64,000 nucleotides of DNA, from contig JAFRPL010000015.1 in NCBI GenBank assembly GCA_017429165.1, forward strand, positions 55,725 to 119,724, in the 5' to 3' direction. This DNA is from Clostridia bacterium. GTDB taxonomy: Bacteria; Bacillota; Clostridia; Oscillospirales; CAG-382. Of the stretch, positions 1 to 64,000 are shown one piece after another (positions within the stretch are counted from its first letter, which is position 1; each line of letters begins with the position of its first letter). The position numbers were made by a program, and so were the translations under genes. The notes below the pieces were generated by a model that worked only from the letters and a program-made list of their open reading frames with translations, did not search any database and had not been told where the DNA came from.

Positions 1-236
1 CCCATATCGATATCGTCGAGCATCGACTGGAATCCCGGGCGGTTGGTGTTCGTACCTGTGTAGCCGTCGTCAAGATAATACTTCGTGTTGGTAAAGCCGT
101 ACTCTTTTGCCTTCTGAGCGAGATACTTCTTCTGATTGGCGATGGAATTGCTTTCGCATTCGGTGCCGTCGTCACGGGACAGGCGGCAGTACAGAGCGGT
201 GATCCCCGCGTTTTGTTTTTTCTTGTTCGACTGCAT
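1..236 (-). CDS. Large serine recombinase, N-terminal part (runs off window)
   Basis: Only the first 78 codons are visible; the rest lies left of the window. The start of a resolvase catalytic domain is clear: the motif YCRLSRDDG places the nucleophilic serine at residue 20, followed by SIANQKKYL and DDGYTGTNTNRPGFQ, as in TnpX-type large serine recombinases that excise and integrate Clostridial mobile elements. Its ATG overlaps the stop of the upstream TnpW-like gene by one base (TAATG), so the two are translationally coupled. The family is clear; the target site cannot be known from this fragment. Confidence 0.9.
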   Translation of the reverse strand, partial: MQSNKKKQNAGITALYCRLSRDDGTECESNSIANQKKYLAQKAKEYGFTNTKYYLDDGYTGTNTNRPGFQSMLDDIDM

Positions 237-472
237 TAGTCCTCCTTTCCGGCAGTCGATACACATTCCGTGCTCATTATACCACCGTTTTCGTCATTTG
301 TCCATTCTGCGAGATCATTTTTGAGATACTTTTCGACCGCTTCCGCAAGGGTGTCCTTGAAGTTTTTGAAATCGAACGGTCTGAATACCGGATTCACGAT
401 ATATTTCACCCCGTTGACGGTGTATTCGTGATCCCCCTGTCCGATCCCTATGATGAATCTGTCTTCGTTCAT
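236..472 (-). CDS. tnpW: TnpW-like small transposon protein
   Basis: A 78-residue protein with the core VNGVKYIVNPVFRPFDF followed by a segment on dividing into a helix (TLAEAVEKYLKNDL). This matches the TnpW family carried by Tn4451-like mobilizable elements of Clostridia, whose role is unknown. It sits between the relaxase gene (ATGA overlap at 469-472) and the serine recombinase (TAATG overlap at 236), so mobilization and recombination genes form one transcript. Assignment rests on the motif and on context. Confidence 0.7.
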   Translation of the reverse strand: MNEDRFIIGIGQGDHEYTVNGVKYIVNPVFRPFDFKNFKDTLAEAVEKYLKNDLAEWTNDENGGIMSTECVSTAGKED

Positions 473-1590
473 CGGCTGATTTCCTCCTTTTTCTTTCTTT
501 TCGGTTTGATTTGGATTTCGGGCTCCTGCTCCTTCACCTTTTCCTTCGGCTTCAGCAGGTTCGTAAAGAATTCTTTGACCTTCTCCGGGAATCGTTTCAT
601 CGCTTCCAGATACGGACGGCAGAAATCTTCAAGCTGCTGGATATAGTCCTGTAAACGTTCTATCTGACTTTCGAGACTCCATATGCGGTTGCGAAGACGA
701 TTGTTTTCGTCCTTCAGATCGCGGATCCTGCCCCGGCTTGAAATGCCCTCTTTGGCAAGGTTGGTCAGCGTTTCGTAGTCCTCCTTCGCCACGGTGTATT
801 TGCCGGTGATACCTTTCTTGCCCATATCGTCGATTTCCAAAAAGGTCTTATGCTCGGGGCTCACGACCGAATAGCGGACGGTTTCCTCCTGCACCTTCTT
901 CTGGATCTCGTTCAGCCGTTCGGTATCCTTTTTGATCTGATAGTCGAGGGACGACAGATGCTCCGTCGTACTGCCGCGCTCACCCCGCACGAAATCCTCA
1001 AATCCGGCGCCGCTCATATGCTCAAAGAAACGGTCCTGCAAAAGACTGTACGACGTGACGAGAACGGGAGTACCATCGGGATTCTTGACGGGCTCGCCGC
1101 GCTCATCGAGCTTTGGTGCAGACTTCCATTTCTTTGAATGGCTGATCTGCCGGATCGTTTCTTTCACCGTCCCGACGAGCTTCGGATCTTTACACCGTTT
1201 TGTCCAGAGCACCTTTTTCTCAACTACGGGGATCGCTACGATGTGCATATGATAGTGATACACCGGATAACCGTATTTGGCGGTCATCGCCTTATTCAGC
1301 TCGTCGGCGTGCATAACTGCCGAAATGATATTCTCCTCGCCGTATTCGCTTACGGCAAAGCGATACGCCTCCTCATAGAAGCGGACGGCGTAATCGTACC
1401 CACCGTGTTCTTCAAAATACTGTGTGTTGATATCCACCACCATTTCGTCAAATACCTTTGCGTTTTCCTTCTGACCGCGCCGGGATACCGTGCCTTCTTC
1501 GAGCATCTTTTTCAGCGTTTCGTTGTAGGTCGTCCCGCCGGGATCTTTGAAGTGGACGTTCATCTGCGACCGTTCCGGTACGACGTTCAT
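469..1590 (-). CDS. MobV-family relaxase (Pre/Mob), 5' end out of frame
   Basis: Plasmid-recombination/mobilization relaxase that nicks oriT and pilots the strand. From the ATG at 1590 the protein has 373 residues: MNVHFKD near the start, the metal-binding HYHMHIVAIPV histidine cluster, and a coiled-coil C-terminus rich in K/E. The family N-terminus can be read in the same frame upstream to 1698 (YSVARVKAYTTDGVG, then IERHNERKNKNYGN), but no start codon lies in that frame. A good ribosome site (AAAGGAG) leads instead to an ATG at 1702 in another frame that stops after 27 codons. Either one extra base disrupted the gene, initiation is non-standard, or the read has an error. The nucleophilic Tyr normally lies in or near this N-terminal region, so activity depends on the resolution. 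Confidence 0.85.
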   Translation of the reverse strand: MNVVPERSQMNVHFKDPGGTTYNETLKKMLEEGTVSRRGQKENAKVFDEMVVDINTQYFEEHGGYDYAVRFYEEAYRFAVSEYGEENIISAVMHADELNKAMTAKYGYPVYHYHMHIVAIPVVEKKVLWTKRCKDPKLVGTVKETIRQISHSKKWKSAPKLDERGEPVKNPDGTPVLVTSYSLLQDRFFEHMSGAGFEDFVRGERGSTTEHLSSLDYQIKKDTERLNEIQKKVQEETVRYSVVSPEHKTFLEIDDMGKKGITGKYTVAKEDYETLTNLAKEGISSRGRIRDLKDENNRLRNRIWSLESQIERLQDYIQQLEDFCRPYLEAMKRFPEKVKEFFTNLLKPKEKVKEQEPEIQIKPKRKKKEEISR

Positions 1591-1702
1591 GTTTCCGTAG
1601 TTCTTGTTCTTGCGTTCGTTATGGCGTTCGATCTTTCCTACGCCGTCCGTCGTGTACGCCTTTACGCGGGCGACGCTGTAGTTCTTCTTTGCGATAGTTC
1701 AT

Positions 1703-2016
1703 CGCTCCTTTCATAATTTTACTTACAATGTTTCGCTTCGCGGTTACGCAGCTTTTTCAAAGCGCGTAACCCACTATGACACTTTCAGCAAAGCTGCAAA
1801 GATGTCATTTCCGTGGGCTCTCCGAGGGGGAATACCGCTGCGGAAAATCCGCGCCCACCGGGCGCACATTTTCTCTTGCGGTCAGGGCTCCGCCCTGCGT
1901 TCTGCGGAACGCACCCGGCAGTGCAGGTTTTTGAAAAACCTCCCTGCACCCCGTTAAAACTTTCCACATTGGTGACGGTTGTGACGCTTGTGACGGTTGT
2001 TTGGTTATATAGCCAT
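1703..2016. other. Non-coding region between RepA and relaxase genes
   Basis: No convincing gene. It holds two hairpins (1742-1749 with 1764-1771; 1921-1926 and 1926-1932 pairing with 1934-1949) and one arm of the iteron array. An open frame crossing it (1785-2045, minus) is mostly VT repeats made by the iterons and low-complexity sequence, so it is not called. Confidence 0.5.
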
Positions 2017-2045
2017 TTATCCGTCACTCCCGTCACATCCGTCAC
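1971..2045. repeat. Iteron-like array, two opposed triplets
   Basis: Three GTGACGSTT-type units at 1971-1999 face three CCGTCAC units at 2019-2045 across a short AT-rich spacer (2000-2018). The second arm lies inside the last codons of the RepA gene, which is why the protein ends in RDGCDGSDG. The same 9-mer (ATCCGTCAY) recurs in tandem upstream of repA at 3158-3184. Direct and inverted iterons around a helicase-type replication gene suggest an origin or an autoregulatory site; this function is inferred. Confidence 0.6.
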
Positions 2046-3042
2046 GCTTTTTGAAATTCAGTACCCGCGCTTTGCTTGTCCTCGTCGCCTTGAAATCGAT
2101 CCCCGCAGGATACAGAATTTCGTAGTAGTAATGCACGATGGATTTTGCCGCCGAAACGGGCGAGGTCTCCTCGTCTCCGAGTGCGGCGAGAAGCTCGGTC
2201 GTCGTACCCGACCATTCCGGCTTGTCCTTCAAGAAGTCCACCAGCTGAAAAAGGAATTGCGGTATACGCTCCTTTCTCAACTCCTCGCCGTCCTTGCGCT
2301 CGACCATCACCCAATGAAGATTTTCAAAGTTGATACGAAATTGCTGGTAGTCGATATCGCGCCCGGTGGCGATCAGCAAAGCCGTGTTGCTTCCGCGCGC
2401 GTCGCGCATCATCACATACGCCGAATCCGCCGAGCCGATGATCCCGGTGGAGCCGGAGATCTGATTGAAGACATCGCTGTCCTTCTGCTTTCTCAGATGG
2501 TGTACGAGCATGATCGTTACGCCGCGCTCTGCTGAGATCTTCTTGAGCGCCGACATATCCTCGTAGTCGCTCGCGTAAACGCCGCCGACGTTGCCGACCT
2601 TCGGCGCGCGGATCTTCTGCAGGGTGTCTATGATGATCAGTTTCGTCAGCGGATAGGAATGAAGGAAATCCGAAATATCCTGCTCCAGTCCGTTCGACAG
2701 CGTTTTTGCCGCCACCGAGAATCGCAGGTTCTGCGGCGCTTCGTCGGTCAGCTTCATCAGTCGTTCCTGGATTCGCTGATAGGTGTCCTCGAGGCAGAGA
2801 TACAGCACGTCGCACTGTGTTGTCTCCAGCCCCCACAAAGGCTCGCCCGTTGCGATCTTCAGAGCCATATCCAGCATCAGCCAGCTCTTGCCGGTCTTGC
2901 TCGCGCCTGCGAGGATGTTCACTCCCTGAGGCACAAGGCTTTCCACAAGAAAGCGGTTCTTCGGCAGGGGCTTAGTCATCAGCGTATCGGCGTCGATGAT
3001 ATCGAAGCCCTGCACACGGTTGTTTACATTCAGTCCGTTCAT
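2017..3042 (-). CDS. repA: RepA-like hexameric helicase ATPase (AAA_25 type)
   Basis: A 341-residue P-loop ATPase. Walker A is GASKTGKSW near residue 47, Walker B is KLIIIDTLQ, and a later VHHLRKQ segment matches the RecA-like core of RepA/RSF1010-type replicative helicases found on mobile elements. A strong AGGAGGTGA site precedes the ATG at 3042. The C-terminal part (after about residue 250) is poorly conserved and its last eight residues are encoded by iterons. It heads the minus-strand operon RepA, MobV, TnpW, recombinase, consistent with an element that replicates its circular form. Transcription probably starts at the LexA-controlled promoter near 3685-3713. Confidence 0.85.
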   Translation of the reverse strand: MNGLNVNNRVQGFDIIDADTLMTKPLPKNRFLVESLVPQGVNILAGASKTGKSWLMLDMALKIATGEPLWGLETTQCDVLYLCLEDTYQRIQERLMKLTDEAPQNLRFSVAAKTLSNGLEQDISDFLHSYPLTKLIIIDTLQKIRAPKVGNVGGVYASDYEDMSALKKISAERGVTIMLVHHLRKQKDSDVFNQISGSTGIIGSADSAYVMMRDARGSNTALLIATGRDIDYQQFRINFENLHWVMVERKDGEELRKERIPQFLFQLVDFLKDKPEWSGTTTELLAALGDEETSPVSAAKSIVHYYYEILYPAGIDFKATRTSKARVLNFKKRDGCDGSDG

Positions 3043-3157
3043 ATCGTTGTCACCTCCTCTCTTTCGCTCTCATAGAGAACGGTATTTCGTGTTTTGCGTT
3101 TTGACATTCTTTCACGTCCTTTCTTAATTTTGATGTACGGACGGTATATGGCGAATG

Positions 3158-3184
3158 ATCCGTCACATCCGTCATATCCGTCAT
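3158..3184. repeat. Three tandem 9-bp iterons upstream of repA
   Basis: ATCCGTCAC, ATCCGTCAT and ATCCGTCAT follow each other without gaps, about 115 bp upstream of the repA start. The unit is the same as in the array at the other end of repA (2019-2045), suggesting a site bound by RepA or by a companion DNA-binding protein. Confidence 0.65.
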
Positions 3185-3277
3185 AGGGGGCTAAAAGTAA
3201 CCGTCAGTACCGAGCATCCTTTCGTTGATCGGGTGCTATATTTGACAGTCACTTTCCGCAAGGTGGGCGCAATATTC

Positions 3278-3414
3278 GTAAAAGTGCGTGCAGTTACCAA
3301 ATAAATGCTTTTGCCGTTTTACCTGAACCGCGTTCCTGCCCGAGTGTTTCTCCGGCGTTGCCGTGCTCATATCGTCGCGCAGTCATATCCCGTTCAGACG
3401 GTCATTCAGTTGTC
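3278..3414 (-). other. Conserved non-coding module, copy A
   Basis: Two adjoining blocks (3278-3316 and 3331-3414) recur in the second mobile element at 42564-42601 and 43361-43448; by eye about four of five bases match. Block 2 has a hairpin CCGT/ACGG (3390-3402 area) and a small stem TGCC/GGCG (3337-3340 with 3354-3357). In the other copy that stem reads CGTC/GACG, so pairing is preserved while bases differ. The module lies in the untranslated leader before repA. Function unknown; RNA element, protein-binding site or transfer/replication site are all possible. Confidence 0.6.
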
Positions 3415-3426
3415 AATGAACAAAAA

Positions 3427-3502
3427 AGGAGCCGTTGCATAGAAACACCAAAAGGCGAGACAACTACCTCGCTTTAAAAAGTGTGTCTATGTAACGGCTC
3501 CT
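3427..3502 (-). terminator. Long nested hairpin followed by T-run in the repA leader
   Basis: On the minus strand a near-perfect 17-bp stem (3486-3502 with 3427-3443) encloses an inner hairpin (GCGAG with CTCGC) and is followed by six T residues. It has the form of an intrinsic terminator located about 180 nt after the predicted start of transcription and about 385 nt before repA, so it could attenuate the operon. Confidence 0.65.
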
Positions 3503-3680
3503 GTTAAGAGTCCGGGATCACTTACGGCTTGCATCCCCGCCCGTGATCCATGGCGTCCGGGATGTGTGCGGCGATTTCGTTAGCTCACCACAGGCGTTGT
3601 CGGACGAATAGCCCGCTCAATATGTTGACACCGATATTCAGTTTTCGTGCTTTTCCCGCATAAAGCGACAAAATCACAGA
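3503..3680 (-). ncRNA. Structured leader RNA candidate upstream of repA
   Basis: Between the promoter (3685-3713) and the terminator (3427-3502) the minus strand holds no reading frame but several pairings. The main one is GATCAC with GTGATC enclosing ACGG with CCGT; a 9-base direct repeat ATCCCGGAC also occurs twice. Promoter, structured RNA and terminator in a row suggest a small RNA or a regulatory leader. I do not recognise a known riboswitch class. Confidence 0.4.
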
Positions 3681-3684
3681 TATC

Positions 3685-3713
3685 GTTATACAGAACATTT
3701 GTTCGTTTGTCAA
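3685..3713 (-). promoter_or_regulatory. Promoter with embedded LexA-type (SOS) box
   Basis: TTGACA (3713-3708), 17-bp spacer, TATAAC (3690-3685). The spacer contains CGAACAAATGTTCT (3705-3692), which fits the Gram-positive SOS box CGAAC-RNRY-GTTYG at all but the last base. It points toward the structured leader and the RepA/MobV/recombinase operon, so the element may be induced by DNA damage. Confidence 0.65.
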
Positions 3714-3915
3714 GAGGCTAAATCAAAAAAACGCGTCAATTCTCTCAGATGTAGGTATTTACCGACAACTTAAAATCGACACGAGTCATTTTTCCTTGTT
3801 ATTTCACAATTGTTTCGATATTTGGAAACTGATAATCGAGCTAAAATCTTGATTTTCGAGCGATAGTATGATATAATAATCGTGTTTGAACATCAAATGA
3901 TACGGAGGAATTTCG

Positions 3916-4137
3916 ATGACAGTCAGTTACAAAAGACTTTGGCACTTGCTTTTAGATAAAGGGATGACCAGGCTTGAGCTTGCCGAAAAAGCGGGGATCT
4001 CGCGCTATTCGATAACCAAAATGGGAAAGGACGAAGCGGTCACGATCGAGGTGCTTGGGAAGATATGCGATGCCCTCGACTGCGAAATGGACAAGATCGT
4101 TGAATTTATACCGGAGAAAAACGATATAAAAACATAA
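3916..4137 (+). CDS. Xre/Cro-type HTH regulator, 73 aa
   Basis: A single Cro/C1-type helix-turn-helix fold: LLDKGMTRLELAEKAGISR is helices 1-3, ending in the conserved segment LGKICDALDCEMDKIVEF. Good ribosome site (ACGGAGGAA) 6 bases before the ATG. It lies 17 bp before the 7TM sensor gene, so it probably belongs to that operon. The closest family resemblance is to small YozG-like regulators. Target unknown; the upstream region carries the LexA-type promoter on the other strand, which it could also control. Confidence 0.85.
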   Translation: MTVSYKRLWHLLLDKGMTRLELAEKAGISRYSITKMGKDEAVTIEVLGKICDALDCEMDKIVEFIPEKNDIKT

Positions 4138-4154
4138 TAGAAAGGATCGAACTT

Positions 4155-5423
4155 ATGGACGGTTACAGGATCGCCAACTTTGTAATGCAGGCAGTTTGCG
4201 TATCGCTGCATCTTCTGTTTATCCTTGGATTTCTCAGACGGAGGCAGTCCACGCCGATCTGGCGCTGGTTCGTCGTCGTCACGGTAGGACTTTGGATGCT
4301 GATCTCCGGACGCTTTTTCGAGTCCGTCGCGTATCTGTTCCTGCCGAACAACGCTTTTTATACCTTTGCGGTCTACTGGCAGTTTGTCGGTACGACCTTT
4401 GCGACCTACGCCTATCTCTTTTGGAATCTGCATCTCGCGGGGCTGGAACGGGCGGCGGAAAGCAAGGCGCTGCGCTTCGGTTTATTCAGCGTTTCCGCCG
4501 CGCTTTGCCTTGTGATATGTACGAACCATCATTTTGGACTTTTCTATAAAAAGCTCGTCATGGGAGAGCCGGTCGTGCACGGACCGGTGCACACGCCGTG
4601 GATCGTGTGGGTTTACGGTATGCTGTTTGTCGGGTACGTCATCTCGGTCGTCAACATCATCCGAAAAGGAAAAGAAAAGATCAAGCGGATCGCCGTGTTT
4701 TCGATGTTCCCGCTTTTTCCCGCCATCGCGGCTCTGATCCGTTCCGTCACAGGCGTGGACGAGCTTGACTATACGCCGCTTGTCGTCGCGATTTCGGTAT
4801 TCTGTATGTATCTGATCGTGTTCCGCCGCAACTACGTCAACCTGATCCCGCAATCCATGGAAAGCGCGCTGAAGCAGACGGAAAGCGCTCTGGTCGTGTA
4901 CGACCCGGCGAGCGGTGCGATCACGTATAAAAACCGGGCGGCGGAAGTGTACGCGGAATACCTGCCGCAGATCCTGCAATGTGCGGGCGAGCCGGGGGAC
5001 GTCCGCGAAGAAAAGTTCGGTCCCGCAACCCTTCGTATCCGCGTTTCGGGTTACGGAGACGGCGCCTCCCGCCTTATCACCGTGACAGACGTCACCTCCC
5101 TGACCGAGCAGCACAGCCGCCTGGAAGAAGAGATCGTACAGCGGGACGAAGCCGTACACGAGCTGGAGGATACGCGGCGAAACATCGACGCGTATCTTGA
5201 AGCGCTGTATCAGATCCCGGATCTGAAGGAAAAACAGGCGCTGTTTGACGGGACAAAGGATGAAGCCGTGCAAGCCTTTGCCGCCATGCAGAGCAATATG
5301 GATCACGCCGCTGACGATATCGCGGACTGCGAACCGCTGCTGAACGAAACCATCGAAAGATCTGAAAAAACACTCGCATCGGTGCGCAAAGCCGTTGCTA
5401 AAATGAAGGAGGGATCGGTATGA
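4155..5423 (+). CDS. 7TM sensor protein with PAS-like domain, no kinase domain
   Basis: A 422-residue membrane sensor. Residues 1-220 contain about seven hydrophobic segments with conserved aromatic residues, as in the N-terminal 7TM region of histidine kinases. A PAS-like stretch follows (about 235-320, ALVVYDPASGAITYKNRAA, then LITVTDVTSL) and a long coiled coil to the end. No DHp or ATP-binding domain is present; the kinase is the next gene, overlapped by ATGA. The sensor and kinase functions therefore look split over two proteins. A cassette of the same design stands at 59978-63520. Confidence 0.75.
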   Translation: MDGYRIANFVMQAVCVSLHLLFILGFLRRRQSTPIWRWFVVVTVGLWMLISGRFFESVAYLFLPNNAFYTFAVYWQFVGTTFATYAYLFWNLHLAGLERAAESKALRFGLFSVSAALCLVICTNHHFGLFYKKLVMGEPVVHGPVHTPWIVWVYGMLFVGYVISVVNIIRKGKEKIKRIAVFSMFPLFPAIAALIRSVTGVDELDYTPLVVAISVFCMYLIVFRRNYVNLIPQSMESALKQTESALVVYDPASGAITYKNRAAEVYAEYLPQILQCAGEPGDVREEKFGPATLRIRVSGYGDGASRLITVTDVTSLTEQHSRLEEEIVQRDEAVHELEDTRRNIDAYLEALYQIPDLKEKQALFDGTKDEAVQAFAAMQSNMDHAADDIADCEPLLNETIERSEKTLASVRKAVAKMKEGSV

Positions 5424-6367
5424 AAACCACAAGAACGCTGTTCGATTCGATCCCCGACACCGTCGTCATTACCGACACCTACGGATATATCCTCGATTTC
5501 AACCGCAAAACGCCGTTCGACAACCTGAAAAAAGGCAAAAAACTCACCTCGTTCCTACCGGACTGCTTTGACGGCGGCGAGGGTGAATTCCGAATTGCGG
5601 ACAAGGTTTTCAGGCGGTACACCGCCAAGCTCGATAACGGGAAGAACGACACCGGATATACCGTGCGCCTGTCGGATATAACCGAGGAAGCGCGCCTTGA
5701 CGAGCAGCTCCAACACCGGAGCCGCGAGCTTGCGGAGCTTGAACACAAGCTGTCGGAAAGCAATGCGAAACTGACAGAATTCGTGATGCGCGTCAAGGAG
5801 CTGGCGGATTACTCCGAACAGCTGCGGATCGCAAGGGTGATACACGACGATTACGGGCACGCCCTCACGGAGCTTTTCGTGATCTGCCAGATGTGCCTGA
5901 CTCTGAAGGATACAGCCCCGGAAAGGTGCAGACAGCTCCTTCACGAAGGGTCTGAGATCTGCCGGCGCGCCACGGAGGAAAAAAGGCAGAACGCGTTCGG
6001 GTCGCTTTCCGAACTGCTTTACGATTTCGCCGGGAAAAGCGCTTTTCCGACCGAGGTGACCGTCGCGGGAGAAGAGCCGCCCTTTATCAAAGAAAAGTAT
6101 GAGCTTATCGGCAGGATCTGCAAGGAAGCGTATCACAATACGCTCGAACATTCTCTGGCGAACAGGTTTTACATAAACGCAGAAATGGATGAAGAACAGG
6201 TGACGCTGACGCTTACGGACGACGGCAGCTTTCACGGGACGTTTGAAAAAGGGTTCGGTCTTTCCGCTATGGAAAACGCCGTAAAAGACTCAAACGGCAC
6301 GATCGGCTTTATCACGGAAGAAGGAAAGGGCTTCACCGTCCGGATAACATGGAGGAGGGAATCATAA
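5420..6367 (+). CDS. Sensor histidine kinase (NarX/LiaS-like), soluble
   Basis: 315 residues without membrane segments. An N-terminal PAS domain (1-90, PDTVVITDTYGYILDFNR) is followed by a coiled coil, then a HisKA_3-like dimerization site IARVIHDDYGHALT with the phosphoacceptor His142. The C-terminal HATPase has an N-box (EAYHNTLEH), a TDDG G1 box and KGFGL. Likely receives its signal from the 7TM protein encoded just upstream (ATGA overlap) and phosphorylates the response regulator just downstream (TAATG overlap). Confidence 0.85.
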   Translation: MKTTRTLFDSIPDTVVITDTYGYILDFNRKTPFDNLKKGKKLTSFLPDCFDGGEGEFRIADKVFRRYTAKLDNGKNDTGYTVRLSDITEEARLDEQLQHRSRELAELEHKLSESNAKLTEFVMRVKELADYSEQLRIARVIHDDYGHALTELFVICQMCLTLKDTAPERCRQLLHEGSEICRRATEEKRQNAFGSLSELLYDFAGKSAFPTEVTVAGEEPPFIKEKYELIGRICKEAYHNTLEHSLANRFYINAEMDEEQVTLTLTDDGSFHGTFEKGFGLSAMENAVKDSNGTIGFITEEGKGFTVRITWRRES

Positions 6368-7008
6368 TGGAACAGAAGATCAAGATCCTAATCGCGGACG
6401 ATCATCAGCTTCTCACCTCGGGCTTGAAACTTGAGATCGCCCAATGGGACGATTTTGAAGTGGCGGGGATCACGTCGAACGGTAAAGATACGGTAGCGTT
6501 TTGCGAAAAATCGGAGCCGGATATCATCTTGATGGATATGCAGATGCCCGTTATGTCCGGCGCCGAGGCGACGGCGTTGATCAAAAAGGCGCACCCGAAT
6601 ATCAGAATAATCGCCCTTACGACCTTTGACGACGACGAAACGGTATCAGACGCGCTCAAATCCGGTTGCGACGGGTTTTTACTCAAGATCATCAGCCCGG
6701 AGCAGCTGCGCACCTCGCTTCACGCCGTGATGGACGGAGTCGGCGTGTTCGACGACGAAGCCATGGCAAGGCTGCGCCGCAGAGAGGAAGCAAAGGCTGC
6801 GGGAGAATTCAGCGAAAGAGAACTGTCGATCCTTCGGTACATCTGCGAAGGGTTGTCCAATAAGGAGATCGCCGAAAAGCTCTCCCTTCAGCCGGGAACG
6901 ATCAAAAACCTCGTTTCGATCATGCTCAACAAGACCTTCTGCGTGAGCCGCACCGCCCTGGCGCGGTACGCACTTGACAACAAACTGGTAAAGCCGGATC
7001 AAAAATAA
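6367..7008 (+). CDS. NarL/LuxR-type response regulator
   Basis: 213 residues. The receiver domain shows DDH (11-13), the phosphoacceptor Asp57 in DIILMDMQMP, and the switch residues LTTFDDDE. The C-terminal LuxR HTH is FSERELSILRYICEGLSNKEIAEKL, split by ordinary spacing. I chose the ATG at 6367 because the GGAGGGAA ribosome site lies before it; an in-frame ATG at 6349 would lie before that site. An intrinsic terminator follows immediately, so this is the end of the regulatory operon. Candidate targets are the lipoprotein genes downstream. Confidence 0.9.
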   Translation: MEQKIKILIADDHQLLTSGLKLEIAQWDDFEVAGITSNGKDTVAFCEKSEPDIILMDMQMPVMSGAEATALIKKAHPNIRIIALTTFDDDETVSDALKSGCDGFLLKIISPEQLRTSLHAVMDGVGVFDDEAMARLRRREEAKAAGEFSERELSILRYICEGLSNKEIAEKLSLQPGTIKNLVSIMLNKTFCVSRTALARYALDNKLVKPDQK

Positions 7009-7024
7009 AGAAGAATAATAGCAC

Positions 7025-7076
7025 AACAGTGCCGAAAGTGACAAACAGAATGACTTTCGGCACTGTTATTTTTTTC
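7025..7076 (+). terminator. Intrinsic terminator after the response regulator
   Basis: A 15-bp perfect stem (7025-7039 with 7053-7067) and a T-run. It separates the regulatory operon from the lipoprotein cluster. Confidence 0.9.
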
Positions 7077-7146
7077 GGCATTTTTGTAGAATAAACGCAG
7101 AAGATTTCATAATGCCCTTTTTATATCTGTGATCGGAGGAATCAAA

Positions 7147-8037
7147 ATGAAAAAACTGATTATGATCGCACTTGCATTTTTAATGATCGTCAGTCTGGCG
7201 GCTTGCGGGAGCGGAGTAAACAATCCGGGCGGGAACACGGAATCAAAGCCCGGCGGACAGCAAGGTACGAACAACAACTCGAATCCGTCGGGCACCGTAG
7301 TGGGAGTCGAAAGCGATCTCTATGCGCCGAACGCTGGGTCGCAGGCGGATAAGTATTGGCACGTCAAAGAAATCAAAATGGCGTACGAATTTGACAAAGA
7401 CGGAAAGTGCACCGTCAGGGATACCGTTTATTACCTGAAGAGCGCTTCCGATTACGAAGACGCAAAATCGCAGCTTGAAGGCGGCGGCTTTGCAGCGGTC
7501 TGGAGCTCAGATAAAACCTATTTCAGCATCGATCAGGGGTTCAAGGATTATACTTCGGTTGAAAATGCGATCGAAGAGGTGGAAAAAGACTTCCTGGGTT
7601 ACACGCTGACCTACTCGGGCGGCGGCACGAAATACGTCGATCCCCCGACGGACGAGCGCAAGATCGAGATCATGAAAGAAGTCTTCGGCTTTACCTGCGA
7701 CGATATCAAGACGTCGTTCGGGAACTACGAGTACAACATCAGAAAAAAGAACAAAGTGGCTGTCACTTATATTTCGGGGGCAGGCGCCGCCGATATAAAC
7801 GCGCTCGCAAAGGCGGCGTTTGACGTTTGTTCCGGCTTGGCTGACGAAGGGAAAATATACGATTACCTCGGAAAATACGGAAGCGAACTGACCGCCGCTC
7901 CCGAGACGGACAACATCTTTAATTCCGCCAAGTTCAATTATTTCAGAAACGGGAAAGAGATCACGGTCGAAGCCCAAATTTTGAACAGCGAAGGATACGA
8001 CAATACTCTGGCGCTTTTGATCGCGGTCGTCAACTGA
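7147..8037 (+). CDS. Lipoprotein of unknown function
   Basis: A 296-residue exported lipoprotein: signal peptide MKKLIMIALAFLMIVSLAAC with a clear lipobox, then a Gly/Asn/Pro-rich linker to about residue 55 and a soluble domain. The GGAGGAA site at 7134-7141 selects the ATG at 7147 rather than one 18 bp upstream. First of a run of envelope genes (7147-12932) placed directly after the two-component cassette. I do not recognise the soluble domain. Confidence 0.8.
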   Translation: MKKLIMIALAFLMIVSLAACGSGVNNPGGNTESKPGGQQGTNNNSNPSGTVVGVESDLYAPNAGSQADKYWHVKEIKMAYEFDKDGKCTVRDTVYYLKSASDYEDAKSQLEGGGFAAVWSSDKTYFSIDQGFKDYTSVENAIEEVEKDFLGYTLTYSGGGTKYVDPPTDERKIEIMKEVFGFTCDDIKTSFGNYEYNIRKKNKVAVTYISGAGAADINALAKAAFDVCSGLADEGKIYDYLGKYGSELTAAPETDNIFNSAKFNYFRNGKEITVEAQILNSEGYDNTLALLIAVVN

Positions 8038-8053
8038 GAATAAAAGTGCTGAA

Positions 8054-8968
8054 ATGGAAAAAGAATGTTCAAAACAACGTGGAATAACAAGCCTTTCAAA
8101 TAGGATCGCCGTGCTTCTTCTCTGTATGATCGTATTTCTGTTATCCGGTTGCGATGCGTTCCAGCAGCCCGGGAGCGATTCGCAGCAGGCTTCCGAAAAG
8201 GATCTTTTGAAAACCGTTGACGTTTGTATTTCACAGGGGCAGCGGTTTCAAAATCTGTTGATGGACGAAACGGCGGCGTACTTCTACGGCTTTGCTGGCT
8301 CCGCCGCCGGCTCTATGCGGCTTGCCGTCGAGCACATCCTGTGGCTGAAGGGAGAAGGCGACAGCTTTGACGCCCTCACCGCAGGAAGCCGATATACCGA
8401 CTGGGACCCGTTGGGAGAGCTCTGTTTCGCATCTCCTTATCCTTATTATTTTGAAGGGCTTCTCTACGACGTTCAAGGAATGGAAAAAGAAGCGGGCGAG
8501 GCGTATTCCCGCGCTTCGATCATGACCAACTTCCCGGACGGGGGTCTGGATTTCTATTACCTCAAGGATATGAGCGTGACGGATCTTTATGCGCTGCGCG
8601 ATAAGCTGCGCGCAACAGAAAACGGGATCTATGAGTATTATTCGCCCGTCATCTACGGTTACGAACGATCGGTCTACGCTTCGTCCGCGGAGTATTTACT
8701 GCTCGACGCCTATGAACTTCTTGAACACGAAAGCTACGAGGCGGCGATGGTACCGGCGCGTTACGGGATTCGACAGAACCCAAAAAACGAAGACGGCTGG
8801 GTAATTGCCGTCACGGCAGCCATGTATGCCGACGAACCCTACCAGGCGGCAAAATGGCTTGAGGAAGGTTTGAAGTATTTCCCCAAGAGTGAAGGTCTCG
8901 GAATTCTCCGCAAAGCACTGACCGATATCAGCGCCGGCGCAGGAGCGGAAGGAGGCGTAAACGGATGA
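8054..8968 (+). CDS. Lipoprotein with TPR-like helical repeats
   Basis: 304 residues. The signal sequence ends in the lipobox LLSGC. The mature part is helical with TPR-like pairs, for example EYLLLDAYELLEHESYEAA and the pair near AMYADEPYQAAKWLEEGLKY followed by a third helix. Starts 16 bp after the previous gene and overlaps the next by ATGA, so it is part of the same operon. Probably a scaffold or interaction protein at the membrane surface; no enzyme motif seen. Confidence 0.75.
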   Translation: MEKECSKQRGITSLSNRIAVLLLCMIVFLLSGCDAFQQPGSDSQQASEKDLLKTVDVCISQGQRFQNLLMDETAAYFYGFAGSAAGSMRLAVEHILWLKGEGDSFDALTAGSRYTDWDPLGELCFASPYPYYFEGLLYDVQGMEKEAGEAYSRASIMTNFPDGGLDFYYLKDMSVTDLYALRDKLRATENGIYEYYSPVIYGYERSVYASSAEYLLLDAYELLEHESYEAAMVPARYGIRQNPKNEDGWVIAVTAAMYADEPYQAAKWLEEGLKYFPKSEGLGILRKALTDISAGAGAEGGVNG

Positions 8969-10530
8969 TGATAAAAAAGAAAGCAAAATCACTCGCGGTA
9001 ATACTGCTTGTCATTTGCTCGCTCTTTGTTATGATGCCGCAAACGCTTTCCTTGAACGTATCCGCCGCATCGAACGCGCCACTCGACGGGATCGACTATA
9101 CAAGGCTGACGCAGAAGGCGAGTACCGCCATGTCGAATTTTGACGTCCGGATGAAGATCGGTGACGTAGAGCTCAAGGGCCTGTTCGCCGGGTCGGAAGG
9201 CCTGACGATGGGCGAGATCAACGAAATTATTCTGTCACAACTGTCTCTTATGCATCTTGATCTGGAAGAGATCGCCGTGCTTTCCTCTCTCGGGGAAAAT
9301 CTTGAGCGCGCGCAATGGATCGAGTTCGGCAAAAAGCTTGCCGTCGCCCTTTCGGAATACATTCCTTCGGTCGGACCCGGAGGAACGGTAAGCCCGACCG
9401 ACCTTGTGAAATACGTCTTATACGGCACAGATCCCCTCGCCGCCGCTCCCGGCAGCATTCTGCAGGGAAAAACAAAGGACGCGCTCGAAAAAGAGATCAT
9501 TGACGCGCTGCAGAAAGAAGCGGCGAAAACGGGAAAACGTATCCCAAAGCAGGGCGGCGGTCTGTGGCTCGTCGGCTTTGCCCTGAATTCCATATCCGCC
9601 GGAGAAGATCTGCTCGACGATACCGAATATGACAAATTCTGCAAAAAACTTGAGGAAGAATATCAAAAGGTATCTGAATTCTATTCAAAATGCAGCCGGA
9701 AGCTCAACGACGAAGCCGAGCTCAAGAATTTCGGCAGAGGTGTGATCAAGTTTGATGAATACTCCGCCGCGACGTCCGAATGTACGTTCCTTGGGGTGGA
9801 CGGCGTGAGACTGCGCTATAAGCTTTCGGGAATGCTCAAAAAGCAGGTCGGTCCGGACGAAATGGTCGTGGCGGGCGACAATTCCGGCACGTACGAGGGA
9901 GATCTGAAGCTCGAGATCGAAGGATTTGATCTTGCAAACGATTTCGACGCCGTGTTTGCCGATAAGAGCACTCTCTGGAAAGGGACGCGGCACGTCAACG
10001 ACTGGGGACAGATCCTGTACCGCTTTGACGGCGCCGCCGCAAAATACCGCGACGAATTCCTGAACAAATTCATTTTCACCGTTAACCGACCGACTTATCT
10101 CAAACGAACTCTTGTCGGGCATTTCAAGGTGGTGATCCCGAAGGCGGAGATCAAAGGAAAGATGACGCCGGTGCTTTCGGGCGCGTTCAACAACGTTTCC
10201 GACGGGATCGACTTTCTCTTCCGCATGACCTTCGGCCAGGAATTCAAGACCCATGCGACAAAAGTGGGACCGTACGGCACTATTATCGATCTCGGCGTCC
10301 CGATCCAGCAATGGCATGTGGAAGCGCTTTTGCAGGGTGCGAAGTCGATAGGTTCCCTGCATTGCTCATGGGTGGGCAACGAGGCGGCACGGGTGATGAT
10401 GGAAGGGTCTGTGGGAGACGTTATGTACGGCGGGTCCGGGCAGGATATGCTGATCACCCCCTCGGATCTCGGCACCGTATGGAAACAGCTTGAAGAAGCG
10501 CCCGTATTGACGATATCCGTTTTTGAATAA
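8965..10530 (+). CDS. Large exported protein of unknown function
   Basis: 521 residues with a Sec signal peptide (KSLAVILLVICSLFVMMPQ, AxA-like cleavage near VSAASNA) and no lipobox or C-terminal anchor. The middle is rich in charged helices and the last third is beta-rich with many Gly residues. The ATG at 8965 overlaps the upstream stop; an alternative ATG lies one codon on. No family recognised. It is the only member of this cluster predicted to be released rather than lipid-anchored. Confidence 0.7.
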   Translation: MMIKKKAKSLAVILLVICSLFVMMPQTLSLNVSAASNAPLDGIDYTRLTQKASTAMSNFDVRMKIGDVELKGLFAGSEGLTMGEINEIILSQLSLMHLDLEEIAVLSSLGENLERAQWIEFGKKLAVALSEYIPSVGPGGTVSPTDLVKYVLYGTDPLAAAPGSILQGKTKDALEKEIIDALQKEAAKTGKRIPKQGGGLWLVGFALNSISAGEDLLDDTEYDKFCKKLEEEYQKVSEFYSKCSRKLNDEAELKNFGRGVIKFDEYSAATSECTFLGVDGVRLRYKLSGMLKKQVGPDEMVVAGDNSGTYEGDLKLEIEGFDLANDFDAVFADKSTLWKGTRHVNDWGQILYRFDGAAAKYRDEFLNKFIFTVNRPTYLKRTLVGHFKVVIPKAEIKGKMTPVLSGAFNNVSDGIDFLFRMTFGQEFKTHATKVGPYGTIIDLGVPIQQWHVEALLQGAKSIGSLHCSWVGNEAARVMMEGSVGDVMYGGSGQDMLITPSDLGTVWKQLEEAPVLTISVFE

Positions 10531-10560
10531 ATAAGATACAAAACCGAAGGAGATGCGAAT

Positions 10561-11934
10561 ATGAAAAAACTGCTGATATTGTTCATTGCGCTGACTTTGG
10601 CGCTTTCACTCGCCGCCTGCGGCGAAAACGGCTCATCCGATGATCCGTTGAAGCCCCGCGACGAAAACACCTCCCAAACCCAACCGAGCGGCGCTCAGGG
10701 TATCAAGGACGGCACGGGACTGTCGCTGGAGGCGATCCTGATGTACGTCGAGACGGGCGACACGGAATATTTCCGGCCGCGCGTACTTACCTCCTCCGAG
10801 CAGGCGGCTTTACGTGCCGACGTTGAAAAACAGGGCGGCAGCGTTACCTTTGACGTCGACGGTACGATCAACATCACAGGCAGCGATTCCAGCCGCATTA
10901 CAGTCCGCTCGGACGGCTCTGTTGAGGGCGTTGACGCGGACGGGCAGCCCTTCGGCTTCTCCAACAAAAAGGATTGGCCCTCGTCCGCTCTCGGATCTGC
11001 CGTTCCGAAAGCCGAATTCGGGATCAAAATGCATGTCGAAGACGACGAGAGCCTGATGATCATGTTCAAGGATGTCAGCTTCGATCAGGCAAAGGCGTAC
11101 GGACAACAACTCGCTTCCGCAGGCTTTACGGTCGATCCGAGCGAGCTCGAGATGAAAGAGAACGGCATGTACAGCTACAGCGGCACGAACGCCGACGGGA
11201 TCACAGCGGATTTTTCCTATATGGCGTCAGGAGGTGAGATCACCTGCGCTCTGACGGTAGGCAAACACACAGACGATCCCGGCGTCGACGTAACGCCCGG
11301 CGGAGCTGCCGGAACACCTTCCGATCTGCCCGCGCATTTCGCCTTCATGCTGCCCGACGGGAAAGGCGACTTCGACGTATATAATAACGACTATTTTTAT
11401 TCCGTAGAAAAAGCAGGCGGAACGCTTCCCGAGGCGAAAACCTTTGCTTCCCGCTGCGCCTCGAACGGATACGAGGAGCGGATGGTCCAGGAGAATAAAA
11501 ACGACGACGGCAGCGACGTCTATTTCGCCGTTTACACCAAAGATAAATATGAGATCCATATCTCGCTGAATATGCTCGAGAAAAAGTTGCAGATCGACCT
11601 GATCGAGACCCAAAGCGGGACGAATATCCCCGCCGGAACCGATTCGTGGCCGACGAGCGGACCGCTCACAAGGATCCCGAAGCCGGATTTCGGGACCGGT
11701 TTCACCATCCGGGACGACGGCGACTCCATCACGGTTTCGGTTACCGGCGCGACGGCGGCGAACTTTGCGCCTTATATGCAGAGTCTCCAAAACGCGGGCT
11801 TCACGGTATCCCCGGAATATGACGACGACGATGACGTCAAGCTCTATGAGGCGCATAACAAAGAAGGCTACGACGCTTACGTGCAATGGGCGTACGGCGT
11901 ATTCGCCGTCGGCGTGACCACGATACCGGAATAA
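10561..11934 (+). CDS. Lipoprotein with three similar domains
   Basis: 457 residues; lipobox LSLAAC at the end of the signal peptide, then a Ser/Thr/Pro linker. At least three related units can be seen, each with a pattern of acidic start, YAQ/YMQ-type helix (AYGQQLASAGFTV; FASRCASNGYEERM; YMQSLQNAGFTV) and a beta strand ending in aromatic-rich sequence. This looks like duplication of one small fold. Good ribosome site (GAAGGAGATG). Function unknown. Confidence 0.75.
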   Translation: MKKLLILFIALTLALSLAACGENGSSDDPLKPRDENTSQTQPSGAQGIKDGTGLSLEAILMYVETGDTEYFRPRVLTSSEQAALRADVEKQGGSVTFDVDGTINITGSDSSRITVRSDGSVEGVDADGQPFGFSNKKDWPSSALGSAVPKAEFGIKMHVEDDESLMIMFKDVSFDQAKAYGQQLASAGFTVDPSELEMKENGMYSYSGTNADGITADFSYMASGGEITCALTVGKHTDDPGVDVTPGGAAGTPSDLPAHFAFMLPDGKGDFDVYNNDYFYSVEKAGGTLPEAKTFASRCASNGYEERMVQENKNDDGSDVYFAVYTKDKYEIHISLNMLEKKLQIDLIETQSGTNIPAGTDSWPTSGPLTRIPKPDFGTGFTIRDDGDSITVSVTGATAANFAPYMQSLQNAGFTVSPEYDDDDDVKLYEAHNKEGYDAYVQWAYGVFAVGVTTIPE

Positions 11935-11975
11935 AGAAACAATGATGAATAAGTGATGAAACAGGAGGAGTCGAG

Positions 11976-12932
11976 ATGTTAAAGAAAACCATTTGCATGA
12001 TGATCGCCGCGCTTATGCTGCTGGGGCTTTGCGCCTGCGGCATCGGAGGGCCAAGCACCCCCTCCGGGCAGAATCAGGGCGGTGAAAATCAGGGCGGATC
12101 GCTTGCCGACGGTAAGTGGCCGGCGTCGGTCTATTCCAAGTACGGGATCGACGAAATATCCACAAAGGGAAAGATCGTTTATACCAATTTTGAGAACGAT
12201 AGCTCGTATCAATATGAGGTCTATTACAACGGTGTTACGCGCGAAGAGCTTGTCGCCTGGACGAACGGTCTTTTTGAAAACGGTTTTCGCGCTGCCGACA
12301 GGGACAAGGAAAGGCTGACGAATTCTACGTATTTCTATGATATTATGATCTACGGCAAGGAAGAAAAACAGCCGTACAGGATGCGCATCAGCTTTGACTT
12401 TGGAGACGGCATGGATTTTGAATATTATGCGTATTACGACGATCCGAATCCCAACTACACCGTGGTAGAGAGAAAAGACGATTACGGCGAAGAGCACGCT
12501 TACATCGAATACAACCTGTGCGTTTCTCTCAATCCCATGAACAACAAAGAGGAATATGAGGGCGAATTCGCTTCGCTCGGGCTGAAAGCGGAAGACCTGA
12601 AGGGCTTGCAAAACGTTCGCAAGGTGAGTATGGGCGAAGCGGCATATATGAGCTCGATCAACTTTGTTTTTTACTCCGACCACATCACCACGGAAGAGGA
12701 AGTCAATCAGTGCCGGGAGCTTCTGATCGACAAGCTCGCTGAAAATGGTGCGAAATTCTATGACGGTCTGAACGACAATATAGAACTGTCCGCAAGCGAA
12801 CTGAAGGAAAGCGGCAAAGGCAGCTACTACGTGGAGAACAGCGGCGTCAAATATATGATCATGGTTAATCCGGATTCCGGGGCCGGAGATTTTGGAGATT
12901 CTTACGGTCTGGTTCTGACCAAAAAGAACTGA
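11976..12932 (+). CDS. Lipoprotein related to the preceding gene
   Basis: 318 residues; signal peptide with lipobox GLCAC, a Gly/Gln-rich linker, then units resembling the neighbour: VTREELVAWTNGLFENGFRA parallels the helix-turn of the upstream repeats. Separated from the neighbour by 41 bp and followed after 15 bp by the next gene, with a GGAGGA site for each. A divergent tandem duplicate is the simplest reading. Function unknown. Confidence 0.75.
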   Translation: MLKKTICMMIAALMLLGLCACGIGGPSTPSGQNQGGENQGGSLADGKWPASVYSKYGIDEISTKGKIVYTNFENDSSYQYEVYYNGVTREELVAWTNGLFENGFRAADRDKERLTNSTYFYDIMIYGKEEKQPYRMRISFDFGDGMDFEYYAYYDDPNPNYTVVERKDDYGEEHAYIEYNLCVSLNPMNNKEEYEGEFASLGLKAEDLKGLQNVRKVSMGEAAYMSSINFVFYSDHITTEEEVNQCRELLIDKLAENGAKFYDGLNDNIELSASELKESGKGSYYVENSGVKYMIMVNPDSGAGDFGDSYGLVLTKKN

Positions 12933-12947
12933 ATAAAGGAGGATAAA

Positions 12948-13448
12948 ATGAGTTTACTGTCTAAACTTTTCGGCGGAGATAAAAACGCCGAAAAAGAGGT
13001 AAAAAATCTGCTGAACGGTTTGTTCGGCAATGCGCAGACAGGACAGCCTACGGCAGCCAAGCCGGAAACGCCCGCATCCGCACCCTCGACTCAGCCTGTA
13101 CAGAGCAACGCGCCAGCCGGCATACCGGCGGAGGAGAACCAGTACAACTATAACGGCACGTATGAGCAGTATTTTGAGCACGTGTTCGCCGAGGATTTCC
13201 CCGCTTACCGGTTTGAAAAGTCGTATATCGACGATTACGGCAAGCACCGCGTGATCTACACGTTTTTCAGCGGCGCGGGAAAAGCCCTTGTCGTTGAACT
13301 TATGACCGAATCGAGCGAAGCGGTAAAATTCAGAAATGACTGTATAAAAGCCGGCGTCCCGTATCTTCGCTTCTACTACGATCACGAGGGCTGGTGGAAT
13401 ACCCGTTCTTACCTGGTCGGACGTATGCGCGGCGTTCTCAACGCCTGA
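12948..13448 (+). CDS. Cytoplasmic 166-aa protein of unknown function next to the reverse transcriptase
   Basis: No signal peptide. Residues 1-25 look like a small amphipathic segment (SLLSKLFGGDKNAEKEV), 30-65 is a Pro/Ala/Thr-rich linker, and 70-166 is a folded domain with conserved-looking runs AGKALVVELM, KAGVPYLRFYYDHEGWWNTR and YLVGRMRGVL. The E...G-PY-RFYYDH pattern recalls some nuclease-like folds but this is only an impression. It is co-directional with the lipoproteins (15 bp gap, AAAGGAGGATAAA site) and ends 16 bp before the structured region that precedes the reverse transcriptase, so it may also be its partner. Confidence 0.7.
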   Translation: MSLLSKLFGGDKNAEKEVKNLLNGLFGNAQTGQPTAAKPETPASAPSTQPVQSNAPAGIPAEENQYNYNGTYEQYFEHVFAEDFPAYRFEKSYIDDYGKHRVIYTFFSGAGKALVVELMTESSEAVKFRNDCIKAGVPYLRFYYDHEGWWNTRSYLVGRMRGVLNA

Positions 13449-13463
13449 CGCGCACCAAAACTT

Positions 13464-13610
13464 GAAAAAAAGCAGAAAGAGAACGCTTTTGCGCCTGCGG
13501 CGGGCCCGGCACGGACAAACGTATGACTTCGCAGGCAGTCTGTGCGTGTACGGTCTTGTACATCCCGAAATTTTCGGGATTTAACGGATTCTCTTTCTGC
13601 TTTTTCTTTT
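13464..13610 (+). ncRNA. Structured non-coding region bounded by a 17-bp stem, upstream of the reverse transcriptase
   Basis: Arms 13467-13483 and 13589-13605 pair over 17 bp without mismatch and enclose 105 bases. Inside are a stem GCCTGCG/CGCAGGC (13493-13499 with 13530-13536), a hairpin TGTAC/GTACA (13547-13551 with 13558-13562) and a hairpin TCCCGA/TCGGGA (13563-13568 with 13574-13579). GCACGGA (13510-13516) can alternatively pair with TCTGTGC (13539-13545). The reverse transcriptase start follows 19 bases after the stem. This layout resembles retron msr-msd or the template RNAs of some defence reverse transcriptases, but no homology is claimed. Confidence 0.55.
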
Positions 13611-13623
13611 TTCGGGGTGAAGT

Positions 13624-14832
13624 ATGTCGCTTTTGGATCTGCTTTCGGACGAAGCCGTTTGGAATAGGTTTTATGAATATAAGTTATCGCTCGCCTGCCC
13701 AAAACAGTTTACGGGTGAGCTGCGCCGTTTTATCGACGGGAAGCGGTATCTGCCGGTGACGGAGCTTAGAAAAGAAGGCGGGCGGTTCCCTATCCCGCGC
13801 AAGTCTGTCATCTCAAAAATGGGCAGCGATAAAAAGCGCGTGGTATACACTTATCCCGAAGACGAAAACACGGTGATGAAGCTGCTGACCTGGCTGATCC
13901 TGCGGCAATACGACCGGATATTCAGCCGTAACCTCTATTCGTTCCGCCCCGGCAGGACCGCAAAGGACGCGGTGCGCGACCTGCTGAAAACCGGGAAGGT
14001 CTCGCAGGCGTACTCCTACAAGGTCGATATCCACGACTATTTCAATTCCGTCCCCGTCGAGCGGCTGCTCCAGGTGCTCAAAACCGCGCTTGAAGACGAC
14101 GAAGAGCTGTATTCGTTCCTTGAAAGACTGCTCCTCGAACCTTGCGTATCGGATCGCGGGAAAGAGACCGTCGAGCGCAAGGGCATTATGGCGGGAACGC
14201 CGCTGTCGTCCTTTTTTGCAAATCTGTACCTCTCCGGGCTTGACCGACATTTTGATGAATCGGGCGTGATCTACGCCAGATATTCCGACGATATGATCGT
14301 GTTTTCACCCGATGAATCCGAGGTTAAAAAACATGCTGAACTTATCCGTTCGTTTCTTGACGCGCACTTGCTGACCGTGAATCCCGCAAAGGAAAACTTC
14401 GGCGCACCCGGAGGAGGATTCGTTTTTCTCGGCTTTTCCTGCGTCGGCGACAAGGTGGATATCGCTCCGGCAACCGTGAAAAAGCTGAAACAGAAAATGC
14501 GCCGCAAGCGCGACGCGCTCACGCGGTGGCAAAAGCGCAACGGATTCGGCGGCGAGAAAGCGGCAAAAGCGTTTATCCGTATTTTCAACGCCAAACTGCT
14601 TGAATCCCCGCGCGACAATGAGCTTTCCTGGAGCCACTGGTTCTTTTCGGTGATCAACACGACCGAAAGCCTGCACGCTATCGATCTTTATGCACAGGAC
14701 TGTCTGCGATATCTGATCAGCGAAAGGCACACAAAAACGCGATTTAACGTGCGGTATGAGGATCTGAAAGCACTCGGTTACCGTTCGCTTGTCCACGCCT
14801 ACTATGAACATATCGCCGATGCAAACGGATAA
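13624..14832 (+). CDS. Reverse transcriptase, class not assigned
   Basis: 402 residues with an ordered set of reverse transcriptase motifs: KVDIHDYFNSVPV (motif A), KGIMAGTPLSSFFANLYL (motif B), YARYSDDMIVF with the catalytic YSDD (motif C), then LTVNPAKENF and FVFLGFSC (D/E). The remaining 120 residues form a basic helical thumb-like part ending in RYEDLKALGYRSLVHAYYEH. There is no maturase, endonuclease or integrase domain, and the VTG and NAxxH features of retrons are not seen, so a group II-like or unknown-group (defence-type) enzyme is more likely. Ribosome site GGGGTGA at 13614-13620. It follows the structured region 13464-13610 and is closed by its own terminator. Confidence 0.85.
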   Translation: MSLLDLLSDEAVWNRFYEYKLSLACPKQFTGELRRFIDGKRYLPVTELRKEGGRFPIPRKSVISKMGSDKKRVVYTYPEDENTVMKLLTWLILRQYDRIFSRNLYSFRPGRTAKDAVRDLLKTGKVSQAYSYKVDIHDYFNSVPVERLLQVLKTALEDDEELYSFLERLLLEPCVSDRGKETVERKGIMAGTPLSSFFANLYLSGLDRHFDESGVIYARYSDDMIVFSPDESEVKKHAELIRSFLDAHLLTVNPAKENFGAPGGGFVFLGFSCVGDKVDIAPATVKKLKQKMRRKRDALTRWQKRNGFGGEKAAKAFIRIFNAKLLESPRDNELSWSHWFFSVINTTESLHAIDLYAQDCLRYLISERHTKTRFNVRYEDLKALGYRSLVHAYYEHIADANG

Positions 14833-14837
14833 CAGAA

Positions 14838-14872
14838 CGCCTCCGAACCTTTTGCGGCTCGGAGGCGCCTTT
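14838..14872 (+). terminator. Intrinsic terminator after the reverse transcriptase
   Basis: Nine-bp stem CGCCTCCGA/TCGGAGGCG (14838-14846 with 14859-14867) followed by CCTTTTAT. It also lies at the end of the convergent minus-strand pair. Confidence 0.85.
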
Positions 14873-14876
14873 TATA

Positions 14877-15158
14877 CTATACGTCGCTCTTTGTCAGGAT
14901 CTCGCCTGCCTCAATCATCAATTTGACGCCAAGCCGGAATCCGTAGGAGAACGCTTCCACTTCGGCTGCGGCGTGCATTTCCTTTACCGCCGATTCGTAT
15001 TTCTCAAACAGTTCGGCTTGCTCGGGGGATAAAGCGTCATTCAACCTTTCCTGATCCTTTGCCGCAATGCGAAGCAGGTTTTTGTACTCTTTATTCCCTT
15101 CGAGAAATTCTTCGACCGGATGGACGTTCCCGTACCACAAGTTTTCGAGTAAAGTCAT
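14877..15158 (-). CDS. DUF6809-like small helical protein, TnpV partner
   Basis: 93 residues, all-helical and acidic: LLENLWYGNVHPVEEF at the start and FSYGFRLGVKLMIEA near the end match the pattern of small proteins often encoded next to tnpV in Clostridial elements (DUF6809-like). It overlaps tnpV by ATGA (15155-15158), so the two are coupled. Biochemical role unknown; family assignment is from memory of the pattern, not a search. Confidence 0.6.
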   Translation of the reverse strand: MTLLENLWYGNVHPVEEFLEGNKEYKNLLRIAAKDQERLNDALSPEQAELFEKYESAVKEMHAAAEVEAFSYGFRLGVKLMIEAGEILTKSDV

Positions 15159-15535
15159 TCAAACACCACCTCGCTTTTCACGATCTCTTCGGCGCGGTTG
15201 CGGATGGAGTTCATACGGCGCACCCATTCCATCTGGTCGGCGGCTTTGAGCCTCTCGGTTACGCCCTCAGCACGTTTCATTTGCTCAACCAGCTGAGAAA
15301 ACATTTCTTCCGCCTGCCGGTCAACCTCTTCGATCTGCTCTTTCAGCTTGCCCGACAGCATAAGTCCCGAATAAGTGACCCGCTTATGGTTGCGCAGATA
15401 ATCGTGATACATCATCCCGAATCTGCCGACTTTGTGCGCCTCCGGCGCTTCCAGGCAGGGATAATAGTAGTCGCCCACCAATTCATATTTCAGCCCGGTT
15501 CTTTCGTCTGTAATGCTCTTTTCAAGTTCTTTCAT
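15155..15535 (-). CDS. tnpV: TnpV-family transposon protein
   Basis: 126 residues with the family hallmarks: a YELVGDYYYPCL start, the core RFGMMYHDYLRNHKR, and the conserved C-terminal part EGVTERLKAADQMEWVRRMN continuing to NRAEEIV. TnpV accompanies TnpX-type recombinases on Tn4451-like elements; its role is not established. It is the last mobile-type gene before the host-like region and probably marks the right end of the first element (end between about 15.54 and 15.80 kb). Confidence 0.85.
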   Translation of the reverse strand: MKELEKSITDERTGLKYELVGDYYYPCLEAPEAHKVGRFGMMYHDYLRNHKRVTYSGLMLSGKLKEQIEEVDRQAEEMFSQLVEQMKRAEGVTERLKAADQMEWVRRMNSIRNRAEEIVKSEVVFE

Positions 15536-15669
15536 GATCTGAAACCTCCAAATAATTATTGATTTGTTGTTTCAGATAAGCCGAACGGTTGTTACGGTCG
15601 GGGATCGGAATGTGTATCGCGCCGGATATCCTAATATAATTCACTTGCGTTATGAACACTCCGACCAAC

Positions 15670-15699
15670 AAAAGGCGTCAGTTTATACTGACGCCTTTT
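15670..15699. terminator. Symmetric intrinsic terminator
   Basis: AAAAGGCGTCAGT with ACTGACGCCTTTT around a 4-base loop (15670-15682 with 15687-15699), with A- and T-tracts on the two sides, so it can act in both directions. It lies near the junction of element and host-like sequence. Confidence 0.85.
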
Positions 15700-15802
15700 G
15701 CAATGCGATCCGTCTTTTCGGCGACCGGCGGGATATTTCGCAGAAAATCGCTGCCGACGCTGTGCGGCTGCGGGTACTAAAGAAGAATGCGAGGCGTTTT
15801 AT

Positions 15803-16891
15803 ATGATCGATTACACCAAAAAACCGGAATACCATTACCGCCCGGCGAAGGGATGGATAAACGATCCCAACGGGCTGGTATACTACGACGGAAGATACCA
15901 CGTGTTTTATCAGCACGCTCCGGATTACGAAACGCCCTGGAACCAGCCGATGCACTGGGGCCACGCCGCGACGGAAGATTTCATCCACTGGGAGGAGCTC
16001 CCCGTGGCCCTTACGCCCGGCGAGCCGTACGACGGCGGCGGATGCTGGTCCGGCACGGCGATCGTCAAGGACGGCAGACTGTATCTGTTTTACGCGGCCA
16101 TATCCGCGGTCTCGGCAGCGGCGCTGGCGTTTTCGGATACCGGGACGCGCTTTGTCAAATACGCCCGCAACCCCGTCATCCCCACGTTCCCGCCGGAAGG
16201 CGGCCCCGATTTCCGCGACCCCGCGGTGGGGCGCATAGGCGGGATGTACTACTGCGTTATGGCTTCCGGGAACCCCAAAAAGAAGACCGGGAACCTGCTG
16301 CTTTATAAAAGCTCCGACCTTTTGAGCTGGGAATATTCCGGCGTTATGTGCGAATGGGAAAACTGCAAGTACGCAGAATGCCCCTCGTTCATGCAGGCGG
16401 AAGACGGGCTGTGCCTGCTTTCGGCTTCGGTGTGCCCCAACGACCGCGGACACTATTTCAGCGTAATGTACGGTACGTTCGAAAACGGCAGGTTCGACGT
16501 AAAATATTCGGCGTGCCCGGACAAAGGCCCCGACCAGTACGCGGGGCAGGTGTTCCGCGACCATCTGGGCAGGAACATACTCATAACGTGGATCCCGGGC
16601 TGGAATTACGCCGGTTATGCCGAAAAAGATATAGGCTGTATGTCTGTCCCGCGCGAGCTTAAGTGCAAAGACGGCGTGATCACCGCGTTCCCGGTGGAAG
16701 AAGTGCGTCACCTGCTCAAAAGCGAAGATCCCGCGCTCAGGCGCACCGCGACCGGTTTCACCGTGGAGCGGCAGGGAAGAGAGCCCTGCGTGTACGAAGG
16801 CGAGATACGCGACCTTCAGCTGATACGCGACGGATATATACTTGAAGTCTTCGTCAACGGCGGCGAAGAGGTGTATTCAATACTGCTCTGA
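15803..16891 (+). CDS. GH32 beta-fructofuranosidase, short form
   Basis: 362 residues. Hydrolyses beta-fructosides such as sucrose or fructans. The three GH32 signatures are present: WINDPNG with the nucleophile Asp21, FRDP with the transition-state Asp139, and AECP with the acid/base Glu192. No signal peptide, so it acts in the cytoplasm. The five-bladed propeller fits in residues 1-290; the C-terminal sandwich is much shorter than usual (normal length is 450-500). The start at 15803 follows a GAGG site and gives MIDYTKKPEYHYRP, the normal family beginning; the frame is open upstream but without family sequence. Confidence 0.9.
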   Translation: MIDYTKKPEYHYRPAKGWINDPNGLVYYDGRYHVFYQHAPDYETPWNQPMHWGHAATEDFIHWEELPVALTPGEPYDGGGCWSGTAIVKDGRLYLFYAAISAVSAAALAFSDTGTRFVKYARNPVIPTFPPEGGPDFRDPAVGRIGGMYYCVMASGNPKKKTGNLLLYKSSDLLSWEYSGVMCEWENCKYAECPSFMQAEDGLCLLSASVCPNDRGHYFSVMYGTFENGRFDVKYSACPDKGPDQYAGQVFRDHLGRNILITWIPGWNYAGYAEKDIGCMSVPRELKCKDGVITAFPVEEVRHLLKSEDPALRRTATGFTVERQGREPCVYEGEIRDLQLIRDGYILEVFVNGGEEVYSILL

Positions 16892-16897
16892 TAATGG

Positions 16898-16928
16898 AAA
16901 AAAAGCACGCGAAAACGCGTGCTTTTTT
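16898..16928. terminator. Bidirectional terminator between GH32 and GH28-like genes
   Basis: AAAAAAAGCACGCG pairs with CGCGTGCTTTTTT around a 4-base loop; both converging genes end within 12 bases of it. Confidence 0.9.
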
Positions 16929-16939
16929 ATTCTGCCGTT

Positions 16940-18124
16940 TCATTCTATCGTTCCGTCGTTTTCCACGATTTGGCAGTCGGAATAAACGCGGCGCGCTGAA
17001 AAGTTCTTTATTTTCCCGCCGTTTTTTATGAACGGGAATCCTTTGCCGGTCAAATCCGTTTGTTCGCAGTCGCTTATCGAAAATCCGGTGATCTCTGTTC
17101 CGGAATCGATCCCCACCGTGGGGAGCGGGCAGCGTGTCTCGTGCCTTATAAGCCCCGAAATGCGCAGATTTTTGATATCCAGCCCGGTCTTTATCGCAAT
17201 GAACGGTTCGTAGTTTCCGGGAACGTCGACCGTGCCTTCGCAAAACGAAGCCGCCACGTTTTCTATGGTGATATTTTCCATTTTGCCTCTTTTCCCGTGG
17301 GGCTCGTAATACTGGCTCATGGTGATGCAGTATACATAAAAGCTGCCGTAAATATCGCTTATATGCACGTTCTTTATCGGTGTGGAGACCGAAAGAAACC
17401 GTACCGCCGAATGGCATTTTTCGGCGAATATGCCCTTTACCGTCATATTATCGATGGGGCCGAAACAGCCGTCGTCTGTCGTGAACGCCAGAAGGTCGTC
17501 GTGGCAGGCGCCTTTCAGATCGCTGATAAATCCGTTTTTGCAGCCGCCTTCGATATGGACGCCGTCCAGATTCCACAGCTTGGGGCTGCCTTCGGTAAAA
17601 TCAAATGTTATATGCTCAATTGTAAAATCCTCTATATACGCCAGCTGCACGCCGTACACTACGGGGTTGCGGATAGTCAGATCTTTGAACATGAAATTCT
17701 TTATTCCGCGGAATCTGAAGCACATCCCCGAGTAACCGTCGTAAAACTTACCGCTTGCCGGGGTGTAGCCGTCGCGTTCGCGTTCTTCCCATGTCGTAAG
17801 CCCGTTTGGCATTTTGAAATGATACGGGTTCTGCCATTGGTCGTTGTGGTCCATATCCCATATGCCGCCGGAAATACATATATTCACGTTTCCGTTCTCA
17901 GTATCGGAATTGGTCGCCATAAGCGAATTCGCGCCCGGAAGCAGCTTTATCACCGCAAACCGCGGCAGCCGCAGCTCCTGGTTGGAATTCAATTTCAGCG
18001 CCCCGCTCAGGCGGTAGCAGCTGCGCGGCGAAGGCAGTTCCACCAGCGGCGCGCCGGAATCGAGCATTTCCTGTATGGCGGGCCTGTCGTCGCGCACGCC
18101 GTCGCCGTAAAGCTCATAAGCCAT
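16940..18124 (-). CDS. GH28-like right-handed beta-helix protein
   Basis: 394 residues from the ATG at 18124 (AAGGAG site 9 bases before). The start YELYGDGVRDDRPAIQEML is the usual pectate-lyase/polygalacturonase N-terminus, followed by repeated beta-helix rungs. NLDGVHIEG corresponds to the GH28 NTD segment and CHDDLLAF to the catalytic DD pair, but the GHG and RIK signatures are not evident. No signal peptide. It may act on an intracellular galacturonate or related oligosaccharide, or have a changed specificity. Convergent with the GH32 gene. Confidence 0.75.
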   Translation of the reverse strand: MAYELYGDGVRDDRPAIQEMLDSGAPLVELPSPRSCYRLSGALKLNSNQELRLPRFAVIKLLPGANSLMATNSDTENGNVNICISGGIWDMDHNDQWQNPYHFKMPNGLTTWEERERDGYTPASGKFYDGYSGMCFRFRGIKNFMFKDLTIRNPVVYGVQLAYIEDFTIEHITFDFTEGSPKLWNLDGVHIEGGCKNGFISDLKGACHDDLLAFTTDDGCFGPIDNMTVKGIFAEKCHSAVRFLSVSTPIKNVHISDIYGSFYVYCITMSQYYEPHGKRGKMENITIENVAASFCEGTVDVPGNYEPFIAIKTGLDIKNLRISGLIRHETRCPLPTVGIDSGTEITGFSISDCEQTDLTGKGFPFIKNGGKIKNFSARRVYSDCQIVENDGTIE

Positions 18125-18305
18125 ATTTTTCAACTCCTTCGAACGCCGTCAAGAAAAGCCGGGCGCATTGCGCGCGTATTATCCTTGCTTTAATGCGTTC
18201 ACAAATGCATATTATCACACGCGCGCAGAAAAGTCAACATATAATTAATCGCCGCGCGCCGTATGATTCCGGCAGGCGGTAAAAAGCACGATATTTGCTT
18301 TCTTG

Positions 18306-18334
18306 TTGACTTATCTGCCATCTTGTGTTAAAAT
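18306..18334 (+). promoter_or_regulatory. Promoter of the acyltransferase gene
   Basis: TTGACT, 17-bp spacer, TAAAAT, ending 27 bases before the ATG at 18362. Confidence 0.75.
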
Positions 18335-18361
18335 ATCAAAAAAAGTAAGAAGTGAGTCGGT

Positions 18362-19222
18362 ATGAACAGAGAGTATTTCGATCCGCGCCCAACCGAATAT
18401 CCGTTCCCAAAAGACACTTGCGCCCATTATCTGGTGGTAAAAAAGGATAACGGCACGGTGTTCGATAAGGATTATCCCTACGTGGACCGTTCGCGCCGTA
18501 TGCGTTTCAAACAGGCGGTAATGCGCTTTTTGCTTTATTTCATAGCGTTCCCCGTCGCGTCCGTGCGGATGGGGCTGCGCGTAAAGGGCAGAAAGAACCT
18601 CAAAATACATAAAAAAGAGCTGCAGAACGGTTTTGTCTCGTGCTGCAACCACGTGCATCTGTGGGATTTCATCTGCGTGATGTGCGCGCTCCGCCCGGTC
18701 AAGCCGTATCTGCTGGCGTGGGCCAAGAACGTGCGCGGCGAAAACGGCGCGCTTATGCGCATGGTGCGCGCCATCCCCATACCCGAAAACGATCCGCACG
18801 CGCTCAGCGCCATTAATTCCGCGCTCAGCGGGCTTTTCGCCGAACATCAGGCGCTGCACATCTACGCCGAAGGCAGTATGTGGGAATACTACCGTCCCGT
18901 GCGGCCGTTCAAGACCGGCATGGCGTATATCGCGTGCAAAAACAAAGTCCCCGTGCTGCCCATGGCGTTTTCGTACCGCCGCCCGGGGTTCATACGGCGC
19001 AGGATCTTCCGCCAGAAGGCGCTTTTCACGCTCACGCTGGGCGAACCGCAGTTCGCAGATACCGCGCTGGGGCGCGAGGAAATGCGCGTGGAGCTCACCC
19101 GCCGCTGCCACGGAGAAGTGTGCCGTCTCGCCGGGTTCGGCGAAGGCGAAAACATCTATCCGCCGGTGTATGACGGTTCGCGCCGTATAGATTATTATCC
19201 TATTGAAATTGCCGAAAAGTGA
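18362..19222 (+). CDS. PlsC-like 1-acylglycerol-phosphate acyltransferase
   Basis: 286 residues. One hydrophobic segment near residues 55-75 anchors it to the membrane. The acyltransferase box NHVHLWD (NHx4D) at about residue 97-103 carries the catalytic His and Asp; the second block IYAEGSMWEYYRPVRPFKTG contains the EG..R substrate site. It would acylate lysophosphatidate in phospholipid synthesis. Single-gene transcript with its own promoter and terminator (19230-19264). Confidence 0.85.
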   Translation: MNREYFDPRPTEYPFPKDTCAHYLVVKKDNGTVFDKDYPYVDRSRRMRFKQAVMRFLLYFIAFPVASVRMGLRVKGRKNLKIHKKELQNGFVSCCNHVHLWDFICVMCALRPVKPYLLAWAKNVRGENGALMRMVRAIPIPENDPHALSAINSALSGLFAEHQALHIYAEGSMWEYYRPVRPFKTGMAYIACKNKVPVLPMAFSYRRPGFIRRRIFRQKALFTLTLGEPQFADTALGREEMRVELTRRCHGEVCRLAGFGEGENIYPPVYDGSRRIDYYPIEIAEK

Positions 19223-19229
19223 ATATTAC

Positions 19230-19264
19230 GCCGCCGCGCTCCGAACACGCGGCGGCAGTTTTTG
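19230..19264 (+). terminator. Terminator after the acyltransferase gene
   Basis: GCCGCCGCG pairs with CGCGGCGGC (19230-19238 with 19248-19256), followed by AGTTTTTG. Confidence 0.85.
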
Positions 19265-19274
19265 TATTTATATA

Positions 19275-19302
19275 TTGACATATAAACAAAAAACTGTATA
19301 AT
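19275..19302 (+). promoter_or_regulatory. Promoter of the GH42-like gene
   Basis: TTGACA, 16-bp spacer, TATAAT. Both hexamers are perfect; the ATG at 19351 follows a GGGAGG site. Confidence 0.8.
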
Positions 19303-19350
19303 TGGTTATAAACAGCAATACACTGCGTTCCCACCGGGAGGTATTACAAA

Positions 19351-22300
19351 ATGAAGAAATATGCTGTACGGATCCTTTGCGCCGCGCTCGCGGCGGCGTT
19401 CATATTCAGCGCCGCGGCCATAGGCGCCCGGGGAGAAGAAAAGGAGGCAACCGTTATGAAGATAGCGGTGTTTGACGGACTGACCGCAAAAGGCAGCGCG
19501 CCCTACGACGCGCAGGCGCTCGCCGCGCTGTTCAGGGAAGCGGGGTACGAATCCGACGTCATCGACGCCGCCGTGCTTTCCGCTCGCGAGCAATTTTCGG
19601 CAAAGTTGTACGATCTGCTCATGATACCCACCGGTGCGGCGTTCCCGTATTCGGCGGTCGATAATTTCAAGAAATTCATGCGCGAAGGCGGACGGCTCAT
19701 CACGTCCGGCGGTTTCGCGTTTTCCGAGATGGTATATCCCGAGACTTCCGGGGGCAGCATCGGGCTTGGCGGAATGATCCGTTCGGACAGTATTTCGCAG
19801 TCGCCGTGCCTTTACCGGACGATACCGGCTTCCAAATTCAAGCAGGGCGTCAAATATACCATATCGCTCGATTCCAGATTCGAAAGCGTTTCCACGGAAA
19901 AAGGCCTGGCGCACAATTCTCTGTACGTGTACGGCGCCGGCGGGAGCCTGCTCAGCTGGAAAGACTTCGTCGCCGTTACTAACGGCAATTCCGATTGGGA
20001 CCGCAAATCTTATACCTTCACGGTGCCTTCCAACGCCGACCATGTCGATATCCGCCTGGGGCTGTATATCGCATCGGGCACCCTGTATTTCGATAACGTC
20101 CGCATCAGCGGCGACGACGGCAGCGAGGTGTTTTTCGACGATATGGAAAGCGGCATCGGCGGCTGGTCCCGCACGGTGTACAGTAATCAGGTGGGTTACG
20201 ACACCGCCGAAGGCGTATTTTCCTCGTCCGATAAAGTCGCGGCGCTTTACGCCGGGACAGTCGGCACAAGCGGCTGCCGCTACGATATTTCCGACGCCGT
20301 GAGCGGCAGATCTTCGGTGAATGTGCGCTTCAGCTGCGAATACACCATTTCGGGCGGCAGGGTCGGCGCGCGCGTGATCTGCGGGGAAGGCGACGAACGG
20401 TACGAAATAAACCTGTTTACGGATACTTCGAGCGCCGGCTGGCACGATCACTGCGTTACGTTCGAGCCGGTGGCCGGCAAAAGCAAGGTCTATCTCGAAT
20501 TCTTTTTCGAAAACTCTTCCGGAAAGTTCTTTATAGATGAACTGTCGCTCACATCCGGAGAGACAGTGCTCCTCGCCGAGCACGACGGCGAACTCGCGCG
20601 CAAGACGTTCGGCGATGTGAACGCGACCGTGACGTCGCGTGAAAACGATCCGGCTTATCTCGCGTCCAACGATCCCACCAGCGTGGGCGACCTGCTGTTC
20701 TACGACGTTTCAACAGTCCCGCTCTTCGATACAGAGACGAAATATTCGGGCGCGGTCCGCATTTCCGCCGCCGAAGGGCAGGAAATATTCAAAGGCGACG
20801 TGCTTTCCGACGAAAACGGAATATCGGGCTACTCCGCCATCACCTGGGTGGGCAACAACCGCGGCAGATATCAGCCGCTGCTTTACGCGTACGATTCGCT
20901 CGGCCGCAAGGTCGGCGTGGCGGCGGCGGTGTTCCGCGCGTTCTATTCGCCTTCCGATTACGGCTATAACGGCGGCATAAAATACTGGGACGATTACAAG
21001 GGCGCAGGAGTGGGATTCTTCGGAGTCACCGACCGCGACCTGTTCGCACCCGGCAACACCGCGCTGCGTGAAGGACTCGTAAAACTCGCCGATACTCTAT
21101 GCGGAAAGATATATATCTGTTCCGCGGATAACGCGTACGACTGTTACCGCGCCGGCGAAAAACCGCGCGTGAGCGTGGCGCTCGAAAATCCGACCTCCGA
21201 AACGCTCGAATGCTTCGCCACCGTTAAAATCTCTTCCGAAGACACGGGCGAGACCGCGTACGAGGAGACCAAATCCGTAAAGATACCCAGGCACGCAAAA
21301 CGCACGCTTCGCTACGACGCCGTGGATATTGACATTTCGGCTGACGATTTCTGGCACGTGAGCGTCACGCTCGAATGCGGCGGCGGGCTCGCCGACAGCT
21401 ACGAATCCGGCTTTGTCGTATGGGACGAGGAAACGGTCGCCGCGGGTCCCAAATACACTTATCACGATAACTATATCTACCTCGTTCAGCCCGACGGCAC
21501 CGAAAAAGCCGTGTTCGTCTCCGGCGTGGACGACGGCGGCAACACCTTCGTCAACGAGGATCAGACCCCGCTGGTGTGGAAGAGCGATTTTGAACGCCGC
21601 CGCGACGCCGGCATACTGCTTTACGAAAACCTGCAGCAGTACCGCGATTACGGCGATTTCGCAAGGGTGTTCGAAAACGGATATCCCACCGAGCGCCATA
21701 TGCGCAAAGTTGACTGCGCGGTCTATCTGGCTCAGAAATACGGGCAGATCTATATGATGGGCATGCTGCTCGGCGCCAACTGCGGCGTCGACGACGCTCA
21801 GCTCGAAAAAGACAAGGAATACATATCAAAGATGGCGGCGCGTTATAAAGACGTTCCGGGCGTGATCTACTACCTGAACGGCGACCTCATAGTCAAGCCG
21901 ACCTCCGCCGTAAACCAGCTCTACCGCGAATTCCTCAAAGAGCGCTACGGCACCGACGAAAAGCTCGCCGAATGCCGCCCGGATCTCAAGAGCATAGATG
22001 CCGCAAAATACGACAGCGGCTATTCGTTCATCGGCGGCGGCTGGTCCGACCGCAAGGCGTACGATCAGAACCTGTTCCGCACTCATCTCATCAAGCGCTG
22101 GGCTAACGCGCTCACCGCTTCCGCAAAAGAAGCGGGCGGCGAAGATAAAGCCGTGCTGTGCGAATTTTTCTCCTGGCCTTCCGAAAGTATCGACGTCGAA
22201 CACGCCATAGGCGACCTCACTTATTCAAATATCGGATTTTTCGATAAGCTCGACGCGCTCACCGAAACGCTCGCCAACTCCGATCAGCGCGTGCGCGGAA

Positions 22301-23937
22301 AATCGTTCGGCGTGGGCGAATCAAACAAACGCACTCACCCGGATTTCGGAGAAACGCTCGACTATTACGCTTCGGGCAGCGAACGGTATTCCGAAGCGTA
22401 TCTGCGCGCTGTGTTCTACAACACGCTGGGCATGGGCGGCAACCATTATCAGGTCTGGTGCTTCAAGGACGAGACCAAGTACAATTTCCCGTGGGGGCTC
22501 ACATATATGCTTGCCGCGGGCGAACGCAACATATTCAACATCTACCGCAACCTCAACATACTTACGTCCACTGTCGAACCGGCCTACGTTTCGCCCGAGG
22601 TGGCGTTCCTCACTCCGGATTCGCTCAGAATGTCCGGCAGCCGCGGCTGGTACGTGGGGCATTACGCCACGCTGCGCGGCATCGATATGGCTCAGTCGCT
22701 GCTTGCCGATAACATACTTACCATAAACGAAAACGACTTGATCATACCCGAATCGGTCAAGGTCATCTACTATCCGCTTGCATTCACCGTGCCCGAAAAC
22801 GTCTATAACGCGCTGACCGAATTCGTAAAGAACGGCGGCACGCTGTATATCTCGGGCGATCCGGCGTACGAGCTCGATACTCGCACGCGCGAATACGGCG
22901 ACCGCGCCGAACAGCTCACCGGCACAAAGGTGACCAAAGTCATCTACGCCGGAGTCGACGACGCCGGAGCGGACGTCACATATACCACCGGTTCCGGCAA
23001 ACGCGACGGCAAACCCTGCGTCAAGATCGAACTTGCCGGAGCCAAAGCGATCTATTCCGACACTACGGGCAGCCCCGTGTTCACCGAATACTCGCTCGGC
23101 AGCGGCAAGGTGTACTATTCCACCGTCCCGGTCGAGATCGCTTCCAACACCTCCACCTATCTCGCCGACGTCGACCTGTACGAAAAAGTGCTCGCAGGTT
23201 CCGGGCTCCGGTATAACGCGGTCAGCGGCTCGGCGGCGGGTCTGCGCACCTCGGTGCTCCATCTCGCCGGCGGCGGCACGCTGCGCGTCATTTCCAACTC
23301 TTCCAATATCGATATCAAGACCGAATACAAATCGGGCGATACGACTTATTCGTTCCGCCTGGGCGGCTGGCAGACCGCGGCGTTCGTTGAAGACGCCGAA
23401 GGCAGGCTGGCGACGCTCGACGTTCCGACTGCGGTGCAGAAGAACGGCGAAAGGTTTATGACCAACGACTGCGCGGCGGTGCTCGTACCGCTGGACGGCG
23501 CTTTGCTGGAAAGCACCAAGCTGCTCGCCGTGCTCCCGGATTCGAGCGGAGGCTTTTCGTGCTACTGCGGCGCGTGGAACGATCCCGTCGCCGTGCGCGG
23601 CAGCGTGTATTACGGCGAATTCCTTAACGGCGGCGAAATATCCGTAAATTATAAGGGCGGCAGGCTTTCCATAGATTCCGCCCGCGAAGGCGAGATCATA
23701 ATCGTGTGCGAAAAAGGCGGGGAAGAAAACGCCGTTTCGGCGCTGCTCGGCGTACTCGGAATAAGCGATCCCGGAAAAACGCCGGCGGAAACCAGCTCCG
23801 GTGAGACCGTGTCCGGCGAGACGACTGAACCGGAAGGCGGCGCAAAAGCGCTCCCGTTCATCATAGCCGGCGCCGCCGCAGCGCTCATAGCCGCGGCAGC
23901 CGCGATCGTTATCGTCAAACGCAAAAAAAGCAAATAA
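19351..23937 (+). CDS. Giant cell-surface GH42-like glycoside hydrolase, 1528 aa
   Basis: Signal peptide (residues 1-30). Residues 33-125 form a flavodoxin/glutamine-amidotransferase-like domain (MKIAVFDGLTAKG, DLLMIPTGAAFPY, GGRLITSGG), of the kind usually found after a GH42 barrel. Two jelly-roll carbohydrate-binding-like domains follow (about 150-265 and 265-410, each ending FYFDN/FFIDE-like). The TIM barrel spans about 700-1080 with YYLNGD, LCEFFSWPSE and HYQVWCFKDE, and a second amidotransferase-like domain (about 1090-1250) includes VKVIYYPLAF and NGGTLYISGD. The C-terminus is a Thr/Glu-rich stalk and a transmembrane helix with a KRKKSK tail, without an LPxTG motif. Family resemblance is to GH42 beta-galactosidases; the substrate cannot be set. 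Confidence 0.7.
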   Translation: MKKYAVRILCAALAAAFIFSAAAIGARGEEKEATVMKIAVFDGLTAKGSAPYDAQALAALFREAGYESDVIDAAVLSAREQFSAKLYDLLMIPTGAAFPYSAVDNFKKFMREGGRLITSGGFAFSEMVYPETSGGSIGLGGMIRSDSISQSPCLYRTIPASKFKQGVKYTISLDSRFESVSTEKGLAHNSLYVYGAGGSLLSWKDFVAVTNGNSDWDRKSYTFTVPSNADHVDIRLGLYIASGTLYFDNVRISGDDGSEVFFDDMESGIGGWSRTVYSNQVGYDTAEGVFSSSDKVAALYAGTVGTSGCRYDISDAVSGRSSVNVRFSCEYTISGGRVGARVICGEGDERYEINLFTDTSSAGWHDHCVTFEPVAGKSKVYLEFFFENSSGKFFIDELSLTSGETVLLAEHDGELARKTFGDVNATVTSRENDPAYLASNDPTSVGDLLFYDVSTVPLFDTETKYSGAVRISAAEGQEIFKGDVLSDENGISGYSAITWVGNNRGRYQPLLYAYDSLGRKVGVAAAVFRAFYSPSDYGYNGGIKYWDDYKGAGVGFFGVTDRDLFAPGNTALREGLVKLADTLCGKIYICSADNAYDCYRAGEKPRVSVALENPTSETLECFATVKISSEDTGETAYEETKSVKIPRHAKRTLRYDAVDIDISADDFWHVSVTLECGGGLADSYESGFVVWDEETVAAGPKYTYHDNYIYLVQPDGTEKAVFVSGVDDGGNTFVNEDQTPLVWKSDFERRRDAGILLYENLQQYRDYGDFARVFENGYPTERHMRKVDCAVYLAQKYGQIYMMGMLLGANCGVDDAQLEKDKEYISKMAARYKDVPGVIYYLNGDLIVKPTSAVNQLYREFLKERYGTDEKLAECRPDLKSIDAAKYDSGYSFIGGGWSDRKAYDQNLFRTHLIKRWANALTASAKEAGGEDKAVLCEFFSWPSESIDVEHAIGDLTYSNIGFFDKLDALTETLANSDQRVRGKSFGVGESNKRTHPDFGETLDYYASGSERYSEAYLRAVFYNTLGMGGNHYQVWCFKDETKYNFPWGLTYMLAAGERNIFNIYRNLNILTSTVEPAYVSPEVAFLTPDSLRMSGSRGWYVGHYATLRGIDMAQSLLADNILTINENDLIIPESVKVIYYPLAFTVPENVYNALTEFVKNGGTLYISGDPAYELDTRTREYGDRAEQLTGTKVTKVIYAGVDDAGADVTYTTGSGKRDGKPCVKIELAGAKAIYSDTTGSPVFTEYSLGSGKVYYSTVPVEIASNTSTYLADVDLYEKVLAGSGLRYNAVSGSAAGLRTSVLHLAGGGTLRVISNSSNIDIKTEYKSGDTTYSFRLGGWQTAAFVEDAEGRLATLDVPTAVQKNGERFMTNDCAAVLVPLDGALLESTKLLAVLPDSSGGFSCYCGAWNDPVAVRGSVYYGEFLNGGEISVNYKGGRLSIDSAREGEIIIVCEKGGEENAVSALLGVLGISDPGKTPAETSSGETVSGETTEPEGGAKALPFIIAGAAAALIAAAAAIVIVKRKKSK

Positions 23938-23946
23938 TATAAAATA

Positions 23947-25572
23947 ATGAAAAGCAATCGCAGAAAGGTCGTGTCGTATCTTATGACAAATAAATACAGG
24001 ATCATATCGTTACTGATCGCGCTCGTTATGTGCTGCGCGCTGTTCGCGGCCTGCGGAGGCGGCGCAGACGAAAGCAACGCGCCTGAATCCGCCCCGCAGG
24101 ACGGATCGGAACAATCCGCCGGAAGCGCGGAACCCGCGTCCGGCGACGAAAGTCTTTCGCCCGAAGAACTGTATAACGTATATATGGGCGACGAATACGA
24201 CGGGATGACGTTCACGGTGTTCACTTCCGACGTCGACGAAGAGGCGCTTTCGGATATCGTATACAACACCGAAGCCGTCGGAGGGGAACTGCTTCCCGAC
24301 CGTATGAACAACGCGCTGCTCAACAGGCAGAACACGCTCAAGCAAAAGCTCGGCGTCGATCTTATGGAGATATATCACTACGATTCGGCGCGCCTGGGCA
24401 ACACCGCGCTCAACAAAGTGCGCGAAGCGATCCAGACCGGCTCGGACGAATTCCAGGCCGTGAACATCTCGCTTTACGATATGGGCACGCTTTCGCTCGA
24501 AGGCGATCTATACAATCTGTACGACGTGCCCGATTTTGAGCCCTCCAACCCCTGGTGGGATCAGACTTTCAACAACAGCGTCGAAATGTTCGGCAAGCTG
24601 TATTTCACCCACGGCGATATCGATTTCCGCACCAAGAACGCCATAACCTGCATACTCTATAACCGCACGCTGTGCGACAAGCTGGGGCTCGAAGATCCCG
24701 TCCAGCTCACCATAGACTACCAGTGGACGCTCGATAAATGCATACAGATCGCAAAATCGCTTTCCAACGACAAAGAAGGCGACGGCATAGATTATCTCGA
24801 CGATATCGGCTGGGCGGGCCAGTGGGACGATATGTACTATATGATGTACGGCTCCGGAATACGCATCCTCACGCCCGACGGCAGGGGCTACCCGCAGCTT
24901 TCGTTCTACGATGCCAAGACCGAAAACGTGGTCACCAAGGTCCTGGGTTTCATGGCGGATACCGAGCATTACATCAGCGGCAACGACCTGTGGAACAAGA
25001 CTCCCTGGAAATGGCCGATGGAAGCGCTGCTCGACGGATTTGCAAAGGGAAGATATATCTTCTTTGCCGGCGTGGTGGAACACGTCTTTATGCTCAAGGA
25101 AATGACCGACGAATTCGCCATTGTCCCTTCGCCCATGTATGACGAAAATCAGCAGCAGTATTACAGTCTGCTCAATACCTGGGGCGCCAACGCGTTCGGC
25201 GTCGCCATCAACGTGTCGGAAGGCAGTGAGCTCAGATTCGTGGGGCGCGTGCTCGACACGCTGGGGTATCTGAGCTGGAAAGAATACCCCGATTCGCTCG
25301 CGTACAACTATTACGAAGTGGTGCTCAAGAACCAGAAACTCACCACCGAGGAAAGCGAAAAGATGATAGACATCATCTTCAATTCCGCCGGATGCGAGAC
25401 CGGCGCCATTTATCAGGTCGGCGGAGCCAACCAGACGATCTACGATATGATCGCCAACGAACTTATGGCGAACAAGCGCACCGACGGTCTCGCCGCCGTA
25501 TACGACAGGAACAAGACGCGGTTCGAAGACAGCGTGCAGGATATTATCGACACCTTCAACGACCAGGATTGA
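23947..25572 (+). CDS. Extracellular solute-binding lipoprotein
   Basis: 541 residues. Family 1 sugar-binding protein of an ABC importer: signal sequence with lipobox LFAAC, an acidic Ser/Glu linker, then the binding fold (MTFTVFTSDVDEEALSD; QYYSLLNTWGANAFGVAIN). The start is uncertain: ATG 23947 has no ribosome site, while ATG 23983 (MTNKYRIISLL) gives a more normal signal peptide with an AGAAAGG 14 bases upstream. It follows the surface hydrolase by 9 bp and so probably binds its products. The transporter genes start 0.8 kb further on after a repeat-rich gap. Confidence 0.8.
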   Translation: MKSNRRKVVSYLMTNKYRIISLLIALVMCCALFAACGGGADESNAPESAPQDGSEQSAGSAEPASGDESLSPEELYNVYMGDEYDGMTFTVFTSDVDEEALSDIVYNTEAVGGELLPDRMNNALLNRQNTLKQKLGVDLMEIYHYDSARLGNTALNKVREAIQTGSDEFQAVNISLYDMGTLSLEGDLYNLYDVPDFEPSNPWWDQTFNNSVEMFGKLYFTHGDIDFRTKNAITCILYNRTLCDKLGLEDPVQLTIDYQWTLDKCIQIAKSLSNDKEGDGIDYLDDIGWAGQWDDMYYMMYGSGIRILTPDGRGYPQLSFYDAKTENVVTKVLGFMADTEHYISGNDLWNKTPWKWPMEALLDGFAKGRYIFFAGVVEHVFMLKEMTDEFAIVPSPMYDENQQQYYSLLNTWGANAFGVAINVSEGSELRFVGRVLDTLGYLSWKEYPDSLAYNYYEVVLKNQKLTTEESEKMIDIIFNSAGCETGAIYQVGGANQTIYDMIANELMANKRTDGLAAVYDRNKTRFEDSVQDIIDTFNDQD

Positions 25573-25624
25573 CCGCAGAGCGCATATAATCGGCGATTTA
25601 CCGCACCCGAATGAGATAATTTTT

Positions 25625-25663
25625 ACAAGGTTATACCAATAAACGTTTGGTATAACCTTGTTT
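25625..25663 (+). terminator. Terminator after the binding-protein gene
   Basis: Perfect 15-bp stem (25625-25639 with 25647-25661) followed by TTGTTTG. Confidence 0.85.
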
Positions 25664-25846
25664 GTTTGCGGACCCTATTTATGTAGAAAAAGGGTGCTTC
25701 AACGAAAAACTCGACTGCCGTACAACCGTACGGCGACGCTCGTTTTTCGTCGAAAATCGCTCGATTCTATGCGCTCTGCCTTGTGACGCCGCAGCGTTCG
25801 GTCACGCACGCCGGAACGTTTGCATAAAAGGCGAACGCGCCCGCCG
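25657..25846. repeat. Intergenic repeat, copy 1
   Basis: About 190 bp, repeated at 25873-26092. It contains a hairpin with outer arms ACGAAAAAC (25702-25710) and GTTTTTCGT (25742-25750) and inner CGTAC/GTACG, then a nearly invariant segment from 25758 (GCTCGATTCTATGCGCTC onward to the GTGAC/GTCAC stem). No gene; short open frames here are by-products. Confidence 0.75.
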
Positions 25847-25872
25847 GAATGACAATACAAATCTGGCATAGT

Positions 25873-26092
25873 CTTGTTTGTTTTATGACCTGATTATGTG
25901 TAAAAAAAGTGCTTGACCAAAAACTCGACTGCCGTACGACAGTACGGCGACGCTCGTTTTTGGCCATTCGGGGTCCCCGGCGAACCGAAGGTTCGTTGGG
26001 GTGTTTCAAAATTTGCTCGATTCTATGCGCTCTGCCTTGTGACGCCGCAGCGTTCGGTCACGCCCGCCGGAACGTTTGCGGAAAAGGCGGAA
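25873..26092. repeat. Intergenic repeat, copy 2
   Basis: Second copy of the 25657-25846 repeat with a 40-base insertion (about 25964-26010, itself containing GAACC/GGTTC). The hairpin arms read CCAAAAAC (25917-25924) and GTTTTTGG (25956-25963): the base pair next to the A-tract is reversed relative to copy 1, so pairing is kept. Confidence 0.75.
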
Positions 26093-26310
26093 ATGACGCC
26101 GGAGCGTTGGGTTACGCCCGCCGGAATGTATGGTTGAGCTTGTCTAAACGGTCGGCTACGTGTTTTATATACACCCTCCCCGCGCCGCCGCCCAAGCCGG
26201 GCCCTCGCTTCGCTCTGCCCGGCGGCGCGGGAGTTAAAAGCAAAAAACGATATCGGCGTATATACGGCGCAAAACGGCTTTCGATTCCGGAGTATTTTTG
26301 ATTTTTTGTA
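26093..26310. other. GC-rich palindrome and gene-free sequence before the ABC operon
   Basis: 26179-26190 (CCCGCGCCGCCG) pairs perfectly with 26220-26231 around a 29-base loop that itself contains CCGGGC/GCCCGG-type pairing. It resembles a REP-like or terminator-like palindrome without a T-run. Nothing else is seen here. Confidence 0.5.
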
Positions 26311-26339
26311 TTTACAAGCCGTTTTCCTTGTGATATAAT
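26311..26339 (+). promoter_or_regulatory. Promoter of the sugar ABC operon
   Basis: TTTACA, 17-bp spacer, TATAAT, 44 bases before the ATG at 26383. Confidence 0.75.
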
Positions 26340-26382
26340 CAAATCAAACAATGGCGCAATTTGGTTTCCGGAGGCCTGTCTT

Positions 26383-27495
26383 ATGAAGATCGTCCTTAAA
26401 AATCTCACCAAAGTATTCAGCGGCAAAGGAAAGCGCCGCGGCGAAAAAGTCGTGGCGGTGAACCGTTTCGACCTCACCATCCCCGACGGCAAGCTCGTGG
26501 GGCTGCTCGGGCCTTCCGGCTGCGGCAAAAGCACGCTGCTCAACCTCATCTGCGGGCTCGAAGAACCCACCGAGGGCCGCATCCTGTTTGGCGAAGACGA
26601 CATAACCGATCTCCCTCCCGAAGCGCGCGGCGTGGGAATGGTGTTCCAGAACTACGCGCTTTATCCGCATCTTTCCGTGCACGACAACATAAGCTTCCCG
26701 CTCGAAAATCTGCGGGGCAAAAAGCGTCTGCCCAAAGAAGAAATGGAAAAGCGGGTGCTTGACGCGGCGAAACTGGTGCAGATATCCGAGCTTATGGAAC
26801 GCCGGCCGGACGAACTTTCGGGCGGTCAGCAGCAGCGTGTGGCGATCGCCCGCGCGCTGGTCAAAACCCCGGGCGTGCTCCTGCTCGACGAGCCGCTTTC
26901 CAACCTCGACGCCAGGCTCAGACTGCAAACGCGCGAAGAGATACGGCGCATCCAGTGCGAGACCGGCGTCACCACCGTGTTCGTCACGCACGACCAGGAA
27001 GAAGCCATGTCCATTTCGGACTTTATAATAGTTATGAAAGAAGGCGTGCTGCAGCAGATGGGCGAGCCGCAGGCGATCTACGAGCAGCCCGTGAACCTGT
27101 TCGTGGCAAAATTCCTGGGCAACCCGCAGATCAACGTTTTCGACGCCGAAGTGCGTTCCGGCAGGCTTTACATAGGCGGCGCCGACGTCATGTCCGCCGG
27201 AGGCGTTGCAGATCAGCCGGTCTGGGCGGGCGTACGTCCCGAAGGACTCGTTGCGGATGCAGAAGGCCCGCTCGAATGCGGTCTCGTCCGCGTGGAGATC
27301 ATGGGACGCGACACCAGCATCGTGTTCAAGCACGGCTCTTTCACCGGCGCTTCCGCCCGCGCCATAGTCCCCACCGCAAAGAACGTCGACCGTTCCGCGC
27401 AGACCGTCCGTTTTTCGCTCAATCCCGAAAAAGTGCACATTTTTTCAAAGTCCGATGAAATGAGACTCAACGCCGCCGGAGGGGAAGGAAAATGA
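26383..27495 (+). CDS. Sugar ABC transporter ATP-binding protein (MalK/UgpC type)
   Basis: 370 residues. Walker A GPSGCGKSTLL, Q-loop MVFQNYALYPHLS, signature LSGGQQQRVAIARAL, Walker B LLLDEPLSNLD and H-loop VTHDQEEA are all intact. The C-terminal 130 residues form the TOBE-type regulatory domain (VWAGVRPEGL) typical of MalK/UgpC. It powers import through the two permeases encoded next (ATGA overlap at 27492). In many Clostridia one such ATPase serves several importers, so it may also energize the importer using the 23947 lipoprotein. Confidence 0.95.
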   Translation: MKIVLKNLTKVFSGKGKRRGEKVVAVNRFDLTIPDGKLVGLLGPSGCGKSTLLNLICGLEEPTEGRILFGEDDITDLPPEARGVGMVFQNYALYPHLSVHDNISFPLENLRGKKRLPKEEMEKRVLDAAKLVQISELMERRPDELSGGQQQRVAIARALVKTPGVLLLDEPLSNLDARLRLQTREEIRRIQCETGVTTVFVTHDQEEAMSISDFIIVMKEGVLQQMGEPQAIYEQPVNLFVAKFLGNPQINVFDAEVRSGRLYIGGADVMSAGGVADQPVWAGVRPEGLVADAEGPLECGLVRVEIMGRDTSIVFKHGSFTGASARAIVPTAKNVDRSAQTVRFSLNPEKVHIFSKSDEMRLNAAGGEGK

Positions 27496-28382
27496 AACGC
27501 AGAAGATCGAAGGGTTGGCTGTATCTGCTGCCGGCGATATTGCTGCTCGGCGCTTTTATGGTCTATCCGCTAATCGACGTTTTCATATATTCGCTCGAGG
27601 AAGGGTACAATTCCGCGTCGCAGACGTTCGGCGGCGTGGGACTGTACAACTATTCGCACGTCCTGCGCGACCCGTACTTCATGCAGGCGCTCAGGAACAC
27701 CTTTATCATAGTCATAATAACCGTGCCGGTGTCGACCGGGCTCGCGCTGCTCATCTCGCTGCAGCTTTCCAAAATCAAGAAACTGCAGGAACTGTTCCAG
27801 ACGGTGTTCTTCCTGCCGTACGTCACCAACACGCTCGCCGTCGGTTTGGTGTTTATGATACTCTTCAAGCGCACGCCGTACACCGACGGGCTCATAAACC
27901 TGATGATAAGCGTCTTCGGCGCGGGGCCTGTGGATTTCATCGACGGCCCGTACGCCGCCAAGATGTTCGTTATGTGCTTTTACACGGTGTGGGTGGTGCT
28001 GCCGTTCAAGATACTCATACTCACCAGCGCTCTCGCTTCGGTCAAAAAGGAATATTATAACGCCGCCCGGGTCGACGGCACTCCCAAGTGGCGCGTGTTC
28101 ACCAAGATAACGCTGCCCGCCATATCGCCTATGATGTTTTACCTTATAATCACGGGCTTTATCGGCGCGTTCAAAGCGTACAGCGACGAAGTCGCGCTGT
28201 TCGGAACCGACCTCAACGCCGCCGGGATGAACACCATAGTGGGATATATCTACGATATGCTTTACGGCAACGGGGGCGGATATCCTTCCTACGCCGCCGC
28301 CGCCGCGCTCATACTGTTTGCGATAGTGCTCACCATAACGGTGATAAACCTTATGGTCAGCCGCAAACATGTGTATTACTGA
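27492..28382 (+). CDS. Sugar ABC transporter permease (MalF/UgpA type)
   Basis: 296 residues with six membrane segments (first at 10-30, last at 265-285). The cytoplasmic EAA loop reads YYNAARVDGTPKWRVFTKIT and contacts the ATPase. Overlaps the ATPase gene by four bases and is followed after 17 bp by the partner permease. Confidence 0.92.
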   Translation: MKRRRSKGWLYLLPAILLLGAFMVYPLIDVFIYSLEEGYNSASQTFGGVGLYNYSHVLRDPYFMQALRNTFIIVIITVPVSTGLALLISLQLSKIKKLQELFQTVFFLPYVTNTLAVGLVFMILFKRTPYTDGLINLMISVFGAGPVDFIDGPYAAKMFVMCFYTVWVVLPFKILILTSALASVKKEYYNAARVDGTPKWRVFTKITLPAISPMMFYLIITGFIGAFKAYSDEVALFGTDLNAAGMNTIVGYIYDMLYGNGGGYPSYAAAAALILFAIVLTITVINLMVSRKHVYY

Positions 28383-28399
28383 AAGGGGGCGCGCAAGAT

Positions 28400-29269
28400 A
28401 TGACAAAACAGCAGTACTTTGAACGACGAATCGCCCGCACAAAGGATATAACCTTTACCGTCATACGCTATTTACTGCTCGGGATCTGGGCGGTGATAGT
28501 GCTGTTCCCGTTTTACTGGATGCTGCTCACCTCGGTAAAGGAATACGGTGCGTACAATTCCGAATTCATTCCCAGATTCTTTACGCTTTCGCCCACTTTT
28601 CAGAATTATATCGACGCTTTCACCACGGTGTCGCTGGGCAGATATTTCATCAACACGGTGATATACACCCTAGCGACCACGGCGCTCATGCTCGCGGTGA
28701 CTGTCCCCGCGGCGTTCGCGTTCGCGCGGCTGGAATTCAAGGGCAAGGATATCGTGTTCGTGCTTTTCCTTGCGCTTATGATGATCCCCACAGAGCTCGT
28801 CATAATAACTAATTTCGTCACGGTCACCGACCTTGGGCTGCGCAACACCTTCACCGGGCTCATACTGCCCACGGCGACTTCGGTGTTCTACATATATCTG
28901 TTAAAGGAAAACTTCGGGCAGGTGCCGGAAGAGATATACAAAGCCGCCAAGGTCGACGGCACCTCGGACTTCAAGTTCCTGCTCAAGGTGCTCGTGCCGA
29001 TCTGCCGGCCCACGATCGTCACCATAACCATACTCAAAGTTATCGAATGCTGGAACGCCTACGTCTGGCCGCGGCTCATCACCGATAACGAGGCGTATTA
29101 TCTCGTTTCCAACGGCATACAGGAAATACGCGAAAACGGCTTCGGCCGCGACAACATCCCCGCGATGATGGCGGCGGTGGTCGTGATCTCGGTGCCGCTT
29201 ATCGTGCTGTTCCTCGTGTTCCGCAAAAAGATAATGGCGGGCGTTTCGAGAGGAGGGCTCAAAGGATGA
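28400..29269 (+). CDS. Sugar ABC transporter permease (MalG/UgpE type)
   Basis: 289 residues, six membrane segments. FPFYWMLLTSVK near residue 40 and the EAA loop IYKAAKVDGTSDFKFLLKVL are typical of MalG-like subunits. I chose the ATG at 28400 (GAAAGGGGG site) giving MTKQQYFERR; the frame is open much further upstream but only as a by-product of the preceding gene. Confidence 0.92.
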   Translation: MTKQQYFERRIARTKDITFTVIRYLLLGIWAVIVLFPFYWMLLTSVKEYGAYNSEFIPRFFTLSPTFQNYIDAFTTVSLGRYFINTVIYTLATTALMLAVTVPAAFAFARLEFKGKDIVFVLFLALMMIPTELVIITNFVTVTDLGLRNTFTGLILPTATSVFYIYLLKENFGQVPEEIYKAAKVDGTSDFKFLLKVLVPICRPTIVTITILKVIECWNAYVWPRLITDNEAYYLVSNGIQEIRENGFGRDNIPAMMAAVVVISVPLIVLFLVFRKKIMAGVSRGGLKG

Positions 29270-30849
29270 AAAAAGCCGTGCTGTTCCTTCTCGCGCTTTC
29301 GTTCGTTCTGCCCGCGCTTTTGTGCTCGTGCCACGGCTCGCGCGGGATGGACGAATTCGTATTGCCAGGGGAATTCGATACGTCAAGGCATTTCGATATC
29401 GTTTTCTGGGCGAAAAACGACACAAACAAAACTCAGATCGACGTGTACAACAAAGCGAAAGACGCGTTCGAGCAGGCGTACCCTAACGTCAGCGTGACTA
29501 TAAGGTTCTACACCGATTACAGCGTCATCTACAACGACGTCATTACCAACATATCCACGCAGACCACTCCCAACGTGTGCATCTCGTACCCCGACCACAT
29601 AGCCACCTATATGACCGGCGATAACGTCGTCGTCCCGCTGAACGCGCTGATGGACGACCCCGACTACGGCCTGGGCGGCGCCAAAGTGAAATTCGATTCG
29701 GTGCGCAGGGAAGAGATAGTCCCCAAATTCCTTGAGGAATGCTCGTTCGGCGGAACGTACTACGCGCTGCCGTTCATGCGCTCCACCGAGGCGTGCTACA
29801 TCAACAAGACGTACGTCGAAAAACTCGGCTATCAACTCCCGGACGAACTCACCTGGGATTTTGTTTGGGAAGTTTCGGAAAAAGCCGTGCGGAAGGACGA
29901 AGACGGCACTTACGCCGTCAACGGGCAGAACGTCATGCTGCCGTTCATCTACAAATCCACCGACAATATGCTCATCACCGTCCTGCGGCAGAAAGACGCC
30001 CCGTATTCCGAAAGCGACGGGAGCATAAAGATATTCAATGATACCACGCGCGAAGTGCTCGACGATATCGCGTCGCACGTCGTAACCAACGCGTTTTCCA
30101 CGTTCAAGATATCCGGCTACCCCGGCAACTATCTCAACGCCGGACAGTGCATCTTCGCCATAGATTCCACCGCGGGCGCCACTTGGATGGGCTCCGAGGC
30201 GCCGCTTATGGATATCCATTCCGAAAAAGTGGTGGAATTCGAGATCGCGGTGCGGACCATTCCGCAGTACGATACCCAAAACCCCAAAATGATTTCGCAG
30301 GGGCCGTCTTTGTGCCTGTTCAACAAGAAGGATCCGCAGGAAGTGCTGGCGTCGTGGCTGTTTATGCAGTACCTGCTCACCAACGAAACGCAGATCGCCT
30401 ATTCCGGCACCGAAGGCTACGTCCCCGTCACCGCGCGGGCGCAGAACGACGCGGCCTATACCGAATATCTCAATTACGCGGGCGAGCCCGACGCCGACCA
30501 CTACTGGGTCAAACTGGCGGCGAGCAAGCTGCTTCTGGACAACATAGAAAACACCTTCGTCACTCCGGTGTTCAACGGCTCGGCGTCGCTTCGGAGCGCG
30601 GCTTCGCAGCTGGTGGAAAGCACGGTCAAAGCGGTGCGCCGCAAAGAGACGGTCGACGACGCGTTTTACAAAAAGCTGTATAACGATGTCCAAGCCATGT
30701 ATCACCTTTCCGAAAATTCCGCGGGCAGAGGAACGGACGAAGGGCCGCTTTCCGGCACGGCGGTGACGCTTCTGGTTGTGCTATGTGCGGCGTGGGCGTG
30801 CATTGCGGCGGTTTTTTTGGTGCAAAGAGTAAAAAAATCCAAAGAATGA
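29266..30849 (+). CDS. Sugar-binding lipoprotein with an extra C-terminal membrane helix
   Basis: 527 residues, ATGA overlap with the permease. Signal peptide with lipobox LLCSC; binding fold from FDIVFWAKNDTNKT to about residue 470 with the usual hinge motifs. Unusually, the C-terminus has a second hydrophobic helix (VTLLVVLCAAWACIAAVFL) and a basic tail RVKKSKE, which would anchor the protein at both ends. Solute-binding proteins normally end after the fold. Substrate unknown; operon membership makes it the cognate receptor. Confidence 0.88.
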   Translation: MKKAVLFLLALSFVLPALLCSCHGSRGMDEFVLPGEFDTSRHFDIVFWAKNDTNKTQIDVYNKAKDAFEQAYPNVSVTIRFYTDYSVIYNDVITNISTQTTPNVCISYPDHIATYMTGDNVVVPLNALMDDPDYGLGGAKVKFDSVRREEIVPKFLEECSFGGTYYALPFMRSTEACYINKTYVEKLGYQLPDELTWDFVWEVSEKAVRKDEDGTYAVNGQNVMLPFIYKSTDNMLITVLRQKDAPYSESDGSIKIFNDTTREVLDDIASHVVTNAFSTFKISGYPGNYLNAGQCIFAIDSTAGATWMGSEAPLMDIHSEKVVEFEIAVRTIPQYDTQNPKMISQGPSLCLFNKKDPQEVLASWLFMQYLLTNETQIAYSGTEGYVPVTARAQNDAAYTEYLNYAGEPDADHYWVKLAASKLLLDNIENTFVTPVFNGSASLRSAASQLVESTVKAVRRKETVDDAFYKKLYNDVQAMYHLSENSAGRGTDEGPLSGTAVTLLVVLCAAWACIAAVFLVQRVKKSKE

Positions 30850-30859
30850 TATTTATGGC

Positions 30860-30888
30860 TTGATTTAATCGAAAAAGTGTATTATAAT
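30860..30888 (+). promoter_or_regulatory. Promoter of the 30961 lipoprotein gene
   Basis: TTGATT, 17-bp spacer, TATAAT; the ribosome site AAGAAAGGAAG precedes ATG 30961. Confidence 0.75.
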
Positions 30889-30960
30889 AGTGTCAATACG
30901 GAACAGTATCCTCCGTCAACACGAAAAATTAAACCGAATTTCAAGAAAGGAAGATTCATT

Positions 30961-31713
30961 ATGAAAAAACTGTTGGTAATAGTTCTTGCGCTGGCAATGC
31001 TCGCCACGCTCGCGGCGTGCGGCACAAAAGACGATCCCGCCAAAAAGTCCGAAGGCGTTTTGACCTACGCAGAATACGCGGCTGCCGCTATCGACAGCGA
31101 AGTCGTCATCGAGACTTACGTCCAGGCCAAACAGGGCTGGTGGGAAAAAGAAGGCGTAGGCGGCGTTGGCACGTTCTACACTCAGGACGCCGAAGGCGGC
31201 TATTTCCTTTACGACATGCCCTGCTCCAAAGCGGATTACGACAAACTCGTTAAAGGCACCAAGATCAAAGTCACCGGCAAAAAGGCCGAATGGAGCGGCG
31301 AAGTCGAAATAATCGACGCCACCTTCGTTATCGAAGACGGCAATTACACAGCTCCCGCCGCCGACGTCACCTCCCTTGTCGGCAAAGACGAGATCGCCGC
31401 TAAGATGAATACGTTCATCGCCATCAAAGGCGCTGTCGTAGAAGCCGTCGGTCAGGACGCCGAAGGCAACGACGTGGCGTGGTTCTACAAATGGAACGGC
31501 GCCGGCAGCGAAGGCGACGACCTCTATTTCAAGGTCAACGTCAACGGCGCTTCGCTCACTCTGGTAGTCGAATCGTATCTCTGCGGCCCGGACACCGACG
31601 TTTACAAAGCGGTCAAGGAACTCAAGATCGGCGATAAGATCGATCTCGAAGGTTTCCTTTACTGGTACGAAGGCGCTCAGCCCCACGTCACTTCTGTAAA
31701 AGCAGCCGGCTGA
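30961..31713 (+). CDS. Lipoprotein with two OB-fold-like domains
   Basis: 250 residues. Signal peptide ending LATLAAC. The mature part seems to hold two copies of one fold: each begins with a YAEYAAAAIDSEVVIET / KMNTFIAIKGAVVEAVG type strand, then VKGTKIKVTGKKAEWSG / IGDKIDLEGFLYW, the rhythm of OB-fold nucleic-acid or oligosaccharide binding domains. Single gene with its own promoter and terminator. Role unknown. Confidence 0.7.
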   Translation: MKKLLVIVLALAMLATLAACGTKDDPAKKSEGVLTYAEYAAAAIDSEVVIETYVQAKQGWWEKEGVGGVGTFYTQDAEGGYFLYDMPCSKADYDKLVKGTKIKVTGKKAEWSGEVEIIDATFVIEDGNYTAPAADVTSLVGKDEIAAKMNTFIAIKGAVVEAVGQDAEGNDVAWFYKWNGAGSEGDDLYFKVNVNGASLTLVVESYLCGPDTDVYKAVKELKIGDKIDLEGFLYWYEGAQPHVTSVKAAG

Positions 31714-31729
31714 ACAAAATAACAAAATC

Positions 31730-31763
31730 AAGACCGTGAGCTTTGCGCCCGCGGTCTTTTTTT
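31730..31763 (+). terminator. Terminator after the 30961 gene
   Basis: AAGACCGTG pairs with CGCGGTCTT (31730-31738 with 31750-31758) followed by seven T. Confidence 0.85.
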
Positions 31764-31798
31764 GCGAATATTTCGCACTTGCGCGGCGGCAAAGTCCA

Positions 31799-31827
31799 TT
31801 GACTTTTTGCGTGCGGTGTTGTATAAT
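31799..31827 (+). promoter_or_regulatory. Promoter of pspC-rubrerythrin genes
   Basis: TTGACT, 17-bp spacer, TATAAT, 38 bases before ATG 31866 (AAAGGAG site). Confidence 0.8.
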
Positions 31828-31865
31828 ACGAATGTAAACAAATCTGCAAAGGAGTTCTGTGTGAA

Positions 31866-32084
31866 ATGGCAAAGAAACTTTATAAAGACACAAAGCACAA
31901 AAAGATCTGCGGCGTGTGCGCCGGTATCTCCGAATACCTCGATATCGACGTCACGGTGATCCGTCTGCTGTGGGTGATCTTCGGCTGTCTGGGCGGCGCC
32001 GGATTCGTCGCTTACATCATGGCGGCTTTCATTATGCCCGATAAAGGCGATTATCTCGAAGACGGCACTCACGAAAACGAATAA
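31866..32084 (+). CDS. PspC-domain membrane protein
   Basis: 72 residues. The first 30 residues (KKLYKDTKHKKICGVCAGI, then EYLDIDVTVIRLLWV) and the single membrane helix with GGAGFVAYIMAAFIMP are the PspC domain, linked to envelope stress responses. The family is usually short, so length is normal. It is 31 bp before the rubrerythrin gene, suggesting co-expression under stress. Confidence 0.92.
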   Translation: MAKKLYKDTKHKKICGVCAGISEYLDIDVTVIRLLWVIFGCLGGAGFVAYIMAAFIMPDKGDYLEDGTHENE

Positions 32085-32115
32085 TAACATAAAATAAAAA
32101 AACGGAGGAACAATC

Positions 32116-32661
32116 ATGAAAAAATTCAGATGCCCCATTTGCGGCTACATACACGAAGGCGACACGCCCCCTGAATCCTGCCCCGTATGCAAAGCTCCCG
32201 GCAGCAAATTCGTCGAGCTCGAAGAGACCAGAGTCTGGGCGGCGGAGCACGTCGTAGGCGCGGGTAAAAAGATCGATCCGCGCGTTGTCGAAGGACTTCG
32301 TTCCAATTTCACCGGCGAATGCACCGAAGTCGGCATGTATCTCGCCATGGCGCGCGTCGCGCACCGCGAAGGATACCCCGAAATAGGCCTTTACTGGGAA
32401 AAAGCCGCTTATGAAGAAGCCGAACACGCCGCCAAGTTCGCCGAGCTTTTAGGCGAAGTGGTGAGCGATTCCACCAAGGTCAACCTGCAAAAGCGCGTCG
32501 AGGCCGAATACGGCGCCACGCTCGGCAAGACCGAGCTCGCCAAGCTCGCCAAAGAGCTGGGCTACGACGCCATACACGACACCGTGCACGAAATGGCGCG
32601 CGACGAAGCCCGCCACGGCAAAGCGCTCGAAGGATTGCTCAAGAGATATTTCAATAAATAA
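32116..32661 (+). CDS. Reverse rubrerythrin (rubredoxin domain first)
   Basis: 181 residues. An N-terminal rubredoxin-like iron site (CPICGY...CPVCKAPG, residues 6-30) precedes the four-helix diiron domain with [19 protein letters not shown] and DEARHGKAL ligands. This order is opposite to classical rubrerythrin and is found in anaerobes, where the enzyme reduces hydrogen peroxide with NADH-derived electrons. Supports an anaerobic host. Confidence 0.93.
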
Positions 32662-32673
32662 ATAAAAAAGTTT

Positions 32674-33558
32674 ATGAAACTGTTTAAAAAAACGATATGC
32701 GCCGTTCTCGCGTCGGTATGCGTGTTGTCTTTTTCGTCCTGCGAGAGAAACATTACGGGTGAGTGGAGAAACGAAAATAACGGCGCCATTTATGAGTTCA
32801 AAGGCGCCGGCGTCGTAAGAATGCGCCTGTTCAATTTCTATACGACAGGCACGTATTTTATCAGCGGCGACGATCTGACTCTCAGCATCGGCGCGCCTGA
32901 ATTCGGGGTCGACGGCAACGTTACTTACCGAATAGAAAGCGATAAGATTTACCGGCCCGGTCCCGATGGATCTTACGAAGTTTATCTTACGCGCATCACC
33001 GAAAACTCCAGTACTGGTGCGGAAGGCGATCTTCCGGTGCCCGGCGAGATCGATATCGACGAATATACCTACAAAAACAGCACTTTCGGGTTCGGGTTCG
33101 AGCTCGACCGCTCGTGGGATATAATGTGGTCGGATGATTTCGCGTCGAAAGTCGGAAATATGGATTATACCGAAGCTTTGCAGAATCTTGATGAGATAGA
33201 TGACTTTTGCGCCATCAATTATTTTGACGGCCGCCGCGTACTTGTCAGTTATGACAATATGAAAAAACATATGGCGGTCGCTTACGAACTGGAATCTTAT
33301 CTCAATATAATGAAGACCGTTTTCGAGCGCTTGGCTGAATCGCATGGCGCCAGGTTGAAAACTCTCGAGCCTGTATCGCGTACTCTCGGCGGCAAGACAT
33401 TAGACGGGTATTATTTTATGACCGAATATGAAGGAACAAATGCATATGAGTATTTCTTTGCTTCGAAATTCGGCGATTATATGGGCACCATAGTGATAAA
33501 TGCCGGCAGCGTCGAAGAACTCGACGCCACGCTCGGCCTGTTCTATCCGCTGGGTTGA
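32674..33558 (+). CDS. Lipoprotein, two-domain, paralog of 34863 gene
   Basis: 294 residues. Signal peptide with lipobox SFSSC. Residues 25-115 resemble a DUF5640-type small beta-barrel (ITGEWRNENNGAIYEFKG). Residues 125-294 (DEYTYKNSTFGFGFELDRSW to VEELDATLGLFYP) align with almost the whole mature part of the protein at 34863-35525. Twelve bases after rubrerythrin, so possibly read through from it, though no ribosome site is clear. Function unknown. Confidence 0.75.
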   Translation: MKLFKKTICAVLASVCVLSFSSCERNITGEWRNENNGAIYEFKGAGVVRMRLFNFYTTGTYFISGDDLTLSIGAPEFGVDGNVTYRIESDKIYRPGPDGSYEVYLTRITENSSTGAEGDLPVPGEIDIDEYTYKNSTFGFGFELDRSWDIMWSDDFASKVGNMDYTEALQNLDEIDDFCAINYFDGRRVLVSYDNMKKHMAVAYELESYLNIMKTVFERLAESHGARLKTLEPVSRTLGGKTLDGYYFMTEYEGTNAYEYFFASKFGDYMGTIVINAGSVEELDATLGLFYPLG

Positions 33559-33688
33559 TCGTATATTAAAACCGTAAACAGGGAAAAGATCGGGTAAGAG
33601 TATCTGCGAGCGTCAAGGGGCGAGGGAACACCTTGCTCCTTGTTCATCAAATAAGCAAACATTCTTTACGGAAAGGTGTTTTGAAGAC

Positions 33689-34759
33689 GTGGAAATCGAA
33701 AAGATAGACAAAAACTTTAAAAAAGACCGCGTGGAGGATACCGGCGGCAGGCGCCGCCATACGATCCCGTGCGAGGGATTCGACCTTTACGGCGTGTTTT
33801 ACGACGAAAAGCGCGGGCTCTTCATGCGCATGGACGGCGACGTGGCGTCGCGCGTGAGTCCGGGCGTTTCGTATCTTGCTTCATATACCTCGGGCGGACG
33901 TCTCAGGTTCAGGACCGATTCGTCCGTCATAGGGATATCGGTCGCATACGACGCGCTCTGCAATATGCCTCATATGCCGCTCACGGGCAGCAGCGGATTC
34001 GCGCTGCTGGAAAAGGTCGGGAGCGCATATAAGAACGTCTGCGTTTTCAGGCCCAATCCCGATGAAAAAAGCGGTTACACGGGCGAAGTCAAAGTGAACG
34101 GCGGTATTGCCCGCGAATACGTGCTGTATTTTCCGCTTTACAACAGCGTAAAAGAACTTGCGATATATCTCGATGCCGGTTCGTCGCTTTACGAGCCGGA
34201 AAAATACCGCGAAAAGGCGCCGGTCCTCTATTACGGCGCGTCCATAGATCAGGGCGGCTGCGCTTCCCGCCCCGACAGCAGCTACCCGGCGATACTTTCC
34301 AAATGGAACGATATCGATTTTATAAACCTCGGCTTTTCCGGCAACTGCATGGGCGAACAGCTCATGGCGGAATACCTTACCGGTATAGAATGCAGCATGC
34401 TCTTTATGGCGTACGACGGAAACGCGCCCGACGCGGCGTTCCTTGAAAAAACGCATTACCCGTTTTACCAGACGTACCGCAAAGTCAAAAAGAATATCCC
34501 CGTGGTGTTTATGTCGGTGCCGTGTTTCGAGACTTTCGCCGAATCGCCCGTGCGCAGAAACGTGCTGTACGATTCGTATCTGAAGGCGCGCGCCGCCGGC
34601 GACGAAAACGTATACTTTATCGACGGCGAAACGCTCTTCGGCGACCGCGACAGGGAAATATGCACCGTCGAAGGCGTGCATCCCAACGATCTGGGGTTCT
34701 ACCGCATGGCGCAGGTGATTTATAAGACCTTCGGTATTATCGGCGCCGAATTCCTGTGA
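33689..34759 (+). CDS. SGNH/GDSL-type hydrolase, 356 aa
   Basis: Cytoplasmic esterase of the carbohydrate esterase-like SGNH type. Residues 1-165 are a beta-sandwich accessory domain; from 175 the SGNH blocks appear: VLYYGASIDQGG (block I, nucleophile Ser), INLGFSGN (block II), YDGNAPD (block III, Asn) and VEGVHPNDLGF (block V, Asp-x-x-His in the variant form with Glu). Probably removes acetyl groups from sugars. Start is GTG at 33689 with GGAAAGG upstream. A stem-loop lies at 33614-33642 before it. Confidence 0.82.
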   Translation: MEIEKIDKNFKKDRVEDTGGRRRHTIPCEGFDLYGVFYDEKRGLFMRMDGDVASRVSPGVSYLASYTSGGRLRFRTDSSVIGISVAYDALCNMPHMPLTGSSGFALLEKVGSAYKNVCVFRPNPDEKSGYTGEVKVNGGIAREYVLYFPLYNSVKELAIYLDAGSSLYEPEKYREKAPVLYYGASIDQGGCASRPDSSYPAILSKWNDIDFINLGFSGNCMGEQLMAEYLTGIECSMLFMAYDGNAPDAAFLEKTHYPFYQTYRKVKKNIPVVFMSVPCFETFAESPVRRNVLYDSYLKARAAGDENVYFIDGETLFGDRDREICTVEGVHPNDLGFYRMAQVIYKTFGIIGAEFL

Positions 34760-34789
34760 ACACGGCGCCCGTGACCGTATAAAAAAGTA

Positions 34790-34818
34790 TTGACTTTGCT
34801 TACCGCGCGTGGTATTAT
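34790..34818 (+). promoter_or_regulatory. Promoter of the 34863 gene
   Basis: TTGACT, 17-bp spacer, TATTAT; AAGGAGG site at 34850-34856. Confidence 0.75.
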
Positions 34819-34862
34819 AAACAAAAAAGAAATAAAGCAGCCTTATTTAAGGAGGAACGGAA

Positions 34863-35525
34863 ATGAACGGTATCATCAGAAAAATAATATGCGTCCTGCT
34901 CGTGCTGGCGGTCGCCTTCGCGCTTGCGGCGTGCAATTCTTCGGGCGAAGAAAATTCCAAACAGGAACCCGCGTCCGAACAGAGCAAGCCCGCGGCCGAC
35001 GAACCCACGCAGGGCGATATAAACGTTTCGGAATATTCGTATAAAAACGAATCTCTGGGACTCGCCATCAAGCTGGACGACGGCTGGAGCATCCGCTCGC
35101 CGGAAGAACTCCTGCAGCTCATAGGCAGCACGAGCTTCGGCGACGCTATCAAAAACGCGCCCCTCACTTACGATTTTTACGCCGTGCGGCTCATCAGCAC
35201 CGCGAGCATAAACATCATATTCGAGAATATGAAAAAATCGGTAGGTAAGGTGTATACCGAAAGCGAATATCTCGATCTCGCCAAGACAAGCGTCAAAACG
35301 CAGGTCGAAGCCGCGGGGCTTAACGTCAACAAGCTCGAACTCATCAAACGCACCGTCGCCGGCAGGGAACTCAACGGATATCACATAGTGCTCGAATCCG
35401 GCGGCACGTTGGTATATGAATACATCTTCGCCATCAGAGTGGGCGAATACATGGCAAGCATCACGCTCGCCTCCCCCTCTATGGATGAACTCGAAACGCT
35501 CGTCGGGCTGTTTTATCCGGCGTAA
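34863..35525 (+). CDS. Lipoprotein, paralog of the C-terminal domain of 32674 gene
   Basis: 220 residues. Signal peptide with lipobox ALAAC, then a Glu/Ser/Lys-rich linker to about residue 52, then the same domain as residues 125-294 of the 32674 product: NVSEYSYKNESLGLAIKLD, IFENMKKSVGKVYTESEYL, TVAGRELNGYHI, MDELETLVGLFYPA. The shared pattern looks like a PsbP/MucR-free exported alpha-beta fold but I cannot name it. Own promoter and terminator. Confidence 0.78.
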   Translation: MNGIIRKIICVLLVLAVAFALAACNSSGEENSKQEPASEQSKPAADEPTQGDINVSEYSYKNESLGLAIKLDDGWSIRSPEELLQLIGSTSFGDAIKNAPLTYDFYAVRLISTASINIIFENMKKSVGKVYTESEYLDLAKTSVKTQVEAAGLNVNKLELIKRTVAGRELNGYHIVLESGGTLVYEYIFAIRVGEYMASITLASPSMDELETLVGLFYPA

Positions 35526-35548
35526 GGCGCGGCGATACGCGCAAAAAC

Positions 35549-35578
35549 GGACGCGGTTTTATAAAATCGCGTCCTTTT
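35549..35578 (+). terminator. Terminator after the 34863 gene
   Basis: GGACGCGGTTTTATAAAAT pairs on itself with CGCGTCC; nearly fully palindromic, followed by TTTTC. Confidence 0.85.
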
Positions 35579-35581
35579 CTA

Positions 35582-35610
35582 TTGACAAATCGTTCACTTT
35601 GTGTTAATAT
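35582..35610 (+). promoter_or_regulatory. Promoter of the CBM9-like surface protein gene
   Basis: TTGACA, 17-bp spacer, TAATAT, beginning four bases after the preceding terminator. Confidence 0.8.
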
Positions 35611-35655
35611 GTCAAACAGAGCAATATCAAAAAAATCTGAAAGGAAGTAACTCTA

Positions 35656-36726
35656 ATGAAAAAACTCATTGCACTTCTCATTGCGCTCGCAGTTATGCTT
35701 TCCGCTCTCACCGTCCTCGTTTCTGCTGACGACGAAGAGTATGTTGAACGCGAACTGACCATTTACGAAATCGAGACCGCTCCCAAGATCGACGGCGTTA
35801 TCGAAGACGGCGAATATCACCTCGTCTCTTCCTGGCCGCTCGATAAGGACGAGTTCATCTCCCGCGGCGACTACATCCAGACCATCGAAGTCGAGTACTA
35901 TATGTGCTACGACGAAAACAACCTCTATTTCGCAGTCAAAGCTCAGTGCGACGGCGAACACGTTGCCCGTATGGATAAAAGTCCCAAATACATTTTCAAC
36001 GCGCATCACCTTATGACTCTCATCATCCCCGACGATCCCACCAGAGTCAAAGAAGACGGTTCCAGCGTTTATCCGGGTCAGGAAGCCGGCTGGTCTGAAC
36101 TCAACAGCGGCAACTACGCTTACGAGTTCACCACCATCTTTTCCAGCGAAAAGACCGACAACCACGAAGCCGAAGTCCCCTTTGCCACCAACCATTTCAT
36201 GGACATGAAATCCAAGATGACGTTCTGCACCGCTCATACCGACGGTTATGACATCTACGAGATCGCTATGCCCTGGTCCGCTATGACCAACAGCCAGAAC
36301 ACCACCGCCCTCACTCCTACGGAAGGCACCGTGTTCGGTTTCGACAGCACTCTCGGTCTCACCGATATCAGCGGCATCAACGAAGTTGTAGAAAACGACG
36401 GCTATGACGGCGCAAACGGCGTTTACTACGGCAACTACCTCTATTTTGCCGATTGCTACGGCCACGGCAACAAGGATCTCAAACACGCCTGCGTTGTCAC
36501 CCTCGGCGGCACCGCTCCCGTAACCCCGGTCGACGAAAGCGACGAAGAATCCACTCCCGCGGAAGAATCCACTCCCGCAGAGGAATCCACCCCTGCCGAA
36601 GAATCCAAACCCGCTGAAGAATCCAAACCCGTCACCCCGACTACCGGCGACGCCGGCATAATCGCTCTCGCAGTCGTTTCCGTCATCGCTCTCGGCGGCG
36701 CTGTCGTGATCAAAAAGAGCAAATAA
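35656..36726 (+). CDS. Cell-surface CBM9/DOMON-like protein with PTTGD C-terminus
   Basis: 356 residues. Signal peptide (1-24). Residues 38-285 form a CBM9-like sandwich (APKIDGVIEDGEY, ENNLYFAVKAQ, YDIYEIAMPWSAM), which usually binds reducing ends of sugars. A stalk of TPAEES units (three, then KPAEES twice) is encoded by tandem 18-bp repeats at 36551-36625. The end TPTTGDAGIIALAVVSVIAL plus a KKSK tail is a sorting-signal-like PxTGD, hydrophobic helix and basic tail. Codon use is strongly biased to C-ending codons, suggesting high expression. Confidence 0.82.
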   Translation: MKKLIALLIALAVMLSALTVLVSADDEEYVERELTIYEIETAPKIDGVIEDGEYHLVSSWPLDKDEFISRGDYIQTIEVEYYMCYDENNLYFAVKAQCDGEHVARMDKSPKYIFNAHHLMTLIIPDDPTRVKEDGSSVYPGQEAGWSELNSGNYAYEFTTIFSSEKTDNHEAEVPFATNHFMDMKSKMTFCTAHTDGYDIYEIAMPWSAMTNSQNTTALTPTEGTVFGFDSTLGLTDISGINEVVENDGYDGANGVYYGNYLYFADCYGHGNKDLKHACVVTLGGTAPVTPVDESDEESTPAEESTPAEESTPAEESKPAEESKPVTPTTGDAGIIALAVVSVIALGGAVVIKKSK

Positions 36727-36760
36727 TCCCGGTTTACCAAAGCAAAAATAATCAGATATG

Positions 36761-36788
36761 CACTCGGGGGCGTCCACGTCCCCGAGTG
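36761..36788 (+). terminator. Stem-loop after the CBM9-like gene
   Basis: CACTCGGGG with CCCCGAGTG around a 10-base loop; no strong T-run, so it may be a weak terminator or an RNA-stabilizing hairpin. Confidence 0.5.
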
Positions 36789-36812
36789 TGTTGCTGTAAA
36801 GGTGCGTCGTTT

Positions 36813-37073
36813 ATGGAAACATTGATGCATATAGATTACTGTTACCTTATACCGGCGGCGTTCGTCGGTATCATCGCGGCGGTCGTGCTGCTCATACTGC
36901 GCCGCAAGCGCGGCGGAAAACGTCCAAAGCATTCGCGTTCGTATCTCGTTGCGGCACTGCTGCTTTTTGCGTTCGCGTTCGTAACTTTAATAGTGCTACC
37001 GCTCGTGGAATTCGCGTATTACATGATCCGTTTCGGCGTCGCCGTGTTTTTCGCCGGGCTCAAGTCGCTCTGA
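36813..37073 (+). CDS. Small two-helix membrane protein
   Basis: 86 residues from ATG 36813 (AAAGG upstream). Two hydrophobic helices (IPAAFVGIIAAVVLLIL and a second one around ALLLFAFAFVTLIVL) separated by a strongly basic loop RRKRGGKRPKHSR. No family recognised; a small inner-membrane protein or anchor. Confidence 0.6.
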   Translation: METLMHIDYCYLIPAAFVGIIAAVVLLILRRKRGGKRPKHSRSYLVAALLLFAFAFVTLIVLPLVEFAYYMIRFGVAVFFAGLKSL

Positions 37074-37165
37074 CCGCCGCTCACGAAAAAAGCGATCAAA
37101 AGGAAATCGGCGGGCGTTCAAAAAGATATACGCAAAAATAGTTGCGCTTTTGGCAAAAATCGGTC

Positions 37166-37194
37166 TTGACACGGGCGCAATGTTATGTTATAAT
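37166..37194 (+). promoter_or_regulatory. Consensus promoter of the tRNA-Ala transcript
   Basis: TTGACA, 17-bp spacer, TATAAT: both hexamers perfect. Transcription would start near 37201 and run through two tRNA-like stubs before the tRNA. Confidence 0.88.
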
Positions 37195-37219
37195 CACCGT
37201 TGCACATAATAAGACATCC

Positions 37220-37268
37220 GGGGCGTTAGCGCAGTTGGGAGCCCAAGGCATCCGATCACGCACCCCCA
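37220..37268 (+). repeat. tRNA-Ala 5' stub, copy 1
   Basis: Starts with GGGGCGTTAGCGCAGTTGG and GAGC, the acceptor strand and D-arm of a tRNA-Ala, then departs into CCAAGGCATCC and ends CACCCCCA. Repeats at 65-bp spacing at 37285. The anticodon and T arms are missing, so it is not a functional tRNA. Confidence 0.7.
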
Positions 37269-37284
37269 AAAAAATATCCCAAAT

Positions 37285-37333
37285 GGGGCGTTAGCGCAGT
37301 TGGGAGCCCAAGGCATCCAATTACACACCCCCA
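37285..37333 (+). repeat. tRNA-Ala 5' stub, copy 2
   Basis: Second stub, nearly identical to 37220-37268. Its GGGGCGT acceptor strand would pair with ACGCTCC at 54032-54038 in the displaced tRNA 3' piece, not with the intact tRNA at 37348 (ATTCTCC). Confidence 0.7.
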
Positions 37334-37347
37334 ATAAATACTCCTAT

Positions 37348-37423
37348 GGGGAATTAGCGCAGCTGGGAGCGCACAACACTGGCAGTGTTGGGGTCACGGG
37401 TTCGAGTCCCGTATTCTCCACCA
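37348..37423 (+). tRNA. tRNA-Ala (anticodon GGC)
   Basis: 76 nt including CCA. Acceptor GGGGAAT/ATTCTCC with the G3-U70 pair that identifies alanine tRNAs; D-arm GCGC/GCGC; anticodon stem CAACA/TGTTG with loop CTGGCAG, anticodon GGC; T-arm ACGGG/CCCGT with TTCGAGT. It is the third unit of a 63-65 bp tandem array. Its 3' half doubles as the left attachment site of the element to its right. Confidence 0.93.
37364..37396. repeat. Left attachment-site repeat (33 bp)
   Basis: Identical to 53983-54015. It spans from the D-loop through the anticodon arm to the variable loop of tRNA-Ala. The two copies bound about 16.6 kb carrying recombinase and mobilization genes, so they are read as attL and attR of that element or as ends of two related elements in tandem. 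Confidence 0.75.
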
Positions 37424-37425
37424 CG

Positions 37426-37452
37426 AAAAAGCACGCAAATACGTGCTTTTTT
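37426..37452 (+). terminator. Terminator after tRNA-Ala
   Basis: AAAAAGCACG with CGTGCTTTTTT around a 7-base loop. The copy at 54044-54070 has the same stem with a different loop. Confidence 0.88.
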
Positions 37453-37634
37453 CGTTGTTTTGCCTCTTTTCAAGCGCCCCCAAAAACGCTCGTTTTTGGG
37501 GGTGTTATATGATCCGCCTGCATTTTTGCACCCAACGCATATAGCACCCCACATATATGCTCTTTATTGATTCGAGCAATGAAAGAGAAAGGCGAGCCCG
37601 AAATCCGAGCCCGCCTTTTGCGTTCATTCTTCCT
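37453..37634. other. Left-end sequence of the element, shared with 54071-54277
   Basis: No gene. The stretch up to about 37570 is recognizably the same as the region after the second tRNA piece, including GTTATATGATCCGCCTGC (37503-37520) and TTGCACCCAA. It joins the attachment site to the recombinase stop codon and is presumably part of the recombinase recognition end. Confidence 0.6.
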
Positions 37635-39233
37635 TTACGCGCTTTCCTCAAGATCCAGCCCCTCAAAGAACTGGCGGATGTCGAAATCGAATTCAACCTT
37701 CAACTCGTACCCGCTGAAAACGTCGATGCGCGTGATCATGCTGTTCACTATCATCTTTTTCTGTTCAATCGTCGCGCCGTCGTAAAGCTCCGACCAGGAG
37801 ATAAGCTCGTCGTAACGATCGCTCAGCCGTTTGCGCGTTTCCTCGCCGTGTTTAATATCGGTTTCTGCGTCGGCAATAGCGGCTTTGCGCTCGTTTAAGT
37901 CTTTTTCCTCTTCGGCGATCAACCCGGAAAGCGTTTCGCTTGTAAAACTGCTTTTACCTTCCAGACATTTTACGATCTCGGCTTTAAGAAGGTCGAGCTT
38001 GCGCTGTGAATCCGCGAGCCCGGAACGGAGCGACGCCAGCCGCTTTTTCTTCTGCGAGACCTCTTTTTCGTACCTTGCCGAAACGACCGCGCTTTTGGGA
38101 ACGCCTTTCATCTTTGCGAATATCCGGCGTATCAGCTTGTCGACGATGGAATCGAGCTTTGCCATGGTGTAGCCCGTCTGTCCGTCGCATTCCGTCCGCT
38201 TGCGCGTCTTGCCGTAGCAGGTATATCGAACACGAGGCGCGGTATCGAGGACGCCGTCTTTGCTTTTGCGGTATCTGCCGTTGGTCGTAAGATTCAACCG
38301 CGCTCCGCAATGACCGCAGAAGACGTTGCCGGCTAAAAGCGACTGCCCGCGAGTGTTCAGCGGTACGCGGGGAGAATCGGTCTTTTTGCGGCTTTTGTAG
38401 ATCTCCTGCACGGCATCAAACTGTTCCTGCGTTATTATCTGCAGTTCCGGTATGACGCCTGAGCGCGATTCGCCGCAGCGCAAAACGCCGGTGTAAGTCA
38501 GGTTGCTCAGTATTGTCCTCACGCTCGCCTGTACCCATTTTTCGCCGCTGCGGTTGCGGTAACCTTTTTCGTTAAGATAGTTTGCTATCCGCCAGGAGCC
38601 GAATCCTTCCTTGGTGTACTTGTCGAACATCAGCCGGACGACCGCCGCCTCGCTCTCGTTGATCTTCAAATCATAAACTTCGTGCTTACGTTTGTTGAAG
38701 CGCCCGGTCTTCACAAGATCGTATCCGTAAGCGGCGCATCCGCCTTTGAAATGCCCTTCCTCCACCAATTGACCCATACTTGTCTTCGTGCGGATCGAGG
38801 TCTTTTCGCTCTCGCCGTCGGCTTGCCAGAAGCGGATATAGTTGAGGAGTTTGTCGATGTGGTTGTCAAATCGCTGCTCACCCTCCTGCGTGCTCCATAC
38901 CTGTATGCCGTTCTTGACGAACCATTCCACGACGAACGGCGTTTCGTCCGCGATACGACCGATACGGTCGAACATAAAGACAAGCAGGATATCGAACTTG
39001 CCTTTGCGGGCAAGTTCTTTTATCGTCTGTATCTTGTCGCGGTCTTCGGCGCGTACCTTGTGACCGGATACACCGTCCTCCTGTTCCTCGTGAACGATCT
39101 CCCAACCCATTTGCTCGGCGAACTTATGACACGCCTTGCGCTGCATCGGGATGTCGGCTTCGTGATTGTTGTCGTAATCGACCTGCTTGTCGGTCGAAAC
39201 GCGGTATAAACAGCAAACTCTGTTGCTTTCCAT
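37635..39233 (-). CDS. Large serine recombinase of the tRNA-Ala element
   Basis: 532 residues. Resolvase domain with the catalytic Ser13 in LYRVSTDKQ, then FDRIGRIADETPF; recombinase domain from about 165 (GHFKGGCAAYGYDLVK, WRIANYLNEKGY); a zinc-ribbon with CGHCG (about 320) and CYGKTRKRTEC; and a long coiled coil (400-470) used in subunit synapsis. It is the probable integrase of the 37.4-54.0 kb element, oriented toward its end at tRNA-Ala. A truncated close relative is at 54278-55048. Confidence 0.95.
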   Translation of the reverse strand: MESNRVCCLYRVSTDKQVDYDNNHEADIPMQRKACHKFAEQMGWEIVHEEQEDGVSGHKVRAEDRDKIQTIKELARKGKFDILLVFMFDRIGRIADETPFVVEWFVKNGIQVWSTQEGEQRFDNHIDKLLNYIRFWQADGESEKTSIRTKTSMGQLVEEGHFKGGCAAYGYDLVKTGRFNKRKHEVYDLKINESEAAVVRLMFDKYTKEGFGSWRIANYLNEKGYRNRSGEKWVQASVRTILSNLTYTGVLRCGESRSGVIPELQIITQEQFDAVQEIYKSRKKTDSPRVPLNTRGQSLLAGNVFCGHCGARLNLTTNGRYRKSKDGVLDTAPRVRYTCYGKTRKRTECDGQTGYTMAKLDSIVDKLIRRIFAKMKGVPKSAVVSARYEKEVSQKKKRLASLRSGLADSQRKLDLLKAEIVKCLEGKSSFTSETLSGLIAEEEKDLNERKAAIADAETDIKHGEETRKRLSDRYDELISWSELYDGATIEQKKMIVNSMITRIDVFSGYELKVEFDFDIRQFFEGLDLEESA

Positions 39234-39236
39234 AGC

Positions 39237-39437
39237 TTACGCCTCCTTTGCTTTTGCTTCGCATTTTACATCCGGGGTGCGTAACTTACAAATGTGCGTG
39301 TCCGGGTTGAGTAGTATCCCGCTTATCTTAGCGAACAGTTTTTCATTGCGCGTTTTGGAGAATGACATCTCTATTAGGTGACCGTCTATTACGGCGTATT
39401 TCTTGGTGTGGTCGAACTGCTCTGTCATAGGCGTCAC
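39237..39437 (-). CDS. Small 66-aa protein between ParB-like and recombinase genes
   Basis: Starts with GTG at 39437 overlapping the ParB-like stop (GTGA), or ATG at 39428. The sequence DHTKKYAVIDGHLIEMSFSK then continues to KISGILLNPDTHI; it looks like a small beta-alpha protein similar in position and size to TnpW in the first element. It ends 3 bases before the recombinase start, so it is in the same operon. No family recognised. Confidence 0.6.
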   Translation of the reverse strand: MTPMTEQFDHTKKYAVIDGHLIEMSFSKTRNEKLFAKISGILLNPDTHICKLRTPDVKCEAKAKEA

Positions 39438-40408
39438 CTCGCACCCTGATCGCGATTTCGCTCAAGATACTTCTTGTAGTAATCGACGGCGGAGTAGAGA
39501 TACTTGATAAACGCCTCGTCAGTCATGCTCTTGCCGATACGCGACCTGAGCTCTTCTGTCGGGATTTTGACCTTTTCGACCTGATTCGGTTTCTGTTCGT
39601 TCATAATGGCCTTGACGTCGTCATAACTGATCTCGCCTTCGGCGGCTTTCTCGCGGATGCGCCGCGTCTGCGCGTGGGATGGAAAGACTTCGCCGCCGCT
39701 TTCGTCGATGCGGTCAACAATATCGCGCTGGACTTCCTCGTCAAGATACGACATCTCGACGGCGGGGCGCATACCGATCTTGCCGTCGTCAACGTACTGC
39801 AGGAGTTCGGGGACGAGGTAGGTCAGGCGAACGAAGCGGTAAATCTGAGCTTGACTTTCACCTACGGTTTCAGCCAGTTTCTTTCCGTTTTCTAACTTTT
39901 TATCCAGTGGAGAAAAAGTTAAATCTGTGCGTTTTCCTTGACGGTTGAGAGCATCGAGTTTCATCTTGTACGCTTTCGCCTTTTCGGACGGAAGCAGTTC
40001 GGTGCGCTGGCAGTTGGAATCGACCATCATAACCGTGGCGGCGTCGCGGTCGATAAAGTGGACGGTACAAGGCACTTTCTTCAATCCGAGCTTCTGTGCG
40101 GCAAAATAGCGGCGATGACCGGAAATGATCTCGTATTTGCCGTCCTCGCCCTCAAGCGGACGGACGAGCAGCGGATTCAGAATACCGTGTTCCGCGATAC
40201 TTTCGGTCAGTTCGGTCATACTCTCGTTTTCGATCACCTTGTACGGATGATCCTTGAACGGAAAGAGGTCTTCAAGTTTGATGATAAGAGATTTCGCTTT
40301 TACTGCGGTTTCGTGTTTTGCCTCAACAACGGTGTCGTTTTTGTCATTTCTAATAACGTCATTTTCTTTCTCGACCTTTTCGGTCGTTTTCTTGTTTTTC
40401 GTACTCAT
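39434..40408 (-). CDS. ParB/Spo0J-like DNA-binding protein
   Basis: 324 residues. After a charged 40-residue leader comes a ParB N-terminal domain: IKLEDLFPFKDHPYKV, GILNPLLVRPLE and the GHRRYFAAQKLG box, which in ParB binds CTP. An HTH region follows (GKKLAETVGESQAQIYRF). Such proteins on mobile elements act in maintenance or as transcription factors. No ParA partner is in the window. Clear AAAAAGGAGG site upstream. Confidence 0.9.
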   Translation of the reverse strand: MSTKNKKTTEKVEKENDVIRNDKNDTVVEAKHETAVKAKSLIIKLEDLFPFKDHPYKVIENESMTELTESIAEHGILNPLLVRPLEGEDGKYEIISGHRRYFAAQKLGLKKVPCTVHFIDRDAATVMMVDSNCQRTELLPSEKAKAYKMKLDALNRQGKRTDLTFSPLDKKLENGKKLAETVGESQAQIYRFVRLTYLVPELLQYVDDGKIGMRPAVEMSYLDEEVQRDIVDRIDESGGEVFPSHAQTRRIREKAAEGEISYDDVKAIMNEQKPNQVEKVKIPTEELRSRIGKSMTDEAFIKYLYSAVDYYKKYLERNRDQGAR

Positions 40409-40507
40409 CGAAAAACCCTCCTTTTTTAATTATTTCGCTGTTGTAGCAAAGTCGTTTCAAGCAGTGATGAACGGTCAACAGCCGCCCGTGTGGTTTTTGG
40501 TATAACT

Positions 40508-42004
40508 TCATCGTGAGACCGTCTTTTCGGTCTCTTTTGCGTCTTTCATCCTGTAGCCTTTTGCGAGTTCATAGGGGTCAAGCCCGCGCTGAACGTTCTG
40601 CTCCGCGCGGAGCAGTTCGCGGACTTTAGGAGCGTCGTTTAAGATCGTCTGTGCGGTGTCTTTCTGAAAACGGAGCCGCGTAAGATGTTCGGTGCATTTG
40701 TCGCGCTTTTGCTTGTACTCGGCAATCCGTTCCGGATCTTTCGCGTTGCGGAGCTTGTTGCGCCAATGCTCGCGGATCTTTTTCATATCGATGACGTCAA
40801 GCTCCCGCTGTGCGATATAGTCCCGTATCTCGTCCGCCGTTTTGAACTTTGCTTCCGCCATCAAAAGCATTTGGTTCGTTCGCCGATCCAAAAACCGTTC
40901 CGCTTCTTTCATCTCCGGCGACTTCGGTTTCATCCGGACGGCTACGACGTATTCGGGAACGGTCGTTTGATCCCGAATAAGCTCATACGCAAGTTTGATT
41001 GTCTCGACGGTAATATCAAGAATCAGTACAAAAAGCGTCAGATAGATCTCCACGAGATTACTGCAGCCGAAATCAGCGTAGTAGAACTTCTTGCAGTATT
41101 CGTAATCTCTGCCGGGCGGATGGGCGACGATCCATTCCCGCGTGTACGGATCCATATATTTGTCGTATCTCCGCCTTGTGTTTTCATAATCATAATTGTA
41201 GTTTTCATAGTAACGGGCTTCGATTGCGGGTCTGTCGTACTGCTCGCCGAGATGATAAAGACGCATGACCCTCTTTGCGTTTACAGAACGGATCGTACCG
41301 TGCTTGTGCCCGAAAGGCATCGAGACGATATATCCCTGAGATTTCATAACGTCGACAAAGCTGTTGTGATCCCAGCTCATCGTCAACGCCTTATCTATCG
41401 CCTCGCGCATCAGATTGTACTTGGTCGGCTCTCCGTTCTTCTCCGCGATATAGATCGGACGCGGCGTCTTCTTATGAGGGTTTTGAATTACCGTCAATCC
41501 CTCCCTGGCGCACATCTCGTCGGAGAGGCGTCGCATACGGTAATACTCCCGCTCGCAGCAGTCGTATTTCTTTCCGTCCCACATTCCCACGGCGTTCAGA
41601 ACAAAGTGATTGTGGAACGTGCCTGTGTTGAAATGGGTGGCGACGAGGACCTGGTATTTATCGCCCCACATCTTTCGGGCAAGCTCCACGCCAAGCCGGT
41701 GGCATTGCTCCGGCGTGACCTCTCCGGTCTTGAAGCTCTGGTAGGCATGGTATGCGACGTTCTTGCCGCCGCTCTTGCCAAATCGCTCCTGCACGTCCCG
41801 CATTTCTTCAAACGCGGTTTCCATTTTGCAGTTGACACCGGTGACGGCGTAGAACCGTTCGCCTTCCGACATCACCTTATCCTCGTTGGAAGCGTATTTG
41901 ACGACGTGCTCCAGATCGGTAAACTTCGTCTTTTCGGGGTTGTTGCAGTAGTCGATCACGCGGGAGATACTATCCTTTACCGGCCAGATCTTCGTCACCG
42001 CCAT
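40508..42004 (-). CDS. mobA: MOBP-type relaxase (MobA/VirD2 family)
   Basis: 498 residues. Relaxase domain in residues 1-280: catalytic region around MAVTKIWPVKDSISRVIDY (Tyr19 as likely nucleophile), then the metal-binding triad HFNTGTFHNHFVLN. A hydrophobic stretch LVEIYLTLFVLILDITVETI (about 310-330) is unusual for a relaxase and may be a membrane contact. The C-terminus is a charged coiled coil. Overlaps mobC by 35 bases. It would nick the oriT-like dyad at 42369-42421. Confidence 0.92.
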   Translation of the reverse strand: MAVTKIWPVKDSISRVIDYCNNPEKTKFTDLEHVVKYASNEDKVMSEGERFYAVTGVNCKMETAFEEMRDVQERFGKSGGKNVAYHAYQSFKTGEVTPEQCHRLGVELARKMWGDKYQVLVATHFNTGTFHNHFVLNAVGMWDGKKYDCCEREYYRMRRLSDEMCAREGLTVIQNPHKKTPRPIYIAEKNGEPTKYNLMREAIDKALTMSWDHNSFVDVMKSQGYIVSMPFGHKHGTIRSVNAKRVMRLYHLGEQYDRPAIEARYYENYNYDYENTRRRYDKYMDPYTREWIVAHPPGRDYEYCKKFYYADFGCSNLVEIYLTLFVLILDITVETIKLAYELIRDQTTVPEYVVAVRMKPKSPEMKEAERFLDRRTNQMLLMAEAKFKTADEIRDYIAQRELDVIDMKKIREHWRNKLRNAKDPERIAEYKQKRDKCTEHLTRLRFQKDTAQTILNDAPKVRELLRAEQNVQRGLDPYELAKGYRMKDAKETEKTVSR

Positions 42005-42296
42005 CGTCTTCGACCTCCTTTCCGCGATAAAGATCGAGCAATATCTCCTGCACCGATTTCAGTACGGTCAATTCCTTCTGCGTGTCGTTATACTGCTCCA
42101 GATACGGAATCAAGGAATTGATCTTCCGGTATGCGACCTGCAATCCCCCGCGCGGCATTTCGTTAACGGGCTTGTCCAGCGCGCAGTTTCGGATATAGTC
42201 CGCGTCGGTCATCCCGCACCGTTTCGCTTTGCGGTGTATCTTTTCTTTTTCCGTCTTTGTTGCTCTGAAATTGATCTGTTGTTTTCTTTCCCTCAT
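41970..42296 (-). CDS. mobC: MobC-like relaxosome accessory protein
   Basis: 108 residues. RERKQQINFRATKTEKEKI is a ribbon-helix-helix start, followed by CGMTDADYIRNCAL and a helical tail, the usual MobC layout that helps the relaxase open oriT. First gene of the mobilization operon and directly next to the oriT-like dyad. Confidence 0.88.
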   Translation of the reverse strand: MRERKQQINFRATKTEKEKIHRKAKRCGMTDADYIRNCALDKPVNEMPRGGLQVAYRKINSLIPYLEQYNDTQKELTVLKSVQEILLDLYRGKEVEDDGGDEDLAGKG

Positions 42297-42563
42297 GGCT
42301 TCTCACCTCCTTTCCACGGGGTCATAGGGGCAGCGCCCCTTGTGCGCTTTCGCGCTTCCGGTTTTGGGGCTATACAAAACCTATGCTCGCTATCCTTACG
42401 GATAAGATAGCCGCGTATAGCCGCCGTCTTTCGGGCGTCGTTCTTCACGGAAAGCCGCCCGTTCTTTCCGCTGCTGTGTTGGATCATTTACACCAACTCC
42501 TTTCGTGTTTCATAAGCATAAATAAAAGACCGTCGATAAACGTCGGCCTGATCGGTATGCTAT
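42297..42563. other. Gene-free region upstream of mobC with oriT-like dyad
   Basis: No convincing gene; a 64-codon minus-strand frame at 42293-42487 has no family sequence. The region contains the nested inverted repeat at 42369-42421, described separately, and AAGGAG-type sites for mobC. Confidence 0.5.
42369..42421. promoter_or_regulatory. Nested inverted repeat, candidate oriT
   Basis: Outer arms GCTATAC (42369-42375) and GTATAGC (42415-42421) surround an inner hairpin GCTATCCTTA (42389-42398) with TAAGATAGC (42403-42411), one bulged C. It is 70 bp from mobC, the normal place of a MOBP oriT. The nick site cannot be placed from sequence alone. Confidence 0.5.
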
Positions 42564-42601
42564 GTAAAAGTGGGGGCAGTTATCAAATAACGGATTTTCC
42601 G
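42564..42601 (-). other. Conserved non-coding module, copy B, block 1
   Basis: Matches 3278-3316 of the first element (GTAAAAGTG, GCAGTTA, CAAATAA at the same spacing). In the first element block 1 and block 2 adjoin; here they are separated by 760 bp containing the Xre-TPR gene. Confidence 0.6.
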
Positions 42602-42639
42602 AGAGCGTTACAGGCGAGATAAAAAAACGTATTGCGTTA

Positions 42640-42668
42640 TTGTGCTCATTTTCTTTTTGTGGTAATAT
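42640..42668 (+). promoter_or_regulatory. Promoter of the Xre-TPR gene
   Basis: TTGTGC, 17-bp spacer, TAATAT, 33 bases before ATG 42702. Confidence 0.6.
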
Positions 42669-42701
42669 GAAGCCAGATCAAATCAAAGGAGCCGTGTGAT
42701 T

Positions 42702-43325
42702 ATGTTACATTTAGCTGAGAATTTAAGAAAATACCGATTAGAAAAAGATCTGACGCAAGAAGATGTTGCCGATTACCTGAATATTACCCCGCAGAGTGTT
42801 TCTAAATGGGAACGCGGAGAGACTTATCCTGACATCACCTTGCTTCCCGCTTTAGCGAATATTTTTGAAACAAGTATCGATTTGCTCATCGGAATGGATG
42901 AGGTGCGTTCTGCCGAAGCGCGGCTTAAGATACACGCAAAGGCTCATGATCATCTGAAAAGAAATCAGTTTGATATGGCAGAAATGGTGTACCGCGACGC
43001 ATTGTTGATATATCCGAATAAGCCGGGGATGATATTGGGACTTGCGAGTGTTTTAGCTTTGCAAGGACAGAGCGAAGAAGCTATAGAATTAACTGAAAAA
43101 GGGTTACCCTTGTCATTAAATGAAAAGCAGAAGGCGACTATGAGAGCAACGCTATGTTTTCTGTATGCCAAAATCGGACAGACGGATCGTGCGAAAAAAC
43201 TTGCTTCTGAATTGCCGCACACAAGGGAGAGCCGAGAAGTTATCTATCCTCTCGTAGCATCCGACAATCATCCTGATTTGTTCGATGATAATATCAAAGC
43301 AATTATTCTTGGTGAAGATGCCTAA
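42702..43325 (+). CDS. Xre-family regulator with TPR-like C-terminus
   Basis: 207 residues. The Xre HTH is at 1-60 (LRKYRLEKDLTQEDVADYL, QSVSKWERGETYPDI), then helical TPR-like repeats (NQFDMAEMVYRDALLIYP, GQSEEAIELTEKGLP). TPR-carrying Xre proteins often respond to peptides. Base composition is clearly more AT-rich than its surroundings and it runs opposite to the mobilization operon, sitting inside a module that is uninterrupted in the first element. It looks like a separate acquisition. ATG 42702 is favoured by the AAAGGAG spacing. Confidence 0.88.
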   Translation: MLHLAENLRKYRLEKDLTQEDVADYLNITPQSVSKWERGETYPDITLLPALANIFETSIDLLIGMDEVRSAEARLKIHAKAHDHLKRNQFDMAEMVYRDALLIYPNKPGMILGLASVLALQGQSEEAIELTEKGLPLSLNEKQKATMRATLCFLYAKIGQTDRAKKLASELPHTRESREVIYPLVASDNHPDLFDDNIKAIILGEDA

Positions 43326-43360
43326 TCCTCAAAAATGACATCTCTCCGTTTTTCAGGACG

Positions 43361-43448
43361 CAGTTCCCGTCCGAGTTGTTTTTCCGACGTTGCCGCGCTC
43401 AAATCATCGCGCAGTCATATTACCGTTCGAACGGTCATTCGGTTGTAC
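43361..43448 (-). other. Conserved non-coding module, copy B, block 2
   Basis: Matches 3331-3414. Contains the perfect palindrome ACCGTTCGAACGGT (43422-43435) and the stem CGTC/GACG (43368-43371 with 43386-43389), which reads TGCC/GGCG in copy A. Confidence 0.6.
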
Positions 43449-43567
43449 GGGAACGAAAGTTTTTTCTGTCTCCCCCTATATAGAGAACAAGGTAAAAAAG
43501 GCAAAATGTTCCCGAAAAACAAAAATTTTTAAAAAAATTTTTCGGGGATTTTCCGGGAAAAGAAAAA

Positions 43568-43588
43568 AGCCCGGGGAAAACCCGGGCT
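43568..43588 (-). terminator. Minus-strand hairpin with T-run
   Basis: AGCCCGGG with CCCGGGCT around a short loop, followed on the minus strand by CTTTTTTC. It closes minus-strand transcription coming from 43647-45005. Confidence 0.75.
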
Positions 43589-43600
43589 GAAAAAGAGAAA

Positions 43601-43624
43601 GGCGTCGGATTTTAACCCGACGCC
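43601..43624 (-). terminator. Terminator after the DUF4143 ATPase gene
   Basis: GGCGTCGG (43601-43608) pairs with CCGACGCC (43617-43624); on the minus strand followed by TTTCTC. It is 22 bases beyond the stop codon at 43647. Confidence 0.75.
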
Positions 43625-43646
43625 GAAGTATATATGGGAAAACCGA

Positions 43647-45005
43647 TCACAGCGCGGCGAACGCCATATACGGAGGGATCTTGACCGCGCCGTCGGTCAC
43701 GACGAGGTTTTTCGGGTGGATTATCATAGATCCGCTTATCCTTTTGCGGTATATCCCGCAAAATCTGTCGAGTGATACCGTTGAATAATTCTTCGATGAT
43801 TTCACCTCGACGGGCATTATGCGGAACTTCGTCTTGCTTTCGTTGGAAAGCAGAAAGTCTATCTCTATATCGTTGCGGTGCTTTTCCGAGTTGAACCTCG
43901 TATAGAAAAACAGCTTTTTGCCTTTTGAAGCGAGGATCTGCGCGATCGCGTTTTCGTAAAGCATACCCTGATTCAGCGAAAGCTTTCCGTCCATTATCTG
44001 CTTGTAAAGACCGTTTTCGGCAAGTTCGTTTTCGCCGAACGCGAGGCTGACGAGCAGGCCGGTATCGCCGAGATAGCATTTTACGAAAGAATCGTTTTTG
44101 TTAAGCGCAAACCCGACGTTAGGATCGTTGCATTTATAACACAGGCTGCATATCATAGAATCGTCAAGCCAGAAAAGCGGCTCGTCGTATTTGTCGAACG
44201 TCGCGCCCTTTTCGATACTGTTCAGCGTTACTTTCTTTTCGTGGGTGGAAAGATAGGCGGGGATGTTTTCGAAGATTGCGGAAACCTTTGAATTGTATTT
44301 CTTCGCCGCCTTTTTTATATCGTCGCGGTAAAGATTGAGAATATCGCGCTTTTCAACGTCGGCGGCGGCAAAATCGCGGTCGTTTTTTTTATAAGCCAAA
44401 ACCGCCTGCGGCATCCCTCCGACAAGCATATACTCTTTGAAAAGCCGCATCGCCTTATTGTGCAGATTACGGTCCAGCGGGTTTTTTTTGTTCCAGCAGT
44501 CGGCGATATATTCCAAAAGCAGGTCTTCGCCGAGATAAGCGGCAAACTCTTCGAAATCCAGCGGGTACATACGGATCTTGCGTTCTTCCGACGGGATCGT
44601 AATATCCTCCACGTTTTCCTTTATCGAGATCAGCGATCCGGTCTCGAGATAATCGAACCTTCCGTCCGCCACCAGATATTTTATCGCCTCGCGCGCTTTG
44701 GGGAATTTCTGGATCTCGTCGAATATAATAAGACTTTCCCTGCGGTACAGCCGCGTATTGTATTCAAGCGAAAGCGACTGGAAAAAGATATCGAGGTTAG
44801 TCATGTTGTAAAACAGGTCGCGGATCTTTCTGCTCGCTTTATTGAAGTCAATCAGGATATACGACTTGTACTCGTTTTTACCGAACTCTTCCGCGACTGT
44901 CGATTTGCCGATCCTGCGCGCGCCTTCGATAAGAAGCGCCTTTTCGCCGTTCGCCGTTTTTTTCCATTCGCAAAGCTTATCATATATTTTGCGGTTTATT
45001 TCCAT
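43647..45005 (-). CDS. AAA_14/DUF4143 ATPase
   Basis: 452 residues from ATG 45005 (AAGGA 11 bases before; ATG 45017 is possible). P-loop LLIEGARRIGKST, Walker B ESLIIFDEIQKFPKA and sensor ETGSLIS in the AAA_14 half. The DUF4143 half (from about 215) carries GGMPQAVLAY and a C-terminal nuclease-like fold with EIDFLL and MPVEVKSS. These proteins are common in anaerobe genomes and mobile elements; no defined substrate is known. Confidence 0.92.
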   Translation of the reverse strand: MEINRKIYDKLCEWKKTANGEKALLIEGARRIGKSTVAEEFGKNEYKSYILIDFNKASRKIRDLFYNMTNLDIFFQSLSLEYNTRLYRRESLIIFDEIQKFPKAREAIKYLVADGRFDYLETGSLISIKENVEDITIPSEERKIRMYPLDFEEFAAYLGEDLLLEYIADCWNKKNPLDRNLHNKAMRLFKEYMLVGGMPQAVLAYKKNDRDFAAADVEKRDILNLYRDDIKKAAKKYNSKVSAIFENIPAYLSTHEKKVTLNSIEKGATFDKYDEPLFWLDDSMICSLCYKCNDPNVGFALNKNDSFVKCYLGDTGLLVSLAFGENELAENGLYKQIMDGKLSLNQGMLYENAIAQILASKGKKLFFYTRFNSEKHRNDIEIDFLLSNESKTKFRIMPVEVKSSKNYSTVSLDRFCGIYRKRISGSMIIHPKNLVVTDGAVKIPPYMAFAAL

Positions 45006-45039
45006 AAAAAGTCCCATCCTTCAATTCGTCATCGTTTGT

Positions 45040-45068
45040 ATTATACCACGCTTTTTGACAAAACGCAA
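45040..45068 (-). promoter_or_regulatory. Promoter of the DUF4143 ATPase gene
   Basis: Minus strand TTGCGT, 17-bp spacer, TATAAT. Confidence 0.65.
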
Positions 45069-45120
45069 GATACAAAATCTATTTTTTTCTAATAAAACGC
45101 AAAGTATTGAAGGCAAAGCA

Positions 45121-45145
45121 AGAGAGCCGGCAACCCCGGCTCTCT
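45121..45145 (-). terminator. Hairpin after the 45168 gene remnant
   Basis: AGAGAGCCGG pairs with CCGGCTCTCT around a 5-base loop; on the minus strand followed by TGCTTTG. Confidence 0.6.
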
Positions 45146-45167
45146 GTTTCAATGCGTTATTTTGCGC

Positions 45168-45461
45168 TTACTCCGCCTCTTTGCCGAAGGTGTCCAGCTC
45201 GTCAACGGGGATATACATCACCGAATAATGGAATTCCGTGCCCTTTTCGAACTCGGTGGCGATACGCTGCTGCAGCGGCGAGCCCTGCCGCAGGAACCGG
45301 CAGTCCGCGCCGTAATAGCCGGTGGTCGGCAGAATGTGCATGGCGCGGTTCACACGCAGGATATTGCTTTCGGGCGGCATTACCTTTGCAAGCTGCGGCG
45401 CGAAAATCAAGGAATAGCCGGCGATTGCGCTTCCGCGTCGCGTATGGTTTTGATACTCATT
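45168..45461 (-). pseudogene. Frameshifted or truncated gene remnant
   Basis: An open minus-strand frame of 97 codons with protein-like sequence (ILRVNRAMHILPTTGYYGAD, RIATEFEKGTEFHYSVMYIP) but no start codon. An ATG at 45460 overlaps the HAD stop (ATGA) in a different frame and reaches a stop after 17 codons. The simplest reading is a third, translationally coupled gene of the HAD operon that carries a frameshift near its start. Protein family not recognised. Confidence 0.5.
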
Positions 45462-46047
45462 TCAATAATGTGGCCAGTTCGGCGAAATCGCGGGCACGCA
45501 ACAGATTCGAATCGGGGTCTTCGTTACCGAATATGACGCCTTTGACGCCCAGTTCTTCCGCGACGCGCACGTTTTCCGCCTTGTTATCGATGAAAATACA
45601 TTCCGCGGGATTGGCGCCGGTCCTTTCAAGGGCGAGAGTGTAGATTGCGGGATCGGGTTTTCTCAATTTTACGTCAGCGCTTACTATCTTCAGTAAGAAG
45701 TATTTGTTAAGTCCGTAATACTCACAAATATACTCGCTCCATGCGGAAACGTCATTGGAAAGCAGCGCAAAATCATATTTGCCGCAAAATTCATCTGCGA
45801 ATCTGTAAAATCCCTCGTCCATCGTCAAATAGTTTTCTATATAGTTTTTCATATGGCATTCGGGATTGTCAAATCCAAGCAAGGTCAAAAACGCATCCGA
45901 CGTCAGCAGCCCGCTGCCCGCCTGCGTAAACCATTGCTTCAACTGAGGCTTGTCGGTGTTCGGCAGCCGTTCGTAGACGTAGGGAATGAAGTTCCCTTTT
46001 GCTTCCTTTATGATTACTCCGTACATATCGAATATGATTGTTTTCAT
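45457..46047 (-). CDS. HAD-family hydrolase with altered motif I
   Basis: 196 residues of HAD-IA type: cap in residues 15-75, motif II LLSND, motif III Lys in KPDP, motif IV FIDNKAEN. Motif I reads FDMYGVI; the second Asp of DxD, the general acid/base, is Tyr. The nucleophile Asp7 is kept. Such variants exist and may have slower or different chemistry. Overlaps the upstream sugar isomerase-like gene by ATGA. Confidence 0.88.
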   Translation of the reverse strand: MKTIIFDMYGVIIKEAKGNFIPYVYERLPNTDKPQLKQWFTQAGSGLLTSDAFLTLLGFDNPECHMKNYIENYLTMDEGFYRFADEFCGKYDFALLSNDVSAWSEYICEYYGLNKYFLLKIVSADVKLRKPDPAIYTLALERTGANPAECIFIDNKAENVRVAEELGVKGVIFGNEDPDSNLLRARDFAELATLLK

Positions 46048-46856
46048 TTCAAATGCTCCTTTACAAAGCGTATGTCTTTATTCATCGCGTCAAAATGGAT
46101 TGTGCCGGATTTGTCGAACGACGTGGATTCTATCGTGAAATCCCCGGTATAGTTTTTCCGCACATATTCAAAGAATTGTAAAAAATCAATATTGCCTTCA
46201 CCTAAATGAAGCGTTTTCAGGTTGTTCCAGTCCATATACCCGCCGCAGTAATCGTTTACGTGCATATGAGCTATGTGCTTTGCCACCCATTCACGCGGCA
46301 GTGTATAAAGCCGCTCTAACTGGCGATGAAATTGCGCCATTTTTGTGTCGAAAGTGAATTTTATATCCGGATAGACCTCGGTTAGCCGAAGCATATGCGT
46401 AAACGGCTCGGCAATATTGCACACAACGTTTTCTACAGTAAGCGTCAAACGATATGAATCCGCAATCCCGCGAAGCGTTTTATACGCGTTTATATTATTG
46501 GAGATGTCTTTGTCGGAATCTATACCGCCCCAAAGATGAAGCACCAGCATATGCGACTGTATAAGCTTGGCTGTTTTGCAATTAATCTCAAACAAACCGA
46601 AAGCGCGCTCGGCATCGCCCGGATTGTTTCTGCTTATAAGCTCTCCGACCTGTTTTTCGATATGAAACACCGGAGCGCTTATTCCATTTTTGAGGATATA
46701 TCCGGCTGCAGTTTCATATTCCGAATACCAATCGCCGTACATCATGAATTCAAATCCGTCGCATTCTATATGTTTCGCACAATCGGCGAGTAAACGGTAA
46801 TCTCTTCCGTTAGGCTTGCCTATCAACGCGCCGGTGGAACAATAGACGTTATGCAA
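46044..46856 (-). CDS. TIM-barrel sugar phosphate isomerase/epimerase-like protein
   Basis: 270 residues (AP_endonuc_2 fold). LHLWGGIDSDKD, LTVENVV (metal Glu), FTFDTKM (Asp), HIAHMHVNDY (His) and LHLGEGNIDF, FTIESTSF (Glu) are the barrel strands carrying metal ligands. Chosen start is TTG 46856, 7 bases after GGAGG; no ATG fits. Translationally coupled to the HAD gene, suggesting a short sugar or polyol pathway. Substrate unknown. Confidence 0.85.
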   Translation of the reverse strand: MHNVYCSTGALIGKPNGRDYRLLADCAKHIECDGFEFMMYGDWYSEYETAAGYILKNGISAPVFHIEKQVGELISRNNPGDAERAFGLFEINCKTAKLIQSHMLVLHLWGGIDSDKDISNNINAYKTLRGIADSYRLTLTVENVVCNIAEPFTHMLRLTEVYPDIKFTFDTKMAQFHRQLERLYTLPREWVAKHIAHMHVNDYCGGYMDWNNLKTLHLGEGNIDFLQFFEYVRKNYTGDFTIESTSFDKSGTIHFDAMNKDIRFVKEHLK

Positions 46857-46922
46857 AGTTTCACCTCCAGTATGTCTTTGCAAATATTATAACAAAAATC
46901 GTATAAAATTGCAACAGCAAAT

Positions 46923-46947
46923 CGGCGCCGGGTTTTATCCCGACGCC
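46923..46947 (-). terminator. Hairpin after the sigma-like gene
   Basis: CGGCGCCGGG with CCCGACGCCG around a 6-base loop, 10 bases beyond the stop at 46957; T-run is weak. Confidence 0.55.
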
Positions 46948-46956
46948 GCAAATATT

Positions 46957-47889
46957 CTATTGCTTTTTCTTCTGCTTTGCTTCAACGTATCCGCAGAACT
47001 CGTCGTACTTTTTGCGCATGGATTGAAGGCGCTTTGTTACCGAGCTTGGCGATTTATAGCCGAGCCGAGATGCGATCTCCGCGTGTGTGTAGCCCTGCTC
47101 GCTCAGATAATAGATCTCGCGATCGGTGCTGCTCAGCGTGTTCGCAAAAGAATCGCGAAGCTCCTCGTATTCTTTCTGCGTCTGCTCGTCCGCGCTTGCG
47201 AAAAAGCTTTTCGCGCCTTCGATACCCGTCGCCTCCTCTTCGGACAGGTCGCCGAAAAACAGCGGAGCGCCGAGTTTGGTCTTGCAATGCGTCCATTTGT
47301 TGTGGAAGTTTATCAGGTCAAGATTGCCGCCGACGGAACCGTTGAAATCCTCGTGCGCGGCGTTCTTGCTCGAAACGCCGAACATCTCCGGCACCTGCTG
47401 ACCGAGCATCACGACTTTGATCAGCTCCTCGTTTATCGCGTCGGTGCATTTGTCTATGATAAAAGATATCTCCTCGTCCGTAAGGTCATCCGCCTCTTTG
47501 CCTACGCTTTTTGCGTATGCTTCTATGCCTGCCGTCAAAGGTTTCCTGAACATCTCAAGGTAACGATCCGGCACCGCGTCGAGCTGCGCGCCGTCTTCGG
47601 CGATATCCGATACCTGTTTCGCGAAATGCTCCGAATCGCGCTTTTGCAGCAGCTTGACCGGGTGGCTGTGGGTATAGTTTTTCATCATCCGCTTCACGCC
47701 GAGTTCCGGCAGGTTTGCAAGCCAGTATTCCGAAATGAACCGTTTCGCTTTCGCGTATATCTCCGGGCTGGCGACGTTCCTGCCTCTGTTCGCATCAAGC
47801 GTCATATAACTTGTAAAATCGTTCTTTTTGAAATAATCCTGTATTTCCTTGATCTGTTCCGGGGTGTAATCCGTGTTTTTCTTTGCCAT
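46957..47889 (-). CDS. Sigma-70 region-4-like regulator under a LexA-type box
   Basis: 310 residues from ATG 47889 (AAGGATGGCGGA upstream). The C-terminal 65 residues are a sigma region 4-type HTH: LSSTDREIYYLSEQGYTHAE, then IASRLGYKSPSSVTKRLQSM. The first 240 residues are helical with no clear sigma region 2, so it may be a diverged sigma factor or a phage/element-type late regulator. Its promoter carries a SOS box, so it may switch on element genes after DNA damage. Confidence 0.7.
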   Translation of the reverse strand: MAKKNTDYTPEQIKEIQDYFKKNDFTSYMTLDANRGRNVASPEIYAKAKRFISEYWLANLPELGVKRMMKNYTHSHPVKLLQKRDSEHFAKQVSDIAEDGAQLDAVPDRYLEMFRKPLTAGIEAYAKSVGKEADDLTDEEISFIIDKCTDAINEELIKVVMLGQQVPEMFGVSSKNAAHEDFNGSVGGNLDLINFHNKWTHCKTKLGAPLFFGDLSEEEATGIEGAKSFFASADEQTQKEYEELRDSFANTLSSTDREIYYLSEQGYTHAEIASRLGYKSPSSVTKRLQSMRKKYDEFCGYVEAKQKKKQ

Positions 47890-47914
47890 TCCGCCATCCT
47901 TTTGAACATTATAA

Positions 47915-47958
47915 CGAACATTTGTTCTTATTATATCACACGCATTGAGGTTTGTCAA
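47915..47958 (-). promoter_or_regulatory. Promoter with LexA-type box
   Basis: Minus strand TTGACA (47958-47953), 17-bp spacer, TATAAT (47935-47930), followed at once by AGAACAAATGTTCG (47928-47915). The box is the reverse complement of the one at 3692-3705 apart from its end bases, and sits over the transcription start, a repressing position. Confidence 0.7.
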
Positions 47959-47992
47959 GGGCTTTTTGTTTGCGTTATATCGTTTTGAACTC

Positions 47993-48021
47993 TTGACAAA
48001 TCACCGATTATCGGCTATAAT
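47993..48021 (+). promoter_or_regulatory. Promoter and operator-like palindrome of the ArsR-type gene
   Basis: TTGACA, 17-bp spacer, TATAAT. The spacer contains CCGATTATCGG (48004-48014), a perfect 5-1-5 palindrome, and AATTATCGG recurs at 48041. Likely autoregulation by the encoded winged-helix protein. Confidence 0.7.
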
Positions 48022-48060
48022 TTCATTACTATGATATCACAATTATCGGAGATAAACAAA

Positions 48061-49089
48061 ATGGAGTTTAACTATTACCGCAAAATCGCATACCTGCAGG
48101 ACCTCTTTTATATCTTTCACGCCCATTTCAATTCCGAAAGCATTCTCGAATCGCACACAAAGCGAGGGATCGAGGACGAGGCGGAACACAACGTCGCAAT
48201 AAACAAGCGCTTTGCGCCGATACCGGAGGAGCTTCACATCTTCTTCACGCTCAAATCCCACGGCAGGGGATTTATGTCTTTCGTCTATTTATCTTGTGCG
48301 GATTATGCAAGTCCGCAAAGCATAAGCTTTGAAAACCTATTGCCGAAGCTGCGCGACGTCGCCGACCTTTCCCGGAAACTCTTCGGTTTCTGGCTTATGG
48401 GAGCGGAATCAGATCCTTTGGATATCAAATCACTTTCGCGTGATATTGATTCATCCGACCTTGACGAGCGCGTAAAACGCGAGCTCTATTCCTTCGCCGC
48501 CGATCCGGAGCGTTATGCCGAATTGCTTATAAACACTCTGATCGAAAAAGAAAAACTGCTTTCGGAGTATTACAAAGAGTGCGAAGAACGTATCATTTCG
48601 ACGCAAGCAGGTCTTGACGGAATTGCGATCGAAGAAGTGTTCGAGCATATTCGACTCAAGCCGCAGAAGGCGGTAACAAGTCTCAATTACAGCGTTTCGC
48701 TGTTGAATAGGTTTTTGATTTGGGTATGCGGAACGGGAAATGATAACGATCCGATGACGGTCCTGCTCGGCGCGGAGTATAAAACCATCATACACAAAAA
48801 GAAAGCGCCGATAGAGATCGACCTTCCTCTGCTCGGCGATATATTGTCGGAGCCGAACAGGATAAGCATCCTTGAGCTTGTGCGTGAGCATGGTGAGATA
48901 ACGCTAAAAGACGTCGAACGTCATATTAGCTGTACCGGTTCCACGGCACACTATCATGTTACGATGATGCTGTGGGCGAAGATGCTTTCGGTACGCGGTA
49001 ACGGCAGAACGCTGTACTACCGTATAAATGACGAGTATTTCCGTGAAGTCGTGGCGGTATTTGCGCGGTATTGCGAAGATAAAAACTAA
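48061..49089 (+). CDS. ArsR-like winged-helix regulator with long N-terminal domain
   Basis: 342 residues from ATG 48061 (CGGAG 9 bases upstream); the ATG at 48031 is too close to the -10 box. Residues 1-255 form a helical domain of unknown fold; 265-342 is an ArsR-type wHTH (LLGDILSEPNRISILELV, HISCTGSTAHYHVTMML). It is 50 bp before a two-gene ABC exporter and likely controls it in response to a ligand bound by the N-terminal domain. Confidence 0.85.
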   Translation: MEFNYYRKIAYLQDLFYIFHAHFNSESILESHTKRGIEDEAEHNVAINKRFAPIPEELHIFFTLKSHGRGFMSFVYLSCADYASPQSISFENLLPKLRDVADLSRKLFGFWLMGAESDPLDIKSLSRDIDSSDLDERVKRELYSFAADPERYAELLINTLIEKEKLLSEYYKECEERIISTQAGLDGIAIEEVFEHIRLKPQKAVTSLNYSVSLLNRFLIWVCGTGNDNDPMTVLLGAEYKTIIHKKKAPIEIDLPLLGDILSEPNRISILELVREHGEITLKDVERHISCTGSTAHYHVTMMLWAKMLSVRGNGRTLYYRINDEYFREVVAVFARYCEDKN

Positions 49090-49139
49090 GGGTTGATTGA
49101 GCTGCTAAAAGTGCCGATACAACCCGATAAGAGGACACA

Positions 49140-50957
49140 ATGAGTAAAGAAAAAGCCAAAAAGAACAATAACAAACGCAATTTCATAGCGAACAACATTT
49201 ATATGCTGAAGCTGATCGCGAAGATATCGCCCGCGCGCGTTGCGGCGACGTTTTTCGATACGTTCGCGGTGTTTTTCTCGCGGTTGTTTTTCAACATATT
49301 CTTCCTTGAAAACCTCGTTGACGCCATACAGGGCGAAAAAGGGTTTTACGATATCGTCGTATTCGTGGCTATCTTTATGGGCGTGTTCCTGTTAATACAA
49401 CTTTATCAGTCGTGGTATTATAACCGTTATCTGCCACTTTCGGATCTTAAGATTACCAAAGAGATGAATATGCTTCTTTACAAAAAGGTCCTGGAGGTGG
49501 ATATAAGCTGCTTCGAGAACAAGGATTTTTACGACAAATACACCGTCGCCGCGAGCGAGGCGAGCAGTCGAGCCATAACGACGCTTGATAACGTTTCCAA
49601 TATTATTACGGCGTTCATATCGTTCGGTTATCTTATCGGCTACATGACCTCGCTGGATTACCTCGCGCCGCTGTTCATAATAATCCCGGTCACGACTACG
49701 CTTATCACCAACAAGTTGATAAACAAATACGAACACGCTCACTATCTGGCGAACGTTCCGTTCGTCCGCAGGATAGATTGCGTAAACCGCGAGTTCTTCC
49801 TTAAAAAGTACTCAAAGGATATCCGTCTTTCCAACGTCAAAAACGTGCTTTTCGATCAATACGACGAAGCAGTTGACGGCCTTTACAAAAACGTCGATAC
49901 GTTCAGGCGCAGAAAATTCGCATCATACATAACGCGGACTCTTATCTGCTATCCGCTGACAATGCAGGGCGCATGGGCGTATATCTCCTATAAAGTTATT
50001 TCATCGGAAACGCTTGGCTCGGGCGATTTCGTGGTGCTCGCAAACGCGCTGATCAACTCCACGACAATGATCCTCGACGCGCTGAACAGCGTTAATGAAA
50101 GCGTGGCTGGAAGTCTTTACATAGATAATTTCCGTGATTTCATGGAATACAAGCCAATTATCGACGAAAACCAGAAAGGGCTCCCCGTGCCGGAAAACCC
50201 GGTATTCGAGTTCAAAAACGTTTCGTTTACTTATTTCGGGCAGGAAGAACCGGTGCTTAAAGACCTCAGCTTCACAATACCGGCGCACAAAAAGGTCGCG
50301 CTCGTCGGCCACAACGGAGCGGGAAAAAGCACGCTTATAAAGCTACTTATGCGCTTTTACGATCCTACCGAAGGCGAGATACTCTTGAACGGCGTGAATA
50401 TAAAAGAATACGATTTGCAGGAATACCGCAAAATGTTCGGCACGGTGTTTCAGGATTATCAGATATACGCTTTTTCGCTGAAAGAAAATGTGCTAATGGA
50501 CGTGTATAAGCCCGAAGACGAGGAACGCTGCCGCGACGCCATCGCAAAGAGCAGTCTTACAGAAAAAGTCGATTCTCTGCCCGAAAAAGCAGATTCGATC
50601 CTTTTGCGCGAATACGACGAAAACGGCGTTATACTTTCCGGCGGCGAATTTCAGAAAGTCGCCATTTCGCGCGTGTTCGCAAGCAACAGCAAAATGATGA
50701 TACTGGACGAGCCCTCCTCCGCGCTCGATCCGATCGCCGAGCACGAAATGTACAAGACCTTGTCAAAAACTTATACCGAAGGAAACGGAAAATCGGTGCT
50801 GATGATATCCCACCGCCTTTCGATGGCGGTCAGCGCGGATATGGTCATACTGCTTTCCGGCGGACGTATCGCCGAACAGGGCACTCACAATGAACTGATG
50901 GCTTTGAAGGGCGAATATTACGACCTGTTCGAGCATCAGGCGAGGAATTACGTATGA
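49140..50957 (+). CDS. ABC exporter half-transporter 1
   Basis: 605 residues: six-helix type IV exporter domain (30-330) and nucleotide-binding domain (350-600) with Walker A GHNGAGKST, signature LSGGEFQKVAISR, Walker B MMILDEPSSALDP and H-loop ISHRLS. Overlaps the second half-transporter by ATGA, so the pair forms a heterodimer. Substrate could be a drug, lipid or peptide; no peptidase domain or precursor peptide is seen. Confidence 0.93.
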   Translation: MSKEKAKKNNNKRNFIANNIYMLKLIAKISPARVAATFFDTFAVFFSRLFFNIFFLENLVDAIQGEKGFYDIVVFVAIFMGVFLLIQLYQSWYYNRYLPLSDLKITKEMNMLLYKKVLEVDISCFENKDFYDKYTVAASEASSRAITTLDNVSNIITAFISFGYLIGYMTSLDYLAPLFIIIPVTTTLITNKLINKYEHAHYLANVPFVRRIDCVNREFFLKKYSKDIRLSNVKNVLFDQYDEAVDGLYKNVDTFRRRKFASYITRTLICYPLTMQGAWAYISYKVISSETLGSGDFVVLANALINSTTMILDALNSVNESVAGSLYIDNFRDFMEYKPIIDENQKGLPVPENPVFEFKNVSFTYFGQEEPVLKDLSFTIPAHKKVALVGHNGAGKSTLIKLLMRFYDPTEGEILLNGVNIKEYDLQEYRKMFGTVFQDYQIYAFSLKENVLMDVYKPEDEERCRDAIAKSSLTEKVDSLPEKADSILLREYDENGVILSGGEFQKVAISRVFASNSKMMILDEPSSALDPIAEHEMYKTLSKTYTEGNGKSVLMISHRLSMAVSADMVILLSGGRIAEQGTHNELMALKGEYYDLFEHQARNYV

Positions 50958-52780
50958 AAAAAGACAAAGTAAAAAAAGAAAAGGGATCGTTCAAAAAGAC
51001 GGTAAACAACAACGTCTATATACTCAAAACGATCCGTAAATATTCAAAATGGTTTATTCCTCTGACGGCACTTGAAGCGACGACGCATTCCATAATCATC
51101 TTCCTGCAGCATTTCTGGCTGTTAAAGGTACTTATTGACTGCATACAGAACAAAGCGCCCTATACCGAAATACTCAATTATATCGTGTTCGTTTTCGTGC
51201 TCGTCGTGATAAAATACACGATCCAGTATTTTTACGCCAATTATTTCAAGAGCAAGGAAGCGGAAAAAGTATATCGCGGTATGCGCATGACGGTATATCG
51301 TAAAGCCGTCGAGATAGATATCGAAAAATACGACGATCCGGAGTTCTATAACGAATGCGTCTGGTCGATGAACGAATGCGCGGGTCAGCTCGAAAAGACT
51401 CGATTTAATATCTGGCGGCTTTTCTGGAACGTGACGAATATCTTGACGACCGGCGTGTTTATCGCGGTGTACAACGTTTGGGGACTCGCTTTTGTGGCGC
51501 TTTCGTTTGCGCTGAACTTTTGGGGAAATAAAAAATATAACGCTCACAATTATGAACTCGACCGCGAACTCAACCCGAAGTACCGCAAGCTCGACTATAT
51601 GAGCAGAGTATTCTATTTAAAAGACTACGTTAAGGAGCTGCGCCTGTCCAACGTCAGAAATAAGCTTTCCGCTGATTATAACGAAACGTACGGCGAAATA
51701 AGTGAAACTGTCAAAAAGCATTCGAAGTGGCTTATGATATGGTCGTTTTTGACAAACTACGTTTTCAGCGTTCTCCTTATCAACGGCATATATATAGTAT
51801 TTCTGCTTTATCTGGCATATAAGGGTGAAGTCACCGCAGGCGCTGTTGCGACGCTCTTCCTCGCTTCCAGACGTCTGGACGACAATCTGCGCGGCTTGTC
51901 TTATACCATCCCGCAGTTTGGACAAAACAGCAAATACATAGAGAAAATGCGCACGTTTCTGGAGCTTACGCCTGATATCGTTTCCCCGGAAAAGTGCGCG
52001 AAGATCGAAAACGGGATCGGCGGGTTTACGCTCACAAACGTTTCTTTTGCTTACCCCGGGAACGAGCAGGACACGCTTAAAAACATCAGCATTGATATAA
52101 AACCCGGCGAGAAGATCGCCATAGTCGGTCACAACGGCGCGGGCAAGACCACGCTTGTGAATCTGCTTTTGCGGCTGTACGATCCGAGCGAGGGCGAAAT
52201 AATCTACGCCGGGAACGATATAAAGAATTATGACGTCGAGCAATACCGTTCGCTGTTCGGCGTGGCGTTTCAGGATTTCCAGATTTTCGCCGGAACGGTA
52301 TTCGACAACATAAAAATGGACGTGGGCGAAACCGATACCGAACGGTTCGAAGAAGCCAACCGCAAAAGCGGATTTGAAGAAAAACTTACTTCTCTTGCCG
52401 ATGGCGGCGATACGTATTTGACGCGCGAATTCGGCGACGGCGTCGAGCTTTCCGGCGGCGAAGCGCAGAAGCTGGCGCTTTCGAGAATATTCTATAAAGA
52501 CAGCAAATGCATAATTATGGACGAGCCGTCGTCCGCGCTTGATCCGATAAGCGAAGCGCACCTCAACGACACGATACTCAATTACGCCGAGGGGCGCACG
52601 ATAATCTTCATCTCGCACCGGCTTTCCACCACCCGGGTCGCTGACCGTATTTTCTATATGGAAAACGGCGAGATAGTCGAATCCGGCAGCCACGACGAAC
52701 TGATGGACCTCAACGGCAAATACGCTTATATGTTCAACCTCCAGGCGGAGGAATACAGAAAAGGCAACGAACAATCGTAA
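50954..52780 (+). CDS. ABC exporter half-transporter 2
   Basis: 608 residues, same layout: exporter domain (20-320), Walker A GHNGAGKTT, signature LSGGEAQKLALSR, Walker B CIIMDEPSSALDP, H-loop ISHRLS. Both ATP sites look catalytically complete in the two subunits (Glu after Walker B in each), unlike many heterodimers where one site is degenerate. Confidence 0.93.
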   Translation: MKKDKVKKEKGSFKKTVNNNVYILKTIRKYSKWFIPLTALEATTHSIIIFLQHFWLLKVLIDCIQNKAPYTEILNYIVFVFVLVVIKYTIQYFYANYFKSKEAEKVYRGMRMTVYRKAVEIDIEKYDDPEFYNECVWSMNECAGQLEKTRFNIWRLFWNVTNILTTGVFIAVYNVWGLAFVALSFALNFWGNKKYNAHNYELDRELNPKYRKLDYMSRVFYLKDYVKELRLSNVRNKLSADYNETYGEISETVKKHSKWLMIWSFLTNYVFSVLLINGIYIVFLLYLAYKGEVTAGAVATLFLASRRLDDNLRGLSYTIPQFGQNSKYIEKMRTFLELTPDIVSPEKCAKIENGIGGFTLTNVSFAYPGNEQDTLKNISIDIKPGEKIAIVGHNGAGKTTLVNLLLRLYDPSEGEIIYAGNDIKNYDVEQYRSLFGVAFQDFQIFAGTVFDNIKMDVGETDTERFEEANRKSGFEEKLTSLADGGDTYLTREFGDGVELSGGEAQKLALSRIFYKDSKCIIMDEPSSALDPISEAHLNDTILNYAEGRTIIFISHRLSTTRVADRIFYMENGEIVESGSHDELMDLNGKYAYMFNLQAEEYRKGNEQS

Positions 52781-52808
52781 TATTATTTCCTATCTGGAGA
52801 AATAATAT
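52780..52808 (+). terminator. Perfect inverted repeat after the ABC pair
   Basis: ATATTATTTC with GAAATAATAT around a 9-base loop; AT-rich stem, so possibly a weak terminator or an operator. Confidence 0.45.
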
Positions 52809-52868
52809 GTAATCAACCAAGTGAGCTTTATTGTGAGTTCTTACAATATCCTTGGAGGTTAACAAAAG

Positions 52869-53405
52869 ATGAGTTTAATAAAACCAAACAATAGCATTCC
52901 AAACTTGTTTTTAGAGCTTCCAGAGTCAACCCACAAAGCAGAATATGAGCGCGTTATGGACAAATGGGAAAAATCAGGAGAAATAATTCAGCCGTCGTTG
53001 ATGCGCCGATGCGCGGTAGATTATCAAAAATGGCTGGAATACTGTGAGGATGATCGCACAAAAGGCTCAATGTTGGCGGATAACGTCCCTTGCACTTTGT
53101 TCTTTGCATTGAATGAGCAAAAAGAGATCGTTGGAGCGATCGAAATAAACCACCGTGATACCGCTTTGGGTCACATGCATTTTGGTGTAGTCCCGTGGCA
53201 CAGAGGAAAAGGTTACGGCACCGCGATGCTTGCGTCAGCATTGAAAGAGTGCAAAAAGATGGGAATGTCAAAAGTACACATCTGCCCGAGCGGCAAGGAT
53301 AATGTAGCCTGCATTCATACTGTTCTAAAAAACGGAGGTTATTTAATCGAAGAATTCGATTATGATGGGATAATCAAACAAAGATATGAGATAGATTTGG
53401 GCTGA
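52869..53405 (+). CDS. GNAT-family N-acetyltransferase
   Basis: 178 residues. The acetyl-CoA site is GVVPWHRGKGYGTAML (motif A, R/QxxGxG/A form), preceded by IVGAIEINHRDTALGHMHFG and followed by the NVACIHTVLKNGGYLIEEF motif B. Strong CTTGGAGG site. AT-richer than the flanking genes; probably cargo of the element. Substrate unknown. Confidence 0.92.
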   Translation: MSLIKPNNSIPNLFLELPESTHKAEYERVMDKWEKSGEIIQPSLMRRCAVDYQKWLEYCEDDRTKGSMLADNVPCTLFFALNEQKEIVGAIEINHRDTALGHMHFGVVPWHRGKGYGTAMLASALKECKKMGMSKVHICPSGKDNVACIHTVLKNGGYLIEEFDYDGIIKQRYEIDLG

Positions 53406-53498
53406 TCAATCGGCGTTTTTTGATACTGAATAAAGGTTTTCCTATGGATATTATGATTTGAATATTTTCCGTATTATAAAAGCTTAGCAGTATATTGT

Positions 53499-53522
53499 AA
53501 AAGGCGGGTCGCCCCGCCTTTT
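53499..53522. terminator. Terminator after the second tnpV
   Basis: AAAAGGCGGG with CCCGCCTTTT around a 4-base loop, symmetric; it adjoins the tnpV stop at 53524. Confidence 0.85.
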
Positions 53523-53523
53523 G

Positions 53524-53820
53524 CTATTGATAGATCAGGTCGTTCAGCACAATTTCGTTTACCCGGTCGCGAATGTTGTTCATGGCTCCGACCCACGCCA
53601 TCTGATTGCGGCGTTTCAGTCCTTCGGTGACACCTTCCTGCTTGGCAATTTGTTTTACCAGCTGAAAACACATCTCATCCGCTTGTTCGTCAACCTCTCG
53701 CAGATACGAATTTAGTGTCCCGTTCATTCTCATAACGTTGACGGTCGTCGGGCGATTCTCCTTTAGATACTGATAGTGCCGCTGTCCCCATATTCCTACG
53801 CCTTTCAAATTGTCTTTCAT
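53524..53820 (-). CDS. tnpV: TnpV-family protein, shortened N-terminus
   Basis: 98 residues from ATG 53820 (AAAGGAGG, spacing 8). The core GIWGQRHYQYLKENRPTT and the tail EGVTEGLKRRNQMAWVGAMN, then IRDRVNEIV, are TnpV; the GDYYxP beginning seen in the 15155-15535 copy is missing. It lies just inside the right attachment repeat, mirroring the end position of the other tnpV. Confidence 0.82.
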   Translation of the reverse strand: MKDNLKGVGIWGQRHYQYLKENRPTTVNVMRMNGTLNSYLREVDEQADEMCFQLVKQIAKQEGVTEGLKRRNQMAWVGAMNNIRDRVNEIVLNDLIYQ

Positions 53821-53907
53821 AGCGAATACCTCCTTTGCGGTCTCATTATACCGCGATGAAGGCGAAAACAAAAATGTGCGATCATAAAAAACAAATGGCT
53901 AGCGCCT

Positions 53908-53936
53908 TGAAATCTGGGTGAATATATGCTATAATA
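53908..53936 (+). promoter_or_regulatory. Promoter upstream of the displaced tRNA piece
   Basis: TTGAAA, 17-bp spacer, TATAAT. Transcription would run into 53984-54042, giving an RNA with a tRNA-Ala 3' part. Confidence 0.7.
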
Positions 53937-53982
53937 TAATCAATAGGCAAAGCGATTTTGGAGGGTGCGTGACCGGATGTTT

Positions 53983-54015
53983 TGGGAGCGCACAACACTG
54001 GCAGTGTTGGGGTCA
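53983..54015. repeat. Right attachment-site repeat (33 bp)
   Basis: Identical to 37364-37396 and followed, as there, by a T-arm, acceptor strand, terminator and element left-end sequence. Confidence 0.75.
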
Positions 54016-54042
54016 GGGGTTCGAATCCCCTACGCTCCACCA
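53984..54042 (+). pseudogene. tRNA-Ala 3' portion (anticodon GGC), 5' part replaced
   Basis: From GGGAGCGC through anticodon arm (loop CTGGCAG), T-arm AGGGG/CCCCT with TTCGAAT, acceptor strand ACGCTCC and ACCA. The preceding bases (GGAGGGT at 53960-53966 region) allow only an imperfect acceptor and no normal D-arm, so a functional tRNA is unlikely. Its acceptor strand matches the stubs at 37220 and 37285. Terminator at 54044-54070. Confidence 0.8.
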
Positions 54043-54070
54043 TGAAAAAAGCACGTATTTGCGTGCTTTT

Positions 54071-54277
54071 TTCGTTGTTTCGCCCCTTTTTATCAACCGC
54101 AAAAAACGCTTAAATCCGGGGGTGCTATATGATCCGCCTGCAAATTTGCACCCAATACCGCTAACGCCCCGCAATTCATTTCAAAACCCGTTTGTGCGGG
54201 AAACAGCCGACCACAAACCGTGTATCACAAAAGGCAAGCCCGAATGAACGGACTTGCCTTTTGCATTTTCTGTCACA
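54071..54277. other. Left-end sequence of a second related element
   Basis: Homologous to 37453-37634 (GCTATATGATCCGCCTGC at 54124-54141, TTTGCACCCAA). No gene. Confidence 0.6.
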
Positions 54278-55048
54278 CTACGCGCTTATTTCAAAATCCA
54301 GCCCCTCGAAGAACTGCCGGATGTCGAACGCGAACTCCACTTTCAGCTCGTATCCGCTGAAAACGTCGATGCGCGCTATCATGCTGTTCACGATCATCTT
54401 TTTCTGTTCAATCGTCGCACCGTCGTAAAGCTCCGACCACAAGATAAGCTCGTCGTATCTCTCGCTCATGCGCTTGCGCGTTTCCTCGCCGCGCTGTATA
54501 TCCTCCTCTGCGGCGGCAACGGCGGCTTTACGCTCGCTCAGGTCTTTTTCACATTCGGCGATCAACCCGGAAAGCGTTTCGCTGGTGAAATCGCTTTTGC
54601 CTTCAAGACATTTCACGATCTCGGTTTTCAGAAGGTCGAGCTTACGCTGCGAATCGGAGAGTTCAAAACGGAGCGACGAAAGGCGTGTTTTCTTTTCGGA
54701 AACTTCTTTCTCGTACCTTGCCGAAACGACAGCGCTTTTCGGTATTCCTTTCATCTTGGCGAAAACCCGCTTTATCAGTTTATCCACTATATCGTCGAGT
54801 TTCGCCATAGTGTAGCCCGTCTGCCCGTCGCACTCGGTCCGCTTCCGCGTTTTACCATAGCAGGAATAACGGACACGGGGTGCGGTATCAAGGACCCCGT
54901 CCTTGTTCCTGCGATACCTGCCGTTTGTCGTCAGGTTGAGCCTCGCGCCGCAGTGCCCGCAGAATACGTTACCGGCAAGCAGCGACTGCCCACGAGTATT
55001 TAAAGGAGCGCGGGGGCCTTCGTTTTTCTTTCGGTTTTTGTAGATCTC
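54278..55048 (-). pseudogene. Serine recombinase C-terminal remnant
   Basis: An open frame of 257 codons equivalent to the end of the 37635-39233 recombinase: it begins in the EIYKNRKKNEGPRAPLNTRG segment and keeps the zinc-ribbon CGHCG and coiled coil. The catalytic and most of the recombinase domain are gone. Similarity to the other copy stops sharply after TAGATCTC at 55048, where the sortase gene begins. It cannot recombine on its own. Confidence 0.9.
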
Positions 55049-55908
55049 TTATCTATCCTTTTCGCCACGACCACAAACCTGCCATCTGTTGCGTGATAGT
55101 TGCAGGTGGAGAGCGTCAAAAGCTCGTCGCCGTACTCTGCGGAAAGGCCGGTGTCATAGATCGCCGCCGTCTTTACATGCCGGATATACTCGTCAAACAC
55201 TTCCTGATCGGACAAGTCCGTGTATTCATAATAGCGGAAAACACCGGCTTCATTCTTTCCATAGATCCGGCTGTAAAAGGCCGCGATCACCTGATATTCC
55301 CGCTGTTCATAGAGGGTATCAAAGCGGATTGTCGGGTGTCCCTCGTAATAGATTTTGTCCGCATACTTCGGAAGCTGCCCGAACATGGTCTTGTTCTGCA
55401 TGTGGTGCCCGTATATCAGATAATAATTCCCGTCTGCCGGGCATTTTGCATCGACGAAGGGAACGCCGCTGCCGGAATAGGAGACGTCAAAAGCACGGTT
55501 GAGATAGTATTCCGGCCTGTCCGGGGAATACATCACGGGATAGTCTATATCCGTTCCCTCGATGGAGAGCCAGCCGAAAAAGTCAGCGTTCCTTTCATAA
55601 AGCGGCGCATACTGCGGGAGAGGGACGGGATCGGCTGACTGTTCAGGAGGCGTTTCGTCCGCCGGATTCGGCTGCGCTGTGTTTATCTGCGCGGGAGCCG
55701 ATGCGTCAGGCAGAATGCGGACTTCTTCGGGCGTTGACGCCGTGTCCCGCTCCGCAGCCTCCGCGACGATAGCGGACAGGTCGTCAAAAGCGGCTTTTTC
55801 TTTTCCCTGCACCACAAGCGTATGGAGCGCCATGCCTGTTGAGAAAAGGAATACCGCCCCCAGCAGAAAGATCAATATCGAAATTCGTTTTCCTTTTGCC
55901 TGCCGCAT
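55000..55908 (-). CDS. srtB: Class B sortase with replaced C-terminal tail
   Basis: 302 residues. One N-terminal membrane helix (10-30), a Pro/Glu-rich linker to about 100, then the sortase fold: YGHHM with His168/169, TLSTCNYH with Cys269, and GRFVVVAKR with Arg277. This class links surface proteins to the wall or to pilins. The last 15 residues (from about 287) are translated from recombinase DNA in another frame, so the native end was cut; the catalytic set is complete. It follows the surface protein gene by 118 bp and probably anchors it. Confidence 0.9.
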   Translation of the reverse strand: MRQAKGKRISILIFLLGAVFLFSTGMALHTLVVQGKEKAAFDDLSAIVAEAAERDTASTPEEVRILPDASAPAQINTAQPNPADETPPEQSADPVPLPQYAPLYERNADFFGWLSIEGTDIDYPVMYSPDRPEYYLNRAFDVSYSGSGVPFVDAKCPADGNYYLIYGHHMQNKTMFGQLPKYADKIYYEGHPTIRFDTLYEQREYQVIAAFYSRIYGKNEAGVFRYYEYTDLSDQEVFDEYIRHVKTAAIYDTGLSAEYGDELLTLSTCNYHATDGRFVVVAKRIDKRSTKTERKTKAPALL

Positions 55909-56025
55909 ATTTCAGCCCTCCATCCTGCGCTTGATCCTCTCATAAAACATGGCGGTGACGGATTGCTCCGTCACCGCCGCTCGGTTCATTCATTGCTTAG
56001 GCAGCCTTGAAGCTCCCCTAATCCG

Positions 56026-59000
56026 TTATTCTGCTTTCTTCCTGCGTTTTCTGCTGTTCACGGTCAGCCCAATCACGCCTCCGGCACTGACAACTGACAA
56101 TGCCAGCCACAAGCTCAGATGGCTGTTGTCCCCGGTCATGGGGGAGCCGGGCGAACCGCCGCTGTCTTTCACCCACTTGGCGTACAGGGTAATGTCGCCG
56201 GTGACGGCCGTGGAGAAGTCATAGGCATTGGTACAGGCCGCTTCCTTGTACCAGCCGCCGAATAGCCAGCCGGTTTCCGTGGGATCGGCGGGCATAGTCG
56301 CCGTCTTGCCGCTCTCTACGGTCTGCACGGCGGGCGCAATGCCGTGACCGTTTGCGTCGAAGGTGACGGTGTAATAGGTCGGAACAGGCGTCGTTCCTTC
56401 CTCCGTCCACTTGGCATACAGCGTGATATCCGCTGTGATGGGCGTGGCGAAGTCAAAGGCGTTGGTGCAGGCAACTTCCTTGTACCAGCCCTTGAACGTC
56501 CAGCCGCTTGCCGTAGGATCAGCGGGCATAGTCGCCGTCTTGCCGTGCTCCACGGTCTGCGCGGCGGGAGCTGTGCCGTGACCGTTTGCGTCAAAGGTGA
56601 CGGTATAAGCAGCAACGGTCCACTTGGCATATAGCGTGATATTGCCGGTGATCGGTGTGGCAAAGTCAAAGGCGTTGGTGCACTCCTTTTCCTTGTACCA
56701 GCCGCCAAATACCCAGCCGGTTTCCGTAGGATCAGCGGGCTTGGTGGCCGTCTTGCCGTGCTCCACGGTCTGCGCGGCGGGAGCCGTGCCGTGACCGTTG
56801 GCGTCGAAAGTCACGGTGTAGGCCGTCTCATCCGTCCATTCCACGGTGAATTCGTCGCTGTAATAGTGGTTTGAATGGGTCCGCGCGACTACCGCGTGTC
56901 TTGTTACGTTTTCAATAGCCGCGTATGACACATCTTCGTATGAAATCCCGGCGGAAGTTCCGTCTTCCGATAATAATGCGGGCGCCAACACCCACCGGTT
57001 ATCGACCCAAACCAATACGTAGATCCCTTCCGGGGCCACATTTGTAGTCCAGAAGAAATCATATGGCTCAGTCTTTTTCGCAGCGCCGCTTACCGGCTGA
57101 GTGGTGAAAGCGAAATCGGGCTCCCTGAACAGCTTTAACAGTAACCGGGCACGGCTGTAGCCCATTGAGTCAATGCTGGCTTCAATGCTTTCGCATGTGA
57201 CTGTATATCCCGGGATCGTAAAATCACAGTTCGCTGCCGTAAGGCTTGAAAAATCGATACTGCGATCATATCTGACGCTGTTTTCAATAAAATACTCCGC
57301 ATAGTAGACGCCGTACGGTACAGGGTCTTCGTGCAGTTTGTCAGTGAGATCAACGTCTTTGTAAATGTGAGAACTGTGATAATCGACTGCCGATGCGGCG
57401 GGGCTATTGCCGTCTTTCCATGTGAACGCCGCCATTTCGTCATCAAAAATATAATTGCCGGCATTTTTCTTCACTTCTGCCGATACGTAAGCGCCAGTCA
57501 TAACGAAGACTTCTTCTTCTGCCCAGTCGGCATAGAGAGTGATGTTTCGCATGACAGACTTCTCAAAATCAAAAGCATTAATACAGGCTGCTTCCGTATA
57601 CCAGCCGCCGAATGTCCAACCATCCGCGATCGGATCGTCCGGCTTTGTCGCATGCGAACCGCGATGCACAGTCTGCTGATCCGGTGCAGTACCATGCCCG
57701 TTGGCGTCAAAGGCGACGGTATAGGATTCATCTGCCCAATCCACCCATTTGGAAGAACTGTACAGTTCCCCAAGCAGCTGTGTATATGAGACTTCCGCGC
57801 GGATGAAACAGTTTTCGTCTGCGCCTACAGGCGTATAGATCTTTCCCGTCGCTCCCGGAATATATTCCCACGGTGCGCCATCGTAGTTTGCCCGCCTCTG
57901 CCAGCGGTACATCAGACCGTCCATCGTCATCTCAAAGCCCATATTGTTTTTAGCTGTGGCAGTGACCGGCATTCCTAAGACGAAATAGGCTTCCGACGCG
58001 TGATCCTGCACGATGGTGACGGTGCCTTTCAGCGTATCGACAACATGAGGCGGAACGATGGCGCGCACGTCGCTGTATACGGCGCCGTCATATCCGTCCG
58101 CCGTCACTCTGACGCGGACGTATGTGAGAGTATCCCCCGTCGCGGGCGTCTGATACGTCGCGCCTGTCTCCCCGATAATATTCGTCCATGACGTTTTATT
58201 GTCGCTTTCCTGCCATTCAAACCGTAGCTTTGAGAAAGGAACGCTTGCTATATCCCCGGTGTATTCCAGCTCCAGCAGATCGCCGTAATGCTTAGCGCCG
58301 CCTGCGATCCTGACAGTGCCGGACAATATTCCGGTCCACTTGGCGTACAAGGTGATATCGCTGTTGATGGGGGTGGAAAAATCAAAAGCGTTGATACATT
58401 CCGCTTCTCTGTACCAGCCGTCGAATCTCCAACCGCTTTCCTCCGGGTCTTCGGGTCTCACGGCGGTCTTGCCTATCTCCACACTCTGCGTTTCGGGAGC
58501 GGCGCCGTGTCCGTTGGCGTCAAACGATACGTCATAAAGATCGAATACGTGGGAGTTTTTCTCGCGGATGATGAACTGAGTGCCTGTGATACTGCCTATC
58601 AGTTCATGGGTATCCGCCCAGGATACCTCTCCGGGATGAATGATCGCTGCGCCGGCGTCTTTCGAAGATGTGACCTTGAGGCTGCCGCTGTTCACACGGA
58701 TAGAACCGTTATAGCTGCAGATTGTTTCCGTGTCGACGGTCGATCCTGTGATAGTGATATAATCCCCCTGCGCATTGATAGCGTAAAGGCCCTTTGCTTC
58801 AACGGTACTTCCGATGAATTCAACGCCATTACGGCCCACACTGGCATCGTTTATCATGATCGCTGAACCTATCTGTGATCTCACGGAAACTTTTGAGTTG
58901 ATGATTTTGATCGTTTCCTCGGATACTATTGCGTTACTACGGGCATTTATATTCAGATCAGCATCCTTTATAGTCAAGCAGTTGTATTCACTATATATGC

Positions 59001-59352
59001 CGCATTGCTGGCTCACTAATTCGTCAGGTGTTTGCTGCAGATCCATTGAGCCTGTTATGGTCAGGTGCTGATATCTCGAAAAAATAACATAGGCGGCACC
59101 GTTTTTATAGTGAAACCCTTTGAAACCGGTAACACCGTCCAGCGTCAGAGTACGCGTAACCGGATCATAGCTCGCCTTTCCTCCGATCACTCCGGGGATA
59201 TCGTCTTTGTTGGAACTGTCGACTTCAACGCTGCCGACCCATAAAGAATAACCATACGACGCATGCACCACCTGTCCCATGGGTAACAGCCCCACCAGCA
59301 TCAGGCAGCAGAGCAGCAGGCTGAAAAGCCTTGTCTTTCTTGTGTTCTTCAT
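56026..59352 (-). CDS. InlB-repeat surface protein with SPMTGD sorting signal
   Basis: 1108 residues from ATG 59352 (GAGGTGAAAAAC site). Signal peptide (1-32). Residues 35-260 form a beta-helix-like domain with repeated short strands. Five InlB B-repeat (Listeria-Bacteroides) units of about 68 residues follow: one near 265, one near 535, and three in tandem near the end, each FDANGHGxAP, GWxFGGWY, NITLYAKW. Ig-like stretches lie between. The end SPMTGDNSHLSLWLALS plus RKRRKKAE tail is a sorting signal. Likely an adhesin displayed by the neighbouring sortase. Confidence 0.88.
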   Translation of the reverse strand: MKNTRKTRLFSLLLCCLMLVGLLPMGQVVHASYGYSLWVGSVEVDSSNKDDIPGVIGGKASYDPVTRTLTLDGVTGFKGFHYKNGAAYVIFSRYQHLTITGSMDLQQTPDELVSQQCGIYSEYNCLTIKDADLNINARSNAIVSEETIKIINSKVSVRSQIGSAIMINDASVGRNGVEFIGSTVEAKGLYAINAQGDYITITGSTVDTETICSYNGSIRVNSGSLKVTSSKDAGAAIIHPGEVSWADTHELIGSITGTQFIIREKNSHVFDLYDVSFDANGHGAAPETQSVEIGKTAVRPEDPEESGWRFDGWYREAECINAFDFSTPINSDITLYAKWTGILSGTVRIAGGAKHYGDLLELEYTGDIASVPFSKLRFEWQESDNKTSWTNIIGETGATYQTPATGDTLTYVRVRVTADGYDGAVYSDVRAIVPPHVVDTLKGTVTIVQDHASEAYFVLGMPVTATAKNNMGFEMTMDGLMYRWQRRANYDGAPWEYIPGATGKIYTPVGADENCFIRAEVSYTQLLGELYSSSKWVDWADESYTVAFDANGHGTAPDQQTVHRGSHATKPDDPIADGWTFGGWYTEAACINAFDFEKSVMRNITLYADWAEEEVFVMTGAYVSAEVKKNAGNYIFDDEMAAFTWKDGNSPAASAVDYHSSHIYKDVDLTDKLHEDPVPYGVYYAEYFIENSVRYDRSIDFSSLTAANCDFTIPGYTVTCESIEASIDSMGYSRARLLLKLFREPDFAFTTQPVSGAAKKTEPYDFFWTTNVAPEGIYVLVWVDNRWVLAPALLSEDGTSAGISYEDVSYAAIENVTRHAVVARTHSNHYYSDEFTVEWTDETAYTVTFDANGHGTAPAAQTVEHGKTATKPADPTETGWVFGGWYKEKECTNAFDFATPITGNITLYAKWTVAAYTVTFDANGHGTAPAAQTVEHGKTATMPADPTASGWTFKGWYKEVACTNAFDFATPITADITLYAKWTEEGTTPVPTYYTVTFDANGHGIAPAVQTVESGKTATMPADPTETGWLFGGWYKEAACTNAYDFSTAVTGDITLYAKWVKDSGGSPGSPMTGDNSHLSLWLALSVVSAGGVIGLTVNSRKRRKKAE

Positions 59353-59357
59353 GTTTT

Positions 59358-59552
59358 TCACCTCTTTGTTTTGTTTCGTTCCAGCCGCGGATCGAGCGGC
59401 TTTTTTTTCTGCGGCTTCGGCAGCTTGGGTTTTCTGCCGTTTCCGCAAGGGTCGGGATCCTGCGGGATCTCCGGTACTTTGATCTCGACCTTCTTTACGA
59501 TGTTTTCCGCTTCATCCACGATCAGCGGAGCCGTAATTTTCTTTTCGCTCAT
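59358..59552 (-). CDS. Small charged Pro/Lys-rich protein, 64 aa
   Basis: ATG 59552 with AGGAGGAG upstream; ends 5 bases before the surface protein start. MSEKKITAPLIVDEAENIV leads to a KVEIKVPEIPQDPDP segment and a very basic tail KPKLPKPQKKKPLDPR. No signal peptide or Cys pair. It could be a chaperone-like or regulatory peptide of the surface protein operon; family not recognised. Confidence 0.6.
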   Translation of the reverse strand: MSEKKITAPLIVDEAENIVKKVEIKVPEIPQDPDPCGNGRKPKLPKPQKKKPLDPRLERNKTKR

Positions 59553-59574
59553 TTTCTCCTCCTGTATCTGCGCA

Positions 59575-59643
59575 TTACGGTTGAAAGGGAACATGGGCCG
59601 GGTCATCCGGTTTATCCCGGCTGGAATAAAGGAAGCGGATCAA
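59575..59643 (-). CDS. Possible 22-codon leader ORF
   Basis: TTG start at 59643, 9 bases after AAAGGAGG, giving MIRFLYSSRDKPDDP and ending at TAA 59575. The strong ribosome site without a longer gene suggests a leader peptide placed between the attenuator hairpin and the first structural gene. Confidence 0.35.
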   Translation of the reverse strand: MIRFLYSSRDKPDDPAHVPFQP

Positions 59644-59671
59644 TACGCACCACCTCCTTTTAGACGCAAAA

Positions 59672-59717
59672 ACGCACCGGTGCCGCAGGGCGCAATAAGC
59701 CCCTTGCATCGGTGCGT
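59672..59717 (-). terminator. Attenuator-like hairpin before the sortase operon
   Basis: ACGCACCG (59672-59679) pairs with CGGTGCGT (59710-59717), with further pairing inside; on the minus strand the stem is followed by TTTTTG. It lies between the promoter region and the first ribosome site, so it can stop transcription before the operon. Confidence 0.65.
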
Positions 59718-59760
59718 CGTGTTGCTATATGGAAAACAGGCAGTCCGAAAGGACAGACGA

Positions 59761-59816
59761 ATCTTATCTGTCTGTCTGTCTGTCAAAATTGTCCGCCAGT
59801 CAGCCATGCCTGTCAA
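59761..59816 (-). promoter_or_regulatory. Promoter region with GACA tetranucleotide repeat
   Basis: Minus strand TTGACA (59786-59781) is followed by GACA units and then TAAGAT (59766-59761). The gap is 14 bases now and would be 18 with one more unit. A second TTGACA (59816-59811), 17-bp spacer and GACAAT (59793-59788) just upstream could work regardless of repeat number. Confidence 0.5.
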
Positions 59817-59924
59817 CTCCTTTTCGTGGAAAATGGGTACAAAACACCATTCTCATACATCTTACGCCTCCATTATACCGATTCAAAACCGGCTTCGCCC
59901 CCTCAAAAATGATAGTCTTTTTAT

Positions 59925-59963
59925 GAAAAAAGCTGGAAAACTTCAAAAAAGTTTCCGGCTTTC
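59925..59963 (-). terminator. Terminator after the right response regulator
   Basis: On the minus strand AAAGCCGGAAACTT pairs with AAGTTTTCCAGCTTT and a T-run follows. Confidence 0.7.
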
Positions 59964-59977
59964 ATTGTATTCATGTT

Positions 59978-60607
59978 CTATTTTATCCCCGGTATGGCGA
60001 TCCCGCTTCTAACGGCGTTCACCGCCAGCTCTGTGCGGGAGGACGCCCCGGTTTTGGAGATCAGGTTGTTCACATGGTAGCGGACAGTGGTCACGCTCAA
60101 ATGGAGCGCCTCCGCGATCTCCTTGTCCGTCAGCCCTTCGGCCAGGCGCCGCAGCACGTCCAGCTCCCGCTCGGTGAACTCCGTGCTCTTGGCCATGCCG
60201 ATGGACGTTACGGGCGGGCTGTCCGGGAAGATATGCTCGCCCGCCATGGTCCTGTCCATGATCTCCAGCATGGGCGCCTGCTGCACCTCCTTATACCAAA
60301 AGGAATCCACGCCGATCTCCCTTGCGCGGCTCAAAAACAGGCTGTCCGGCATGGAGGTGACGACGATGATCTTTGTCTTGGGATAGGCCGCCTTGATCCG
60401 TGCGGCTGCGTCAAGGCCGTTGGAGCCGTCGTTCATCACCACGTCCATGATGACAAGATCGACCTTGCCTCCGGCGCAGTAGCCGTCGGCAAACTTGGCC
60501 GTGTCCAGCGATGCCGCCAGCTCATAGTTGTCGGAGGCGGCCACAAAGCTCTCGAAAAAATGGCGGGACATGCTCTGATCGTCAACGATCAACACTTTAT
60601 AGGGCAT
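59978..60607 (-). CDS. NarL/LuxR-type response regulator
   Basis: 209 residues. Receiver with DD (9-10), phosphoacceptor Asp55 in DLVIMDVVMNDG and Lys in YKEV; LuxR HTH FTERELDVLRRLAEGLTDKE, then IAEALHLSVTTVRYHVNNL. Starts inside the end of the kinase gene (11-base overlap), so they are tightly coupled. Closest design match in the window is the left cassette at 6367-7008. Confidence 0.92.
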   Translation of the reverse strand: MPYKVLIVDDQSMSRHFFESFVAASDNYELAASLDTAKFADGYCAGGKVDLVIMDVVMNDGSNGLDAAARIKAAYPKTKIIVVTSMPDSLFLSRAREIGVDSFWYKEVQQAPMLEIMDRTMAGEHIFPDSPPVTSIGMAKSTEFTERELDVLRRLAEGLTDKEIAEALHLSVTTVRYHVNNLISKTGASSRTELAVNAVRSGIAIPGIK

Positions 60608-61904
60608 TTTCTACCTCCTTTGGCAGTTCAAGTCGGATGGCGAAGGAGGGCCCGGTGCAGACCGTCATCGTGCCGCCCGCCTTTTCGGTCAGCTCGCGCA
60701 GAGAGGACAGCCCGCCCTTTTCCTCGACCTCGCCCGCAGGCGCTTCGCCGTTGTTGGTAAAGGTCACAATCATTCTTTCTTCGCCCTCAACCACCTGGAT
60801 CTGCAACTCGTCCCCGTGGGCGTGGCGCACTGTGTTCGTCATGCACTCATGGATCGCCACGGCGACGATATGCTTTTGCGGTTCTCTCTGCGGCAGGGAT
60901 CCCGTGACCAGGAGCGCAACGCGCAGCCGCGCCGCCATTTCGGTGAGCAGCTCATATTCATCCCGGACAGTCGTGGGAGCTTCCGTTTTGAGGAAAGAGA
61001 TATTCCGGCGCAGCCGCCCGATGATCTCCGCAAGCTCCGTTTCCGTGCCCCCGGCAAGGCAATAGTGCTTCATGGCAAGCAGATTGCTTCCCAGCTCGTC
61101 GTGGAGCTTTACCTTGGCATTCAATACTTCCCGCTCCACGGTCAGCGCCACGATCTCCTGATAAACTTTGGCAAGACGTTCATTCAGCGCCGTGACCTTC
61201 CGCTGCATGGCGAGCAGCTCCTCGGTTTTCCGGTAGGCTTCCGTGATGTCGGAGGCCAGCAGCATTTGCACGCGGTGCTTTTCAAAGGGGATCTCCTGGG
61301 CGCTGATCTTCCATGCCGTCCCATCGGCAAGAACCGTCACCGGCTCCTCGCCCACGGTGATCGTCCGGCAGCCGGGCGTAAGTGCGCCCTTGCGCAGCCG
61401 CTGGGAGAACACTTCTCCGCTGAGCAGCGCTTCCCCGGTCACGCTTTGGCAGAAATCCTCCATGACGCGGTTTTTCAGCAGCACGCGGCCGTCGGACGCA
61501 TAGCAGAGAATCCCGGAGGGCAGGCTGTCCGTCGCTTCCTTGATGGACATGCCGGTGATCCTGCTTTTTTCGTAACGATGGATATTCCAGAAGAGAAATG
61601 ACAGAGCCGCGGCCATAGCAATTAAGAGGGACAGCAGCAGCCAGTCCGGAGTCGCGGCAAAGCGTGATATGATGTCAGCCGCGGTCTGCGTATGTGCGCC
61701 GCCGTTCATCGCCATGCCGAAGCATTGCTCCATGAAGTAGGTCAGGGCGAGTATGGGCAGCGCCAGCCAGAGCCACCTGTACCGTTTCTGACGAAGCAGT
61801 AAAGCAATCACCGTCGCGGCAAAGAAAAACAGCAGCACAGACGAAACGTCCATTACGGCCCACAGCGCCGTTTTATAGTAGGGATTGCCCGGAAACAGCT
61901 TCAT
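60597..61904 (-). CDS. Membrane sensor histidine kinase
   Basis: 435 residues from ATG 61904, which overlaps the upstream stop (ATGA). Three membrane helices (12-35, 46-65, 88-106), a PAS-like domain (125-225), coiled coil, then KVKLHDELGSNLLA with phosphoacceptor His268, N-box HECMTNTVRHAHG and a C-terminal KGGLSSLRE with G-box. Same role as the left kinase but with its own membrane part. Confidence 0.88.
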   Translation of the reverse strand: MKLFPGNPYYKTALWAVMDVSSVLLFFFAATVIALLLRQKRYRWLWLALPILALTYFMEQCFGMAMNGGAHTQTAADIISRFAATPDWLLLSLLIAMAAALSFLFWNIHRYEKSRITGMSIKEATDSLPSGILCYASDGRVLLKNRVMEDFCQSVTGEALLSGEVFSQRLRKGALTPGCRTITVGEEPVTVLADGTAWKISAQEIPFEKHRVQMLLASDITEAYRKTEELLAMQRKVTALNERLAKVYQEIVALTVEREVLNAKVKLHDELGSNLLAMKHYCLAGGTETELAEIIGRLRRNISFLKTEAPTTVRDEYELLTEMAARLRVALLVTGSLPQREPQKHIVAVAIHECMTNTVRHAHGDELQIQVVEGEERMIVTFTNNGEAPAGEVEEKGGLSSLRELTEKAGGTMTVCTGPSFAIRLELPKEVENAL

Positions 61905-63520
61905 TTGCGCCCACCCCCTTCCGTGAAGGTGAGGACGATCAGCATATCCTGCTTGTTCTTTGAAATGGAAACCTTGCGGGAGAAGCCCTCGCCGTTCTGC
62001 CATGCGCCGTTGCTTTCATAGAGAAAATCATCCGCTTTGAGCATCATGCGCACGATCAGCTTCCGCTTGTCGGAGCGCACCGACACCATGAAGTCGGAGA
62101 GGGTGTCAAGGCTTTCCTCCACGATGGCCTCGATGTGCTCATAAGCCGCGATCACCATTTCAGCGGGATAAGAGCCGGTCCCCACGGAGGATATGGCCGT
62201 GTTGACGCCGCACAGACGCATATAGTCCAGCGATTCCGTCACGGCGGACATCAGCTCCACCACCGTCAGCGTTCCCGCAGCGGCAAGCAGCTCCATGTTG
62301 CCGCGCCGCTTGATGTAGGCGCTGATGACCGCGATTTGCGCGATCCGCTTTTCGGGGACGCTTTCCGCACCGCCCAGCAGCGCGTCGATCTGATCGAACT
62401 GCGGCTTTACGATCCGGATGATGCTGTCGTACATGCGGTTACGGGTTTCCAGCTCCGCCCGCTCCTGCCGGATGCGGTTTTCTTCCGCAAGGTATGCGTT
62501 GCGGGCTTCGATCTGTGCGGTCGCTTCCTCGATCTGCTGGTTCAGCCCGCGCACCTGCTTCATGTCCACCGTCCACCGGATGCTGCCGCCCTGAATGGCG
62601 TGGGACATGACTTTTGTGTCCTCGCATTCCGCAAAGGGGTAATCCGCCGCGGCGGTCTGATAGACCGGCAAGCCGCCTTGATCCAGAATGACCGCCGGGA
62701 TGAAGGAGGCGGAAAAGACAGTTTCATAGCCCATGTTGGCCGGGATCACGCCCACCTGAATACACGCTTCCAGCGTGCCGATGATGCAGAAAGCGGACAT
62801 TTCACCCATGTTCCATATCCTTGTTTGGAAAAAGTGGTGTCCGACGTCAAGCGGGTACAGGAGGAAATAGATCACCCCGGTCAAAAAGGGCAGAAGCGGC
62901 AGCCAGCGGTATTTGCGCCCGACAAAGCGGAAGTCCTTTTTCAAAATAACGAAATATGTCAGCGCATACAGGCCGTAGATGAAAAGTTTGACAAGGGAAA
63001 ACAGCCAGCCGTTCTTTTCTTGCCCGTTGTCGTCCATGACGCCGCTGGGAAAGGACTTTGCGAAGAAATGCAGGTCGTTTGTCAAAAAGCCCAGCGCCAG
63101 AAGAACGCCGAGGACGATCAGAAGGGCATAGAGGCGCGGCAGCGGCTTGTCCTTCGGGCGGTGGATCAGGACGGCCAGGAAGAAGCACAAAAGGGGCTGC
63201 GCGAGCATGGGGAGATACATGGCGTACCACAAATACCGCTGCGCTGTGACTTGACCGGAGAACATCTCGTAACGGAGAATCTGTAAAACAAATTGCAGGA
63301 GCAGGCAGACGGTGATCCACAGCATCAAGGCGCGCAGCCTGCCGTCTGTGACACGCTTCCGCACGGAGATCGCCCAGAGAATCGTCAACACGCCGCAGAA
63401 CAGCGACGAAAAGCTGAAGGTGAAATCCTTGGCATACAGGAGGACGCGGAGAAAGCCGCACAGGAGAAACGCAGCCGCGAACAGGATGATATTTTGTTTT
63501 GACGCTTTGGAAAGTATCAC
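61901..63520 (-). CDS. 7TM sensor with degenerate kinase end
   Basis: 539 residues from GTG 63520 (AAAGGAGGAA, spacing 7); a TTG at 63604 is less likely. About seven to eight membrane helices (10-245), a PAS-like segment, coiled coil with RNAYLAEENRIRQERAELET, and a C-terminal region that follows the kinase pattern (AAYEHIEAIVEESLDTLSDF; KRKLIVRMML) but without phosphoacceptor His, N-box Asn or G boxes. It is best read as a pseudokinase sensor partner of the next gene's kinase. Confidence 0.75.
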   Translation of the reverse strand: MILSKASKQNIILFAAAFLLCGFLRVLLYAKDFTFSFSSLFCGVLTILWAISVRKRVTDGRLRALMLWITVCLLLQFVLQILRYEMFSGQVTAQRYLWYAMYLPMLAQPLLCFFLAVLIHRPKDKPLPRLYALLIVLGVLLALGFLTNDLHFFAKSFPSGVMDDNGQEKNGWLFSLVKLFIYGLYALTYFVILKKDFRFVGRKYRWLPLLPFLTGVIYFLLYPLDVGHHFFQTRIWNMGEMSAFCIIGTLEACIQVGVIPANMGYETVFSASFIPAVILDQGGLPVYQTAAADYPFAECEDTKVMSHAIQGGSIRWTVDMKQVRGLNQQIEEATAQIEARNAYLAEENRIRQERAELETRNRMYDSIIRIVKPQFDQIDALLGGAESVPEKRIAQIAVISAYIKRRGNMELLAAAGTLTVVELMSAVTESLDYMRLCGVNTAISSVGTGSYPAEMVIAAYEHIEAIVEESLDTLSDFMVSVRSDKRKLIVRMMLKADDFLYESNGAWQNGEGFSRKVSISKNKQDMLIVLTFTEGGGRK

Positions 63521-63646
63521 CCGCGTTCCTCCTTTCTGAATGCTCCGGCATGTTTTCTGATTATCTATTATTATAGAGAGGGAAAACGGCTTTGTCCCCC
63601 TCAAAAATATCAGGTTTTTGCGTTCCGTTACGGAAAAAACACCGGC

Positions 63647-64000
63647 TCACCGGAACAGCGACAGGCTGCTTTTGACAATGCGGTTGACGAAGGAGATCAC
63701 TTCCTCCCGGCTGTATTTGTCATAGCCGCCCACAACCACATTCATCAATCCGTTTGACAGATGGGTATAGAGCATTTCAAGCTCCGCATCGGAGGCATGG
63801 TGAAGCTGATGCTTCCATACCGCAATGCTGGACGGTCTGGCAAGGTCGATCATCCGTCCGAGAACGGAGGGGCTTGCGTCGCCGAAGATCAGCACGCGGC
63901 AGGCGTCCCCGTGCTGCTCCACCATGGTATAGAGTGCGGCGATCAGCGCGCTCACGTCAAAGCCGTCGATCAGCCGCAGGGATTGTCCGAAGGCATCCAA
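63647..64000 (-). CDS. TetR-family regulator, C-terminal part (runs off window)
   Basis: 117 codons of an all-helical ligand-binding region: SALIAALYTMVEQHGDACRV, ELEMLYTHLSNGLMNVVVG, YSREEVISFVNRIVKSSL. The DNA-binding HTH would be to the right of the window. It could control the adjacent signalling cassette. Confidence 0.7.
   Translation of the reverse strand: MDAFGQSLRLIDGFDVSALIAALYTMVEQHGDACRVLIFGDASPSVLGRMIDLARPSSIAVWKHQLHHASDAELEMLYTHLSNGLMNVVVGGYDKYSREEVISFVNRIVKSSLSLFR

Follow-up and report, generated by a model that had tools for sequence, protein, structure and literature searches.

The 64,000-nucleotide stretch of Clostridia bacterium DNA that we analyzed (hereafter the window) carries a UG26 reverse transcriptase (RT), an RT-5 noncoding RNA (ncRNA), and an RTasCOG2852 partner protein, which we judge, with somewhat better than even confidence, to form a DRT10-like synthesizer of tandem-repeat DNA templated by the RNA. 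Both the RT group and the RNA family had already been catalogued, in PADLOC and Rfam, respectively, and our comparisons across genomes establish that the two belong together. The pseudoknot, the central stem, the proposed template loop, and the tie between RNA and RT are new here, although part of this may already be in print; our literature search, for which subscription papers were mostly outside the scope, listed no account of how UG26 or RT-5 works. The features of the unit are as follows.

12948 to 13448, plus strand: RTasCOG2852 partner gene, 166 amino acids (PADLOC, 5.9e-49)
13467 to 13605, plus strand: RT-5 ncRNA from arm to arm of the central stem, 139 nt (Rfam RF03026 at 13489 to 13592)
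13467 to 13483, plus strand: 5′ arm of the central stem, AAAAAGCAGAAAGAGAA, 17 bp with 13589 to 13605
13493 to 13499, plus strand: 5′ strand of the pseudoknot, GCCUGCG, paired with 13530 to 13536
13503 to 13506, plus strand: 5′ arm of the short helix, paired with 13552 to 13555
13509 to 13516, plus strand: 5′ arm of the main stem, paired with 13542 to 13549
13525 to 13540, plus strand: inner hairpin of 4 bp, its loop holding the 3′ pseudoknot strand (13530 to 13536)
13542 to 13549, plus strand: 3′ arm of the main stem, paired with 13509 to 13516
13548 to 13561, plus strand: GUAC-GGUCUU-GUAC, a rival template that we disfavor, its middle being the 3′ arm of the short helix
13562 to 13580, plus strand: last hairpin, with covariation among 166 RNAs
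13577 to 13581, plus strand: predicted template segment A (GGAUU), a direct repeat with 13586 to 13590
13582 to 13585, plus strand: predicted template segment B (UAAC), from its placement as in the DRT10 template
13586 to 13590, plus strand: predicted realignment segment A′ (GGAUU), with an A/A′ association on the RT tree
13589 to 13605, plus strand: 3′ arm of the central stem, UUCUCUUUCUGCUUUUU, 17 uninterrupted pairs with 13467 to 13483
13624 to 14832, plus strand: UG26 RT, 402 amino acids (PADLOC RT_UG26, residues 1 to 396)
14839 to 14866, plus strand: possible weak RT terminator, an 8-bp inverted repeat (14839 to 14846 with 14859 to 14866), then GCC, then TTTT

RT_UG26 was the best RT match in a PADLOC profile scan of the RT (4.5e-170 and 563.7 bits over residues 1 to 396 of 402). 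Among the best 25 of 75 matches, the next named groups were UG17 (5.1e-32, 109.2 bits), UG4, UG27, and Drt9 (6.2e-28, 95.8 bits), with a general RT model at 3.3e-35 and lower scores for Drt3a (72.9 bits) and Drt2 (63 bits). The original prediction had proposed an RT-ncRNA unit of an unassigned class; the unit stands, but it is not unassigned, because PADLOC holds models for the RT and the partner and Rfam holds one for the RNA. From its nearest profiles, UG17, Drt9, and Drt3a among them, UG26 appears to fall in the class 2 RTs. The predicted YSDD motif was confirmed in the catalytic box (RYSDD), with its aspartates intact, and residues D135, D222, D223, R362, and Y378 were unchanged in 173 of 173 RTs. 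Of the RT residues, Tyr378 is our first candidate for priming.

The RT modeled with AlphaFold2 (mean pLDDT, 89) had the GsI-IIC group II intron RT as its first fold neighbor, followed by the G2L4 RT and DRT9, with DRT2 at rank 37, and a phmmer search linked the window RT with a telomerase RT (TERT) chain, 3du5, at an E value of 2e-4. We rejected a group II intron RT since the protein scored 111.2 bits against a cut-off of 300 for TIGR04416, RVT_1 was its only Pfam domain, with no maturase domain, and an Rfam search of the 64-kb window found no intron RNA at the gathering score. A retron was likewise rejected, with 52.2 bits for retron_St85_RT against a cut-off of 235; other retron types were judged from the NCBIfam and PADLOC matches listed (for PADLOC, the best 25 of 75). 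All NCBIfam models considered (group II, Drt2, Drt3a, retron St85, Drt4, Drt5, and AbiA) were far under their own cut-offs. The original prediction was right in that the enzyme scores neither as a retron (St85 model) nor as a group II intron RT. Its claim that the RT gene has its own terminator was too strong: the inverted repeat is present, but GCC precedes the TTTT and our consensus scan did not list it. Directly after the RT, on the minus strand, Pfam identified DUF6809 and transposon-encoded TnpV genes (14877 to 15535). UG26 RTs have been reported in cold-seep viruses (PMC10504277); the one relative that we found on a viral contig, at 25% identity, was judged unrelated.

The RNA matched RT-5 over positions 1 to 104 of the model with 86.2 bits against a cut-off of 45.7 (E value of 1.2e-15 in the search of the 64-kb window). 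The Rfam model has neither the pseudoknot nor the central stem, both of which we add here. The central stem, predicted as 17 bp free of mismatches, could be read as such, and only 18 bases (13606 to 13623) separate it from the RT start codon at 13624, in keeping with the predicted position just before the gene. The 3′ end of the RNA may lie in the T run at 13601 to 13612, where the closing stem enters a T-rich stretch. The segment from 13449 to 13640 had a folding energy of -66.9 kcal/mol against a mean of -53.6 (standard deviation, 4.4) for 200 shuffles, 2 of which were as low (z = -3.06).

For analysis of covariation, we aligned with MAFFT 166 distinct RNAs drawn from the 174 that were long enough and free of N, and compared helix columns with shuffles and with slid versions of each helix; these counts ignore relatedness among the 166 RNAs. 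The 7-bp pseudoknot was 99.1% paired against a shuffle mean of 93.9, with two-sided changes at 7 of 7 pairs, and the main stem was 94.5% paired against 71.8 (7 of 8 pairs). The corresponding values were 92.4% against 83.1 for the inner hairpin (4 of 4 pairs), 86.9% against 79.8 for the short helix (4 of 4 pairs), 80.7% against 61.9 for the last hairpin (7 of 8 pairs), and 81.9% against 75.1 for the central stem (17 of 17 pairs, the outer four weak). All six helices exceeded their shuffles, and every slid version was lower. Because of the RT-5 match at 1.2e-15 and the two-sided helix changes in 166 relatives, we conclude that the RNA fold is beyond chance. The inner hairpins and alternative pairing of the original prediction therefore exist, the alternative pairing being the conserved pseudoknot, and the search for RT homologues sharing no stem or covariation, which would have spoken against it, found the opposite. 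Five loci (L172 to L176) formed a very divergent RT-5 subgroup with 36.8 to 46.9 bits, four of them under the cut-off; their last hairpin, AUUGCUUACAGCAAU, is identical across all five RNAs.

In the window, the loop that follows the last hairpin and leads into the closing stem reads GGAUU-UAAC-GGAUU, with A overlapping the last hairpin by 4 bases and A′ overlapping the closing stem by 2. DRT10 RNAs carry an A-B-A′ arrangement just after a stable stem-loop, in which A-B is copied and A′ re-anneals the product (PMC12632851). Several divergent RNAs have other long repeats at this place, including CUGUU-AAAUU-CUGUU (L014), UGUUUC-AAAGC-UGUUUC (L146), GUUUU-AAA-GUUUU (L007), and CGAUUU-AA-CGAUUU (L148); in many RNAs (A = GAUUU, A′ = UCUUC) the two segments have only UU in common.

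We analyzed the first bases of A and A′ in 167 RNAs and found A with A in 63 of 113, C with C in 20 of 27 (3 unreadable), and G with G in 24 of 27. Along a FastTree phylogeny of the RTs, none of 3,000 simulations reached the observed mutual information or identity excess for the 164 readable RNAs, and the A/C subset that remains without the G group (137 RNAs) gave P values of 0.004 for mutual information and 0.0003 for identity excess. The plain count of matching first bases (107 of 164) gave a P value of 0.09 in the tree simulation, or 0.018 when A was kept constant. The number of independent pairs was too small (roughly 2.6 the same way and 0.5 the opposite way for A). Linkage is also seen among RNA columns at large: 3 of 5,778 column pairs lay above the A/A′ identity excess, and 25 did so in the A/C subset.

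Repeat counts were made on 57 representatives under 75% RNA identity. Repeats of at least 4 in or by the loop occurred in 39 of 57, against 27.2 expected from shuffles (P = 0.003) or 34.0 from half-swaps (P = 0.029), and in 9 of these 39 the best repeat was UCUU within the pyrimidine strand rather than A/A′; P values for loop-wide counts overall ran from 0.003 to 0.055. Repeats bridging A and A′ numbered 45 against 42.7 expected for lengths of at least 3 (P = 0.21), 23 against 18.7 for length 4 (P = 0.051), and 12 against 7.8 for length 5 (P = 0.030). Counted by position, motifs in the two bins covering the loop (31 against 22.7 and 54 against 64.7 expected) formed no clear peak. An earlier permutation of 77 unique A/A′ pairs, made without tree correction, gave a mean of 3.17 against 2.95 (P = 0.00035) and 26 against 19.2 pairs of at least 4 (P = 0.011), and the 7 noncanonical pairs alone, treated in the same way, gave a P value of 0.50. 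The repeat signal across relatives is thus moderate at best in its excess over chance, and support for the template comes mainly from the shared place of the loop, the tree-based link between A and A′, and the different long repeats of divergent RNAs.

Our initial idea of the template was a different one, in which the same unit copies the 10-base repeat in GUAC-GGUCUU-GUAC directly after the main stem. Motifs of at least 4 peak there (54 against 14.8 expected among the 57 representatives), a stronger peak than that of the loop, and GUA...GUA is kept in many divergent RT-5 RNAs. However, GUAC reads the same as its reverse complement, so that the repeat may be a hairpin, and the middle GGUC covaries with 13503 to 13506 and is likely helical; at the pair 13505/13553, for example, we counted CG in 81, UA in 48, UG in 29, and GC in 5 of 166 RNAs. 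Nor does this segment occupy the place of the template loop as published accounts position it in DRT9, DRT10, and DRT3a. We set this idea behind on account of the helix covariation and the palindrome, and consider it unlikely.

RT-5 loci were collected from whole genomes and from a search with the RT alone (at least 80 loci). At an E value of 1e-10 or better, we counted 2,693 relatives of the RT, some of which lie outside UG26. A pattern search recovered RT-5 in 132 of 178 sequences, and 44 of the remaining 46 were read by eye, leaving L063 and L097. Among the 80 matches listed for the RT sequence alone, 79 had the RT-5 pattern, the exception being L063, with only 118 bases before the RT match. 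Merging 6 duplicates among the 175 readable RT-5 loci left 169 distinct places. The partner upstream and the RT downstream flanked the RNA in 110 of 175 loci (106 of 169 places), so that the 166-amino-acid product, which the original prediction had only possibly included, belongs to the unit in most relatives. The RT alone lay beside RT-5 in 37 loci (36 places), and neither gene lay within the fetched stretch in 28 loci (27 places), all from one bacterial family (f47). A second UG26 unit of partner, RT-5 RNA, and RT lies about 55 kb before the window copy on the same contig (RNA at 13870 to 13975 of contig C10; loci L002 and L179), with the RNA repeat AUUU-CAAAGC-AUUU and an RT 41% identical (165 of 402 residues) to the window RT.

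In family f47, RT-5 RNA was present in 80 of 115 genomes, one in each, across 4 of 5 genera, and UG26 was found in 30 of the 31 RNA-bearing genomes searched out of these 80 (all except G413). RNA and RT shared a contig in 26 f47 genomes, always on the same strand with the RT downstream; the two were adjacent in 3, 1.3 kb apart in 1, and 2.9 to 9.5 kb apart in 22. No partner gene was found near the RT in 30 of 30 f47 RT loci, within flanks of 1.5 kb or less. At two f47 loci (L187 and L207), the usual partner is replaced by an open reading frame (ORF) of at least 498 codons, truncated at the edge of the fetched sequence, whose stop codon overlaps the start of the RT; a segment of this ORF, read by eye, resembles an HD-GYP domain. 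Of 64 RNAs that lack a neighboring partner gene, many of which come from f47 and so are related, 50 were preceded by a perfect TATAAT, compared with 2 of 102 RNAs that have such a gene. Because the RNA is often far from the RT in f47 and TATAAT occurs where no partner precedes, the RT-5 RNA is a unit of its own, which probably acts in trans and is cotranscribed when it lies behind the partner gene.

Such carriage in f47, high for a defense gene, and the frequent separation of RNA and RT there would also fit a cell function passed on vertically, instead of defense, in at least one bacterial family. Against this, carriage elsewhere is patchy: RT-5 occurred in 3 of the 63 genomes from the family to which the window belongs, far below the f47 level, and in 15 of 391 genomes sampled from the class. 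The transposon-type TnpV gene downstream of the RT and the presence of two units with such divergent RTs in one genome also fit an accessory function, and we regard a cell function of this kind as improbable.

Comparison with characterized systems supports placing the template in the loop before the closing stem. In the class 2 systems described to date, cis ncRNAs serve as templates for tandem-repeat cDNA, and the DRT3 template loop has a location similar to that of its counterparts in DRT9 and DRT10 (PMC13174585); the RT-5 loop also lies there. The antiphage system DRT10 (UG17) likewise combines an RT with an RNA that has a central stem and A-B-A′ between its last stem-loop and its closing stem (PMC12632851). 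From the last base of A′ it is 15 nt to the end of the closing stem here and 18 nt to the end of the RNA in Eco3DRT10, and the core of A′ (GAUU) lies at 121 to 124 of 139 here and at 116 to 119 of 137 in Eco3DRT10, as derived from the numbered mutants of that paper. In contrast to DRT10, the window RT is not of the UG17 type (109.2 against 563.7 bits for UG26), RTasCOG2852 stands in place of SLATT, and the RT-5 RNA has a pseudoknot, supported here by covariation. The main text of the DRT10 paper does not name UG26 (PMC12632851).

Four UG17-type loci each had a longest repeat of 4 nt ahead of the closing stem (GUAA-UAAU-GUAA, UCAA-CGGUAC-UCAA, UAAC-UUAUUG-UAAC, and UUAA-CGGUC-UUAA). A repeat of this length arose in 41 to 62% of the shuffles of each locus and in all four together in about 5%, and folded models of two of these loci (L213 and L214) pair part of the repeat, making the UG17 loci weak controls that agree with the A-B-A′ layout but do not prove it. 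An Rfam search of a UG17 locus (L211) gave no match up to an E value of 0.1. These shuffles and the counts of bridging repeats lowered our confidence in a DRT10-like synthesizer slightly, from reasonably probable to a little above even.

DRT9 (UG28) resembles the window system in RT fold, and in both DRT9 (PMC12483538) and DRT3a (PMC13174585) the template sits in a comparable loop within a structured RNA. The template of DRT9 is a U tract (PMC12483538), in contrast to three uridines in the putative A-B-A′ here, and that of DRT3a is ACACAC (PMC13174585). RT-5 could nevertheless be copied otherwise, into a homopolymer from a U run as in DRT9 or into a gene by rolling circle as in DRT2, given a U-rich run in the loop, mostly UUU or UUUC among the RNAs listed, and the resemblance of the RT model to the DRT9 and DRT2 enzymes. 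The run is only three uridines long and stands beside bases that covary as A/A′, and the profile scores favor UG26 at 563.7 bits over Drt9 at 95.8 and Drt2 at 63, making these modes of copying quite unlikely. We dropped a riboswitch or mere leader regulating the RT gene as extremely improbable, for even though most of the loci examined place the RNA just ahead of the RT start codon, the two are 2.9 to 9.5 kb apart in 22 of the 26 f47 genomes that carry them on one contig, and a -10 box precedes the RNA where the partner gene is missing.

The partner protein has a conserved N-terminal stretch, a variable linker, and a C-terminal domain with weak resemblance to the PD-(D/E)XK nuclease fold, and it possibly has a nuclease fold. 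Foldseek gave no match under an E value of 0.001, a profile of the partner gave none among PDB sequences, and Pfam found no domain in the window protein and at best an E value of 0.0038 in other members. E117 was unchanged in 32 aligned members and is followed by LM in the window protein; T105-F106 sits where we would presume the D-F of a PD-(D/E)XK nuclease to be. SLATT was absent from four flanking ORFs examined with Pfam and three with PADLOC. Upstream, a run of genes (7129 to 12932), several with lipoprotein-like N termini, stops 15 bases before the partner gene, and three of them have homologues at ten further UG26 loci among those fetched (nine places), the second unit of this genome being one. 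We rejected lipoprotein genes as a fixed component, as a lipobox filter flagged 11 of 107 partner loci; this filter gave false matches and misses, including the window's own, and 36 of the upstream ORFs were incomplete.

In the DRT10-like synthesizer that we favor, the RT would copy the 9-base A-B stretch of the RT-5 RNA until the last hairpin halts it; the new cDNA 3′ end would then re-pair with A′ so that A-B is copied again. The predicted product is a long single-stranded tandem-repeat DNA, (GTTAAATCC)n, with synthesis primed by the RT itself, most likely on Tyr378. The partner may sense the repeat DNA or act on it, taking the role of SLATT in DRT10, and the outcome, as family membership suggests, would probably be phage defense; these two steps have the least support. 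The predicted short template, alignment segment, and upstream boundary stem recall telomerase and its RNA (TERT/TR), an analogy of mechanism by which we claim no membership for UG26 and RT-5. More tentatively, and with considerable doubt, the system may represent a further telomerase-like family, with a pseudoknotted RNA bearing template and alignment segments, priming on an invariant tyrosine, a dead-nuclease partner that reads the repeats, and one lineage in which a trans-acting RNA is widespread and chromosomally fixed.

If the DRT10-like reading is true, telomerase-like repeat addition would reach one more RT family, which would bear on the claim that telomerase derives from bacteria (PMC12632851). 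Rfam RT-5 and UG26, for which our searches listed no function, would then have one, along with a product sequence open to testing, and Tyr378 and the loop would be singled out for mutation.
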